From NCBI GenBank assembly GCA_017512175.1, contig JAFWHA010000001.1, forward strand, positions 1 to 43,086: DNA of 43,086 nucleotides, read 5' to 3'. The notes beneath the pieces were generated by a model. That model made no database searches and was not told the origin of the DNA. It worked only from the letters and a program-made list of their open reading frames with translations. The number at the start of each line of letters is the position of its first letter. Within the stretch, counting starts at the first letter, position 1. Source of the stretch: Candidatus Saccharimonadota bacterium. Lineage in GTDB: Bacteria > Patescibacteriota > Saccharimonadia > Saccharimonadales > Saccharimonadaceae. The position numbers and the translations under genes were made by a program. This document shows, one piece after another, positions 1-43,086 of the stretch.

Positions 1-1
1 G

Positions 2-829
2 CAGGATATGACTACTACTGTATGTAATTCTGTCTATACTCCTACTAATGCTACTGAACTTACTACTCCTAAGGCCATTATGATAGATAAACTAGCTGCC
101 CAAGCAGGAAAGTATGAAGTTATATCAGACAATACTAGTCCTAATGTCGCACAAAGCACATTGTCAGACATTAGAGATGGTAAAACTTACACTGTTAGAA
201 AGATGGCTGATGGGAATTGTTGGATGGCAGAAAACCTGAAGTTTGAGTTGCAGGCTAATAAGACTTATACTGGAGTTAATAACACTACTGGAAATACTAT
301 TACGTTTAACACTGGAGCCGTATGTGGTAATGGTAATACCAATGCAGCTTGTATTATGAATGGAAATACAGCTTACGGCAGTACTTATGATACTTGGTAT
401 TACAATTGGTACGCTGCTACTGCTGGAAGTGGAACATCTAGTATGACTATGGATAGCGGAGATGCAACAAACTCTATCTGTCCTGCACATTGGAGATTAC
501 CAACTAACTACACTAACAAACAATATCCGAGTGGTGGAGCACCAAAGTCTTGGGGGTCACTCGTAAAAGCTTATGGGATTTCTCCAGAAAACCACGCTTC
601 GGACTCTGAATGGCAAACATTAGTAGCGCAGCCATTTAGTCTTCCCCGCGCCGGCTACTTCCGCTCGGGTGCCTTCCAGAATAACGGCCGCGGCTACTGG
701 TGGTCTTCTACTGCTTATAGTACTGCTACCTACGCTTACCACCTGGTCTTCTACACGACGCTCGTCTACCCGCAGAGCTACTACGACTACAAGTACGACG
801 GGTTTAATGTCCGTTGCGTCTCCATCTAA
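2..829 (+). CDS. DGR target protein 1: FISUMP-domain surface protein, 5'-truncated by the window edge
   Basis: The reading frame is open to the left edge, and its first residues align with an internal stretch of the second target protein (QDMTTTVC here against QEMTTAVC there), so the N-terminus lies outside the window. The visible part is a FISUMP-type domain (Fibrobacter succinogenes major paralogous domain, a C-type-lectin-like fold): YTVRKMADGNCWMAENL, then ICPAHWRLPTNYT, then the C-terminal GYWWSSTAYS and GFNVRCVSI blocks. The last 185 nt are variable repeat VR1 of the DGR whose template lies at 34927. By analogy with the second target it is probably membrane-anchored and displayed outside the cell, with the VR forming a ligand-binding face. 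The ligand is unknown. The gene is separated from its retroelement by about 34 kb of housekeeping genes. Confidence 0.9.
   Translation, partial: QDMTTTVCNSVYTPTNATELTTPKAIMIDKLAAQAGKYEVISDNTSPNVAQSTLSDIRDGKTYTVRKMADGNCWMAENLKFELQANKTYTGVNNTTGNTITFNTGAVCGNGNTNAACIMNGNTAYGSTYDTWYYNWYAATAGSGTSSMTMDSGDATNSICPAHWRLPTNYTNKQYPSGGAPKSWGSLVKAYGISPENHASDSEWQTLVAQPFSLPRAGYFRSGAFQNNGRGYWWSSTAYSTATYAYHLVFYTTLVYPQSYYDYKYDGFNVRCVSI
645..829 (+). repeat. Variable repeat VR1 of the diversity-generating retroelement
   Basis: The segment aligns to the template repeat at 34927-35108. About 18 substitutions lie in 13 AAC codons of the template and change template adenines only (AAC to CGC, TAC, CAC, GTC, CTC, AGC, GAC). 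Non-adenine mismatches appear only in the last ~20 nt (cgT, gtC, tcC, Atc, taA), the expected place of the initiation-of-mutagenic-homing boundary. VR1 has one extra AAC-derived codon in the Asn-run region (five codons at 776-790 against four in the template). The change from template to VR turns an Asn-rich sequence into a Tyr/Arg/Ser/Asp-rich one. Confidence 0.95.
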
Positions 830-855
830 CCGCAACACTACTTTTTCCCAAACTC

Positions 856-1029
856 GGAAATTCTTACGAAAAAAGATTTTTGATGCTATAAAATTAGCAG
901 ATTTGAATGTCGCCACGTATATTCCTGACGAAAAACTACAGAGATTTGAGACAAATCTCTGTGGTTTTTCCAGCGTATGACGTGCCGACATTCAAGTCCT
1001 AGCATCAAAAAATTTTTTCGTGAATTTCC
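856..1029. repeat. Giant imperfect palindrome (~85-nt arms) after DGR target 1
   Basis: The two arms are reverse complements with scattered bulges. The apex is a perfect 10-bp stem (939-948 with 952-961) around a 3-nt loop. Further matched blocks are TTTTTGATGCTA/TAGCATCAAAAA, TTGAATGTCG/CGACATTCAA and GGAAATT/AATTTCC at the outer ends. It lies between convergent genes, so it could be a bidirectional terminator. It also sits 26 nt after a VR, where some DGRs carry a hairpin that helps target recognition. The function is inferred. Confidence 0.75.
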
Positions 1030-1082
1030 GGACTCACGAAAAAACTCAACCCTATGCAAGAATTTTCGAACTTCACAATCTC

Positions 1083-1901
1083 CTAGTGCCCATGCGACAT
1101 CACCATATTAGCATAGTGATCATATAAATTCTCATTAACCTTCGGATGTCCAATCTTATTAGCAGCACGTACGATATCTTCTAAATCATCTGTGATTTTA
1201 AAAATATGAAGATCCGCCGCTTTAATCATTTTCTCTTTCAAAAACTTATTCCTAAAATATCGCTCTAACGGTCTCCAGTAAGACTTCCCGAATAAGAACA
1301 CTGGCATGTGTGGCATCTTATCTTCCTGCATTAAACAAAGAATTTCTGAGAGCTCGTCCATAGTGCCGAAACCACCAGGAAAATATACATAAGTTTTACT
1401 CGCCATAGAAAGCATTACTTTTCTCGCAAAGAAATACTGGAATTCCATTGTATCCGTAAGATACGGATTCGCAAACTGTTCATGTTCCAAAGTAATGTTT
1501 AGTCCGACAGAACGCCCACCATATTCAAAAGCTCCACGATTTGCCGCTTCCATAATACCCGGACCACCACCAGTAATCACCGCATGTCCATTCTGAGCCA
1601 ACAAACCACCAAGCTCACGAGCTCTATCGTAATATTTATCTCCTTCACGCACTCTAGCAGAGCCAAATACCGTTACTCCTTGTGGAATCGTACGAAGAAG
1701 TGTTAAGCCTTCGCCCAAATCTCTCCCGTATGCGAATGCGCGCTCAACATCTTCTGGTGCTAATCTATCCACCATCGCCTTAATTTTGCGACTCAGTTCA
1801 CGTTTTTGGGAAAGCTCTTCCGCTGTAACCTCATCTCCTACGGCACGCCTAGTGGCTTCCGCCAAATCTTTCACGACCTTACGATCTGCGACCTCACTCA
1901 T
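1083..1901 (-). CDS. LOG family protein (nucleotide 5'-monophosphate phosphoribohydrolase-like)
   Basis: A 272-residue protein with both signature motifs of the LOG / TIGR00730 Rossmann-fold family: GGGPGIMEAANRG and PGGFGTMDEL, the latter holding the catalytic Glu. Family members cleave the N-glycosidic bond of nucleoside 5'-monophosphates, releasing a base and ribose 5-phosphate. An N-terminal helical stretch of about 70 residues precedes the core. The start codon shares one base with the stop of the upstream sugar kinase, so it is translated as the last gene of the gap-rpiB-rpe-pfkB operon. In that setting a role in releasing ribose 5-phosphate from nucleotides for the pentose phosphate enzymes is plausible. 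The exact substrate cannot be read from sequence. Confidence 0.85.
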   Translation of the reverse strand: MSEVADRKVVKDLAEATRRAVGDEVTAEELSQKRELSRKIKAMVDRLAPEDVERAFAYGRDLGEGLTLLRTIPQGVTVFGSARVREGDKYYDRARELGGLLAQNGHAVITGGGPGIMEAANRGAFEYGGRSVGLNITLEHEQFANPYLTDTMEFQYFFARKVMLSMASKTYVYFPGGFGTMDELSEILCLMQEDKMPHMPVFLFGKSYWRPLERYFRNKFLKEKMIKAADLHIFKITDDLEDIVRAANKIGHPKVNENLYDHYANMVMSHGH

Positions 1902-2884
1902 TATTCTACCTCCTGAATTGGCATTTGGTGTAACTCTTCATTCCCAGTTAAAATTCCATTCTTTGCTCCCAACTTAGAAACTACCGAGGTAGAATTAGCC
2001 GAAGCAAAAATTAGAGATTGACGGAACGACTTTCCACTAGCAAAATGCGCCAAAAACCCTGAGCCGAAAGCATCGCCCGCTCCAGTCGTATCTTTTACTG
2101 GCAAATCTTCGTATATCCCAAAACGATATGTTTTCTCACCATCAGTCGCAATTGCTCCCATATTACCATCAGTGATAATTACTGTTTTTACATAATTGGA
2201 TAGTCGAGAAACCAACTCGGTTAAGATTGCGCCCGGCACTATTTCCGCTGCCTCACGCTTATTCACTAACAATACATCAACATATTCTAGCAACCTCGAG
2301 AGTTCAGATTTCTTCTCAAGCTCCAGTTTACCAGGATTAAACATTATTTTCGCGCCTAAAGCCCTCGCTTTCTTCATGAAACGTTCCAAAGTTTTCATAT
2401 CTCCTCTTAGAGAAGTAAGGTAGAGCCAGTCTGGCATGATGTTGTCTAAATCATTCTCGTCTAAATTATCAAAAGTAGCCGAAGCTCCACGATGAGTCAG
2501 GATAGTGCGCTCTCCAGAGTGTATATCTAGCAAAATCACTGAACACCCAGTTGCTTTTCTCGGAGCAAAAGTAACGTAGGAGCTATCGATTCCCTCCTCA
2601 TCAAGACAAGAAAGCACTGCTTCGCCAGCCGGATCATGACCTATGTTACCGATAAAAATCGTTTCATGACCATGCCTTGCAAACGATACCGCAGAATTAG
2701 TTCCACCTCCCCCTACTTCGTAGGAAATACGGTCAATGTCAACTTTAGTGCCAATCTTCAACTCTCCAAACAACGATTCTGGAGCCGGAGACGTTGCACT
2801 GTAAACATTTGTAGCTACGAAGTCGTCTCTATCAAGCAAATAAATATCTTGTAAAGCCGAGCCTAATGATACAATTCTTGCCAC
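1901..2884 (-). CDS. PfkB-family sugar kinase (ribokinase-like)
   Basis: A 327-residue protein of the ribokinase/PfkB superfamily. The N-terminal substrate-binding motif EVGGGGTNSAVSFARHG and the C-terminal catalytic signature DTTGAGDAFGSGF (anion hole plus catalytic Asp) are both present, as is the VNKREAAEI block typical of this family. It phosphorylates a sugar or nucleoside with ATP; ribose, a nucleoside or a fructose derivative are all possible. Its position after rpe and rpiB and before LOG favours a pentose or nucleoside substrate (inference). There is a 46-nt gap from rpe, and its stop overlaps the LOG start by one base. Confidence 0.85.
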   Translation of the reverse strand: MARIVSLGSALQDIYLLDRDDFVATNVYSATSPAPESLFGELKIGTKVDIDRISYEVGGGGTNSAVSFARHGHETIFIGNIGHDPAGEAVLSCLDEEGIDSSYVTFAPRKATGCSVILLDIHSGERTILTHRGASATFDNLDENDLDNIMPDWLYLTSLRGDMKTLERFMKKARALGAKIMFNPGKLELEKKSELSRLLEYVDVLLVNKREAAEIVPGAILTELVSRLSNYVKTVIITDGNMGAIATDGEKTYRFGIYEDLPVKDTTGAGDAFGSGFLAHFASGKSFRQSLIFASANSTSVVSKLGAKNGILTGNEELHQMPIQEVE

Positions 2885-2930
2885 TACGATATCCTCTCTG
2901 TCTTTATTTCATATTGTACAAAAATACATT

Positions 2931-3584
2931 TCATAATACTACACCTCTTTTGTCAAGGTCAGAAGTCAAGGCTTCATACATCGCCGACGGATCTTCCGCC
3001 GCAGTAAGCGCCGAGCCAACGTTAATCACATCCGCACCAGCTCGCACAATTGCGCGCACTGTTTTGAGATTCGCACCACCATCCCAACCGACTTCTACAT
3101 TCGGATTGATATCTTTGATTAGCTGAATTTTTTCCGTTTGCAACATATCCGCTACACTTCCCTGCTTGCCAATCTCTCCCGCAAATACCAAAACATGGTC
3201 TGCCTTCTCTATGAATTGACGCACGTTACCAGGATAAGTCGGTTTCATCAAAGCCACTCCAGCCTTGATACCAGCATTCTTCAATTGGTCAAAAATCGGC
3301 AACAAATCTTCACCTGTTTCCGCATGAAAAATACAAAGTGATGGCTTAAGTTGCAGAATAATCGGCAGATGTTCAGACGGTCTAACCACCATCATATGAA
3401 GATCAATTTCCCAACCCTGTGGCCACCAAACATTATTTACTGGTATCGTAATTGCTGGCGCAAAAGTTCCATCCGCAATATCCACCTGTACACGCTTAGC
3501 AAAAGGCTGAAATTTCGCCACTAACATCTTATATTGTTCTGGATTATTAGTTAGAATAGTAGGAACTATTACTGCACCGTTCAT
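2931..3584 (-). CDS. rpe: Ribulose-phosphate 3-epimerase family protein
   Basis: A 217-residue TIM barrel of the RPE family. It has VQVDIADGTFAP (cf. the family's DVMDGHFVPN, first catalytic Asp), DLHMMVVRPSEHL (metal-binding His) and VGWDGGANL (second catalytic Asp, family EVDGG). It would interconvert ribulose 5-phosphate and xylulose 5-phosphate. The motifs deviate somewhat from the classical enzyme, as is common in CPR genomes, so substrate certainty is moderate. Its ATG overlaps the rpiB stop by one base. This is the only one of the 37 main genes here that ends in TGA; a TAA follows nine codons later. Confidence 0.85.
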   Translation of the reverse strand: MNGAVIVPTILTNNPEQYKMLVAKFQPFAKRVQVDIADGTFAPAITIPVNNVWWPQGWEIDLHMMVVRPSEHLPIILQLKPSLCIFHAETGEDLLPIFDQLKNAGIKAGVALMKPTYPGNVRQFIEKADHVLVFAGEIGKQGSVADMLQTEKIQLIKDINPNVEVGWDGGANLKTVRAIVRAGADVINVGSALTAAEDPSAMYEALTSDLDKRGVVL

Positions 3585-4099
3585 TAGCTCTCCTTTATTT
3601 CGTCTAATCTAGCATTCCGACGTATGTGACGTTCCTCTCCAGAAAACTCTGTTTTAAGGAACGTTTCGACAATCTCATCAACTAGCATTCGTCCATCCGC
3701 AGCTTTTTGCTCGCCAGTAAAATCTGCCGAAAGACAGAGCACATTAGCATCATTGTGCAGTCTACCAATCTTAGCCAACTCTGTATCATAAGCCGCAATC
3801 GCCCTAATTCCAGTAAATCTATTCGCTTGAATAGCTACTCCGTGAGCCGAGCCACAAATCAGTATTCCTCTCGAGCCCTGATGTTCTCGTACCGCTTCAG
3901 CGACCTTAATTGCTGCATCATTATAATCATCATCTTGATCAAGAATAAAAGGCCCAAGATCCGTCACTAGATAATCTTCGCCAGATTCGTTTTTTACATT
4001 AATCTGCTCCTCCGAAGGCGCCGCACCAGAAAGCGCCGCTACTAAACGTTTCTTTAGCTCAAAGCCGCGATGGTCTGCTGCGATGAAAATTTCTGGCAT
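3584..4099 (-). CDS. rpiB: Ribose-5-phosphate isomerase B
   Basis: A 171-residue RpiB/LacA-family protein. AADHRGFELK at residues 7-16 binds the phosphate, CGSAHGVAIQANR carries the catalytic Cys82 in the usual position, and HNDANVLCL is the conserved C-terminal block. It isomerises ribose 5-phosphate and ribulose 5-phosphate. Compared with typical 145-150-residue RpiB it has an acidic insertion of about 20 residues around 28-60. It lies 4 nt after gap and overlaps rpe by one base, so the three enzymes are translationally coupled. Confidence 0.92.
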   Translation of the reverse strand: MPEIFIAADHRGFELKKRLVAALSGAAPSEEQINVKNESGEDYLVTDLGPFILDQDDDYNDAAIKVAEAVREHQGSRGILICGSAHGVAIQANRFTGIRAIAAYDTELAKIGRLHNDANVLCLSADFTGEQKAADGRMLVDEIVETFLKTEFSGEERHIRRNARLDEIKES

Positions 4100-4103
4100 T
4101 CAA

Positions 4104-5213
<1,110 letters not shown>

Positions 5214-5221
5214 TTATGTTA

Positions 5222-5251
5222 ATTTTAACACAATCTTTGCAATTTTGACAA
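5222..5251 (-). promoter_or_regulatory. Promoter of the gap operon
   Basis: On the minus strand there is a -35 TTGTCA (5251-5246), an 18-nt spacer and a -10 TAAAAT (5227-5222). The start of gap follows after a short leader containing AGGAGG. Confidence 0.6.
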
Positions 5252-5401
5252 ATAAAATTCTCATACACTCTTAAACCACATAAGCATCCAATAAAATACC
5301 GCTCTGATTCCAGACAACATTACCACGTTTCAGATAATATCAACCCGCTTCACTCCGATTCAATGCATTTTTTAACATCATCAAGCGTGTTATGCTAATA
5401 C

Positions 5402-5430
5402 TTGATTTTTTAAGCAAAGTGTGCTATAAT
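5402..5430 (+). promoter_or_regulatory. Sigma70-type promoter with extended -10
   Basis: TTGATT, a 17-nt spacer and TATAAT preceded by GTGC (extended -10). The same box, including the AAGTGTGC before the -10, recurs at 8238-8266. The interval 5252-5401 between the two divergent promoters shows no gene or other clear element. The leader of the next gene contains a doubled AAACATAGG motif and a strong AAGGGGG ribosome binding site. Confidence 0.75.
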
Positions 5431-5500
5431 ATAAAACATAGGCCATGAGTTTTGCAATAGGGCAAAAACATAGGTCGCATTACCTAAGGGGGTGTACATT

Positions 5501-6250
5501 ATGAGTACAAATACAAGATACGATGAAGACATGGTAGCAACGGTAGCGGAGATTACTGGACTCTCTGGCGAACAGCTCGAGATGGCCGTCGGGACAGTCT
5601 ACGCGACAGTTTTCTTGGGGGCTTTTCCGGGAAAAGACGATCTCGCAGCGTACCTGTCATGCACTACGGCGAGGGTGAATGAGCTGTGGAAAAAAATTTC
5701 TGAAGAAGCGGCAGAAAGCCGCTCCGCCTACTGGCAATGGATGGGGCCAGAAATGATTCTACCAAGACCGGGTGTTGCAGAATATATATACCCGATCGCT
5801 GCGGAATGCATAGCAAGAGGTTTGTTCTTCGGAGTAGGCGAAGAATCTATCGAGAGGCTGATGGCTCGAACTATGTTAGAAGCTTATCTTCCAAGCCAGA
5901 CTGTTAAATCCAAAGATTTATTTATTGGATATAATATCCTCCTCGAATACCTCTGGCAACATGTGCAGGGCGGTGAAGAAGACATTGATAGATTCATAGA
6001 AGTGAGATATCAATACTTCTACCATGCTACAAAGAAGCTGCAAAAGCTCTGCCAGCTGATAGTGGAACTCAACCCACATCAGTTCGACCTTGATTCACTG
6101 GAAGAAGATGTCTATCGGCAGGTCAGCACGGCGCTAGCAAAAGCGGCCTGCAATGGCCGCGACAAAGCCATCGCCAATGGCTCAGCAAGGATTGGCAAAG
6201 CCAGGTTACAGGTACTCGTCAACCTCGACAGAAGTCTCCTTGATGTTTAA
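5501..6250 (+). CDS. Unrecognised helical protein
   Basis: A 249-residue protein from the ATG at 5501, chosen because AAGGGGG lies 8-9 nt upstream; a GTG at 5492 inside that ribosome binding site is less likely. It is predicted to be mostly alpha-helical and soluble, with no signal peptide or membrane segment. The first 60 residues (ITGLSGEQLEMAVGTVYATVF, then LAAYLSCTTARVNELW) look like a small helical domain. It has its own strong promoter and a perfect terminator, so it is a single-gene unit. Codon use is more GC-rich than its neighbours. I do not recognise the family. Confidence 0.7.
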   Translation: MSTNTRYDEDMVATVAEITGLSGEQLEMAVGTVYATVFLGAFPGKDDLAAYLSCTTARVNELWKKISEEAAESRSAYWQWMGPEMILPRPGVAEYIYPIAAECIARGLFFGVGEESIERLMARTMLEAYLPSQTVKSKDLFIGYNILLEYLWQHVQGGEEDIDRFIEVRYQYFYHATKKLQKLCQLIVELNPHQFDLDSLEEDVYRQVSTALAKAACNGRDKAIANGSARIGKARLQVLVNLDRSLLDV

Positions 6251-6264
6251 CGTCGCATCATATC

Positions 6265-6296
6265 AAAAAATCCTGAGAATTTTTCTCAGGATTTTT
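6265..6296 (+). terminator. Intrinsic terminator
   Basis: AATCCTGAGAA pairs with TTCTCAGGATT and is followed by TTTTTC, directly after the stop of the gene ending at 6250. An A-run on the left makes it usable from the minus strand too. The 90 nt to the rpsG stop hold nothing else evident. Confidence 0.85.
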
Positions 6297-6386
6297 CTTG
6301 TGCGAAATAGATTATCAGACTCCAACTGGAAACCCCACACCCCAACGAAGTCTCTACCCTAGCGTAACCTAGACTTTAGGCAAGAC

Positions 6387-6866
6387 CTATGCTCTAGCAA
6401 AATGAGCAAAAGCACGGTTAGCTTCAGCCATACGGTGACAATCTTCCTTCTTCTTGAAGGCTGCACCAGTTTCGTTATAAGCATCAACTATTTCCGCTTC
6501 AAGACGCTTAGCATAAGGCATCCCAGAGCGAGCTCTAGCAGCTTGCACTAGCCAAGAAAAGGCAAAGTGTTGCTGACGATGGCCAGAAATTGGAAATGGA
6601 ATCTGATAGTTAGCACCGCCAACACGACGAGATTTCACTTCAAAATCTGGAGAGACGTTAGCAAGGGCTTTCTCAAAAACTTCCACAGGGTCTTCACTTT
6701 TTAGCTTTTTAGCAGCACCCTCAAGCGCAGCATAAACTGCACGCTCAGCAGCTTGCTTCTTGCCATCAAGCATAGACTTATTAATCAAACGCTGTACCAA
6801 GATAGACTGATATTTTCTATCTGGGCTAACTTTACGAGTAAGAGATGTAGTTACTTTACGTGGCAT
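6387..6866 (-). CDS. rpsG: 30S ribosomal protein S7
   Basis: A 159-residue S7. It shows the conserved N-terminal start MPRKVTTSLTRK, the LINKSMLDGKKQAAERAVYAAL helix region and RRVGGANYQIPFPI, the loop contacting 16S rRNA. S7 nucleates assembly of the 30S head. It follows rpsL by 2 nt, the universal S12-S7 order, but fusA and tuf, which usually follow, are absent: the unit ends at a convergent gene. Confidence 0.97.
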   Translation of the reverse strand: MPRKVTTSLTRKVSPDRKYQSILVQRLINKSMLDGKKQAAERAVYAALEGAAKKLKSEDPVEVFEKALANVSPDFEVKSRRVGGANYQIPFPISGHRQQHFAFSWLVQAARARSGMPYAKRLEAEIVDAYNETGAAFKKKEDCHRMAEANRAFAHFARA

Positions 6867-6868
6867 AA

Positions 6869-7282
6869 TTACTTACCCTCCTTCTTAGCACCGTATTTAG
6901 AACGGCCTTGTTTACGTCCATCAACGCCCTGAAGATCTAGAGTACCACGAACGATATGATAACGCACACCTGGAAGATCTGGCACACGACCTCCGCGTAC
7001 GAGCACTACAGCGTGCTCCTGGAGATTATGACCTTCACCGCCGATATAAGCCCAAACTTCCTGACCATTCGTAAGGCGTACACGAGCAACTTTACGAAGC
7101 GCAGAGTTAGGTTTCTTCGGGGTCTTAGTGGTAACCTTGATACAAACACCACGTTTTAGAGGGGCAGGCTGATTATAGTAACGTGTTTTCAAGGTATTGA
7201 CAATAGATCCAAGAGCTGGCGCTTTGGATTTCTTGGCAGCCTTCTTGCGAGGCTTTCTAATCAACTGATTAATAGTTGGCAT
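6869..7282 (-). CDS. rpsL: 30S ribosomal protein S12
   Basis: A 137-residue S12 with the conserved [21 protein letters not shown] block and [23 protein letters not shown], including the PDLPGVRYH loop near the decoding centre. In KTPKKPNSA the lysine that determines streptomycin response in other bacteria is present. It is the first gene of the rpsL-rpsG unit, with its own promoter and a leader of about 165 nt. Confidence 0.97.
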
Positions 7283-7480
7283 TAAAAATTCCTTTGTTAA
7301 ATAATATTATAACTGGGCTATCAGCACGAAACATCAGTTCACGCTTTTACTACCCATATTTAGTAGCTTTCAGGTTGGTAATTCCCTACTTGGCTACTCT
7401 GATTGACTCGATTTTCACAGCAATAAATCAAGCCTGAAACTCTTACCTATTATCTTAGCATAAACGAACAAAAAATGCAA
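7283..7480 (-). promoter_or_regulatory. rpsL-rpsG promoter and leader
   Basis: On the minus strand, TTGCAT (7480-7475), a 17-nt spacer and an extended -10 TGC-TAAGAT (7457-7452) start a leader of about 165 nt before rpsL. Long leaders of r-protein operons often hold autoregulatory sites. The leader contains short inverted segments such as TACTAAAT...GTAGTA, but I cannot name a known site. Confidence 0.55.
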
Positions 7481-7534
7481 CAGGAAAAATAGTAACCAAG
7501 TATAACCCATCTTAGTTAGCTCACGTCAAGCCAA

Positions 7535-7604
7535 AAAATAACTTCCTAATTGGGCCGCACCCAGAACTACAGTTCCAGTTTTAGGCCCATAGGAAGTTAC
7601 TTTT
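7535..7604. terminator. Large bidirectional hairpin terminator
   Basis: TAACTTCCTA (7539-7548) pairs with TAGGAAGTTA (7590-7599), with an inner GGGCC/GGCCC stem (7552-7556 with 7584-7588). It is flanked by an A-run on the left and CTTTTTAG on the right. It ends the 7645-8157 gene on the minus strand just before the rpsL promoter. Confidence 0.75.
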
Positions 7605-7644
7605 TAGCTTAGCTCGCTAAATATCGCGAGCTACGCTTACTTAC

Positions 7645-8157
7645 CTATTTCTTGAGCGCTGCTTTCTTGTCATACTTAGCAGAGCCGAAGGCAAGGATTA
7701 GCTCGAAAATGAATGGTAGGAAGAAAATACCTACAGCAAAACCACCACCTTTTTTGAAGGCGTGCGCCAAGCGGATAGCGAAAATGATATTTGCTACTAG
7801 AGAGATAATACCAGCAGCAACGTAGAAAATTGCACCCACTGGATTCATGGAAGTAACAGTAACCGAGCCATTAATCGACTCAAAAGTCATCTGACCAAAA
7901 ATACCAGCTAAAAGATAACAGCCAAAAATGGATAAGAACCATCCCCAGAAGTTCATACCAACAATCTTGAAAGCAATATACAGGTTATAAATAGGAATTA
8001 AAATTTTCCAACCTGGCTGACCAGCTTTCTTAAAAATTTTCCATCCTGCGATGATGCCGAATACAGCAATAGCTATACTCACGATCATCATGAAAACAGC
8101 CATGCTGCCAAAAATCGCACCCGCTGCAGCTGCTTCTTTTGTTGATAAGTTGTTCAT
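7645..8157 (-). CDS. DUF5684-type integral membrane protein
   Basis: A 170-residue protein with about four hydrophobic segments. The block WKIFKKAGQPGWKILIPIYNLYI after the first segment is the hallmark of DUF5684 / signal-peptidase-I-neighbour membrane proteins, common in CPR and Firmicutes. The function of the family is unknown. The C-terminus is a basic tail (KYDKKAALKK). It is transcribed alone from a consensus promoter (TTGACA-17-TAGAAT) and ends at a strong terminator. Confidence 0.75.
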   Translation of the reverse strand: MNNLSTKEAAAAGAIFGSMAVFMMIVSIAIAVFGIIAGWKIFKKAGQPGWKILIPIYNLYIAFKIVGMNFWGWFLSIFGCYLLAGIFGQMTFESINGSVTVTSMNPVGAIFYVAAGIISLVANIIFAIRLAHAFKKGGGFAVGIFFLPFIFELILAFGSAKYDKKAALKK

Positions 8158-8190
8158 AGATTCTCTCCTTTAAGAGTTAATTATACCTTA

Positions 8191-8219
8191 ATTCTAGCTT
8201 AAACGTTTTTTGATGTCAA
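8191..8219 (-). promoter_or_regulatory. Promoter of the DUF5684 gene
   Basis: A perfect -35 TTGACA (8219-8214), a 17-nt spacer and TAGAAT (8196-8191) preceded by AGC. It is back to back with the plus-strand promoter at 8238. Confidence 0.75.
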
Positions 8220-8237
8220 GAAAAAAGTCTTAAAGCC

Positions 8238-8266
8238 TTGATTTTTTATCAAAAGTGTGCTATAAT
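8238..8266 (+). promoter_or_regulatory. Sigma70-type promoter with extended -10
   Basis: TTGATT, a 17-nt spacer and TATAAT with GTGC immediately before it. It closely matches the promoter at 5402-5430. Confidence 0.75.
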
Positions 8267-8327
8267 AAAACAAATGTAGCCTATCATTTAGATTAAGAGG
8301 CACAAAATAAGTTAATTGGAGTTAAAA

Positions 8328-8606
8328 ATGATTAAAGATCTAATCAAATTATACGAAAATCATAACCAACTAGTCTTGCTTGAGATTGTATATTTCTCTA
8401 TCTCAATCATTTCGTTCTCGCTTGCTGGCATAGTTGCATTATTTAATCAATCTTTAGGCGTAAGTATTTTAATTATTCCACTTATTGCCCTTATCGCAGG
8501 TGTGATGAATGTAGTCGCTTGGTCACTAATCAAATTGATTATCGACGCTCTTATGAGTCGCAATAAAGCTAAGAAATCTGCAGAAAAATCTGCTAAAAAA
8601 GCCTAG
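8328..8606 (+). CDS. Small two-helix membrane protein
   Basis: A 92-residue protein from the ATG at 8328, preceded by TTGGAG 7 nt upstream; an in-frame TTG at 8316 is less likely. Two hydrophobic helices (about residues 16-40 and 48-75) are followed by a Lys/Ala-rich tail (AKKSAEKSAKKA) that is probably cytoplasmic. I do not recognise the family. It has its own promoter and is divergent from the DUF5684 gene, so the pair may share a membrane-related role (inference). Confidence 0.65.
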   Translation: MIKDLIKLYENHNQLVLLEIVYFSISIISFSLAGIVALFNQSLGVSILIIPLIALIAGVMNVVAWSLIKLIIDALMSRNKAKKSAEKSAKKA

Positions 8607-8629
8607 TCAATCTATTGCAAATCTCTTAA

Positions 8630-8726
8630 ATACAGGCGCTCTCAAGAGACTAATTTCCACGAATGCAGGTGTTTTAAGAAACTAACTTCCACGAGTGCAG
8701 GTGTTTTAAGAAGCTAATTTCTGCGA
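8630..8726 (+). repeat. Three tandem 32-bp repeats
   Basis: Three degenerate copies of a 32-bp unit begin near 8630, 8663 and 8695. The core of each reads GCAGGTGTTTTAAGAA, then ACTAACTTCCACGA. The third copy forms the left arm of the palindrome that follows. Confidence 0.7.
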
Positions 8727-8861
8727 CATTTGACGAGCCAATAAAAATAGAACTTTTTACAGGTCGAGTACGAAACTGAAATTTCGGCGCAGACCTGCCT
8801 AGAAAGTTCTATTTTTATTAGCCGCGAGTCAAGAAGAGCAGAAATTAGCTTCTTAAAAACG
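8702..8861. repeat. Giant imperfect palindrome between convergent genes
   Basis: The left arm GTTTTAAGAAGCTAATTTC is mirrored by GAAATTAGCTTCTTAAAAAC at the right. Inside lie AATAAAAATAGAACTTT/AAAGTTCTATTTTTATT and CAGGTC/GACCTG, with the apex near 8775-8785. It lies between the stop at 8606 (plus) and the trigger factor stop at 8872 (minus), like the palindrome at 856-1029, so a bidirectional terminator role is likely. Confidence 0.75.
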
Positions 8862-8871
8862 CCCTCACTGC

Positions 8872-10149
8872 TTATTTATTAGCATTCACCAAGAACTCTA
8901 ATGTCTTCTCAATCGTCATGCGATTCTTAATGTCTTGGCGCACTCGAGGATCCTTAAGATTTTTAAGTGCCTCTGGAGATTTCTTATATACATCTCTCAG
9001 CTCTGCAATCTTAGCTGACACTTCCTCATCTGGAACTTCAATCTTCTGATCACGAGCTAGAATCTGGAGTACGAGCGAAGCTTTTACTCTTGCTTCCGCC
9101 ATCTTTCTAGCTTCCTTTTCCCAGTCCTCCTCTTTTTGACCAGTCTGCTTCAAATAGTCATCAAAACTCATGCCCGAAGCGGCTGCATTTCTGGTTATAT
9201 CATCTTTGATAAAACGTAGCTGATCGGAAATCAAGACCTCTGGCGCAGAAACTGTAGATTTTTTAACTAGTGCACTGACCAAATCATCTTTATATTTTTC
9301 TTCAATTCTATGTTCATCTTGAGCCGCTAGATTTTTCTTAATGTCAGCTTTTAACTCCTTCAAGGTCTTGAATGGTCCACATTTTTTAGCTAATTCATCA
9401 TCAATCTTAGGAGTATTGACCTGATTAATCTGCTTTACAAGTACTTCGAAGACAACCTTCTCTCCCGCCATCTCTTTTGCGTGATAATCTTTAGGGAAAG
9501 TGAGCGGAATCTCGAATTTATCGCCCGGCTCGTGACCGACAATTCCCTCTTCAAAACCAGGAATAAACTGGTGTGAGCCAAGTCCAAGTGTGAAATCATG
9601 AGCCGCTCCACCCTTGAATGCCTTACCATCTTTCTTACCTGTAAAATCAATAATTACTTCATCGCCCATTTTGGCCTTATCTTTAGTGACTTTCTTCTCA
9701 GCATAGGCCTTTGCGATGTTGTTTAGAACGTCATTAATATCTTTTTCTTGAACTTCAACTTTTTCTTTTTTCACACCTAATTTTTTATAATCGCCGATCT
9801 TTACCTCCGGCAAAATATCCGCAGTCGCTACAAATTCCGCAGACTCATCTACTGCATATTTCGTAACGCTTACCTCTGGAATTACTAACGGATTTTTCTT
9901 ATTATCCGTAAACGCCTTAGGTACAGCTGTTCTCACTGCAATATCCAGCGTAGCCTGTGCTACATCATTAGGATTTAGATGCTTCTCCGCCATGTCCGCT
10001 GGAGCTTTACCTTTCCTAAAGCCTGGAAGCTTCACTTCCTGAGAAAGCCTTGCTACTGCTTTTTTTCTTGCATCTTTGAGTTCGTCCGAATCCAGAACGA
10101 CCTTAATTTCCACCTTAGTATCTGATATATTCTTTACTGTAGTCTTCAT
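8872..10149 (-). CDS. tig: Trigger factor
   Basis: A 425-residue ribosome-associated chaperone and peptidyl-prolyl isomerase. The N-terminal ribosome-binding loop LPGFRKGKAP is intact. A central FKBP domain follows (about 150-245, with GDEVIIDFTG and LGSHQFIPGFEEGIVG), then a helical C-terminal chaperone domain. The start is 7 nt after an extended -10 (TGG-TATAAT, 10162-10157), so the mRNA should be leaderless, and no Shine-Dalgarno is seen. It is a single-gene unit ending at the palindrome. Confidence 0.95.
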   Translation of the reverse strand: MKTTVKNISDTKVEIKVVLDSDELKDARKKAVARLSQEVKLPGFRKGKAPADMAEKHLNPNDVAQATLDIAVRTAVPKAFTDNKKNPLVIPEVSVTKYAVDESAEFVATADILPEVKIGDYKKLGVKKEKVEVQEKDINDVLNNIAKAYAEKKVTKDKAKMGDEVIIDFTGKKDGKAFKGGAAHDFTLGLGSHQFIPGFEEGIVGHEPGDKFEIPLTFPKDYHAKEMAGEKVVFEVLVKQINQVNTPKIDDELAKKCGPFKTLKELKADIKKNLAAQDEHRIEEKYKDDLVSALVKKSTVSAPEVLISDQLRFIKDDITRNAAASGMSFDDYLKQTGQKEEDWEKEARKMAEARVKASLVLQILARDQKIEVPDEEVSAKIAELRDVYKKSPEALKNLKDPRVRQDIKNRMTIEKTLEFLVNANK

Positions 10150-10190
10150 GAATAATATTATACCACAGGAAAAGAGATAAAACGCCTGAA

Positions 10191-11792
10191 TTATGTATTA
10201 ATTGCGTTTTCGTAACTAGTTCTAATATGTCGAACAACAGCGTTAGAAGTAGCACCAAGCTTCACCTCTGGGTTGAAGATTTGATTCGGGTCAAATAGCT
10301 CTTTTATCTTCTGGTATAATTCCACTTCCTCGTCTAAGAGGTCCGCATTCGTAACTGTAGCTTTCAATCTTCCTTCTGGTGCCCCGCCAGTAATAGCTCC
10401 GTCATGTTCCTTAAGCAAGGAGTTAAAAGTCTTCAAAAATTGTAATATGAACTGTCGCCCTTCTACAGTATTAAGTTGTACATCTGGACGAATGTTATAA
10501 TTATTTGTCGAATACGAGCCAAACACTGGCATTTCTTGCCCTTCGGCCTTCTCTAATTCTCGAAGATCAGTTAAGAAATTCGCCAAATGGTTTGGTGGTA
10601 CATAAAAATCATCTACAAACGGCACTCTCTCCCCTCTGACATCATCATTCAAATAGCTCAAAATCGCCGATTTTAATCTTTCAAAATCAGTAGTATTATC
10701 ATCTGTTTCCATAACCGCCGCAGCATTATCAGGAAGTAGTTTCAAACACTTTTGCAGTTTCTTGTTAGTCTTTCTTGGCTTATCATCAAAGGCTGCCCAC
10801 ACCAGATACCCCTTATTAAACTTCGGCGCGAATAGCGCTGGATCCTTACCATTTTCGGCAGCAGTCTTAAAAATTCGCGCATCATAGATATTTAGTTCCT
10901 CTGGCACGAGGGGAGAAATATCTTGGATATAGGAAAGCGCCGCATTAATCGACTCAAATGCCGCTACGAAACGGCGAACACGCGGTTGCAACACCTCACA
11001 ATGCAAAATTACTTCCGTAATAATTCCCAATGTGCCTTGCGCCGCATAGAACAACGGTAGCAAATCAAAGCTTTTCGTTCCATCTCGTACTACTTGTGTA
11101 ATCATCTGATAACCTGCCGCATTAATCGAGTCTCTACTATCTAGTTCATTAATCAAATCTATATGTGAATCAATCAATTTGTCCACTTCGCGATAAAGCG
11201 AGCCCTCGTAAGAAGTAAGCTCCGTCTTTTTACTCAAGCGCTGGCGAAGAATTCTCGTAGTTTGAATAGCATCTCCAGTAGAAACTATCGCCTCCACGCA
11301 ATCAACATAGTAGTAAATGCCATTATACTTACCCGCTGCTGAATCTGTCGTAAAATTAGAGATTAAAGTTCCAATCGTCTCTCTTTCGTCCGCTAAAATC
11401 GGAACTTTCAAGCCATAAAGCGCCAAAGCAGAATTAAGCTGACCGAGTGTCACTCCTGCCTGTACACGCACTAATCTCGCTCTATCATCTATTTCTAAAA
11501 TTTTGTTTAGTCGTTCGGTCGAAAGTACTATCCCAGAGCCAAGATCAGCACCAGTCTTATCTAGTCCGCTGCCTCTAACAGTGATAGGGATGTGTACGCT
11601 TTTTGTAGCTAGCTGCCCAATGAATTTCACGATACGACGGACATCATCAACATTCTCTGGCACAACTACCATTCGTGGCACTACTTTGAGTGGCGAACGA
11701 TCAGTAGAATATGCTTCCAAAATTTGCGGAGAATCAAAAACATTGCCAATTAACTGCTGGTTGAGGTACTTCGCAATTTTATTCACATCCAC
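10191..11792 (-). CDS. FAD-binding oxidoreductase (GlcD / D-lactate dehydrogenase-like)
   Basis: About 530 residues. The N-terminal PCMH FAD-binding domain has KVVPRMVVVPENVDDVRRIVKF, then PITVRGSGLDKTGADLGSG (pyrophosphate loop) and IGTLISNFTTDSAAGKYNG. The C-terminal FAD-oxidase C domain ends with LFDPNQIFNPEVKLG. Such enzymes oxidise D-2-hydroxy acids such as lactate or glycolate. No iron-sulphur domain follows, so the electron acceptor is unknown. The first possible start is the GTG at 11792; a GTG two codons later (11786) is better spaced from GAGGG and may be the real one. It is downstream of, and possibly cotranscribed with, the gene ending at 11860. Confidence 0.85.
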   Translation of the reverse strand: MDVNKIAKYLNQQLIGNVFDSPQILEAYSTDRSPLKVVPRMVVVPENVDDVRRIVKFIGQLATKSVHIPITVRGSGLDKTGADLGSGIVLSTERLNKILEIDDRARLVRVQAGVTLGQLNSALALYGLKVPILADERETIGTLISNFTTDSAAGKYNGIYYYVDCVEAIVSTGDAIQTTRILRQRLSKKTELTSYEGSLYREVDKLIDSHIDLINELDSRDSINAAGYQMITQVVRDGTKSFDLLPLFYAAQGTLGIITEVILHCEVLQPRVRRFVAAFESINAALSYIQDISPLVPEELNIYDARIFKTAAENGKDPALFAPKFNKGYLVWAAFDDKPRKTNKKLQKCLKLLPDNAAAVMETDDNTTDFERLKSAILSYLNDDVRGERVPFVDDFYVPPNHLANFLTDLRELEKAEGQEMPVFGSYSTNNYNIRPDVQLNTVEGRQFILQFLKTFNSLLKEHDGAITGGAPEGRLKATVTNADLLDEEVELYQKIKELFDPNQIFNPEVKLGATSNAVVRHIRTSYENAINT

Positions 11793-11859
11793 CCTCGCAT
11801 TTAAACATAATTATTTTTATTTTAGCACTAACTTTTTAAAAAAGCTAGTACATTTTAAA

Positions 11860-14076
11860 TTAAGCTTCTTGATCAGCTCTTGTTATTTCCGCTTTGATAT
11901 CTTCACTAGATAGGCCGTATAGCTTCGCCAACGCCCTAATAATTCTAACTTTCGCATTAGTGCTATTATCTACTCGTACATAGTAATTAGTATCGAGAAT
12001 TTGCGAGAATCCTCGCTCATCTGTTCGAGACTTCCTAATGAACGTCCCCAGATATTCATCATTAAGCGCCGATTTAAAAGTCTTTTGACTGTATTCGTAT
12101 AACGTTTCCGCAATAAAGTCAAGTGCTTCCGCCCAAGAGCCTACCTCTTTATTATCTCCAAAAATCGTTACCGAATTAATCTGGCAGCTCATAAACCTAT
12201 CTGAGCCCAACAGAGAAACTGACGTATCGCTCACTGTCGGCACAAATCCCGTAGTCGGATATGCCCACATCTTCTGCATAGAACGAAGCAGCCACTTATC
12301 CCGGCGTCTGATTTCTTTTTCTCCCCAGCTCGTCTTAAAAGTCCTTGCAATATAACTGTTTAACGCCAAGTCGCTATAAGAAAAACCGACTTTATTTCCT
12401 TTTTTGTCAATTAGACCCATTTTACTTCGTTCTGGGCGTTTTTCATCGACATACGGACGATTAGAATACTCTGTATTATACCCAGTTAAAGTCAAATTCC
12501 CGATTGTATGAAGATAGGTTTCATGTATTTCTTTCCACTTGTCGCCAAGCATCTCAACCCACTTCGCGCCATTTTCTCTATCTTTCGGATTAATCGTCTG
12601 TGGCATAATATGTTCAACACTAAGTTTTAGTTCCCCCTCCGCTATCTGTTTGAATACGTTAGACTCTTTGTTGCGCTCTCTATCGTTCACTTGAGAAAGC
12701 ACATACATCACATTAGTCAAACGCTGCTCATAGAATTTACTTTCTTCAATCGCCCTTAGAAGCTCTTTGTCATCTGGAAATCTCGTCTGCCCCGTACGGC
12801 GCAACATCAAAAACTTCAGAATTTCCACATAATTCGCATCTTCCTCTACTGCGAGAATATCTAGTACGTTCTGATGTAAAGAAGAAAACACCTTATCCAA
12901 GCTCGAAGCCGAGATATTGCAGACAATTCTTCGAGAAAAATATGCTTCAATCAAGCCGAAAATCTCGTTCAGCTCTCCCTCTGTTAATTTACCTTTTTCA
13001 TAATAATCTATTACCGAAAGACCAAACGGCACGTAAAGCCCAGCCCTGATATAACGCATTTTATATGCTACTTCTGGAATTACTGTTTTATTGTAGCCGC
13101 TTTCGCCCAGTACTAGAACGCTATAATACTTCAGAAAACGAATAATATCTTTGTAGAAAACGTCAATTTCATTTGACTTCTGGTCAGAAACGTTTTTAGC
13201 AAAAAGTTTCTTAAATTCGTTATATACTTCATCTGTCCTAATTACCATTTGCTTCTTAGCCATGAGGTAATTTCGGAAAAAGTCCGTAATTTCATCTTGG
13301 TCCGGATCAGTTAGACTGTTCTCGATTTTACTCCAATATTCATTATAAACTCTATCGCTTAGTTGGGCATCATCTAACATCAAGGCGAAATTTCTAATTT
13401 TATCACCATCAGTGAGTGGTTTGCCTGTCGAGTTAATACTTTCGAATACACGTTGAGGATTGTCATCTCCCTTTTCCCCTATCCCAATACTAATTACTTT
13501 GAATCGCTTCAATACATCAACATATTGCCATATATTTTCAAAATCGTTCTCTAGATTCTTCCTAAAATAGCGGTAGACCTGCCATAGATTGCTACGCTTC
13601 TCCTCTGGACGGAGATTAATACCATTTGTATCGAAAATATCCTGCAAAATTCGGCTATCATACGCTACAGTCCTCAGCTTAATCTTCGTAAAAGCACCAG
13701 AAGCCAGATAATCTTTCATAATCTGGTCCGCTTGTTTCGTTTTTCCACTCTCTTTTTCAAGATGATAAATTGCCGTCAGCATCAACATAGTAGTCGTAAT
13801 TCTCTGTTGCCCATCAATAATCATCATCTGACCATTTTCTTCCAACTCTTCATTCTCGTTCAAATCTGGACTATAAAAAATAGTGCCGAAATAGTGAATC
13901 TTCTCAGTATCCGCTATTAGCACTCTTATATCCGTCAAATAGTCACCCGCATTTTCTGGAGTCCACGAATATGGTCGCTGGAACTGTGGCACTAGGAACA
14001 CTTTATTTAAAGCTGCCTGATCTTTTTCCGATTTATTAGAGATAAAATCTGCTATGCTTTCTTGTGTAATTTTCAT
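11860..14076 (-). CDS. DUF262/DUF1524 protein (GmrSD-type modification-dependent nuclease family)
   Basis: A 738-residue protein. The N-terminal DUF262 (ParB-like NTPase) domain has LVPQFQRPYSW near residue 30 and the diagnostic IIDGQQRITT near residue 86. A long helical middle is followed near residue 500 by VEHIMPQT, the HNH/His-Me motif of DUF1524, with TIGNLTLTGYNTEYSN after it. This is the layout of fused GmrSD, a type IV restriction enzyme that cuts modified phage DNA using NTP; related proteins include BrxU and SspE. A C-terminal part of about 130 residues may recognise substrate. An extended -10 TATAAT lies 5 nt before the ATG, so the mRNA is probably leaderless. It likely acts in phage defence (inference from family). 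Confidence 0.88.
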   Translation of the reverse strand: MKITQESIADFISNKSEKDQAALNKVFLVPQFQRPYSWTPENAGDYLTDIRVLIADTEKIHYFGTIFYSPDLNENEELEENGQMMIIDGQQRITTTMLMLTAIYHLEKESGKTKQADQIMKDYLASGAFTKIKLRTVAYDSRILQDIFDTNGINLRPEEKRSNLWQVYRYFRKNLENDFENIWQYVDVLKRFKVISIGIGEKGDDNPQRVFESINSTGKPLTDGDKIRNFALMLDDAQLSDRVYNEYWSKIENSLTDPDQDEITDFFRNYLMAKKQMVIRTDEVYNEFKKLFAKNVSDQKSNEIDVFYKDIIRFLKYYSVLVLGESGYNKTVIPEVAYKMRYIRAGLYVPFGLSVIDYYEKGKLTEGELNEIFGLIEAYFSRRIVCNISASSLDKVFSSLHQNVLDILAVEEDANYVEILKFLMLRRTGQTRFPDDKELLRAIEESKFYEQRLTNVMYVLSQVNDRERNKESNVFKQIAEGELKLSVEHIMPQTINPKDRENGAKWVEMLGDKWKEIHETYLHTIGNLTLTGYNTEYSNRPYVDEKRPERSKMGLIDKKGNKVGFSYSDLALNSYIARTFKTSWGEKEIRRRDKWLLRSMQKMWAYPTTGFVPTVSDTSVSLLGSDRFMSCQINSVTIFGDNKEVGSWAEALDFIAETLYEYSQKTFKSALNDEYLGTFIRKSRTDERGFSQILDTNYYVRVDNSTNAKVRIIRALAKLYGLSSEDIKAEITRADQEA

Positions 14077-14154
14077 CTTAAATTATAATCGACTATTTGC
14101 TTAATGTCTCAAAGACAATAACCTCTGGACACGTTTACTATATTATACTTTATC

Positions 14155-14170
14155 TTGCAATGAATTGCAA
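14155..14170. promoter_or_regulatory. Perfect inverted repeat, possible operator
   Basis: TTGCAAT-GA-ATTGCAA, a 7-bp dyad, lies between the divergent GmrSD-like gene and the promoter at 14200. It could be a regulator-binding site for either direction; no regulator gene is adjacent. Confidence 0.35.
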
Positions 14171-14199
14171 ATCAACAATTTTGAGGCGTTAAAAAGTCC

Positions 14200-14229
14200 T
14201 CGACAACGACAAATTTTTCATGATATAAT
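14200..14229 (+). promoter_or_regulatory. Promoter of the structured leader
   Basis: TCGACA, an 18-nt spacer and an extended -10 TGA-TATAAT. A stretch of about 35 nt around it recurs with few changes near 15385-15422 (both share ACAAATTTTTCATGAT). Confidence 0.6.
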
Positions 14230-14232
14230 CAA

Positions 14233-14378
14233 AGTGTTCTGAATTTCCAATCTACGTACTGGTTCATCTCTGACAAGATGGCTAAATATTCGACCTCCTT
14301 GTGGAGCACCTCGCTCCAGTCAGGTCGAAAGCCAGTCTGTAGAAAGTGAAGTTCAGAACACTCCATAGCGGGGTGTTC
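14233..14378 (+). ncRNA. Highly structured leader RNA, riboswitch-like
   Basis: An 11-bp closing stem pairs 14233-14243 with 14352-14362. Inside are a second helix (14251-14262 with 14332-14343), a small hairpin CATCT/AGATG (14265-14280) and an arm TCGACCT/AGGTCGA (14290-14328) with inner GGAGC/GCTCC. The 3' strand of the closing stem can pair instead with the following GGGGTGTTC (14370-14378). A further stem can form with GGGGAAC, and a GCGGA/TCCGC hairpin sits just before the AGGAG ribosome binding site. Mutually exclusive stems before a start codon suggest a regulatory switch. It matches no riboswitch class I know. Confidence 0.55.
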
Positions 14379-14447
14379 CACTTGGTTTTTAGGGGAACAA
14401 GCTCGCCTCAATATAAACTAAAGCGGATGTTCCGCAGGAGAAATAAT

Positions 14448-15188
14448 ATGAGCGAAAAACTCAACAATAGCCCAGAAAACGTTCAAGAAGCTAGTGGCAA
14501 AAGTGATTGGGATAACCTCTCTGAAGTTCCATTTAGAGGCGCAGAGCAAATAGACAAAAAACAGGCTGACCGTAAAGAGTATCTTGATATTCTTGTCGAG
14601 GTTGGAGATGGTATGCAAGCAGAAAACGTCATAGGCGAAAATGGCGTCAATCTTGTTGCCGAAGAGGTTGATGGGGATAAGGCAAAATATGAAAGCCACT
14701 TTGGAGAAATGCAAACAGCTGCAAAAATTATAGATGCAGAAATGATACGGCGCAAATCGGAATCAGCTTATTACGATTTGGCTACAAAACTTGCCAGTTT
14801 ACCAGAAGATGCTTTGGAAGAGCGAAATGCTATTACTGCGACACGTGATTCTGCAAAAGAACGAATGCAAGCTGCACATAATCTTGCACAAGAGGAGTTA
14901 CGAAAAGCATATCCAGACCTTAATGACAGAGAAGCTAGCAAAAAGTTCTTCGGCTATGAGTCTTGGGCTATTAACCCACTTGAGCTATCATCTGTTTCTG
15001 GTGGAGAAAACGACGGCAAGGTTTATGATACTAATCACAAAGAAGTGTCGTCAGAACGTAAACCAGATAATCAAGAGCGTGTCGAAATGATAAATAAAGC
15101 CATAGAAATTCGTTCAAATATGCACGGAGCAGTCTATTCGGATAATATTTCAGACGAAGTAGGCGTCTTTAAGCGTGGTGAAATATAA
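14448..15188 (+). CDS. Unrecognised charged helical protein
   Basis: A 246-residue soluble, strongly charged protein from the ATG at 14448 (CAGGAG 7 nt upstream), following the structured leader. There is no signal peptide or membrane helix. The segment around residues 70-150 is rich in Ala, Glu and Lys and probably forms long helices or a coiled coil; both ends look disordered. I recognise no domain. It sits between a GmrSD-like restriction protein and a DUF3800 protein, with its own promoter and terminator, so an accessory or defence role is possible but unproven. Confidence 0.6.
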   Translation: MSEKLNNSPENVQEASGKSDWDNLSEVPFRGAEQIDKKQADRKEYLDILVEVGDGMQAENVIGENGVNLVAEEVDGDKAKYESHFGEMQTAAKIIDAEMIRRKSESAYYDLATKLASLPEDALEERNAITATRDSAKERMQAAHNLAQEELRKAYPDLNDREASKKFFGYESWAINPLELSSVSGGENDGKVYDTNHKEVSSERKPDNQERVEMINKAIEIRSNMHGAVYSDNISDEVGVFKRGEI

Positions 15189-15208
15189 ATAGTTATAGAC
15201 CTTGAAAA

Positions 15209-15253
15209 AGCCCCTCTCGCAACCTCTCCGTGGCTCTTGAGGGGCTATTTTGT
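15209..15253 (+). terminator. Intrinsic terminator
   Basis: AGCCCCTC (15209-15216) pairs with GAGGGGCT (15239-15246), followed by ATTTTGT. The stretch from 15254 to 15571 holds no gene. It has an ATTACGC...GCGTAAT inverted repeat (about 15340-15366), a second copy of the 14200-type promoter near 15385-15422, and an ATGCTAT/ATAGCAT dyad downstream of it. Confidence 0.8.
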
Positions 15254-15571
15254 GGCGATGTGGTAGGTTTTTAGACTATCGGTTATACAAATCCACGGAA
15301 ATCATATTTTCGTGCAGCCAAATCTCATTACGCATTTTTGCAAAAATTACAATTTTGCGTAATAGGTGCGATTTTAAGATATTAAAAATCTCAACAATGA
15401 CAAATTTTTCATGATATTATAACATTTCTAGCTCTCAAGACGAAATATTTAAGATGCTATTGAAATACAGTATAGTGTGTGATCATAGCATACCGAACTG
15501 GGTCAGCTTTGTTGTATCAGCTCTGTTGTATCATACTTGCATTTTTAGTTAATCTGTGATAGTATTAAATC

Positions 15572-15640
15572 AGAGGAAATCAGCCCGAAAAGTATCCGTA
15601 TGGATGCCTGCTCGAAAGAGATAGGGCTGATTTCATTTTA
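15572..15640 (+). ncRNA. Candidate short hairpin RNA or bidirectional terminator
   Basis: TTGCAT (15537-15542), a 17-nt spacer and TGA-TAGTAT (15560-15565) precede a 10-bp stem AAATCAGCCC/GGGCTGATTT (15577-15586 with 15624-15633) that encloses an ATCC/GGAT hairpin, followed by T-rich sequence. It may be a small RNA of about 65 nt or simply the terminator of the minus-strand DUF3800 gene, whose stop lies at 15638. Confidence 0.35.
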
Positions 15641-16264
15641 TCTCTGGTCAATTCGTTTTATCTTAATAATCTTGTCTTTTATAATACGAATATAAGTCTT
15701 CGAATCAGTTTTGTCGTTATTTAGCGAGCGGTTAATTGATCCAGCAATTAAATCAGTAAGCTGGATGAGGTTATCTTCGGTAGAATCTTCAAATTTTATT
15801 TGGATTTTCTTAGTTTTGTCACTATTTATTTCGCGCCTAAGATATGTAGCGGTCTGTTTCATATATTGTTTACTTGAGCGTCCATCTATTTCGATTTTTG
15901 CATCACTAAGTGGCATCATAGACAATAACTCTTTAATGGTCCAATTATACAGTTTTTCCTTATCTATAATTGGTGCAGTTTGCCTAAAACTTGTCTTGTC
16001 GACATAAGTAGCATATATCTGAAAATCATAACTAGAAATAATTTCTAATAATTCTACAATTATATCCTTGCGAATTTTAGCAAACTTAAACTCATAATCA
16101 TCTCGCCAACCGAGAGACTTACGATAATCTGCTATTCTTTTTGAAATTAAGGTTGCGATTCTTGGCTCAATAAATAATGCGGCCGCCATTACGAAGTGGC
16201 TACTAGAGACCTTCTTAAAGCCCGGATCTCCAGAATCGTCTATAAAAATTAGTTGTTTGGACAT
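15638..16264 (-). CDS. DUF3800 domain protein
   Basis: A 208-residue protein starting MSKQLIFIDDSGDPGF, the acidic N-terminal motif of DUF3800, whose members have an RNase-H-like fold with predicted nuclease carboxylates. Further acidic residues at EIDGRSSKQYMKQ and the final QLTDLIAGSINRSL (typically QxADxxAG) complete the family pattern. Biochemical function is unknown; members often lie in mobile or defence regions. An extended -10 (TGA-TACAAT, 16277-16272) lies 7 nt before the ATG, so a leaderless mRNA is expected. The 110 nt to the right of its promoter, before the tRNA terminator, show nothing clear. Confidence 0.8.
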   Translation of the reverse strand: MSKQLIFIDDSGDPGFKKVSSSHFVMAAALFIEPRIATLISKRIADYRKSLGWRDDYEFKFAKIRKDIIVELLEIISSYDFQIYATYVDKTSFRQTAPIIDKEKLYNWTIKELLSMMPLSDAKIEIDGRSSKQYMKQTATYLRREINSDKTKKIQIKFEDSTEDNLIQLTDLIAGSINRSLNNDKTDSKTYIRIIKDKIIKIKRIDQR

Positions 16265-16375
16265 TACGCCTATTGTATCATGTTTACAGAGAAGGCACAG
16301 TATATTTTCAATTATTTGAGTATTAATTTATCTGCTAGGGCTGGGGCACGGGCAACCACAGCAGTAAGCTCGGCA

Positions 16376-16398
16376 ATAAAAAATCGCCCCGCGGGCGA
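16376..16398 (-). terminator. Terminator of tRNA-Leu
   Basis: TCGCCC/GGGCGA around a 3-nt loop (16384-16398), with TTTTTTATT following on the minus strand, 24 nt after the tRNA. Confidence 0.8.
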
Positions 16399-16421
16399 AA
16401 AATTTCAGGATTTTGCAGTTT

Positions 16422-16506
16422 TGGTGCCCGAGACTGGACTCGAACCAGCACGTCCGAAGACATATGCTCCTAAGGCATACGTGTATACCAATTTCACCAC
16501 TCGGGC
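16422..16506 (-). tRNA. tRNA-Leu (anticodon UAG)
   Basis: An 85-nt type II tRNA with encoded CCA. The acceptor stem GCCCGAG pairs with CTCGGGC. The anticodon stem-loop TATGC-CTTAGGA-GCATA gives anticodon UAG, reading CUA and probably all CUN leucine codons. A variable arm with GTCTTCGGAC is typical of tRNA-Leu, and the T-arm contains GGTTCGAGTCC. It is transcribed alone: a TATAAT sits 17 nt before its 5' end and a terminator follows. Confidence 0.95.
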
Positions 16507-16527
16507 TTATATTGCCAATTATAACAC

Positions 16528-16572
16528 AAAAAGAGCAATTTTACACCATATTTTGGCAAAATTGCTCTTTTT
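16528..16572. terminator. Strong bidirectional terminator
   Basis: A perfect 15-bp stem AAAAAGAGCAATTTT (16528-16542) pairs with 16558-16572, ending in a T-run on both strands. It ends the surface-protein gene at 16589 and insulates the tRNA promoter. Confidence 0.85.
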
Positions 16573-16588
16573 ATTATTGCTTCGCTAT

Positions 16589-16975
16589 TTAAGCTTCACG
16601 CTTAGCAAGTTTTCTAGAAGAGATATAAGCGGCTGCCGTACCAGCAACGAGTGCGACTGGTAATAATTCTTCTGGTCCAGTTTCTGGAACAGTTTCTTTC
16701 GCAGTAGCAGTTGTAGACTGCTTCTTTGGCTCAGTTACCTTAGTTACACCTTCGGTCACTGGAGCAGGCTGTTCCTCAACGGTTTTTTCGCGAGAAGTAG
16801 CATCCTCAGTTGCTGCAATTTCTGCTGTAGCAGGCACCTCTGGAGAACGACTACCAACAATCGCTATAATCGCCCAAGCTGCAATACCAAGCACGATAAT
16901 CGCAATCGCAGTTGTAATGATGATAACTCTCTGGCGTTGCTTCTTATCTTCCACACCCTCTAATTCGTATTCCAT
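16589..16975 (-). CDS. Small surface protein with a sortase-like VPETG signal
   Basis: A 128-residue protein from the ATG at 16975, chosen because GGGAG lies 7 nt upstream; an in-frame ATG 14 codons earlier has no such site. One N-terminal membrane helix (VIIITTAIAIIVLGIAAWAIIAIV, shown here only as a region near residues 16-40) leads to a Thr/Glu/Pro-rich linker. The C-terminus is VPETGPEELLP, a hydrophobic segment and a basic tail RKLAKRE, the order of a sortase cell-wall sorting signal with V in place of L. It could be attached to the wall, or held by two membrane helices. No sortase gene is in the window. Confidence 0.65.
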   Translation of the reverse strand: MEYELEGVEDKKQRQRVIIITTAIAIIVLGIAAWAIIAIVGSRSPEVPATAEIAATEDATSREKTVEEQPAPVTEGVTKVTEPKKQSTTATAKETVPETGPEELLPVALVAGTAAAYISSRKLAKREA

Positions 16976-17016
16976 TCTAAACTCCCAAAAATTATGTTTA
17001 ATATAACATTGCTCCA

Positions 17017-17045
17017 ATTATATCATGCTTGTTCTAAAAAGTCAA
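17017..17045 (-). promoter_or_regulatory. Promoter of the VPETG surface protein
   Basis: TTGACT (17045-17040), a 17-nt spacer and an extended -10 TGA-TATAAT (17022-17017) on the minus strand. Confidence 0.75.
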
Positions 17046-17050
17046 TGTTT

Positions 17051-17098
17051 TTAATTAGAATTTGACAAATCAGCAAAATTTTAATTATATTTTGACAA
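17051..17098 (+). repeat. Paired 18-bp direct repeats upstream of the VPETG gene
   Basis: TTAATTAGAATTTGACAA (17051-17068) and TTAATTATATTTTGACAA (17081-17098) are 30 bp apart, immediately upstream of the -35 of the minus-strand promoter. They could be activator or repressor sites. Confidence 0.45.
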
Positions 17099-17113
17099 TG
17101 ATCTTAGTCGTAA

Positions 17114-17794
17114 TTAGTCCCCACAGAATATCGAAATACACGCCTTTGCGTATTTACGCGTAAAACGCAAATTCAGTCTGGGAAATATTCTAGTGACTTT
17201 TTCTGCATTAATTTCCGGATGCGACAGAACTATAACTCCACCAGACACAAGCAGTTTATCCGCATTACAAAATTCAGTTACATCAAATTTATCATATGGC
17301 GGATCTATCAAAATCAAGTCGAAAAATCGCCCAGTATTAGTAGCACCATCCCTAGCATCTCGAACATCCCTAGCATCTCTGACACCTCTGGCATCTCGAA
17401 CATCTCTGACATCTCTGACACCTCTGGCATCTCGAGCATTTCTAGCATCTCTAACATCCCCAGTGCCTCCGTCATCTTCGTTTAAAAACCTCTGTACCGT
17501 ACTCTTTATTACCTCAACCCGCGAATTAACTCCTAGTGCCCTTACATTAGCTTTTATTGCCTCAACCGCCTTCGGATGGCTTTCCACCATCAAAACACTT
17601 CTAGCGCCTCGAGAAAGCGCCTCAAGCCCTAATGCTCCGCTCCCAGCATATAGATCTAGCACTTTTGCATCTTGTATCACCCCTGATACAGAGTTAAATA
17701 GTGCCAGTTTTTCCCTATCCCCCATCGGATGGGTGGTCTTATTAAGTGGCAAAATAAGTTTTCGACCCCTATATTCTCCAGAAGTAATCCGCAT
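17114..17794 (-). CDS. rsmD: 16S rRNA (guanine-N2)-methyltransferase RsmD with a repeat-filled insertion
   Basis: From the ATG at 17794 (AGAAGG 6 nt upstream) the protein has 226 residues, against about 180-190 for the family. MRITSGEYRGRKL, the SAM-binding LDLYAGSGALGLEALSRGA (residues 46-64) and catalytic DPPY (164-167) identify RsmD, which methylates G966 of 16S rRNA (E. coli numbering). Residues 107-153 are an inserted run of Arg-Asp-Ala/Val/Gly triplets just before the strand leading to DPPY. Removing it restores normal length and motif order. The start lies 1 nt after the stop of the upstream gene, so the two are coupled. Confidence 0.92.
   Translation of the reverse strand: MRITSGEYRGRKLILPLNKTTHPMGDREKLALFNSVSGVIQDAKVLDLYAGSGALGLEALSRGARSVLMVESHPKAVEAIKANVRALGVNSRVEVIKSTVQRFLNEDDGGTGDVRDARNARDARGVRDVRDVRDARGVRDARDVRDARDGATNTGRFFDLILIDPPYDKFDVTEFCNADKLLVSGGVIVLSHPEINAEKVTRIFPRLNLRFTRKYAKACISIFCGD
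17344..17460. repeat. Coding minisatellite in rsmD
   Basis: Degenerate 9-bp units (forms of CATCTCGAA, CATCTCTGA, CACCTCTGG, CATCCCTAG) are repeated about a dozen times in frame. They encode the R-D-A/V/G triplets of the RsmD insertion. Unit length is a multiple of three, so copy-number changes keep the frame. Confidence 0.85.
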
Positions 17795-17795
17795 C

Positions 17796-18713
17796 TTAAG
17801 CCTTCTTTCCGTTCTTCGGCAGACTGGAAAGCCACCCAATTGTAATCAATTTTACAATCTCAGGCAGCAAAATTAGCCTAGTCTCTAGCGCCAACTCCGC
17901 ATTCCAGCCAGATTTTCTAAACCTATCGTACATTTTTAAATTATCAATCTTAGCCAGAGAAGCATAAAACTCCCGTTTCAAATCTAATTCTGAGAATCTT
18001 TGAAGATGTGCTAACTCCGCTTCGTTCAGTCTCGGAAAAAGACTAGTATTGCGCATTGATTTTGCCACCACTGCACAACCATATTCAAAAGCAATATGCT
18101 TACTCATCACACCTTCTACACCCCAATAAAGCCAGTTGTTTCTCGTTGACTCTGCAAAACTTTTGCCATGCATTATTCCCTTTACTGGCTGACCAAAAAT
18201 CGTCACATATTCCTTGTCAGACATAAGCTCGGAAACCGCCTCTTGATACGGAAAATGATGAGCTGGAGTAAGTCCATCTGTCAGAGCATGTGCCAGCCAT
18301 GCCGCTTCAAAAGCTGAACGCGTCCTATCCCCTTTCTTCAATGCTTCGCGCAAATTATGCTGCCTATCCATAATATCTTTAATTAATACACCGTCATCAT
18401 CATCTGGCAAAATAAAATGTGTCGGCTCATCTACACCCGGACTCTTTCGTTTCAAGCCATCTGGCCCTTTAGCTCCCTCAAAATAAACAATCTCCTTTGC
18501 TGATGGGAATAACACCCCTTGAGAGCTCGCAACGGTTTTCTCCGACATTATAATGTCTTTTTTTAGTGCAGCGCCTCTTGCAGGCGGAAAAACCACCTCT
18601 TCCGGCGCCATCTTCTGGAAAAACTTAAATGCCGCTCGATCGAGTTTCTGATGCGTGCCAATCAAACGTCCAGAATGCTTTGAATTTTTGAGTAGTCCTA
18701 CTGTTGAATACAT
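17796..18713 (-). CDS. His-rich helical protein, phospholipase C / P1 nuclease-like
   Basis: A 305-residue soluble protein. GTHQKLDRAAF near the start, DEPTHFILPD, then AWLAHALTDGLTPAHHFPYQ and MHGKSF supply spaced His and Asp residues on helices. This resembles the metal-binding layout of the zinc-dependent phospholipase C / S1-P1 nuclease fold. No signal peptide is evident. Activity is not established; it may be a conserved CPR protein of unknown function. GAGGATAAG lies just upstream of the ATG at 18713, and it is coupled to rsmD. Confidence 0.5.
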   Translation of the reverse strand: MYSTVGLLKNSKHSGRLIGTHQKLDRAAFKFFQKMAPEEVVFPPARGAALKKDIIMSEKTVASSQGVLFPSAKEIVYFEGAKGPDGLKRKSPGVDEPTHFILPDDDDGVLIKDIMDRQHNLREALKKGDRTRSAFEAAWLAHALTDGLTPAHHFPYQEAVSELMSDKEYVTIFGQPVKGIMHGKSFAESTRNNWLYWGVEGVMSKHIAFEYGCAVVAKSMRNTSLFPRLNEAELAHLQRFSELDLKREFYASLAKIDNLKMYDRFRKSGWNAELALETRLILLPEIVKLITIGWLSSLPKNGKKA

Positions 18714-18737
18714 ATCTTATCCTCTATCATAATCTTG

Positions 18738-18825
18738 CTTCATAGCTCGCGATTCATACTTTATAGCTCATAGCTCGCGATTCATGCTTCATAGCTCACG
18801 ATTCATACTTCATACTTCATACTTT
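18738..18825. repeat. Short tandem repeats upstream of the 18713 gene
   Basis: Units of the type CATAGCTCGCGATTCATACTT recur about three to four times with losses, ending in CATACTT repeated three times. The region between recG and the next gene has no other feature. Confidence 0.75.
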
Positions 18826-18869
18826 CACGATCTACAAATCTAAAAGTCTTCTATTCCGCATTTCATCCA

Positions 18870-20966
18870 TTAATTCAAGGTTGTTAATTGTTGATAGTGA
18901 GAAATACCAGACATTAGCTCTTTATATTTTACCATAGAATCTTCATTTTGCAAAAACTCCTGTGCTAATTTCTTCGCATCACGCGAAGCCTTAGCAATTA
19001 ACGGGGTGTCAGAGAGCGTAGCAATCCTAAGATCTAGTGCACCATGTTGCAATGCTCCATAAATTTCTCCTGGTCCGCGCAATTTTAAATCTACTTCTGC
19101 TAGGTGAAAACCGTCTGTGCTCTTTTCCATTTCTCTAAGTCTTCTCGTAGGCTCGTTTTCCGCATTTGTAATCAGATAACAAAAACTCTGTACATCTCCA
19201 CGTCCAACGCGACCTCTCAGTTGATGAAGTTGAGCCAAGCCATAATTTTCTGCATCCATTATCACAATCACTGAAGCATTCGGCACATTTACGCCTACCT
19301 CCACTACGGTAGTAGACACTAAAATATCAGTTTTACCTCTAGAAAAACGTTCCATTATTTCATCTTTTTCTGCTGGTTTCATCCGCCCATGCAAAAACTC
19401 AATCTTTTTTCCTTTAAAAATTTCTTGCAGTTTTTTTGCCTGCCTTTTTACAGAGGTAGTCTCTAACACTGGATTATCGTCAATATTTTTACAAATCCAG
19501 TAAACCTGATGTCCATTTTTAATTTCTGTGTTAATTTTCGGGTATAACAATTCTCTCTGGCTAGTTTCTTTTATAATCTCTGTTTTTATCTGTTTTCTAC
19601 CTTTTGGCAATTCATTTATGACAGATATATCAAGATCGCCAAAAATCGTCAGTTGTAAAGAGCGCGGGATAGGGGTAGCCGTCATCGCCAGAAGATGTGG
19701 CGCAAAATCTACATTACTATCGGACTTCTTAGTATTTCTAGCAGTTTTAAGCAGTAATTTTTGGCGTTGCGCCACTCCGAAACGGTGTTGTTCGTCAATA
19801 ATACAAAGCGCTAACCCCTGAAAAGTTGTATCATCTGTAATAATCGCGTGCGTACCGATTAGAAGATCGATTTTCCCCTCTTTTAGAGCTGTTTTTATCT
19901 CAGTTTTATGCTTAGTCGAGCCTGTCAAAAGTGCCAATTTCATGCCTAAAGGCTCTAGCAACGATTTTAAGCCCTCATAATGCTGAGTAGCAAGAATAGC
20001 CGTAGGCGCAAGTAAAGCCGTCTGAAAGCCGTTAGAATACGTCTGGTAGGCTGCTATTGCCGCCACTACTGTCTTACCAGAGCCGACATCTCCCTGAAGC
20101 AACCTATTCATAGGTGTTGATTTCTCTAAATCTTGCAATATGTCCCAAGTTGCCACTCTCTGAGCATTAGTCAGTTTGAATGGTAACGATTTTACTAGAC
20201 CTTGAGTCTTTTTTGCATCAAATTTCAAACTTTCAGCTTTCAATTTGACATTTTCTTGCTTAGAAAGCTGCGCGGCCAAAAGCAGCTCAAAAACTTCTTC
20301 GTAGGCTAGATATTTCCTAGCTTCTCTTGCTTCTCTATCGTTATCTGGAAAATGAGAATTATAAAGCGCCTCTGCTCTCTTGCCAGATTTAGCAAATTCT
20401 GGCGGCAGAAGATCAGGAATATCTGCAAATAACGTCCGCAAATTTGCAAAAAACTTATTAAATTGAGCCGGTTTAATTCCCCCTTTTTGTGAATAAATCG
20501 GCCGAAAACTAGCTGTCGGCGCAGAAACAGCCGAATTTGACACTGGTAGCGCCCCGTCCACATCTTCAGCAAGGATCGCCGACGGAGAAGTCAACTGGTA
20601 CCTACCCGCTCTCAAATCATAATTACCAGTAAAATAATACTCCCTCTGTTCATCAAACTGTTTTGCGCGATACGCTTGGTTAAACCACACCACCCTAATG
20701 CTTCCCGTCTCATCAGTAATTTTTCCAGAAGTAATACTCAAATTTCGTTTGCGCGCATGACGTGTACTCAGCCCAGAAATTTTACCCTTTATCATAATCT
20801 TACCTGGCTTCAAGTCTTTAATCTTCACTGCTGCTTGGAAATTCTCATAATCTCGTGGCAAAAAATACAATAGGTCGCGCACTGTATAAATTCCTGCTTT
20901 ATGTAACGCTTCAGCAGTTTTCTCACCAATACCCTTAACCGAAGTTACCTCCGAAAGTAAATTCAT
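18870..20966 (-). CDS. recG: ATP-dependent DNA helicase RecG
   Basis: A 698-residue RecG, which drives branch migration and fork regression. The N-terminal wedge/OB domain (VKGIGEKTAEAL, then RDLLYFLPRDYENF) is followed by Walker A LLQGDVGSGKT, the helicase box DEQHRFGVAQR in place of DEAD, MTATPIPR, STTVVEVGVNVPNA and QLRGRVGRG. All motifs are intact. An extended -10 (TGG-TATAAT, 20978-20973) lies 6 nt before the ATG and no Shine-Dalgarno is present, so the mRNA is probably leaderless. Confidence 0.97.
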   Translation of the reverse strand: MNLLSEVTSVKGIGEKTAEALHKAGIYTVRDLLYFLPRDYENFQAAVKIKDLKPGKIMIKGKISGLSTRHARKRNLSITSGKITDETGSIRVVWFNQAYRAKQFDEQREYYFTGNYDLRAGRYQLTSPSAILAEDVDGALPVSNSAVSAPTASFRPIYSQKGGIKPAQFNKFFANLRTLFADIPDLLPPEFAKSGKRAEALYNSHFPDNDREAREARKYLAYEEVFELLLAAQLSKQENVKLKAESLKFDAKKTQGLVKSLPFKLTNAQRVATWDILQDLEKSTPMNRLLQGDVGSGKTVVAAIAAYQTYSNGFQTALLAPTAILATQHYEGLKSLLEPLGMKLALLTGSTKHKTEIKTALKEGKIDLLIGTHAIITDDTTFQGLALCIIDEQHRFGVAQRQKLLLKTARNTKKSDSNVDFAPHLLAMTATPIPRSLQLTIFGDLDISVINELPKGRKQIKTEIIKETSQRELLYPKINTEIKNGHQVYWICKNIDDNPVLETTSVKRQAKKLQEIFKGKKIEFLHGRMKPAEKDEIMERFSRGKTDILVSTTVVEVGVNVPNASVIVIMDAENYGLAQLHQLRGRVGRGDVQSFCYLITNAENEPTRRLREMEKSTDGFHLAEVDLKLRGPGEIYGALQHGALDLRIATLSDTPLIAKASRDAKKLAQEFLQNEDSMVKYKELMSGISHYQQLTTLN

Positions 20967-20992
20967 AGCCTAATTATACCACGCTCAAAAAA

Positions 20993-21026
20993 GTCTAAAA
21001 AATACCCGGCAGCATCAGCCGCCGGG
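20993..21026 (-). terminator. Intrinsic terminator of the 21052-21454 pair
   Basis: CCCGGCGG and CTGCCGGG form a stem on the minus strand (21026-21005), followed by TATTTTTTAG. It lies just before the recG promoter. Confidence 0.85.
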
Positions 21027-21051
21027 CTAAGTTGATAGGAGTTCCTAAGTG

Positions 21052-21327
21052 TTAAAACACTTCAGCTACTCCTGCTTGTAGCCGGACTACAGGTTTTTCA
21101 AAATCTATCTCGTCGCTATGATTACTGGAAACCTCTACGACTTCTGGCTCTTTTGGCTCTTGCACCGTAGACGTCAAGTCATGCCCATAAATCATCAATA
21201 TGATGACGACCCCTAGTATAATGGCCAGCATGAACGCCACCAGTATGCCAAGCTGAATAGATTCTTTTCTCTGTAGTTCCTGGCTCTTGATTTTCTCTGC
21301 AATCTTAAGATGGTCGGCATTACTCAT
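21052..21327 (-). CDS. Small single-pass membrane protein
   Basis: A 91-residue protein from the ATG at 21327, preceded by GGAGG at 9 nt; earlier in-frame ATGs are too close to or before that site. An N-terminal charged helix (LKIAEKIKSQELQRKES) leads into one membrane helix (about 26-50). An acidic tail follows (PKEPEVVEVSS, then DEIDFEKPVVRL), probably outside. I do not recognise the family. It overlaps the tiny gene upstream by 8 nt, so the two are cotranslated and may act together. Confidence 0.6.
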   Translation of the reverse strand: MSNADHLKIAEKIKSQELQRKESIQLGILVAFMLAIILGVVIILMIYGHDLTSTVQEPKEPEVVEVSSNHSDEIDFEKPVVRLQAGVAEVF

Positions 21328-21454
21328 GTTCATCGACCTCCTCTCGCTCATTCCGACAGTTTTCAAGATGTGCCATCAGAGCGCCGCTTGCAAGTAAAAT
21401 CGTTGGTGGGACAATCATTAAAATTGTCTCAATTTCTCTTATAAAGTTCATCAT
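21320..21454 (-). CDS. Tiny membrane protein (44 residues)
   Basis: An ATG-ATG start at 21454/21451 is preceded by AAGGGGGTG, one of the strongest ribosome binding sites in the window. The product has a hydrophobic helix (ILMIVPPTILLASGALMA, about residues 11-28) and a charged C-terminus ending in DEHE. The gene ends inside the next one (TAA at 21322-21320, next ATG at 21327). A consensus promoter upstream and a terminator after the second gene make this a real two-gene unit. Function unknown. Confidence 0.6.
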   Translation of the reverse strand: MMNFIREIETILMIVPPTILLASGALMAHLENCRNEREEVDEHE

Positions 21455-21486
21455 TTTATCACCCCCTTAAAATGAACTATCTTCTA

Positions 21487-21515
21487 ATTGTACCACAGAG
21501 CGACAAAAAAGTCAA
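21487..21515 (-). promoter_or_regulatory. Promoter of the small membrane-protein pair
   Basis: TTGACT (21515-21510), a 17-nt spacer and TGG-TACAAT (21492-21487, extended -10). Confidence 0.75.
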
Positions 21516-21528
21516 TACTACTTATGCT

Positions 21529-22371
21529 CTAATTTCTACGCTCGTGCGCCTTGCGCCACTCTGCCACTTTCCTATGATCTCCGGATAACAGAACTTCGGG
21601 AACAATTTTCCCTCGGAAATCTTGTGGCTTCGTATACTGTGGTGCTTCAATATTGTTACCAGTTTCGTCAGAAAAACTCTCTATCTCTGCTGAAGTATCA
21701 CCCCCAAGCACACCTGGAATTAAGCGCACAATGCTATCGATAATGATTAGCGCTGGCAACTCTCCACCAGTAAGCACATATCGGCCCAAACAAATCTTAT
21801 AGTCTACAATGTCTAAAATTCGCGCATCATACCCTTCATAATGTGGACAAAAAATAATGTAATGTCGAAGCTCTGATTCAGACATAGAATCCGTTTCAGA
21901 CATGGAATCCGTTTCAGAAATGGAGTTCACTTCAGACATAGAATCTACTTCAGAAACGAAAGCCGCCTCATCTTGAGAAGCTTTAGCGCCTCCAATACTC
22001 TTTTCCACCGCAGATACCGAAGTGTCGGGACGGGAAACTCCGGCGAATTGCCTAGCAAGCTCTTGCGTCCAAATCATACCGTCAGGAGTCGGCAAAATCA
22101 CTTTTGGCTCCGACTCACCGTTTTGCTTCGCTCGCTCTTTAACTTGTTCTATCGCCGCATAAATCGGCTCTGGTCGCATGACCATCCCATCTCCACCCCC
22201 ATACGGTGTATCATCTACAGATTTATGTGGACCTAAACCAAATTCTCTCAAATTCACAAAATCAAATTCCACTAAACCCTTCTCTGTGGCTTTCCACATC
22301 ATTGAAGCTTCAAGATATGGCCTAATCGCATCCTCAAACAACGTGATAATCGTGAATTTGACTTTTGGCAT
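21529..22371 (-). CDS. trmD: tRNA (guanine-37-N1)-methyltransferase TrmD with a repeat-filled insertion
   Basis: A 280-residue SPOUT methyltransferase, longer than the usual 230-250. VDDTPYGGGDGMVMRPEP (51-68), IIFCPHYEGYDAR, the trefoil-knot SAM loop GRYVLTGGELPALIIID and YTKPQDFRGKIVPEVLLSGDH identify TrmD, which makes m1G37 to prevent +1 frameshifting. Residues about 112-168 are an extra segment with a Ser-Glu-x-Asp-Ser-Met type repeat inserted before the IIFC strand. The Ala of the usual GGGAGMVM is Asp here. An extended -10 (TGC-TAAAAT) ends 9 nt before the ATG. Confidence 0.93.
   Translation of the reverse strand: MPKVKFTIITLFEDAIRPYLEASMMWKATEKGLVEFDFVNLREFGLGPHKSVDDTPYGGGDGMVMRPEPIYAAIEQVKERAKQNGESEPKVILPTPDGMIWTQELARQFAGVSRPDTSVSAVEKSIGGAKASQDEAAFVSEVDSMSEVNSISETDSMSETDSMSESELRHYIIFCPHYEGYDARILDIVDYKICLGRYVLTGGELPALIIIDSIVRLIPGVLGGDTSAEIESFSDETGNNIEAPQYTKPQDFRGKIVPEVLLSGDHRKVAEWRKAHERRN
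21878..21955. repeat. Coding minisatellite in trmD
   Basis: About four to five copies of an 18-bp unit of the type TCAGACATAGAATCCGTT, in frame, encode the Ser/Asp/Met repeats of the TrmD insertion. Confidence 0.85.
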
Positions 22372-22416
22372 ATTAGTGTTATTTTAGCATACTTTCATAA
22401 AAACACAAATTCCCTC

Positions 22417-22445
22417 TTGACTTTTTACCATAATCGTCTTAAAAT
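22417..22445 (+). promoter_or_regulatory. Promoter of the unassigned structured RNA
   Basis: TTGACT, a 17-nt spacer and TAAAAT on the plus strand. No reading frame follows. Confidence 0.7.
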
Positions 22446-22451
22446 AAGCTT

Positions 22452-22603
22452 AAGCTGATACGCTTCACAGGGGTTCCACTGATGAGAATTAGTGGAGTGT
22501 GGAGACTACATTAAAACAAAAACAGCGGATTAAAACAAAACAATGTGCCCCAGGGTGGGCGCGGATCAGCAGATGAGCCTACAACAAGTAGGCTCATCCT
22601 TTT
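22452..22603 (+). ncRNA. Unassigned structured non-coding RNA (~150 nt)
   Basis: A consensus promoter and a perfect terminator (11-bp stem around AACAA, 22572-22601, then CTTTT) bracket a non-coding stretch. A closing stem pairs GCTGATACGC (about 22454-22463) with GCGGATCAGC (22561-22570), with one mismatch. Inside are a TCCACT/AGTGGA hairpin, an ACATT/AATGT helix enclosing two A-rich repeats (both ATTAAAACAAAA), and a GCCC/GGGC hairpin. The closed layout recalls 6S or other housekeeping RNAs, but I see no diagnostic motif of 6S, SRP, tmRNA or RNase P. Confidence 0.6.
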
Positions 22604-22690
22604 AGGCTCATCCTTTTAGGCTCATCCTTTTTAGGCTCATCTTTTCAGGCTCATCCTTTTAGGCTCATCCTTTTAGGCTCATCCTTTTAG
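22591..22690 (+). repeat. Terminator 3' arm repeated seven times
   Basis: GGCTCATCCTTTTA recurs at 22591, 22605, 22619, 22634, 22648, 22662 and 22676 (period 14, once 15). The first copy is the 3' arm and T-tract of the terminator whose only 5' arm is at 22572-22582. Confidence 0.9.
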
Positions 22691-22728
22691 AATATACCTC
22701 GAATCGGTTTCACCATCTTTTAGGATTT

Positions 22729-24075
22729 TTACCAATCTTCTACTAGGGTAAATTCCTTACCCGCAATAGAGATAATCGAGTCATCAGAAGCTCCAAGCGA
22801 AGTTAGCTCCGCTCGAATTCCCATTTTCTTCATGATATCTCGCAAGCGATTGACCGATTCATAATTAGATAAATCTGTACGCCTAGCAAATTTTTCAATC
22901 TTTTCGCCATGCACAACGAATTTGCCATCATCTTTTTCAATCGTCCAAGTATCTTTTAAAGCTTTTGAAGATAAAGAAATGACCGGCAACACATCCTCTT
23001 TGTTCTGTTCAGCATCATAATCACTTCTCTCAGAATCCGTATTCTTATCCATATCGTCACTTCCAGAAGTTGCGATTTCCTTCGCTTTTTTCGCCGATAT
23101 TACTTTCTCTTTGAGCGCTCTTAGTAACTCTTTTATTCCTATATGGGCGCTAGAAGAAATTGCATAAATCTCAGCTTCTGGATTAACCTTTAAGATGCTA
23201 GCCATCTGCATATCGATTATATCTTGACTAAGTCCTTCTATCTTCGTCAAAGCTATAATCTCTGGACGGTCTTTAAGGTCAGAATAGTGTTCAAGTTCCC
23301 GTCTGATAATCTGATAGGACTTCCCAGCATCTTCGGCATAGGCATCCACTAGATGTAGTAATACCGCCGTTCTATCTACGTGTCTTAAGAAATCGTGCCC
23401 TAGCCCTTTTCCTTCAGATGCACCTTCAATCAATCCAGGAATATCCGCAATTAAAATATCTTTTCCGTCGATAGTAGCCATACCAAGATTAGGAGTGACT
23501 GTCGTGAATGGATAATCAGCAATCTCTGGCTTAGCATTAGATACCACCGAAAGAAAAGTAGATTTGCCAGCATTTGGTAGACCTACCAGACCTACGTCTG
23601 CGAGCAGTTTTAGCTCTAATTCGGCAATAAATTCCTCTCCCGGCTCGCCAATTTCAGCAATTTTAGGGGTTTGGCGCACCGAACTCTTAAAATGCGCATT
23701 ACCAAAACCACCATCTCCACCTTTAGCAATCACTGCTTCTTGCCCATCTTTAGTCAAATCTGCAAGTAGCACCCGCTCGTCATTATATACCATTGTGCCA
23801 ATCGGCACTTCAACGATTAAATCCTTTCCTGAACGCCCTGCTGAGCGTTGTCCAGAGCCATTTTTACCATCTTCTGCCCTGAGAATCGGATTATAACGAA
23901 AATCAAGCAATGTGTTTGTATCTTTATCTGCTTTGAATATAATCGAGCCGCCACGTCCACCATCTCCACCGTCTGGACCGCCCTTCGGAATATAGATTTC
24001 GTGCCGAAAAGAAACCGCTCCATCACCCCCCTTACCAGCGTGCAATTCTACTTTTGCCGTATCAACAAACATCAT
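22729..24075 (-). CDS. obg: GTPase Obg
   Basis: A 448-residue Obg/CgtA GTPase involved in late 50S assembly and stress control. The Gly-rich N-terminal Obg fold has HAGKGGDGAVSFRHEIYIPKG-type repeats (KGGPDGGDGGRGG). The G domain has GLPNAGKSTF (G1), FTTVTPNLG (switch), DIPGLIEGA (G3) and TKIE (G4). A C-terminal OCT domain (from about residue 370) ends in VEDW. An acidic linker near residues 335-355 is not conserved in the family. GGGAG precedes the ATG-ATG start. It is the last gene of the envelope operon, 5 nt after the CHAP protein. Confidence 0.97.
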   Translation of the reverse strand: MMFVDTAKVELHAGKGGDGAVSFRHEIYIPKGGPDGGDGGRGGSIIFKADKDTNTLLDFRYNPILRAEDGKNGSGQRSAGRSGKDLIVEVPIGTMVYNDERVLLADLTKDGQEAVIAKGGDGGFGNAHFKSSVRQTPKIAEIGEPGEEFIAELELKLLADVGLVGLPNAGKSTFLSVVSNAKPEIADYPFTTVTPNLGMATIDGKDILIADIPGLIEGASEGKGLGHDFLRHVDRTAVLLHLVDAYAEDAGKSYQIIRRELEHYSDLKDRPEIIALTKIEGLSQDIIDMQMASILKVNPEAEIYAISSSAHIGIKELLRALKEKVISAKKAKEIATSGSDDMDKNTDSERSDYDAEQNKEDVLPVISLSSKALKDTWTIEKDDGKFVVHGEKIEKFARRTDLSNYESVNRLRDIMKKMGIRAELTSLGASDDSIISIAGKEFTLVEDW

Positions 24076-24080
24076 CAGTT

Positions 24081-25178
24081 TTATCTCCCATGAATATAAG
24101 TATATTGAGCTGCCTCTGACGCGGAAATCGTCCTCGTGCCGACTCTACCCCAGCCGGCAATACCATTCATGTCGGAAATCGTTACTGAGCCATCTGAGTT
24201 CACTCCTACAACTACCCCCACGTGTCCAAGCCAGCTAGCTGCTGTCTGGAAAACCGCGCCATAAGCTGGAGTACGATTAACGTTAAATCCAGCTGCACGC
24301 GCCGCACTAGCCCAAGTGTTAGCATTACCCATATTAGAAGGTAAGTTGTAACTTTCTGGCATATTATCGTGTCGCCACTGCCATGCGTACCAAGTACACC
24401 AGCCATAGGCATATTTATTGCCAGAAGCATACGAGGCAGTATACTGGTAAGACGAAGCCGCCGAAGCTGTCGCCGAATTATAGGTTACAGGTACAGAATA
24501 CTCTGGTCGTTCTGTTTCCGGAAGAACACCATTCGGAATCAAAATTACCGAATCTGGCGCCAAATTCTGATCTCTTTCTAGGTCATTAACCGAGATAATC
24601 TCTGCGGCAGTAGAATGATATTTTTCAGCAAGCGACTCTACTGTATCACCAGATTTTACCGTATAAGCAATACCCGGCACCGATGGCACCATTAGGCTCT
24701 GTCCTTCAGATATGTCCGTAGTTTTTAAGTTATTCGACCAGCGTAGCTGATCTGGAGTTAAGCCATTTCGCGCTGCGATTTGTTCTAACGATTCGCCATT
24801 TTTAACAGTATATTGCACCACCCCACGTGATACCCCTGTCAAATTCACATGAATCGGCTTTGCCAGTTTCCCGGAATCATCCGGATTCTGAGAGTTCTGT
24901 TGCAACAGAGAAATCGTATCATAGTTAGTTTCAGCAAGGTTGGCTGATGCTAGACTCATACTGTTAGCCATCTCCGCAACAATGTAAAATTGGCTAACCT
25001 GATCAGTAGAAATTTGCGATGCTCCATAAACGATAGAGTTCATGCTCATATCATCATCAGAAGTCGCGGTTTTATCCATGGAGCCGACGAAAGCAATTCC
25101 AAAAATCGCAATGAACGACAAAATATACACCCAATTCCTACGTATAAAATCAAACTTCTTAGTTTTTTTCGTTGCCAT
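24081..25178 (-). CDS. Membrane-anchored peptidoglycan hydrolase: two LysM domains plus CHAP
   Basis: A 365-residue protein. A basic N-terminus and one membrane helix (about 14-32) export and anchor it. Two LysM domains follow (YTVKNGESLEQIAARNGLTP near 118 and YTVKSGDTVESLAEKYHSTA near 165), which bind peptidoglycan. A Ser/Thr/Tyr linker leads to a C-terminal CHAP domain with YGWCTWYAW (catalytic Cys) and WLGHVGVV (catalytic His), an amidase or endopeptidase fold. It probably cuts cell-wall peptides during growth or division. Neighbours MltG and Obg support a cell-envelope role. Confidence 0.92.
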   Translation of the reverse strand: MATKKTKKFDFIRRNWVYILSFIAIFGIAFVGSMDKTATSDDDMSMNSIVYGASQISTDQVSQFYIVAEMANSMSLASANLAETNYDTISLLQQNSQNPDDSGKLAKPIHVNLTGVSRGVVQYTVKNGESLEQIAARNGLTPDQLRWSNNLKTTDISEGQSLMVPSVPGIAYTVKSGDTVESLAEKYHSTAAEIISVNDLERDQNLAPDSVILIPNGVLPETERPEYSVPVTYNSATASAASSYQYTASYASGNKYAYGWCTWYAWQWRHDNMPESYNLPSNMGNANTWASAARAAGFNVNRTPAYGAVFQTAASWLGHVGVVVGVNSDGSVTISDMNGIAGWGRVGTRTISASEAAQYTYIHGR

Positions 25179-25228
25179 AATTAACTTTCCCCCATCTTGT
25201 CCAAGAAGCGCTCTAGGTTAAGTAGTAG

Positions 25229-26818
25229 CTACAACTGGACATTACAGAGGTTTTGACAGTGATCAATAATATTCTGGTTATGTTCAGCCTCTGTGTAACT
25301 ATAATACATCACACCATCGTCTCCTGTCAAGAAGTAAAGATAAGAAGTATCTGTCGGCTCCGCCACAGCTAGCAACGCTGATATGCCCGGATTACAGATA
25401 GGACCAGGGGTAAGGCCTAAGTGCTTACGTGTATTATACGGCGAATCTATCTCTATTACGAGGCTATTATCTGTATAAATCTTGCGCGTCGGATCCAAAA
25501 GATCAGCCGCATATTTTGCGGTTACATCTGAGCCAAGCGCAATATTCTGATTCATACGAGAATAAAACACCTGTGCTACAGTACGCTGGCTTTCATAAGA
25601 ATTAGCCTCTTTCTGAATAATTGAAGCGAGCGTGATTCCCTGATATAATGTTAATCCCCTTTCCGAATAACGCGACACTAGGTTATTACTATTTACCACT
25701 TCCCACATCGCCGCCAAAGCAGTTTGAATAATTTTCTCTACACTATCAGACTTATAAAACTCGTACGTATCTCCGAATAGAAATCCCTCAAGGTATTCCG
25801 CGCCTTCGGTAGTGCTCTCTGGCAACCCCTGAAGTACAGGACTATCATAGCGTTTAGCAAAAGCTGCCTCTATCTCTGCACTACTATACCCTTTCTGCAA
25901 TAAATCAGCCTTAATGTCTTTTATGGTAGAGCCCGGTAAAATCGTAAAAGAAAAGACGTTGCTGTCTTTTACCCCCTCTACCAGTTGTTTACCAATCTGT
26001 TCCACATCCATAGTCCTCTGGAAGCGATACTCGCCAGTTTTTATTCGGTCAGCCATATTATGTGCACGCATATAAATTTGGAACGCGAGAGAATTCTTAA
26101 TGATACCAGCCGCCGCTAGATTATCAGATATTATCGGCATTGTCTCCCCATCTAGCACCGAAAATTCAATGAAATCGCACCTTGAATCACCCTCTAGTTG
26201 GCTACAGTCTGCCACTTGGTAGACTGGTCCGAGTGATGAATTATACCAAGCAAATGCAATTCCAGCTCCTAAGCCACCCGCTAGTAAAATTACAAGTAAT
26301 ACTACTACAAACTTCTTCAACATGGAATTTCCTTCCTTTTTCTCATTCACAGGTGTACCAAGTTCTCTTGCGTCAACAAAATTACTTTCCTTGCTTGTTC
26401 CGCCTTTTGATACTACCGACAGGTGCTCGATACAATCTTGCAAGATGATAGCTGCAGCTTCAGCATCTATTTCTTCTTTCGCATAGGCTTTTTTGCGAGA
26501 TTTTAGACGATTTTCCGCCTCGACAGAGGTAAGACTCTCGTCCTGAAAGCGAATTTTAGCCCCTGGAATAGCACTAGCAAGGTTTTTAGCAAATTCCCTC
26601 ACATAAGCCGACTGAGCAGTCTCCGTGCCGCTATTATTGCGTGGGAGGCCTAAAACAAACCATTTTGTATTATTTTGCTGCGCAATTCGCGCTATTTCTG
26701 CAAATTCTGCACCATTTTTAGCGTTGATAGTCGTTGTGGGTACAGCAATACGGATACTGGAATCAGCTATCGCTACTCCAATACGCTTTGTTCCCACGTC
26801 TAAGCCTATTAGCTTCAC
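25229..26818 (-). CDS. RuvX (YqgF) and MltG in one continuous reading frame
   Basis: A 529-residue frame from the GTG at 26818. Residues 1-135 are RuvX/YqgF, an RNase-H-like nuclease acting in pre-16S rRNA maturation or Holliday junction resolution: GLDVGTKRIGVAIAD, FVLGLPRNNSG and DESLTSVEA are intact. A linker (136-165) leads to a membrane helix (170-190) and the MltG/YceG endolytic murein transglycosylase (ITLASIIQKEA with the catalytic Glu, then SPYNTRKHLGLTPGPICNPG). An ATG at residue 166 (26323-26321) has AGGAAGG about 7 nt upstream, so free MltG could also be made from within the frame. The GTG lies 3 nt after the stop of the upstream gene. Confidence 0.9.
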   Translation of the reverse strand: MKLIGLDVGTKRIGVAIADSSIRIAVPTTTINAKNGAEFAEIARIAQQNNTKWFVLGLPRNNSGTETAQSAYVREFAKNLASAIPGAKIRFQDESLTSVEAENRLKSRKKAYAKEEIDAEAAAIILQDCIEHLSVVSKGGTSKESNFVDARELGTPVNEKKEGNSMLKKFVVVLLVILLAGGLGAGIAFAWYNSSLGPVYQVADCSQLEGDSRCDFIEFSVLDGETMPIISDNLAAAGIIKNSLAFQIYMRAHNMADRIKTGEYRFQRTMDVEQIGKQLVEGVKDSNVFSFTILPGSTIKDIKADLLQKGYSSAEIEAAFAKRYDSPVLQGLPESTTEGAEYLEGFLFGDTYEFYKSDSVEKIIQTALAAMWEVVNSNNLVSRYSERGLTLYQGITLASIIQKEANSYESQRTVAQVFYSRMNQNIALGSDVTAKYAADLLDPTRKIYTDNSLVIEIDSPYNTRKHLGLTPGPICNPGISALLAVAEPTDTSYLYFLTGDDGVMYYSYTEAEHNQNIIDHCQNLCNVQL

Positions 26819-26821
26819 TGA

Positions 26822-28519
26822 TTATTCCTCCACTTTAAGTTCTATTGTAATTTTATTTGGATCGTCTGGAACGAAACTTACCCACGGGAACGAAGTCTTG
26901 ACATTAACAGAGCTGACACCATTAATAGACTTCAAGATAGATTGAACTTCTCCGACTTTTTTGCCCTTAGATTTTTCGAGGATGTCTTCTTCGTTTACTT
27001 TCGGACCGCTCTTAGTCGAACATTTAAGCTTAGCGGTATAGGTATCATTATTTTTCGTAAAGTTTTCAAAGAATGGCGAATCTATCGCGTAAATCTTCTG
27101 ATCAGAAGCAAGCTTTTCCTCCGTTTTCTTCTTAACAAATTCTTCTACTTTACCTTTCTCTACAGCAAACATTTTATAAGTAGTAGTAGCCTGAATCTTC
27201 GGAGTCACTCCAGAGCCTACTTCTTGATCTACACCAGGCGTGGCGGTAGGAGTACCAGTACTAACTTCCAAGCTAGAAGCAATTACTAGCATATCACCAC
27301 CAAACTTCTTTTCTAATTCACTTTTGCCGTCTTCCTTACCCTCGTTTTCGAGCTTCGATTTAGCATTGTCGAAATCAGATTGTGACACCACCGTTACGAT
27401 TTTAGTCGTACCACCAGAAAACGCAGAACTGTTAAAGGCATTGACTTTGCTATCCGGACTAGACCAACCACTTTCGTGTGCACCGATATTTCCACCTTCA
27501 CCAGAATTCGTTGCGGTTACAGATACAGTTTTAGCATCTATACAACCGCCGCTATTATATTGATTTTTAGTACACGTATCTGGATTAGAGAAGCTAACCG
27601 CGCTATCAGTAGTATAAGAATTAGAGCCGTAAGAGAACGTTGAGCCAGCCGCAAGTGAGAAGCCATCCTCATCTGAACTAGAAAAGATGCCCTGAAGGTT
27701 AAGCGTACCCTTGGCCTTTTCCCCTATGTCTTTTTGGCCAGTAGCTGTAAATTCTACACTATTTGTCTTTTCTACAGTTTGTTGTTCTAATAGGAATACA
27801 CCTTCCTCCGGCTTATCTGTACCAGTTTTGGTGACAAAAGAAACATTTTCTGAAAAATTATTAGAGGTAGTACGAATCGCTACAGATATATTCGCTGCCG
27901 GTGCAAACACGAATGCCCAAACCAAAAACACGACTAATACCACGAAGGTGACCGCACCGATAATAATCCATTTGCGATATTTTTCTAGAGTAGGGATGTT
28001 GCCTTTTTTGTCTTTCTTGTCTTTTTTGCCTTTTTTATCTTTTTCTTCGTCTTTTTCGATGTCGTCAGAAGTAATGTCTTGATCTGCTGATTTAGATTTT
28101 CTGCTAGGCTGCTCAGATTTAGCCGATACACCAGAGTCAGATTTATTAGCAGTTGCTATCGCCGCTTCAGCATCTGCTTCTTCGTCAAAATCCGCCTCAT
28201 CAATCACTTGTTCTCCTAGTTCACGCTCCTTCTCGATAATTTCCGAAGGGAGTTTAGGCCTAGATTGTAAGTTCTTCGCTACAGGAATCTGCGCGGCGGC
28301 AGCAAGTTTAATCAATGAAGAATCAGTAGTAACAATCACCACTACTTTTTCAGCCTGTTTTGCGGCTTTTGCCACTAATTTAGTGTTAACGGCGCTACGC
28401 AAAACCCCAATCTTCTTAGGTGGGACTAGCGCTACGAGTTTCTGCTTAGCAGATTTAATTCGAGAGATAATATCTGTAATATCATCTTCTGGCTCGATAT
28501 AAACGACATCCTTATTCAT
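26822..28519 (-). CDS. Large single-pass membrane protein with extracellular repeats (CPR-type)
   Basis: A 565-residue protein from the ATG at 28519. The N-terminal cytoplasmic domain (1-90, with VALVPPKKIGVLRS and VVIVTTDSSLIKLAAAA) has an alpha/beta, Rossmann-like look. An acidic-then-Lys-rich linker (KKGKKDKKDKKG) and one membrane helix (about 195-215) follow. The outer part has a baseplate-J-like look (KAKGTLNLQGIFSSSDEDGF, GEGGNIGAH), as in CPR proteins annotated baseplate J/gp47 family. Role unknown; a surface structure is likely. It heads the envelope operon. The -10 TATTAT ends 6 nt before the ATG and no ribosome binding site exists, so it is leaderless. Confidence 0.65.
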   Translation of the reverse strand: MNKDVVYIEPEDDITDIISRIKSAKQKLVALVPPKKIGVLRSAVNTKLVAKAAKQAEKVVVIVTTDSSLIKLAAAAQIPVAKNLQSRPKLPSEIIEKERELGEQVIDEADFDEEADAEAAIATANKSDSGVSAKSEQPSRKSKSADQDITSDDIEKDEEKDKKGKKDKKDKKGNIPTLEKYRKWIIIGAVTFVVLVVFLVWAFVFAPAANISVAIRTTSNNFSENVSFVTKTGTDKPEEGVFLLEQQTVEKTNSVEFTATGQKDIGEKAKGTLNLQGIFSSSDEDGFSLAAGSTFSYGSNSYTTDSAVSFSNPDTCTKNQYNSGGCIDAKTVSVTATNSGEGGNIGAHESGWSSPDSKVNAFNSSAFSGGTTKIVTVVSQSDFDNAKSKLENEGKEDGKSELEKKFGGDMLVIASSLEVSTGTPTATPGVDQEVGSGVTPKIQATTTYKMFAVEKGKVEEFVKKKTEEKLASDQKIYAIDSPFFENFTKNNDTYTAKLKCSTKSGPKVNEEDILEKSKGKKVGEVQSILKSINGVSSVNVKTSFPWVSFVPDDPNKITIELKVEE

Positions 28520-28525
28520 GTATCT

Positions 28526-28570
28526 ATAATAACACATTTTATGGCGCTTGTGTTAAAAATGTGCTAAAAT
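28526..28570. promoter_or_regulatory. Divergent leaderless promoters
   Basis: The minus-strand TATTAT (28531-28526) lies 6 nt before the ATG at 28519. The plus-strand TGC-TAAAAT (28565-28570) lies 7 nt before the ATG at 28578. Both transcripts should start at or next to the start codon. Confidence 0.6.
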
Positions 28571-28577
28571 GAAATAG

Positions 28578-30044
28578 ATGGGCATTTTCCAGAAAAAAAC
28601 CGCCGGAGTTCCCTCAGATTTGTCACGGGACCAAGCAATTCTGGCCGAAAAAGTATTAAACACTATCAATGATGGTGTGATTATTATTGACCAAAATGGG
28701 CTGATTAAGCTCATTAATCCTGCTGCTGCCAGAATGACCGGCAATAATTCTCCGTCCGACGTTATTGGACTTTCCTATCTTTCCGTAATACGTCTAGAGA
28801 ACGGTGAAGGCATGGCTATCGTCGATAATCAAAATCCTCTTGCTATAGCGGTGGCTAATAATGAAGCTTTTTCTTCGCGTGATTTTTATTTGGTCACTTT
28901 ACAAGAAGCTAAAATTCCTATCGCTATTAGTCTAACCCCTTCAGGCGGAAGAAATGCCGACCGAATCATCACTATTCGGGATATCGCTCAAGAATTAGCA
29001 AAAGAAGGCGAGCAAACTGAATTTATCTCTACTGCTTCGCACGAAATGCGCACCCCAGTAGCGTCTATCGAAGGCTATCTAGGACTAGCACTCAACCCCC
29101 AAACCGCTACTATCGACGAACGTGCCAGGCAATATCTCACCGAAGCGCACAATGCTTCTCAGCATCTTGGCAAATTGTTCCAAGACCTTCTAGACGTTAC
29201 TAAGCTTGACGACAAGCGCATCAAACTCCACCTCGTTCCGACTGACATGGTAGAAGCTGTCAGAGAAATCGCTAATCGTCAAATGTCCGCTATCAATAAC
29301 AAAGGTATCAAATACTCTTTTGGCTCTGGTAATGCTAGCGAAAAAACGCAAATTGAACAATCCGTTTATGCTATGGTTGATATTGACTTTTTACAAGAAA
29401 TATTGAATAATTTAATAGAAAATGCTGTTAAATACACTGATGCCGGTGGCTCAGTTTGGGTTAGTGTACGTGCCGACGGAGACAATGTTTTAATTAATGT
29501 TACTGACACCGGAATGGGTATTTCTCCAGATAATCTTACTCACGTCTTTCAAAAATTCTACCGCGTAGATAACTCTCAGACTCGCACTATCGGCGGAACT
29601 GGACTCGGACTCTATATTGTCAAAGAGCGTACCGAGGCTATGGGCGGCAAGGTCTGGGCGGAAAGTGCTTTCTCTGAAGGCTCGACTTTCTATGTTTCTC
29701 TGCCACGCATCAGTCCAGAAGAATATGACAGGCAATTGATGATTATTAGAAATACTCAGATGATGACTCCTGCCGCACCAGCGCCTACTGGCATGGGCGC
29801 CGCTACGATTGCCGCTACGTCCGTGCCCACTACTCCAGCTATGCCGACTGCACCGACTGCATCAACGGCTCCGGCTGTGCCGACTACGCCAGTTGCGCCG
29901 ACTACACCAGTTACACCGACTACATCGGCCACGCCAACGGCTCCGGCTGCACCAACTACATCGACTACTCCAGCCACGCCAACACCAAATCCCGATTCAG
30001 CGCCAAATCCTACTAGTCAAAATACCACAAGTGTTATACAATAA
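28578..30044 (+). CDS. Soluble PAS-domain sensor histidine kinase
   Basis: A 488-residue kinase without any membrane helix. A PAS domain (about 20-135, with NTINDGVIIIDQNGLIKLIN) precedes the HisKA dimer with FISTASHEMRTP (phospho-accepting His155). The HATPase domain has NNLIENAVKYTDAGG (N box), VTDTGMGIS (G1), FQKFYRVD (F box) and GGTGLGLYIVK (G2). The C-terminal 95 residues are a Pro/Ala/Thr repeat tail of near-identical PTTP/PTAP units, unlike normal kinases. It should sense an intracellular signal and phosphorylate the regulator encoded 20 nt downstream. The mRNA is probably leaderless. Confidence 0.93.
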   Translation: MGIFQKKTAGVPSDLSRDQAILAEKVLNTINDGVIIIDQNGLIKLINPAAARMTGNNSPSDVIGLSYLSVIRLENGEGMAIVDNQNPLAIAVANNEAFSSRDFYLVTLQEAKIPIAISLTPSGGRNADRIITIRDIAQELAKEGEQTEFISTASHEMRTPVASIEGYLGLALNPQTATIDERARQYLTEAHNASQHLGKLFQDLLDVTKLDDKRIKLHLVPTDMVEAVREIANRQMSAINNKGIKYSFGSGNASEKTQIEQSVYAMVDIDFLQEILNNLIENAVKYTDAGGSVWVSVRADGDNVLINVTDTGMGISPDNLTHVFQKFYRVDNSQTRTIGGTGLGLYIVKERTEAMGGKVWAESAFSEGSTFYVSLPRISPEEYDRQLMIIRNTQMMTPAAPAPTGMGAATIAATSVPTTPAMPTAPTASTAPAVPTTPVAPTTPVTPTTSATPTAPAAPTTSTTPATPTPNPDSAPNPTSQNTTSVIQ

Positions 30045-30064
30045 GAACAAATCAGGAGGAACAA

Positions 30065-30790
30065 ATGACTAAAATCATGCTAGTTGAAGACGACAAAAGT
30101 CTGCGAGAAATCTATAGTATTCGCTTAGTAGCGGAAGGATACGAAGTCGTCTCTGCTGGTGACGGCGAAGAAGCATTAGCTCTAGCCGTACAACAAAGAC
30201 CAGATTTAATCGTATCAGATGTCATGATGCCAAAAATCTCAGGATTTGATATGCTTGACATTCTACGTTCTACCCCAGAAACTAAAGATATCAAGGTCAT
30301 CATGATGACTGCGCTTTCCTCCGAAGACCAGAGGCAACGTGGCGAAAGCCTTGGCGCCGACAAATATTTAGTCAAATCTCAAGTCGGAATCGAAGATGTA
30401 GTCAACGCTGTTCACGAAGTGCTAGGAGATAAAGCAGCCTCCAATACTGCCAGCGCAACAAATGCGACTACTAGCCCAAGCGCTTCTGCTCCTACCGTTC
30501 CATCTCAGCCAATGGGCGCTCAGCCATCTATTCCAAAAGCAGCCACCACAGAGGCACCTGCGCCAGAAGCAGCCACTCAGGTAGCTGCACCTACAGAAGC
30601 ATCTGCTGCTCCAGAAACACCAGCAGTAGAGACTCAAGCAGCTGCACCGGAAACTACTCCTGCAGAAGCGATACCAGCACCTGCACCAGAAGCCGCGCCT
30701 GCAAACTCTACTAGCGCCGCAATGGACGAGTTACTAAATAACACACCTGATACTAATCATGCAACCTGGCCAGGAAATACGTCTCAATAA
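30065..30790 (+). CDS. Response regulator: receiver domain plus disordered Ala/Pro tail
   Basis: A 241-residue protein. The receiver domain (1-125) has the acidic pair in VEDD, phospho-acceptor Asp52 (VSDVMMPK), Thr82 and Lys104 (YLVKSQ). No DNA-binding or enzymatic output domain follows. Instead about 115 residues of Ala/Pro/Thr/Glu repeats end in a short conserved-looking tail (AAMDELLNN). Output may be by protein interaction, perhaps with the kinase's similar tail. AGGAGG lies 5 nt before the ATG. The 3' end overlaps the pseudouridine synthase gene by 32 nt. Confidence 0.92.
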   Translation: MTKIMLVEDDKSLREIYSIRLVAEGYEVVSAGDGEEALALAVQQRPDLIVSDVMMPKISGFDMLDILRSTPETKDIKVIMMTALSSEDQRQRGESLGADKYLVKSQVGIEDVVNAVHEVLGDKAASNTASATNATTSPSASAPTVPSQPMGAQPSIPKAATTEAPAPEAATQVAAPTEASAAPETPAVETQAAAPETTPAEAIPAPAPEAAPANSTSAAMDELLNNTPDTNHATWPGNTSQ

Positions 30791-31502
30791 ATTCTTAGCT
30801 GAAAGATTAGGCATTTCTCGCCGCGAAGCCGATAACTATATCGCCGCAGGCAAAATTCTTATCGAAAAATCATCCGAGAAAAAACGCCCCGCCATACTCG
30901 GCGAGCGTATTGACAACACTACGAAAATATATTATAATAATAAACTCATCCCTATTAAGCTTCAGTTTACTTATCTAGCCATGAACAAACCGGTAGGCTA
31001 TGTCTGTTCCAAAAAAAGACAAGGAGATTCCCCTACTATCTATGAGCTACTGCCAAAAAAATACCAGCACTTAAAAACCGTCGGTCGACTCGACAAAGAT
31101 TCCTCAGGCCTAATCCTTCTGACTAACGATGGAGACTTTGCTTTTTCTATGACTCACCCAAAATTCTACAAAGAAAAACGCTATCTCGTTGAACTGGATA
31201 GAGATTTAGAGCCTCTGCATCAACAGCTAATCTCAGATTTCGGAATTGACTTACCAGACGGAAAGTCCAAACTCGGACTGGTTAATCGCTCCGACTTATC
31301 CAACGATTCACAGGATAAAAGCAACCACCCTACTACCCGTACTCATTGGGAAGTAATAATGAGCGAAGGCAGAAATCGCCAAATTAGGCGTACTTTCGCC
31401 GCTGTCGGCTACAGAGTAAAGAAACTTCACCGCATCCAATTCGGAAAATATATCCTAAACGACTTAAGACCTGGTAAATTTTTAGAAATATCAAAATTAT
31501 AA
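30759..31502 (+). CDS. rRNA pseudouridine synthase, RsuA/RluB family
   Basis: A 247-residue protein. An N-terminal S4 RNA-binding domain (RLNKFLAERLGISRREADNYI) is followed by the catalytic GRLDKDSSGLILLTNDG with the essential Asp, and by EGRNRQIRRTFAAVG, characteristic of RsuA/RluB/RluE/RluF. It isomerises uridine in 23S or 16S rRNA; the exact site is not readable. The start at 30759 lies inside the regulator gene in another frame and gives a full S4 domain, so translational coupling is likely. Confidence 0.92.
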   Translation: MQPGQEIRLNKFLAERLGISRREADNYIAAGKILIEKSSEKKRPAILGERIDNTTKIYYNNKLIPIKLQFTYLAMNKPVGYVCSKKRQGDSPTIYELLPKKYQHLKTVGRLDKDSSGLILLTNDGDFAFSMTHPKFYKEKRYLVELDRDLEPLHQQLISDFGIDLPDGKSKLGLVNRSDLSNDSQDKSNHPTTRTHWEVIMSEGRNRQIRRTFAAVGYRVKKLHRIQFGKYILNDLRPGKFLEISKL

Positions 31503-31549
31503 TTATAAAGTCGCTTTACTTGGTGCTTAGCGCTACATCCTCTGCCAAG

Positions 31550-32893
31550 CTATAATAGTTCCGCCATATACACTGGCAAATAGGTAATTTTCGCATCTGA
31601 ATCCACTTCCAAATCGCCATCATGTAAAATATATGCCATTCCCACTTGCTGACTAAACTTGCTGGTAAATTTATTTAGAGAATTAGCAAGATATTTTTTG
31701 CCCGACTTTACCTCAATAGGCAAAATGTTATGTCTAGAAGTAATTTGGCTCTTTACGGTCAAGAAATCAATTTCCATACGGTCCTCTGTCTCCGCATAAT
31801 AGAAAAGTTTATGTCCCGCACTTGCTAACATCTGAGCAACGACATTCTCCATAATCATACCATTATTAAACTCAAGTTTGTTAAAGAGTAATTTTTTGTA
31901 AATTTCATCTCGAGAAAGCGCCCGTTCGTCAAAAGTCTGAGAAATCAATAGTCCAGTATCTGCTTGGTAACATTTAAAAGCAGCTATGTCTTTCCTGGCG
32001 GACAGGCCAGCTGTAGGCTCTGTTGTATTAAAACAGAGATTAACAATTTTTGCTTCAGAAAGCCATAACAAAGCTTCCTCAAAGTCTCGAAACCGAGCAG
32101 TACTAGATAGTGCAGAAAACATAAATCGTTTATTGGCGTTAGAAAGTTGAGCAGGAATTTCATTATAAATTTGCTCGATTCGAAGCGCATTCTTCCCACC
32201 ATGTTTATAAATATCATCTCGATAGAGTTTCAGAATATCCCGCTTAATGCTGTCAACTTTTTTTAAGTTTCTAGTTTCCGCATATTCAACTACCGCTTGT
32301 GGCATTCCACCAACAATAATGTACTGCCTAAAAAGCGTCATCATCTTACGATGCATAGCTTGACCGAGTGGTTTTTTATGTTCATAAGCGTATTTTATCG
32401 CTTCGTACGATTTTTCTTCATTAATTGCCCAGAGAAATTCTTCAAAATCGAGCGGCGTCATAGAAATCTCATGCTCCTCCGACGGGATGACTATGTCCTT
32501 AGTATTTTCTTTGATCGACATTAGCGAGCCAGTTTCTATGTAGTCATATCTACCGTCTGCAACGAAGTGCTTTACTAGTTCTCTCGCACGAGGAAAACTT
32601 TGAACTTCGTCAAAAATAATCACACTTTCCTTCGGATGTAATTCTACATCAAAATATCCTTGCAGCATCACAAAAAACGAATCAATATCCTGCAATGGAT
32701 CATCAAAAAGGTCTCTTACTGCTTTACCAACTTTACTAAAATCTATCAGAATATAAGATTTATAGTTAGTTTTGGCAAATTCTTCCACTGCATAGCTCTT
32801 TCCGACACGTCGCATGCCGATTATTAAAGCAGCAGTTCTACCTAGCGAGTCTTTTTTCCATTCTTTAAGTTTCTTAATAATTTTACGGCGCAT
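31550..32893 (-). CDS. AAA ATPase with DUF4143 domain
   Basis: A 447-residue protein of the ATPase-DUF4143 family. Walker A is GMRRVGKSYAV (about 26-36) and Walker B VIIFDEVQSF. The C-terminal half has ADTGLLIS and, at the end, the nuclease-like FYYAETEDRMEIDFLTV and PIEVKSGKKY of DUF4143. Such proteins are widespread and often multicopy in host-associated bacteria and archaea; their function is unknown. GGAG lies 5 nt before the ATG. Upstream is the 33-bp repeat array. Confidence 0.9.
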   Translation of the reverse strand: MRRKIIKKLKEWKKDSLGRTAALIIGMRRVGKSYAVEEFAKTNYKSYILIDFSKVGKAVRDLFDDPLQDIDSFFVMLQGYFDVELHPKESVIIFDEVQSFPRARELVKHFVADGRYDYIETGSLMSIKENTKDIVIPSEEHEISMTPLDFEEFLWAINEEKSYEAIKYAYEHKKPLGQAMHRKMMTLFRQYIIVGGMPQAVVEYAETRNLKKVDSIKRDILKLYRDDIYKHGGKNALRIEQIYNEIPAQLSNANKRFMFSALSSTARFRDFEEALLWLSEAKIVNLCFNTTEPTAGLSARKDIAAFKCYQADTGLLISQTFDERALSRDEIYKKLLFNKLEFNNGMIMENVVAQMLASAGHKLFYYAETEDRMEIDFLTVKSQITSRHNILPIEVKSGKKYLANSLNKFTSKFSQQVGMAYILHDGDLEVDSDAKITYLPVYMAELL

Positions 32894-32935
32894 TTTTCTC
32901 CTTTTTAAGAATAAGCGGCTTCACCTCTGATTCTT

Positions 32936-33080
32936 TCACACTTTGCAAGGTTTTTCAACCCTATTTTCTCACACTTTGTAAGAATCTATACCCCCATCTT
33001 CTCACACTTTGCAAGGTTTTTCAACCCTATTTTCTCACACTTTGTAAGAATCTATACCCCCATTTTCTCACACTTTGCAA
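32936..33080. repeat. 33-bp tandem array upstream of the DUF4143 gene
   Basis: TCACACTTTGYAA occurs five times at exactly 33-bp steps (32936, 32969, 33002, 33035, 33068). The 20-bp intervals alternate between two sequences, so the higher-order unit is 66 bp. On the minus strand a copy reads TTGCAA, 18 nt, TATAGA, a promoter-like pair present twice. Confidence 0.9.
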
Positions 33081-33124
33081 AAATCGACATCCGACCAAGA
33101 TTCATACTCCTATAGAAAAATCGA

Positions 33125-33240
33125 GTAGCACACTTCGCTAATTCTGCACATTCCACTAGTTCTGTACATTCCATTAATTCTGCACATTCCACTAATTCTG
33201 TACACTTCGCTAATTCTGTACACTCCGCTAATTCTGCAGA
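33125..33240. repeat. 18-bp minisatellite at the 3' end of ftsA
   Basis: About six to seven degenerate copies of CTAATTCTGTACACTCCG. The ftsA stop codon and its last two codons belong to the first copy (minus strand, CAGAATTAG), and each full copy repeats a similar Gln-Asn-stop. Confidence 0.85.
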
Positions 33241-34502
33241 ACTTTAGCGATACGGTCACGGATGCGATGCCCATCTGGCGAGCCAGCCAGCGTGTCAAGT
33301 GACACTCTCAAAAGTCCTAACGCCGTAATAAACGAATGGTCGAGTTCAATGTCGGTTTCATTATTAATTCCCGGAATGTCTTCAGAATCAACCAAATGGA
33401 TAATCGGACGACGACTAAACGGCAAATCTTGGTACCAGTCCGAAGTTGCGAGTGTCTCCTGCAACTCTACTAGCCCAGCACCACCTCCACAAAGTAGCAC
33501 CTGTTGCGGCAAAACCTCCAATAACTTAAAATCTTCCAGTGCAAGCTGTGCGCCACTTAGCCAAACGGCCAAATTCTTTTCTATGGCTTCGTTCATTTTT
33601 TCTCTTGCTTGCTCTGGCAAGTCTTTCGAATCTGGGTTTAACTTAAAGTATTCAGCGGTTTCATAATCAACGCCAATTGCTTCTGCAATCTGATGCGTAA
33701 AGCTACGTCCGCCGATGCCAAACATTTTCGTTCCATCTACGCCACCGTCATCCACAATCGCGATATCCGTAGTACCACCACCAATATCCATCACAATAGC
33801 GGAAAGATTACTATCCGGGTCATCTCCTAAACAAGCCCGACAAACTGCAAATGGCTCTACCGCCACTGCCAAAAGGTCTAGGGATAGCTCCGCACAAACT
33901 TTTTCAATTGCAGAAATATGCACGAGTGGTGCAAAAGCAGTATAAAACTGAATAGTCAAATCTGAGCCCTTAAAACCGATTGGGTTTGAAACTTTATAAC
34001 CATCAATCACTAAACTCACAATAGCAGAATTAATCAAGCGCACCTCGATATCAGGATTATTAGTTTCAAGCGCCACTTCTCTCCTGGCAAGCTCACCAGC
34101 CTTATCTTGAACTCGTTTAATAATCAAAGACATTTCTTGCTCAGAAAGAGGCTTGTTGCCATTTTTCCTACGATAGTGAACGGTAGTAGTGTTCCCCTTG
34201 ACTAGCTCTCCAGCAATTCCCACCGAAACTAACTTGCAAGTAACTCCAGCCTGTTTCTCTGCATCAGAAAGTGCACGTTCACAGGTGGAAACTACTGCTC
34301 CAATGTCCGCAATCGCTCCGGCATGCATATTAGATGCATCTTGATGCGTTCTGCCAACACCTATAATATCAAGACTTCCGTCTTTATTCTCTCTAGCAAT
34401 CACCGCCTTTACGAACTCCGTACCAATATCAAGCGAAAGTAGTACATCATCTGGCGGAGGAGTCGGTTTCTGCAATTTCTTCTTAGCCTTGATAATGCTC
34501 AT
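33228..34502 (-). CDS. ftsA: Cell division protein FtsA family (actin-like ATPase)
   Basis: A 424-residue actin-fold protein. LLSLDIGTEFVKAVIA (phosphate 1) is followed by an SHS2-type insertion, IVMDIGGGTTDIAIV (phosphate 2) and LCGGGAGLVEL (adenosine motif). FtsA tethers FtsZ to the membrane. No clear C-terminal amphipathic anchor is seen, the end reading RIRDRIAKVLQN, so a PilM-like relative cannot be fully excluded. An extended -10 (TGC-TATAAT, 34514-34509) lies 6 nt before the ATG, so the mRNA is leaderless. No ftsZ lies in the window. Confidence 0.85.
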   Translation of the reverse strand: MSIIKAKKKLQKPTPPPDDVLLSLDIGTEFVKAVIARENKDGSLDIIGVGRTHQDASNMHAGAIADIGAVVSTCERALSDAEKQAGVTCKLVSVGIAGELVKGNTTTVHYRRKNGNKPLSEQEMSLIIKRVQDKAGELARREVALETNNPDIEVRLINSAIVSLVIDGYKVSNPIGFKGSDLTIQFYTAFAPLVHISAIEKVCAELSLDLLAVAVEPFAVCRACLGDDPDSNLSAIVMDIGGGTTDIAIVDDGGVDGTKMFGIGGRSFTHQIAEAIGVDYETAEYFKLNPDSKDLPEQAREKMNEAIEKNLAVWLSGAQLALEDFKLLEVLPQQVLLCGGGAGLVELQETLATSDWYQDLPFSRRPIIHLVDSEDIPGINNETDIELDHSFITALGLLRVSLDTLAGSPDGHRIRDRIAKVLQN

Positions 34503-34523
34503 ACTTACATTATAGCATATCTA

Positions 34524-34552
34524 TTACAAAGGATGAAAAATAATTCTATAAT
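34524..34552 (+). promoter_or_regulatory. Promoter of the DGR template RNA
   Basis: TTACAA (34524-34529), a 17-nt spacer and TATAAT (34547-34552), divergent from the ftsA promoter. It is the only good plus-strand promoter seen before the template repeat. Confidence 0.55.
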
Positions 34553-34557
34553 ATAGT

Positions 34558-35136
34558 TGTGGAAATGAGGTATCTGGTTGGGGAACAGATCCGCCTTCCA
34601 GACCATTTCTGTGAGGAAAGAGGCATCCTTGAACTTTTATATTCGAGGTATCAGACAGTTTACATCGCACACACGCGTCGATGTATCTTTTAAATTGTCT
34701 CTTTTGGAACTGGATACTTATTGTTGTACTCTGCGATAACCTTGTGCACTAGTTGTGTGACCTCGGGTTGGCCTTGCGTTGCAGTACTAGGCAGGAATAT
34801 TAAACTGTTAGAGTATGTAGTATCCAAAGGCCCGAGTGGCCCGTTGCCGAAGTTATTCTAGGCGATAGCTCAAGAGTTGCGGTATGTTTGCCCGTCCATA
34901 CTGTTAGAGTAGTAGGTAGTGAGTATCCCGCGCCGGCTACTTCAACTCGGGTGCCTTCCAGAATAACGGCAACGGCAACTGGTGGTCTTCTACTGCTTAT
35001 AGTACTGCTACCAACGCTTACAACCTGAACTTCAACACGACGAACGTCAACCCGCAGAACAACAACAACAAGTACAACGGGTTTAATGTCCGCTGCGTGT
35101 CAGTCTAGCCGTTCCCAGTTCCCCTACATATTCCTC
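34558..35136 (+). ncRNA. DGR template RNA with a ~370-nt structured leader
   Basis: From the promoter at 34547 the non-coding transcript runs through the template repeat. The leader begins with a stem GAAATG/CATTTC (34562-34567 with 34604-34609) enclosing TCTGG/CCAGA. An ACATCG/CGATGT hairpin and a 12-bp direct repeat ACTGTTAGAGTA (34804 and 34900) follow, the latter just before the TR. No reading frame with coding features is present. The RNA would be antisense to any read-through from the RT gene, which faces it. The 3' end is not defined. Confidence 0.65.
34927..35136 (+). repeat. Template repeat (TR) of the DGR
   Basis: The 182-nt core (34927-35108) matches VR2 exactly except at adenines, and VR1 likewise apart from its last ~20 nt and a 3-nt insertion. 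Identity with VR2 continues past the shared stop codon to 35136. Read in the VR frame it has 14 AAC codons that differ in one or both VRs, four in a row at 35058-35069; AAC allows the widest amino acid range under adenine mutagenesis. The IMH-like segment GGGTTTAATGTCCG is common to TR and both VRs. Confidence 0.97.
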
Positions 35137-35212
35137 ACATCAAAATAATTTCCACGATGACGGGCACCAAAAACCAGAATAAAGAAATCAGCATCACGAT
35201 TAGTGCCAGAAT

Positions 35213-36388
35213 CTACTGCTTCGGGTAATCCCAGCCCACTGATTCGAATACTTTTTGACACAATTTTTCTCCGCGCAGTTTACTACAATACCCTAAATAC
35301 GAAGCGATAGATTCGGTCGAGCCGGATACTCCAGATTCGAATTTACGCGCCGCCTGATAGAAATTATCTTTGAATCTTCTTCCCGGCACTCGGAAAAACG
35401 GATATACCACCGCCCCTAAGAACGGTACGCCTTTCTTCACCTCTTGGACATGAGTCTTTTTCGGATGCATTTTAAGTCCTATGTTCTGCAAATATCTCTC
35501 TATTACTTTGACGTCATTTAGAGCAATGTCTTTCTTCTCTGCCGGCACTACTAGATAAAAATCATCTACATATCTTCCGTAGTGTTTATATCCGAGATCC
35601 ATCGTTACAAAACGGTCGAGCTGCGAAAGATAAATATTCGAAAGCAGTTGTGAAGAAAGATTTCCAATCACGATACCCTTCCCCTTAGGCTGATAAAATA
35701 GGCTTTTACTATCTGGCAATAAGTCCCAAAGCCTCACTGGCGGACGAATCTTCACTCCTTTTACCGGATCGTCCATAATTATCTCCCGCCAGAGATATTT
35801 TAGCAGTCTATAATGCACGCCTCTTTTTGGAAACTGCCTTTTTAGTCCCCAACAGATGATACAATATAGCCTCTCTCGCGGTAAACTCATAAAATATCCC
35901 TGTATATCCATCTTAATTATATAGGTTTCTTTCCGATAATTATTAGAAACCGAGCGGATGTCATGCTCTAATCGGTCTATCCCAAAATGTGTGCCCTTTC
36001 CTTTACGGCAAGAGGAGGAATTATAAATAAATCTCTTGTCCCACCAGTTCGCACACATATTATGTAAGAAATGGTGCACTACCCTATCTCGAAATGGCGC
36101 CGCAAAAATTTCTCTCACAACTGGTCGCGTTACGATAAACGCAATTCCGCGGCTAGGTTTGTAGCGTCTATACATGATGTCATCCGCCAAAAGTTCAATG
36201 TTTTCGATGTATCGCACTTCAAAAGCATTTTCGTCAGCAGTTTTTAGCTTCCCCTTCCTTGCCTCGAAAAATGCCCTTGTCAACGCTCTGATTAGCCAAG
36301 CCCTATCCACCCTGAAATATGGCTGTTCCAGCGCCTCCAACTCGTCGGAATCATTAAATGACCATTCTGTATCTGCTTCCACCATCAT
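35213..36388 (-). CDS. DGR reverse transcriptase
   Basis: A 391-residue RT. The catalytic Asp161 lies in IIKMDIQGYF and the YVDD box at 273-276. Motif 4 is IGNLSSQ (241-247), with the S-Q ending that marks DGR RTs in place of the QG of group II introns. No maturase or nuclease domain follows. It would copy the template RNA into adenine-mutagenised cDNA that replaces VRs. It follows the Avd-like gene by about 70 nt. The start region is three 23-bp repeats, each offering ATGs; the frame used here begins at the last pair (36388 and 36385). Confidence 0.97.
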   Translation of the reverse strand: MMVEADTEWSFNDSDELEALEQPYFRVDRAWLIRALTRAFFEARKGKLKTADENAFEVRYIENIELLADDIMYRRYKPSRGIAFIVTRPVVREIFAAPFRDRVVHHFLHNMCANWWDKRFIYNSSSCRKGKGTHFGIDRLEHDIRSVSNNYRKETYIIKMDIQGYFMSLPRERLYCIICWGLKRQFPKRGVHYRLLKYLWREIIMDDPVKGVKIRPPVRLWDLLPDSKSLFYQPKGKGIVIGNLSSQLLSNIYLSQLDRFVTMDLGYKHYGRYVDDFYLVVPAEKKDIALNDVKVIERYLQNIGLKMHPKKTHVQEVKKGVPFLGAVVYPFFRVPGRRFKDNFYQAARKFESGVSGSTESIASYLGYCSKLRGEKLCQKVFESVGWDYPKQ

Positions 36389-36431
36389 TCTGTATCTGCT
36401 TCCACCATCATTCTGTATCTGCTTCCACCAT
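36363..36431. repeat. Three 23-bp repeats at the RT start
   Basis: GATGGTGGAAGCAGATACAGAAT is repeated three times on the minus strand (described by positions: ATGs at 36431, 36411/36408 and 36388/36385). Because 23 is not a multiple of three, the first two copies encode MVEADTE followed by TGA, which overlaps the next ATG. Only the last copy opens the RT frame. Confidence 0.9.
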
Positions 36432-36459
36432 ATACATTTACCTATGCTTCTAGCGCATA

Positions 36460-37425
36460 TTATTTCTGAGTCTTTGCCATTTCCTTTAAAAACTCCATCG
36501 GAATTTGTTTGGATTCCCGGCTTTTCTCCGCAATCTGGCGCGGAGTCTGTTTATCGTTTTCATCATAGGTTGGTACAATTTCATCATCTTCACCAGTTAT
36601 CACGCTTCGCCGCTTTGGCATTCTTGATGTTCCATTAGCTTTCCTAATCTCTTTCCTGCGCTCAGTGCTAATTAACTTTTTTATCACGTTGCAGATATCT
36701 GCCGCTTCGTGTGCCTTAGACGGACGCGTACATTGTAAGTTTACAATCGAAATCAAGTCCGCCATTATCTGATAGTTCACTTCGTCCAGTTTCTCCAGAC
36801 ATTCCATCGGCGTAATCATTCCATTAAGTCCCAAAATCAAAATCTGGTTTAACTCCATCACCGAGCTCAACAGACCATTTCCTACGACTATTTTGAGATC
36901 GGTCGGAAAATTCTTCGTAATAGTCCTAATAATGCGTTGTAATTCCCGAATTCTATTACTCAGTTCCGGCCAAAGTACTTTCGGAATCAGCATGTTAATC
37001 ACCGTGTCCCAGTCTGCTTGCTCGGCTCTAGAAATCTTAGAAAAGACTTCGTCCGTCACTCTATTGTTGAGACAAATTGCCACGAGCTCATCAGTACTAT
37101 CTGGAGATAGTGCCATTCCCAAACGCTTAGCGCCCATAGTTACAGCTTTGACATCACGAATAAAAATCACGCCGGTCTTAGATATGTATTCGTAATCATC
37201 ATCTTCTCTGATGTTTACGGTTTTCTTCAGGCGCGGCGCGAACAAGTATTTGTAATAGAGGACTGATTTTCCAATTATTTTCCACCAATCCCCATCCGAA
37301 TGAAAGAGAAAAATCCTAGTGAAATTATCTTTCTCAAGTCCTGTAACGAGCTCCTTGCGCCTTAGATACTCTGTCTTTTCCTTGAGATGAATTGAGTCGC
37401 GTCTTATTTCTCCGGCTTTAGTCAT
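36460..37425 (-). CDS. Avd-like four-helix-bundle accessory protein with an extra N-terminal domain
   Basis: A 321-residue protein directly upstream of the RT. Residues about 155-255 carry the pattern of Avd / four-helix-bundle proteins of DGRs (RIIRTITKNFPTDLKIVVGN, then MELNQILILG, LEKLDEVNYQIMADL). These form pentameric barrels that bind RT and template RNA. Avd is normally about 125 residues; here about 150 residues precede it (FLFHSDGDWWKIIGKS and AKRLGMAL, with a faint likeness to MutS domain I) and a basic, disordered tail follows (KRRSVITGEDDE). GGAGGATAA precedes the ATG and is itself the last unit of the hairpin array. Confidence 0.75.
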   Translation of the reverse strand: MTKAGEIRRDSIHLKEKTEYLRRKELVTGLEKDNFTRIFLFHSDGDWWKIIGKSVLYYKYLFAPRLKKTVNIREDDDYEYISKTGVIFIRDVKAVTMGAKRLGMALSPDSTDELVAICLNNRVTDEVFSKISRAEQADWDTVINMLIPKVLWPELSNRIRELQRIIRTITKNFPTDLKIVVGNGLLSSVMELNQILILGLNGMITPMECLEKLDEVNYQIMADLISIVNLQCTRPSKAHEAADICNVIKKLISTERRKEIRKANGTSRMPKRRSVITGEDDEIVPTYDENDKQTPRQIAEKSRESKQIPMEFLKEMAKTQK

Positions 37426-37426
37426 T

Positions 37427-37673
37427 TATCCTCCATTCTATTGCATAATTTTATACTACATTTCACAGGATATTTTTATACTATACTTTACAGGATAATT
37501 TTATCCTACGTTTCATAGTATATTTTTACACTACGTTTTGTAGGATAATTTTATGCTACGTTTTGTAGCATATTTTTATACTACATTTCATAGTATATTT
37601 TTTATCCTATGTTTTGTAGTATATTTTTTATCCTACATTCTATAGGATAAAGTTATGCAACATTTCGTTGCAT
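37427..37673 (-). repeat. Array of ten 25-bp hairpin repeats ending in the avd ribosome binding site
   Basis: On the minus strand, units of the form TATNCTA, 6-8 nt, TAGNATA, A/T spacer recur about every 25 bp. Units at about 37673, 37649, 37597 and 37568 are perfect hairpins whose variable base pair changes in a compensated way (G:C, C:G, A:T, G:C). Units that do not self-pair can pair with a neighbour, for example an outer TATCCTAC/GTAGGATA across two units. The last unit contains the GGAGGATAA of the avd-like gene. Confidence 0.8.
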
Positions 37674-37676
37674 AAA

Positions 37677-37736
37677 CCCTGTGCCTGCAAGCAGGCACAG
37701 GGTATGGCGAAAGCCTTCTGCTGGAAGTCTTTCGCC
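37677..37736. terminator. Two strong hairpins between target 2 and avd
   Basis: CCCTGTGCCTGC pairs with GCAGGCACAGGG (37677-37702), and GGCGAAAG/CTTTCGCC encloses CTTC/GAAG (37706-37736). On the minus strand the T-tract after them is weak (GGGTTTATG), so they may attenuate rather than fully stop transcription from the target gene into avd-RT. Confidence 0.5.
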
Positions 37737-37819
37737 GCTTCTTTTTCACTTTGTCAACGTTTCATCTTCATGGTTTACTTTAACTTATCCTACACATTGT
37801 AGTATTTTTTCTCCGTGGA

Positions 37820-38029
37820 GAGGAATATGTAGGGGAACTGGGAACGGCTAGACTGACACGCAGCGGACATTAAACCCGTTGTACTTGCCGCTGCGGCCCT
37901 GCGGGGAGACGAGCGTCGTGCCGAAGTCCAGGTGGTAAGCGTAGGTAGCAGTACTATAAGCAGTAGAAGACCACCAGTAGCCGCGGCCGTTATTCTGGAA
38001 GGCACCCGAGAGGAAGTAGCCGGCGCGGG
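37820..38029 (-). repeat. Variable repeat VR2 of the DGR, with shared 3' flank
   Basis: 182 nt of VR (38029-37848) align to the TR without gaps. About 21 substitutions all lie at template adenines, in 13 AAC codons, which became CTC, CGC, TAC, CAC, GAC, GGC, TCC and AGC. Identity with the TR continues through the stop codon and a further 28 nt to 37820. Just beyond is a short TCTCC/GGAGA hairpin. Confidence 0.96.
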
Positions 38030-39980
38030 GAAGATTGAATGGGAAGGCTTCTAGTATCTGGTATTCGGAAGTAGTGGAATGGTTAGCAGGATTGATACCG
38101 TAAGTGTTTAGCAGGGAGCCCCAAGATTTCTGCGCGGAAGTAGATACGCTATTAGTGTAGTTAGTTGGGAGTTTCCAGCCGATTGGGCAGATGGAGTATC
38201 CAGCATCACCGCTAGATGTTACCATATCTGACTTACCAGAGCCGGCCGTAGCTGCAGACCAAGAGTAGTACCAAATGTTATTCCAGGCCGCCGCATCGCC
38301 AGTATTACCAATATTGTAGGCAGTATTACCGTTCAGAGCGTAAGTATTGTCATTATTAGTTAGGTTAGAGGCCTTGACCGGAGTCCAGATGCCAGCAGAA
38401 GTGATATTACCGTAAACTGCATCCGTTCTGGAAGTAGTTACTGCTTTACCGTTCTGAGATACTTCCACTGGCTGTGCAGTCAAGCTAGAGCTCTTGTTCA
38501 TGCCAGGAGTTGTGTAGTTCTTATAGAGCGGAAGATTAAGGTTTTCTGTCATCCAGCAGTTCCCATCAGCTAGTTTCCTGATAGTATAGGTCTGGGCATT
38601 AGAGCTACTTGGAGCGACTTTGTTCGTGATGCTTCCAGTACCATCTTTACCACGCCAGTCGTAAAGCACTCTGGTCGGAACGTAAGCAGAAGAGCCTGCA
38701 TGAGAGCCGTTAGTGTCTTCCTCTTGTGCGGTGTTAGATGGAGTCGTAGCGGTGGAACAGACAGCCGTCGTCATCTCTTGCATATAAGTGATGTTCCAGA
38801 AAGTAGGAGTAGGAGAAACATAAGTCACTTCGTTCTCGTAAGACTTATCATATAGCGGGATAGAAGTGTTGACCGTATAGGTCCCTTCGATTAGCGCCGG
38901 AGAAGTACAACGAATCGTTACGTTACCAGTGTCCGTAGTGATGCTATTCACTGTACAAGTGCCAGTCTTTGTCGTATCATCTTTCTTCGTTAGAGTAACC
39001 GTAACATCAGAGTTGGAGAAAGCATAGTTCGTATGCAAACTAGTGACGATAGTTACATCCTGTCCACCAATCGGACTGAGTGAAGTCGGATAAACGCTCG
39101 CTTTATCAAAAGTAGACACCGAAGAATCTGGCACAGCGAAATAATTAACCACCCCGACATACTGACCAGAATCCATAGCTAGATTCGCTTTTGCACCATA
39201 GTAAACGTTGAAGGTATCGCCAGTTGCAGGAGTAGCCGACTCGGAACTCTTAACCTTAATCGCAGAGGAGCGAAGCGGCGCCTGAGCGAATTTATTCGTA
39301 CTAATCAGTGCTTTACCAGATTCTCCAGTACTCGATTCGCCATTACTATCGACGTAAATTTCGTCGAAGTTTGCAAAAGTATCTGGAATACCAGCTTCGC
39401 GACTATTTCCGCCTAGTACTGCAAATCCCCAAGTATTGTCCGCAAGAGCCGTAGGAGCAGCCGTCGTACCAGTAGTTGGCGAAAGGAAATTGCTTTCCGT
39501 ACTAATACCATCTTTGTAGAGCGCGTTACCCGGATGTGTCGTATCATAATCATTTAGCTGATCCATCGAGAAATAGAGGTCATAGCCGTCTGGATTATCC
39601 GTAACAATTTTGACTGCATCATGTGCCACTGCGAGAGCACCATCTGGTGTAGCAGAAATATCCATAACGATATTATCTGCAGACGAAACTGACGTAGAAT
39701 AATCAGTTCCCTCTATATTGAAGAAAAGCGTGTCGGCATTGGTAATACTTTGTGGCGCAAAAACGGAGGAAGCCACAAATGCAGAAACGAATGCCATTAG
39801 GAACACAACCACGACACTCACCACCCACCGCTGATTACCTTTTAGCGATAAGCCGTTCCCGTGCGCCTTGCTACCCCTATTCATCCAAGATTTTCTACCG
39901 ATAATCTTGTTTTTACCCGAAAAGCTGCTCCCCGATATTCCTTCTTGAGCGCTTCCCTTGTATTTTAGTTTGTTTGACAT
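37848..39980 (-). CDS. DGR target protein 2: membrane-anchored FISUMP surface protein
   Basis: A 710-residue protein from the ATG at 39980 (GGAGG 5 nt upstream). A basic cytoplasmic N-terminus leads to one membrane helix (about 52-75) that anchors the rest outside. Residues about 80-300 form a beta-rich region. An Ig/IPT-like domain follows (YPTSLSPIGGQDVTIVTS to VTYVSPTPTFWN). The FISUMP domain occupies the C-terminal ~310 residues (YTIRKLADGNCWMTENLNL, ICPIGWKLPTNYT, GYWWSSTAYS, GFNVRCVSV). VR2 makes up the last 60 residues. It is the likely first gene of a target-avd-RT unit and probably binds surfaces or host cells (inference). Confidence 0.93.
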   Translation of the reverse strand: MSNKLKYKGSAQEGISGSSFSGKNKIIGRKSWMNRGSKAHGNGLSLKGNQRWVVSVVVVFLMAFVSAFVASSVFAPQSITNADTLFFNIEGTDYSTSVSSADNIVMDISATPDGALAVAHDAVKIVTDNPDGYDLYFSMDQLNDYDTTHPGNALYKDGISTESNFLSPTTGTTAAPTALADNTWGFAVLGGNSREAGIPDTFANFDEIYVDSNGESSTGESGKALISTNKFAQAPLRSSAIKVKSSESATPATGDTFNVYYGAKANLAMDSGQYVGVVNYFAVPDSSVSTFDKASVYPTSLSPIGGQDVTIVTSLHTNYAFSNSDVTVTLTKKDDTTKTGTCTVNSITTDTGNVTIRCTSPALIEGTYTVNTSIPLYDKSYENEVTYVSPTPTFWNITYMQEMTTAVCSTATTPSNTAQEEDTNGSHAGSSAYVPTRVLYDWRGKDGTGSITNKVAPSSSNAQTYTIRKLADGNCWMTENLNLPLYKNYTTPGMNKSSSLTAQPVEVSQNGKAVTTSRTDAVYGNITSAGIWTPVKASNLTNNDNTYALNGNTAYNIGNTGDAAAWNNIWYYSWSAATAGSGKSDMVTSSGDAGYSICPIGWKLPTNYTNSVSTSAQKSWGSLLNTYGINPANHSTTSEYQILEAFPFNLPRAGYFLSGAFQNNGRGYWWSSTAYSTATYAYHLDFGTTLVSPQGRSGKYNGFNVRCVSV

Positions 39981-40057
39981 ATTACCTCCGTTTTTTACAC
40001 ACACGCGGCGGCAACAATATCAACAATATTACCATTACCACATGCGAATTTGAATCT

Positions 40058-40087
40058 ATTATAGCACATGCGGTTTGCAAAACGCAA
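40058..40087 (-). promoter_or_regulatory. Promoter of DGR target 2
   Basis: TTGCGT (40087-40082), an 18-nt spacer and an extended -10 GTGC-TATAAT (40063-40058). The leader of about 70 nt ends in GGAGGTAAT. Confidence 0.75.
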
Positions 40088-40151
40088 GTGTTTTTATGCA
40101 ATTTTTTGGACTTTGCTTAGGCTCAAGTAATAACCCGAAATATCATTGCGC

Positions 40152-40246
40152 AAAAAAGAGGGCGGTGTCCCGCATATTACACTGCAGGTCCTGCCCTCAT
40201 TAGCCCTAATTATGCTCCTATTGTTTTTCAAAATCAAGAATTTTAC
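40152..40246 (-). repeat. Direct repeat copy A: 3' end and terminator of the nuclease gene
   Basis: About 90% identical to 40647-40740, 494 bp away. It covers the last codons of the nuclease and a terminator hairpin closed by GAGGGC/GCCCTC, with TTTTTT following on the minus strand. Confidence 0.85.
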
Positions 40247-40607
40247 CGCTTTTCGTGATGATTTTGAGTCGTTTTAGGTTTTTCTTGCTTGCAAATTGTT
40301 TTCCTAGTTCTCTCAGACACTTAGTTTGATGCCGCTTTGTGTGACGAAGATCGATGATGATATTCCGTGATTGCTTCAGTGCTCTCTGGATGATATTTTC
40401 CATCAACTGGTTGCCTTCGCCAAGCGGAGCTTTCATCTCCCACTCAAGTCCGTTCATCTTAATATCAGGAGTGTGCACTCCCGGAGTGTTACTCGTAGGG
40501 ATGAGGTCAACGTCAAAACCTTGTTCTGTCAGAAAAACCACAGTTGCATTCTCGTTAGTCTTCAAGACTACACCGTTCGGAGTGATTTTACCTCGTTTTC
40601 TCATCAT
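40218..40607 (-). CDS. Stand-alone CdiA-CT-type nuclease
   Basis: A 129-residue protein. ENATVVFLTEQGFDVDL, then TPDIKMNGLEWEMKAP (a PD-(D/E)xK-like core), LMENIIQRALKQSRNIIIDL and a terminal IITKSGKILDF follow the pattern of the C-terminal tRNase domains of contact-dependent inhibition proteins (CdiA-CT, PF18451-like) and related phage or ICE nucleases. It has no secretion signal or carrier. No immunity gene is adjacent. The start has AAAGG at a long distance, so expression may be weak. It might act in competition, defence or as a toxin; the function is inferred from pattern only. Confidence 0.65.
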   Translation of the reverse strand: MMRKRGKITPNGVVLKTNENATVVFLTEQGFDVDLIPTSNTPGVHTPDIKMNGLEWEMKAPLGEGNQLMENIIQRALKQSRNIIIDLRHTKRHQTKCLRELGKQFASKKNLKRLKIITKSGKILDFEKQ

Positions 40608-40646
40608 CTCATTATATTACCTTTCGTCCACCATTACTTATTCACG

Positions 40647-40740
40647 AAAAAGAGGGCGGTGTCCCGCATATTACACTGCAGGTCCTGCCCTCACTAATCT
40701 CAATTATACTCCTATTACTTCTCAAAATCAAGAGTTTTAC
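40647..40740 (-). repeat. Direct repeat copy B: orphan gene end and terminator
   Basis: The second copy of the 40152-40246 sequence lies immediately upstream of the nuclease gene. It includes the same GAGGGC/GCCCTC terminator, which would shield the nuclease from upstream transcription. Confidence 0.85.
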
Positions 40741-40744
40741 TCAC
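40715..40744 (-). pseudogene. Remnant 3' end of a second nuclease gene
   Basis: Minus-strand codons read VSKTLDFEK then TAA, matching the GKILDFEKQ end of the intact nuclease. Only this end survives, suggesting an earlier tandem pair of which one copy was deleted. Confidence 0.55.
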
Positions 40745-40756
40745 ATCATTACAAAG

Positions 40757-40785
40757 TTGCATTTTTACATAATGCGTGCTATAAT
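40757..40785 (+). promoter_or_regulatory. nusA promoter
   Basis: TTGCAT, a 17-nt spacer and an extended -10 GTGC-TATAAT. Confidence 0.8.
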
Positions 40786-40803
40786 GAATATATACCTAAT
40801 TGA

Positions 40804-40821
40804 CCGGCCCGGAAGGGTCGG
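40804..40821 (+). promoter_or_regulatory. Hairpin in the nusA leader
   Basis: CCGGCCC-GGAA-GGGTCGG followed by CGTTTTAAA, about 10 nt after the transcription start. It resembles a weak terminator, which could let NusA, a pausing and termination factor, control its own synthesis. Confidence 0.45.
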
Positions 40822-40847
40822 CGTTTTAAATTTAAGAAAGGATAAAA

Positions 40848-41957
40848 ATGGATGGATTAGATCTGAAGCAAATGGCTGCTATGGTTAAAGTCATTGCCGA
40901 AGAAAAAGAGCTTCCAGAAGAAACCGTTATCGACGTCATCGAGACCGCTATCGCTGCCGCTTGGCGCCGAGAAAATGGCGATAAGGATATGAATGTCCGA
41001 GCGGAGCTTAACCTTAAAACTGGCGAAGCTAAAGTTTATGTAACTCGCGAAGTTATCGAAGACGGTCTAGCCTATAACCCTGCCACGGAAATTCCCGAAG
41101 GTGAAGCTAAAGGCAAAAAAGTCGGCGATAGCGTAGAGGAAGAATACGAGGTCAAGAGCTTTGGCCGCGTAGCTTCTCAAACTGCTAAACAAGTCGTGAT
41201 TCAACGTTTGCGCGAAGCAGAACGTGATGCTGTCCTAGAAAGCTTCGAAGACAAAATCGGCACCGTAGTCAACGGTATCGTTACTCGTGTTGAGCCGAAG
41301 CTCATACGCCTAGAAGTCGGCCGCGCCTCCGGTATTATGCCAAAGTCCGAGCAAATTGATGGCGAATTTTATACCGTAGGCTCTCGCATCAAAGTTCTAA
41401 TTAAAGAAATTGAACGTGGCGAGCGTGGCGCACAGCTAATTCTCTCTCGTGGCTCTGCCGAATTTATTGAATATCTGTTCCGTCAGGAAGTTCCAGAGCT
41501 TGATAACGGCACCGTAGAAATCAAAGCTATCGCTAGAGAAGCTGGCAAACGCACCAAAATCGCTGTTGCCTCCTCTGTTCCGGGAGTGGACCCTGTCGGC
41601 ACTTTCGTTGGTGGACGTGGTGTTCGTGTCCAAGCTGTCATGAATGAAATCGGCGAGCATGAGAAAATCGACATCGTTAACTGGAGTGATAATATCTCTG
41701 AATTCGTTCGCGAAGCTCTCTCCCCTGCCGAAATCTCCAAGGTTGAAGCTGATGATAAGGCTAAAAAAGCTAAGGTATTCGTCACTGAAGATCAGCAGTC
41801 TATCGCTATCGGCAAACAAGGACAAAACGTCCGCCTAGCTTCTAAACTTACTGGCTATGAGTTAGACATTGAACTTGCCAAAGCTCCAGAAAAGAAGAAA
41901 AAGAAAAATGTCGAGGATAGTCTCCTCTCTGCCCTAGAGGAAACTTCCGAAGAATAG
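40848..41957 (+). CDS. nusA: Transcription termination/antitermination factor NusA
   Basis: A 369-residue NusA. The N-terminal RNA-polymerase-binding domain (1-135, AIAAAWRRENG) is followed by an S1 domain (about 137-205, VVNGIVTRVEPKLIRLEVG), then KH1 and KH2 (VGTFVGGRGVRVQAVMNEIGEHEKIDIVNW and SIAIGKQGQNVRLASKLTGYELDI). It ends after KH2 with a Lys/Glu-rich tail and lacks the C-terminal acidic repeats of E. coli, like Gram-positive NusA. AAAGGA precedes the ATG. It is a single-gene unit here, without the usual rimP or infB. Confidence 0.97.
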   Translation: MDGLDLKQMAAMVKVIAEEKELPEETVIDVIETAIAAAWRRENGDKDMNVRAELNLKTGEAKVYVTREVIEDGLAYNPATEIPEGEAKGKKVGDSVEEEYEVKSFGRVASQTAKQVVIQRLREAERDAVLESFEDKIGTVVNGIVTRVEPKLIRLEVGRASGIMPKSEQIDGEFYTVGSRIKVLIKEIERGERGAQLILSRGSAEFIEYLFRQEVPELDNGTVEIKAIAREAGKRTKIAVASSVPGVDPVGTFVGGRGVRVQAVMNEIGEHEKIDIVNWSDNISEFVREALSPAEISKVEADDKAKKAKVFVTEDQQSIAIGKQGQNVRLASKLTGYELDIELAKAPEKKKKKNVEDSLLSALEETSEE

Positions 41958-41969
41958 GCAATTTCCTAT

Positions 41970-42001
41970 AAAAAAGAGGCATGAAAAAGCCTCTTTTTTT
42001 A
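41970..42001 (+). terminator. nusA terminator
   Basis: AAAAAGAGGC pairs with GCCTCTTTTT, ending in a run of T residues. Confidence 0.9.
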
Positions 42002-42084
42002 TATTCATATTAAAAGACGCTACTATAATTGAAGTACAGTGTCAGTAGACACAAAAACGGCTCTTTCAATGGTGTAATAGTGTC

Positions 42085-42198
42085 ATGAAAAAGATGTCGA
42101 ATACGGCCTTAAACAAAATTGGAGATATCGTTCGTCAAGGCAAGGACTCACCTATCCAAATTACTTCCTTAATCTCAGATACTTTAATGATTCAATAA
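42085..42198 (+). CDS. Possible 37-residue peptide
   Basis: ATG at 42085 to TAA, starting MKKMSNTALNKIGD. A TATAAT lies at 42024-42029 without a good -35, followed by a GTGTC/GACAC hairpin. The ribosome binding site is weak. It may be real or chance. Confidence 0.25.
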   Translation: MKKMSNTALNKIGDIVRQGKDSPIQITSLISDTLMIQ

Positions 42199-42242
42199 AG
42201 TATCTACTTGAAAAAACCATAAAAAGGGATAAAATAGTACTA

Positions 42243-42335
42243 ATGAATATGAAAGAAATCAAAAAAATCATTTCTGAAGCTTTTGAACGCGAAGAGAAAG
42301 CTAAAGTAAATTCAGCGCATACGGCTAATCGCTGA
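42243..42335 (+). CDS. Possible 30-residue peptide
   Basis: MNMKEIKKIISEAFEREEKA would form an amphipathic helix. AAAGGG lies 13 nt upstream and the stop is TGA. Support is weak. The rest of 42000-42426 shows nothing else clear. Confidence 0.2.
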   Translation: MNMKEIKKIISEAFEREEKAKVNSAHTANR

Positions 42336-42426
42336 TTAATATCTTTTTTACTTTTTTCAGTACGATATCTCACTAACTTTCAATTTAAAATTTTAGAAAT
42401 CAAGCTATTTTATTTTTCCTCAATAT

Positions 42427-42455
42427 AAAAAGAGACCTTCTCGGTCTCTTTCTAT
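42427..42455 (-). terminator. Terminator of the rRNA operon
   Basis: AAAGAGACC/GGTCTCTTT with TTTTTATA following on the minus strand, a few nucleotides after the 5S gene. Confidence 0.85.
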
Positions 42456-42459
42456 ATAA

Positions 42460-42567
42460 TTTGGCACCTTGCTAGTTTCCCGCTAATGCAGTATAATCGC
42501 CGCTACTGGGCTTGACTTCTGTGTTCGGAATGGGAACAGGTATTTCCCCAGCGCTATGGGCACCAAA
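42460..42567 (-). rRNA. rrf: 5S ribosomal RNA
   Basis: About 108 nt. The ends TTTGGTGCC and GGTGCCAAA pair. Internal CCCATTCCGAACACAGAAG (loop B/C) and GCAAGGTGCC at the 3' side match bacterial 5S. It lies downstream of 23S in the usual order. Confidence 0.93.
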
Positions 42568-42784
42568 CTACACGCCCGAAAAGGCGGGCTATTGATGTCC
42601 ATTTTAACAAGGATGAAATTGTAAACTTACTCTCGGTACTTCCGTTTGAAAGTTCAAAACTTTTACGGAGATTCAAGCACCGATTGCTAATTAAGTCAAT
42701 TCTACCAAATCATTTCCGCCAATGCAAGCATGAGCATAAACATAAATTTATGTCAAAACTTGGCGTCAATGACTTGGTCATAAA
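42568..42784 (-). other. 23S-5S spacer
   Basis: About 217 nt without a tRNA. It includes a GCCCG/CGGGC hairpin next to 5S and paired segments (TTTGAAAGTTCAAA) that may be RNase processing sites. Confidence 0.6.
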
Positions 42785-43086
42785 AAGGCAATGAGTCTAT
42801 TAGTATGCTTCGGCTCCACAGATTACTCTGCTTCCACCTTGCACCTATCAACCAGATCATCTTTCTGGGACTTCATAGGGAATTCTTATCTTGGAGTGGG
42901 CTTCGCGCTTAATATGCTTTCAGCGCTTATCTCTTCCGAACATAGCTACTCGGCAATGCAGTAGGTGACCACAACCGATACACTAGAGGTTCGTTCATCT
43001 CGGTCCTCTCGTACTAGAGACAAATCTCCTCAAAATTCCTAACGATCATGCCGGATATAAACCGAACTGTCTCACGACGTTCTGAA
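42785..43086 (-). rRNA. rrl: 23S ribosomal RNA, 3' end (partial)
   Basis: The minus strand reads the conserved 3' domain: CTCGTACTAGAGACAAATCTCC-type sarcin-ricin region reversed on the plus strand near 43000 (GTACGAGAGGACC on the minus strand), GTGCATTGCC-like helices, and the terminal GCATACTAATAGACTC. The gene continues past the right edge. The exact 3' end is approximate. Confidence 0.95.

Follow-up and report, generated by a model that had tools for sequence, protein, structure and literature searches.

One template repeat for at least 14 FISUMP loci: a diversity-generating retroelement of Candidatus Saccharibacteria that probably works in cis and in trans

A diversity-generating retroelement (DGR) of Candidatus Saccharibacteria very probably works both in cis and in trans, its single template repeat (TR) having served at least 14 FISUMP loci. 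The evidence comes from a window, the whole stretch of 43,086 nucleotides that was analysed, and from its source genome (612 kb, 72% complete), in which a whole-genome search with the TR recovered 14 variable repeats (VRs) across nine contigs. A preliminary description of the window had counted two targets, suggested that a dispersed set of surface proteins depends on a single TR and proposed this search for more of them. Both window VRs stand, the total of two does not, and the suggestion of a dispersed set with further members elsewhere in the genome is borne out. The host is a tiny gut bacterium. Members of its phylum are believed to spend their lives mainly in attachment to other bacteria and, to our knowledge, host recognition and phage evasion in this phylum are largely open questions.

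Results

The window carries a non-coding TR close to a DGR-type reverse transcriptase (RT), an accessory ORF and two VRs, all located where the preliminary description had placed them (Table 1). That these form a complete DGR, as was then claimed, is well supported by an RT found intact in this genome and in the majority of its relatives, by TR-to-VR changes specific to adenine and by a partner protein with an Avd fold. The best solved relative of the RT is the DGR RT of Bordetella phage BPP-1 (bRT, 8ub7; E 2.5e-22), whose IGSLTSQ aligns with IGNLSSQ in the [ILV]GxxxSQ motif of DGR enzymes, in agreement with the type first assigned. The attribution to a CPR host holds as well, the same-genus genome G095 agreeing in its coordinates (RT at 3685-4806 in both) with Candidatus Saccharibacteria bacterium RGIG2364 from goat ileum.

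Table 1. Features of the window. Counts of changed sites refer to the region upstream of the terminal GGGTTTAATGTCC block, each VR being compared with the TR.
Feature	Position	Strand	Remarks
Target gene 1, FISUMP protein	2..829	+	TIGR02145 1.3e-14; 5' part missing, contig start
Dyad junction TAATGTCGCACAA-AGCACA-TTGTCAGACATTA	142..173	+	inside target gene 1; also 5' edge of headless cassettes elsewhere
Variable repeat VR1, remote target	645..829	+	17/46 A and 0/105 non-A changed; one additional codon in AAC run
Probable TR transcript	34555..35158	+	predicted; 5' leader, TR, 3' tail
Template repeat (TR), non-coding	34927..35108	+	15 AAC codons in target frame; 3' end is terminal block GGGTTTAATGTCC... 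(IMH*-like)
DGR reverse transcriptase, 391 aa	35213..36388	-	IGNLSSQ and YVDD motifs; PF00078 1.1e-15; PHROG 1423 RT 1.4e-77
Accessory protein, 321 aa	36460..37425	-	N-terminal alpha/beta domain ~30-120; Avd-fold four-helix domain 148-262
Array of about nine 25-bp palindromic units	37425..37670	.	directly upstream of accessory-RT operon
Variable repeat VR2, cognate target	37848..38029	-	21/46 A and 0/105 non-A changed; TR homology extends to 37820
Target gene 2, TM-anchored FISUMP surface protein, 718 aa	37848..40004	-	TIGR02145 6.9e-10, Fib_succ_major; probable ATG start 39980

The accessory protein has no sequence match in Pfam, NCBIfam, PHROG, PADLOC or PDB, and its homologues adjoin the RTs of relatives. 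Its AF2 model (pLDDT 86) matches BPP-1 Avd over residues 148-262 (VIA Z 15.8, rmsd 1.5 A; Foldseek TM 0.82-0.87 over the Avd chain), and the earlier label "Avd-like", not detectable by sequence, is thus upheld by fold. The protein is a longer fusion, its C-terminal half alone being assigned, as an Avd fold; the N-terminal domain has a possible resemblance, by eye only, to that of MutS, and none of 18 members of the family matched Pfam.

The target at the DGR locus was correctly described as a membrane-anchored FISUMP protein. For the remote target, the FISUMP assignment stands but the gene is not complete, since it is cut by the contig start and its frame is open to base 2. Among 16 FISUMP members, compared with a view to a C-type-lectin-like target domain, 14 match the Fib_succ_major profile and two Lcl_C/DUF1566; the FISUMP AF2 model has a pLDDT of 43, and no sequence relative was found in the PDB. 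Of the 14 VR loci, seven are genes, either complete or truncated by nothing other than a contig end, and the other seven are cassettes without a start or an anchor. Five other FISUMPs (C17, C3b, C5, C6b and C11b) were considered as additional TR targets and rejected, their non-A sites being as divergent as their A sites.

The VRs are near-repeats of the TR at the 3' ends of coding genes, close to the stop codons. In both window VRs every substitution upstream of the terminal block falls on a template adenine, as originally reported. Neither kind of counter-evidence named in the preliminary description was encountered for these two VRs. Over all 14 VRs, changes affect 263/644 A sites and 58/1470 non-A sites (Fisher p about 1e-97), and the adenines of AAC codons (250/420) far exceed the other adenines (13/224). 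The GGGTTTAATGTCC block, near-invariant in 13 of the 14 VRs and truncated in the remaining one, is a candidate for a conserved IMH/IMH*-like terminal block beyond the mutated part. According to the mechanism that we propose, a complex of RT and accessory protein would reverse-transcribe the TR transcript with errors at adenines, and the cDNA would replace the VR, that is, the 3' end of FISUMP genes.

It might be argued that VR2, perhaps together with VR1, is the only live target and that the remaining 12 VRs are relics, which arose when already diversified genes were duplicated or when VRs converted one another. Indeed, the remote VRs carry one to eight non-A changes each, compared with none in VR1 or VR2; several carry four to eight, and for some the latest rewriting may lie far back. 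The window VRs also have their 5' part in common, with 12/14 variable sites identical there and 5/17 in the 3' part, which is the pattern expected of partial conversion. Nevertheless, third codon positions are 92% identical among the VRs and 56% just upstream (62% at codons with the same amino acid), in flanks that are saturated at synonymous sites (dS about 1); this indicates that one and the same TR has been written into all 14 loci. Moreover, the A-site alleles are for the most part independent from one VR to another, and those in the 3' part are mutually so (p 0.54), as predicted for separate mutagenic events. We therefore regard the relic scenario as very improbable. The non-A changes are themselves informative: 14 of the 58 sit at TR positions 62 and 71, where this TR has T and the TRs of relatives have A, so that the VRs preserve a record of an older TR. 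Service of many loci from one TR would extend to the present if homing is still active, as it may be.

The seven VRs outside the full genes sit in FISUMP cassettes that lack a start codon and a signal sequence, and yet are under purifying selection equal to that on full genes (dN/dS 0.16). The 5' edge of these headless cassettes is a dyad-symmetric junction with 13-bp arms and a 6-bp spacer, which had 0 matches in shuffled controls and at which the reading frame of the cassette starts exactly. One explanation is that the short ORFs are expressed alone, from non-standard starts, as small secreted or cytosolic proteins. Their purifying selection and a GGTGGGAG/GGAGGGAG stretch of the leader that resembles a ribosome-binding site would suit this; the start codon, however, is not conserved (TTG in some, TCG or TTA in others), the cassettes hold neither a signal peptide nor a hydrophobic stretch, and an opening of the frame exactly at the junction is difficult to reconcile with it. 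Solo expression thus seems unlikely.

Alternatively, the headless cassettes could be a reservoir for an inversion system, shufflon-like or of the Xer type, that acts at the dyad junction and provides one anchored N-terminus with different C-terminal domains diversified by the DGR; we give this reading an even chance. As in a shufflon, the alternative C-terminal segments have in common inverted copies of a short dyad-symmetric site. The spacer is identical within each of five loci, although local duplication or conversion could also explain this. The junction lies in inverted pairs, one of them 81 bp long and 100% identical, and at four loci the cassette is head-to-head with a gene for an anchored N-terminus. 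The same junction and cassette architecture recurs in two related species (G032 and G019), and one contig ends 22 bp beyond a junction. Against inversion, the alternative orientation was not observed, the left arm is degenerate in the four cassettes with spacer AGCACA, and no dedicated recombinase was found beside the sites. The genome does have two genes of the Xer type, one a conserved Xer and the other XerC-like, at other places, and no serine recombinase or invertase was found in the 72% complete genome. The second XerC-like gene was rejected as a dedicated invertase: it is present in this genome, G032 and G095 but not in G019, and does not follow the sites.

Other origins of the cassette leader were also tried and rejected. 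A tRNA-derived attachment site was dismissed after neither a tRNA at the cassettes nor a pattern match had turned up, and a programmed frameshift or standard start with no conserved start codon or usable frame. A mobile element was suggested by a 73-bp version with inverted ends in G019, but no matching right end follows the cassettes of this genome. As a separate observation, contigs often terminate at or near cassette loci, many of them inside FISUMP genes.

Discussion

Inversion or cassette exchange of the Xer type, joining headless cassettes to anchored N-termini, might constitute a second layer of diversification, the cassettes gaining expression by recombination at the dyad junction. We tentatively propose a two-layer system, which is quite possible without being the expected outcome, in which the DGR mutates the C-terminal domains of FISUMP cassettes whether these are expressed or silent, and inversion of the Xer type picks the domain joined to the anchor. 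A variant could then arise in a cassette that is silent and be switched on at a later time. The targets are probably displayed on the cell surface and may bind partners such as the host cell, phage or mucosal ligands. For a genome of 0.6 Mb it is an unusual investment to keep at least 14 FISUMP domains under a single mutator, which suggests that contact surfaces face strong pressure to diversify.

The element resembles the BPP-1 DGR (bRT, Avd, TR, VR) in its [IV]GxxxSQ RT, its Avd-fold partner, its A-specific TR-to-VR changes, its AAC-rich TR and a VR situated at the target's 3' end. It differs in that the TR is 3' of the RT and opposite to it in strand, the accessory protein is a fusion with an additional N-terminal domain, and the targets are FISUMPs, 14 in trans versus one. 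The DGR of Treponema denticola likewise combines one TR and one RT with several dispersed surface targets and A-specific changes, but has two to seven targets per isolate (PMC4891356), in contrast to at least 14 here, half of them in headless cassettes. Remote targets with 3'-end TR homology are also known from cyanobacterial DGRs, where the remote variable proteins are, in the parts of that study we draw on, mostly predicted cytosolic sensors and junction-bounded cassettes are not described (PMC7517822); the targets here are anchored FISUMPs. Host lineage and a cellular DGR are shared with the Patescibacteria/CPR elements (clade 2 of PMC8144416). Their targets typically have no recognisable transmembrane or other domains (PMC8144416), unlike the anchored FISUMPs of this genome.

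Short inverted repeats in surface-protein genes, cassettes without their own start and Xer-type recombinases in the genome recall the DNA inversion of Ureaplasma MBA/UU172 (PMC3047005) and R64-type shufflons; there, however, no DGR is involved, and here inversion is only inferred. In our search for literature naming both shufflons and DGRs, neither was mentioned in the title or abstract of any paper returned. Should the cassette layer prove real, DGR mutagenesis would be linked to DNA inversion, a link that we did not find described.

The locus makes retrohoming in trans testable: non-A divergence is graded across its 14 targets, the VRs preserve traces of an older TR, and five relatives with a single target each can serve for comparison. 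These relatives carry the same DGR cassette in the ordinary form of one TR and one VR, with TR-VR changes at A only.

Concerning the TR RNA, the probable transcript comprises a structured 5' leader of ~370 nt and a 3' tail that pairs with the 5' end (GUGGAAAU/AUUUCCAC), and its folding is stable (MFE z = -5.6). No Rfam match was found near the DGR or in gene leaders. RNA structure was rejected as a family-wide trait: it is very stable here and in G032, but TR-spanning pairs surpassed every shuffle in no more than 5 of the 24 relatives. A promoter-like ATTACA-18-TATAAT lies ahead of the transcript at 34523-34552, such matches being no more frequent than in shuffles. Finally, the palindromic units upstream of the accessory-RT operon may represent a candidate operator array.

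Results

The preliminary description had reported a template repeat (TR), a reverse transcriptase (RT) of the diversity-generating retroelement (DGR) type, an Avd-like protein and two variable repeats (VRs), and all of these were located in the window (see the table), which is contig C12 of an assembly of 17 contigs and 611,729 bases that is 72% complete. Adenine-specific change between TR and VR is the defining signature of DGRs. Upstream of the terminal block GGGTTTAATGTCC, 21 of 46 template adenines were changed in VR2 and 17 of 46 in VR1, and none of the 105 non-adenine positions in either, just as had been claimed; this restriction to adenines far exceeds chance. The DGR finding is real and its earlier interpretation correct.

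Features of the DGR, its targets and the surrounding genome (positions in the window unless a contig, C1-C17, of the same genome, G000, or of relative G032 is named)
Feature	Location	Strand	Remark
TR	34927-35108	+	
RT	35213-36388	-	
Accessory protein gene	36460-37425	-	
Target 2	37848-40004	-	VR2 at 3' end
Target 1	34 kb from rest of DGR locus		VR1 at 645-829
Structured non-coding leader	34555-34926		precedes TR
Palindrome array	37425-37670		about nine 25-bp units
23-bp repeats	36363-36431		three exact copies
VRs per contig	C1 1, C3 3, C4 1, C6 1, C9 1, C10 1, C11 3, C12 2, C16 1		
Complete anchored targets	C12 VR2, C9, C11 152 kb, C3 27 kb		n=4, about 700 residues
Targets cut by contig ends	C12 VR1, C10, C16		n=3
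Headless cassettes	C1, C3 1.2 kb, C3 36 kb, C4, C6, C11 left end, C11 190 kb		n=7
Inverted sites, G000	C3 429/1843, C3 36712/38325, C6 1560/2862		
Inverted sites, G032	C2 40856/42215, C9 76167/77470		
AbiP2-like RT	C11 142847-144373		region L110 1848-3374
CdiA_C-like ORF	40218-40607		129 aa
94-bp repeats	40153-40246, 40647-40740		89% identical
DUF3800-IX RNA	15576-15638		Rfam
Minisatellites	17347-17458, 22589-22690, 32936-33238		

The RT matches RVT_1 and a PHROG reverse-transcriptase family; its best match among solved structures is the BPP-1 DGR RT (E 2.5e-22), with whose IGSLTSQ its motif IGNLSSQ aligns. The accessory protein (321 residues), homologues of which adjoin the RT in many same-genus genomes, had no sequence match across any library searched. 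When its AlphaFold model (pLDDT 86) was compared with solved structures, residues 148-262 proved to have the four-helix bundle of Avd (4dwl: Z 15.8, rmsd 1.5; Avd chains of 8ub8 and 8ub7: Z 15.9 and 15.7; proteins beyond the Avd/S23-like group: Z 13.7 or less), so that the label Avd-like holds by fold. The N-terminal part has invariant K24, E31, N34, S54, D75 and D77, and its resemblance to MutS, seen by eye, is only a lead.

The region around the TR is strongly folded (z -5.6; z -7.4 for the counterpart in G032), and the TR is preceded by a long structured leader. Immediately upstream of the accessory-RT operon, the units of the array are imperfect palindromes in which changes in one arm are mirrored in the other (TATGCTAC/GTAGCATA and TATCCTAC/GTAGGATA), a candidate operator array for DGR control. 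The repeats at the RT start each carry ATGGTGGAAGCAGATACAGA on the minus strand; slippage in them could shift the RT start or frame.

A whole-genome search with the TR gave 14 VRs (81-91% identity) over nine contigs; one further match, on C15, spans 38 bases and is weak. Both targets first described exist but belong to a total of at least 14, and the expectations that more would lie elsewhere and that one TR serves a dispersed set were borne out. Among the 14 VRs, changes affected 250 of 420 adenines within the 15 AAC codons, 13 of 224 adenines outside them and 58 of 1470 non-adenine positions. Fourteen of these 58 fall at TR positions 62 and 71, which are T in this TR, multi-allelic among the VRs and A in the TRs of relatives; on the simplest reading, the TR would have lost these two adenines, and the VRs would retain mutations from an older TR.

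Because third codon positions at non-adenine sites agree pairwise at 92% in the VRs, against 56% in the FISUMP coding sequence directly upstream (62% at codons with equal amino acids), a shared template must have kept the VRs uniform, even as the genes around them diverged until synonymous sites were saturated (dS about 1 or more). In their 3' part, the VRs have alleles in common about as often as independent mutation would predict (p 0.54). Of the variable sites in the 5' part, VR1 and VR2 of the window share 12 of 14 (maximum-pair test, p 0.013), which is consistent with partial conversion starting from the 3' side.

Headless cassettes and the dyad junction

The headless cassettes are FISUMP reading frames of about 230 codons, every one of which starts at the same point within the domain (VAQRTLSDIRD or VLKSTLSDIRD); neither a conserved start codon nor a hydrophobic segment was found in the seven. 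A non-coding leader of about 75 bases, 5' of the frame, is common to most. In the stretch that precedes the VR, the cassettes have a dN/dS of 0.16, equal to that of complete genes, and therefore they are not decaying.

At the cassette start point lies a junction, TAATGTCGCACAA-(6 nt)-TTGTCAGACATTA, whose two arms are inverted copies of each other with some mismatches (8-11 of 13 positions agree in G000 and as many as 12 of 13 in G032). This pattern had 0 matches in five shuffled versions of the 43-kb window. The arms of C3 429/1843 are 81 bp long and 100% identical. The 6-bp spacer is constant within each of the five loci with inverted sites (three in G000, two in G032) and differs between some of them (CGCACA, AGCACA, CGTACA, GCTACA, CGCACA). 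At the ends of C3, C4, C11 and C17, a headless cassette and the sequence for the N-terminus of an anchored surface protein stand head-to-head, and the latter runs into the contig end. This arrangement is the one expected of a tyrosine-recombinase inversion site, and the junction is putatively one; no alternative orientation was seen. On C9 there is a conserved Xer (73-91% identity to its counterparts in relatives), while C14 carries a second XerC-like gene and C11 an integrase of the element type; a search for serine recombinases in the 72% complete genome gave none.

By analogy with BPP-1, the TR transcript would be made and then bound by the RT and the Avd-fold protein. The substitution pattern shows that template adenines have been copied with errors and that VRs have been replaced in cis and in trans at 14 loci, and the anchor suggests that the variable FISUMP domain is exposed at the cell surface. 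Headless cassettes might then be switched into anchored genes, a step that we consider about equally likely to be right or wrong.

Relatives and other systems

Of the 147 genomes of the genus that were drawn, 85 have an RT homologue. Five relatives (G032, G019, G034, G027 and the goat ileum genome G095) keep the gene order of the window DGR, G034 and G027 carrying two DGRs each, with TR-VR changes at 18-29 of 53-60 adenine sites and 0-2 of 104-142 non-adenine sites. Among all FISUMP loci fetched from these five, there is one adjacent VR per TR. FISUMP domains are common across the genus; what is unusual in G000 is one TR reaching 14 of them. Isolates of Treponema denticola have 2-7 targets for one TR (PMC4891356), compared with at least 14 here. 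Thiohalocapsa PB-PSB1 has 15 targets, but over nine DGR loci (PMC10907252). Cyanobacterial DGRs have remote targets (PMC7517822), the large VR numbers claimed in a computational survey take in repeats with few adenine changes (PMC6642488), and CPR DGR targets were reported to be typically without recognisable domains (PMC8144416). No paper was found on FISUMP as a DGR target or on a DGR joined with DNA inversion, in a literature mostly without subscription titles, which is weak evidence of absence. The system is known in kind and unusual in form: a single TR has at least 14 targets in trans, and half of these are headless cassettes that are under selection and bear a dyad junction.

Additional observations

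Complete FISUMP genes (regions L101, L106, L109 and L110) have a long common 5' leader between inverted repeats of the GTGGAATACCTAC...GTAGGTATTCCAC type; an Rfam search of those in L101, L106 and L109 gave no match. A 73-bp stretch in G019 (C38 from 6779; L130 1501-1573), with ends TTTTGCGACATT/AATGTCGCAAAA, is similar to the leader of the headless cassettes but precedes an ATPase-like gene, not FISUMP; it is possibly a version of the cassette leader that is mobile or regulatory. The second RT of G000, AbiP2-like (PADLOC E 8e-140), is a candidate defence RT. In the window, the CdiA_C-like ORF lies between the two 94-bp repeats, the DUF3800-IX RNA scores 57 bits (gathering 36.8), and several minisatellites (units of 9/18/36, 14, 33/66 and 18 bp) are present, the genome being very compact.
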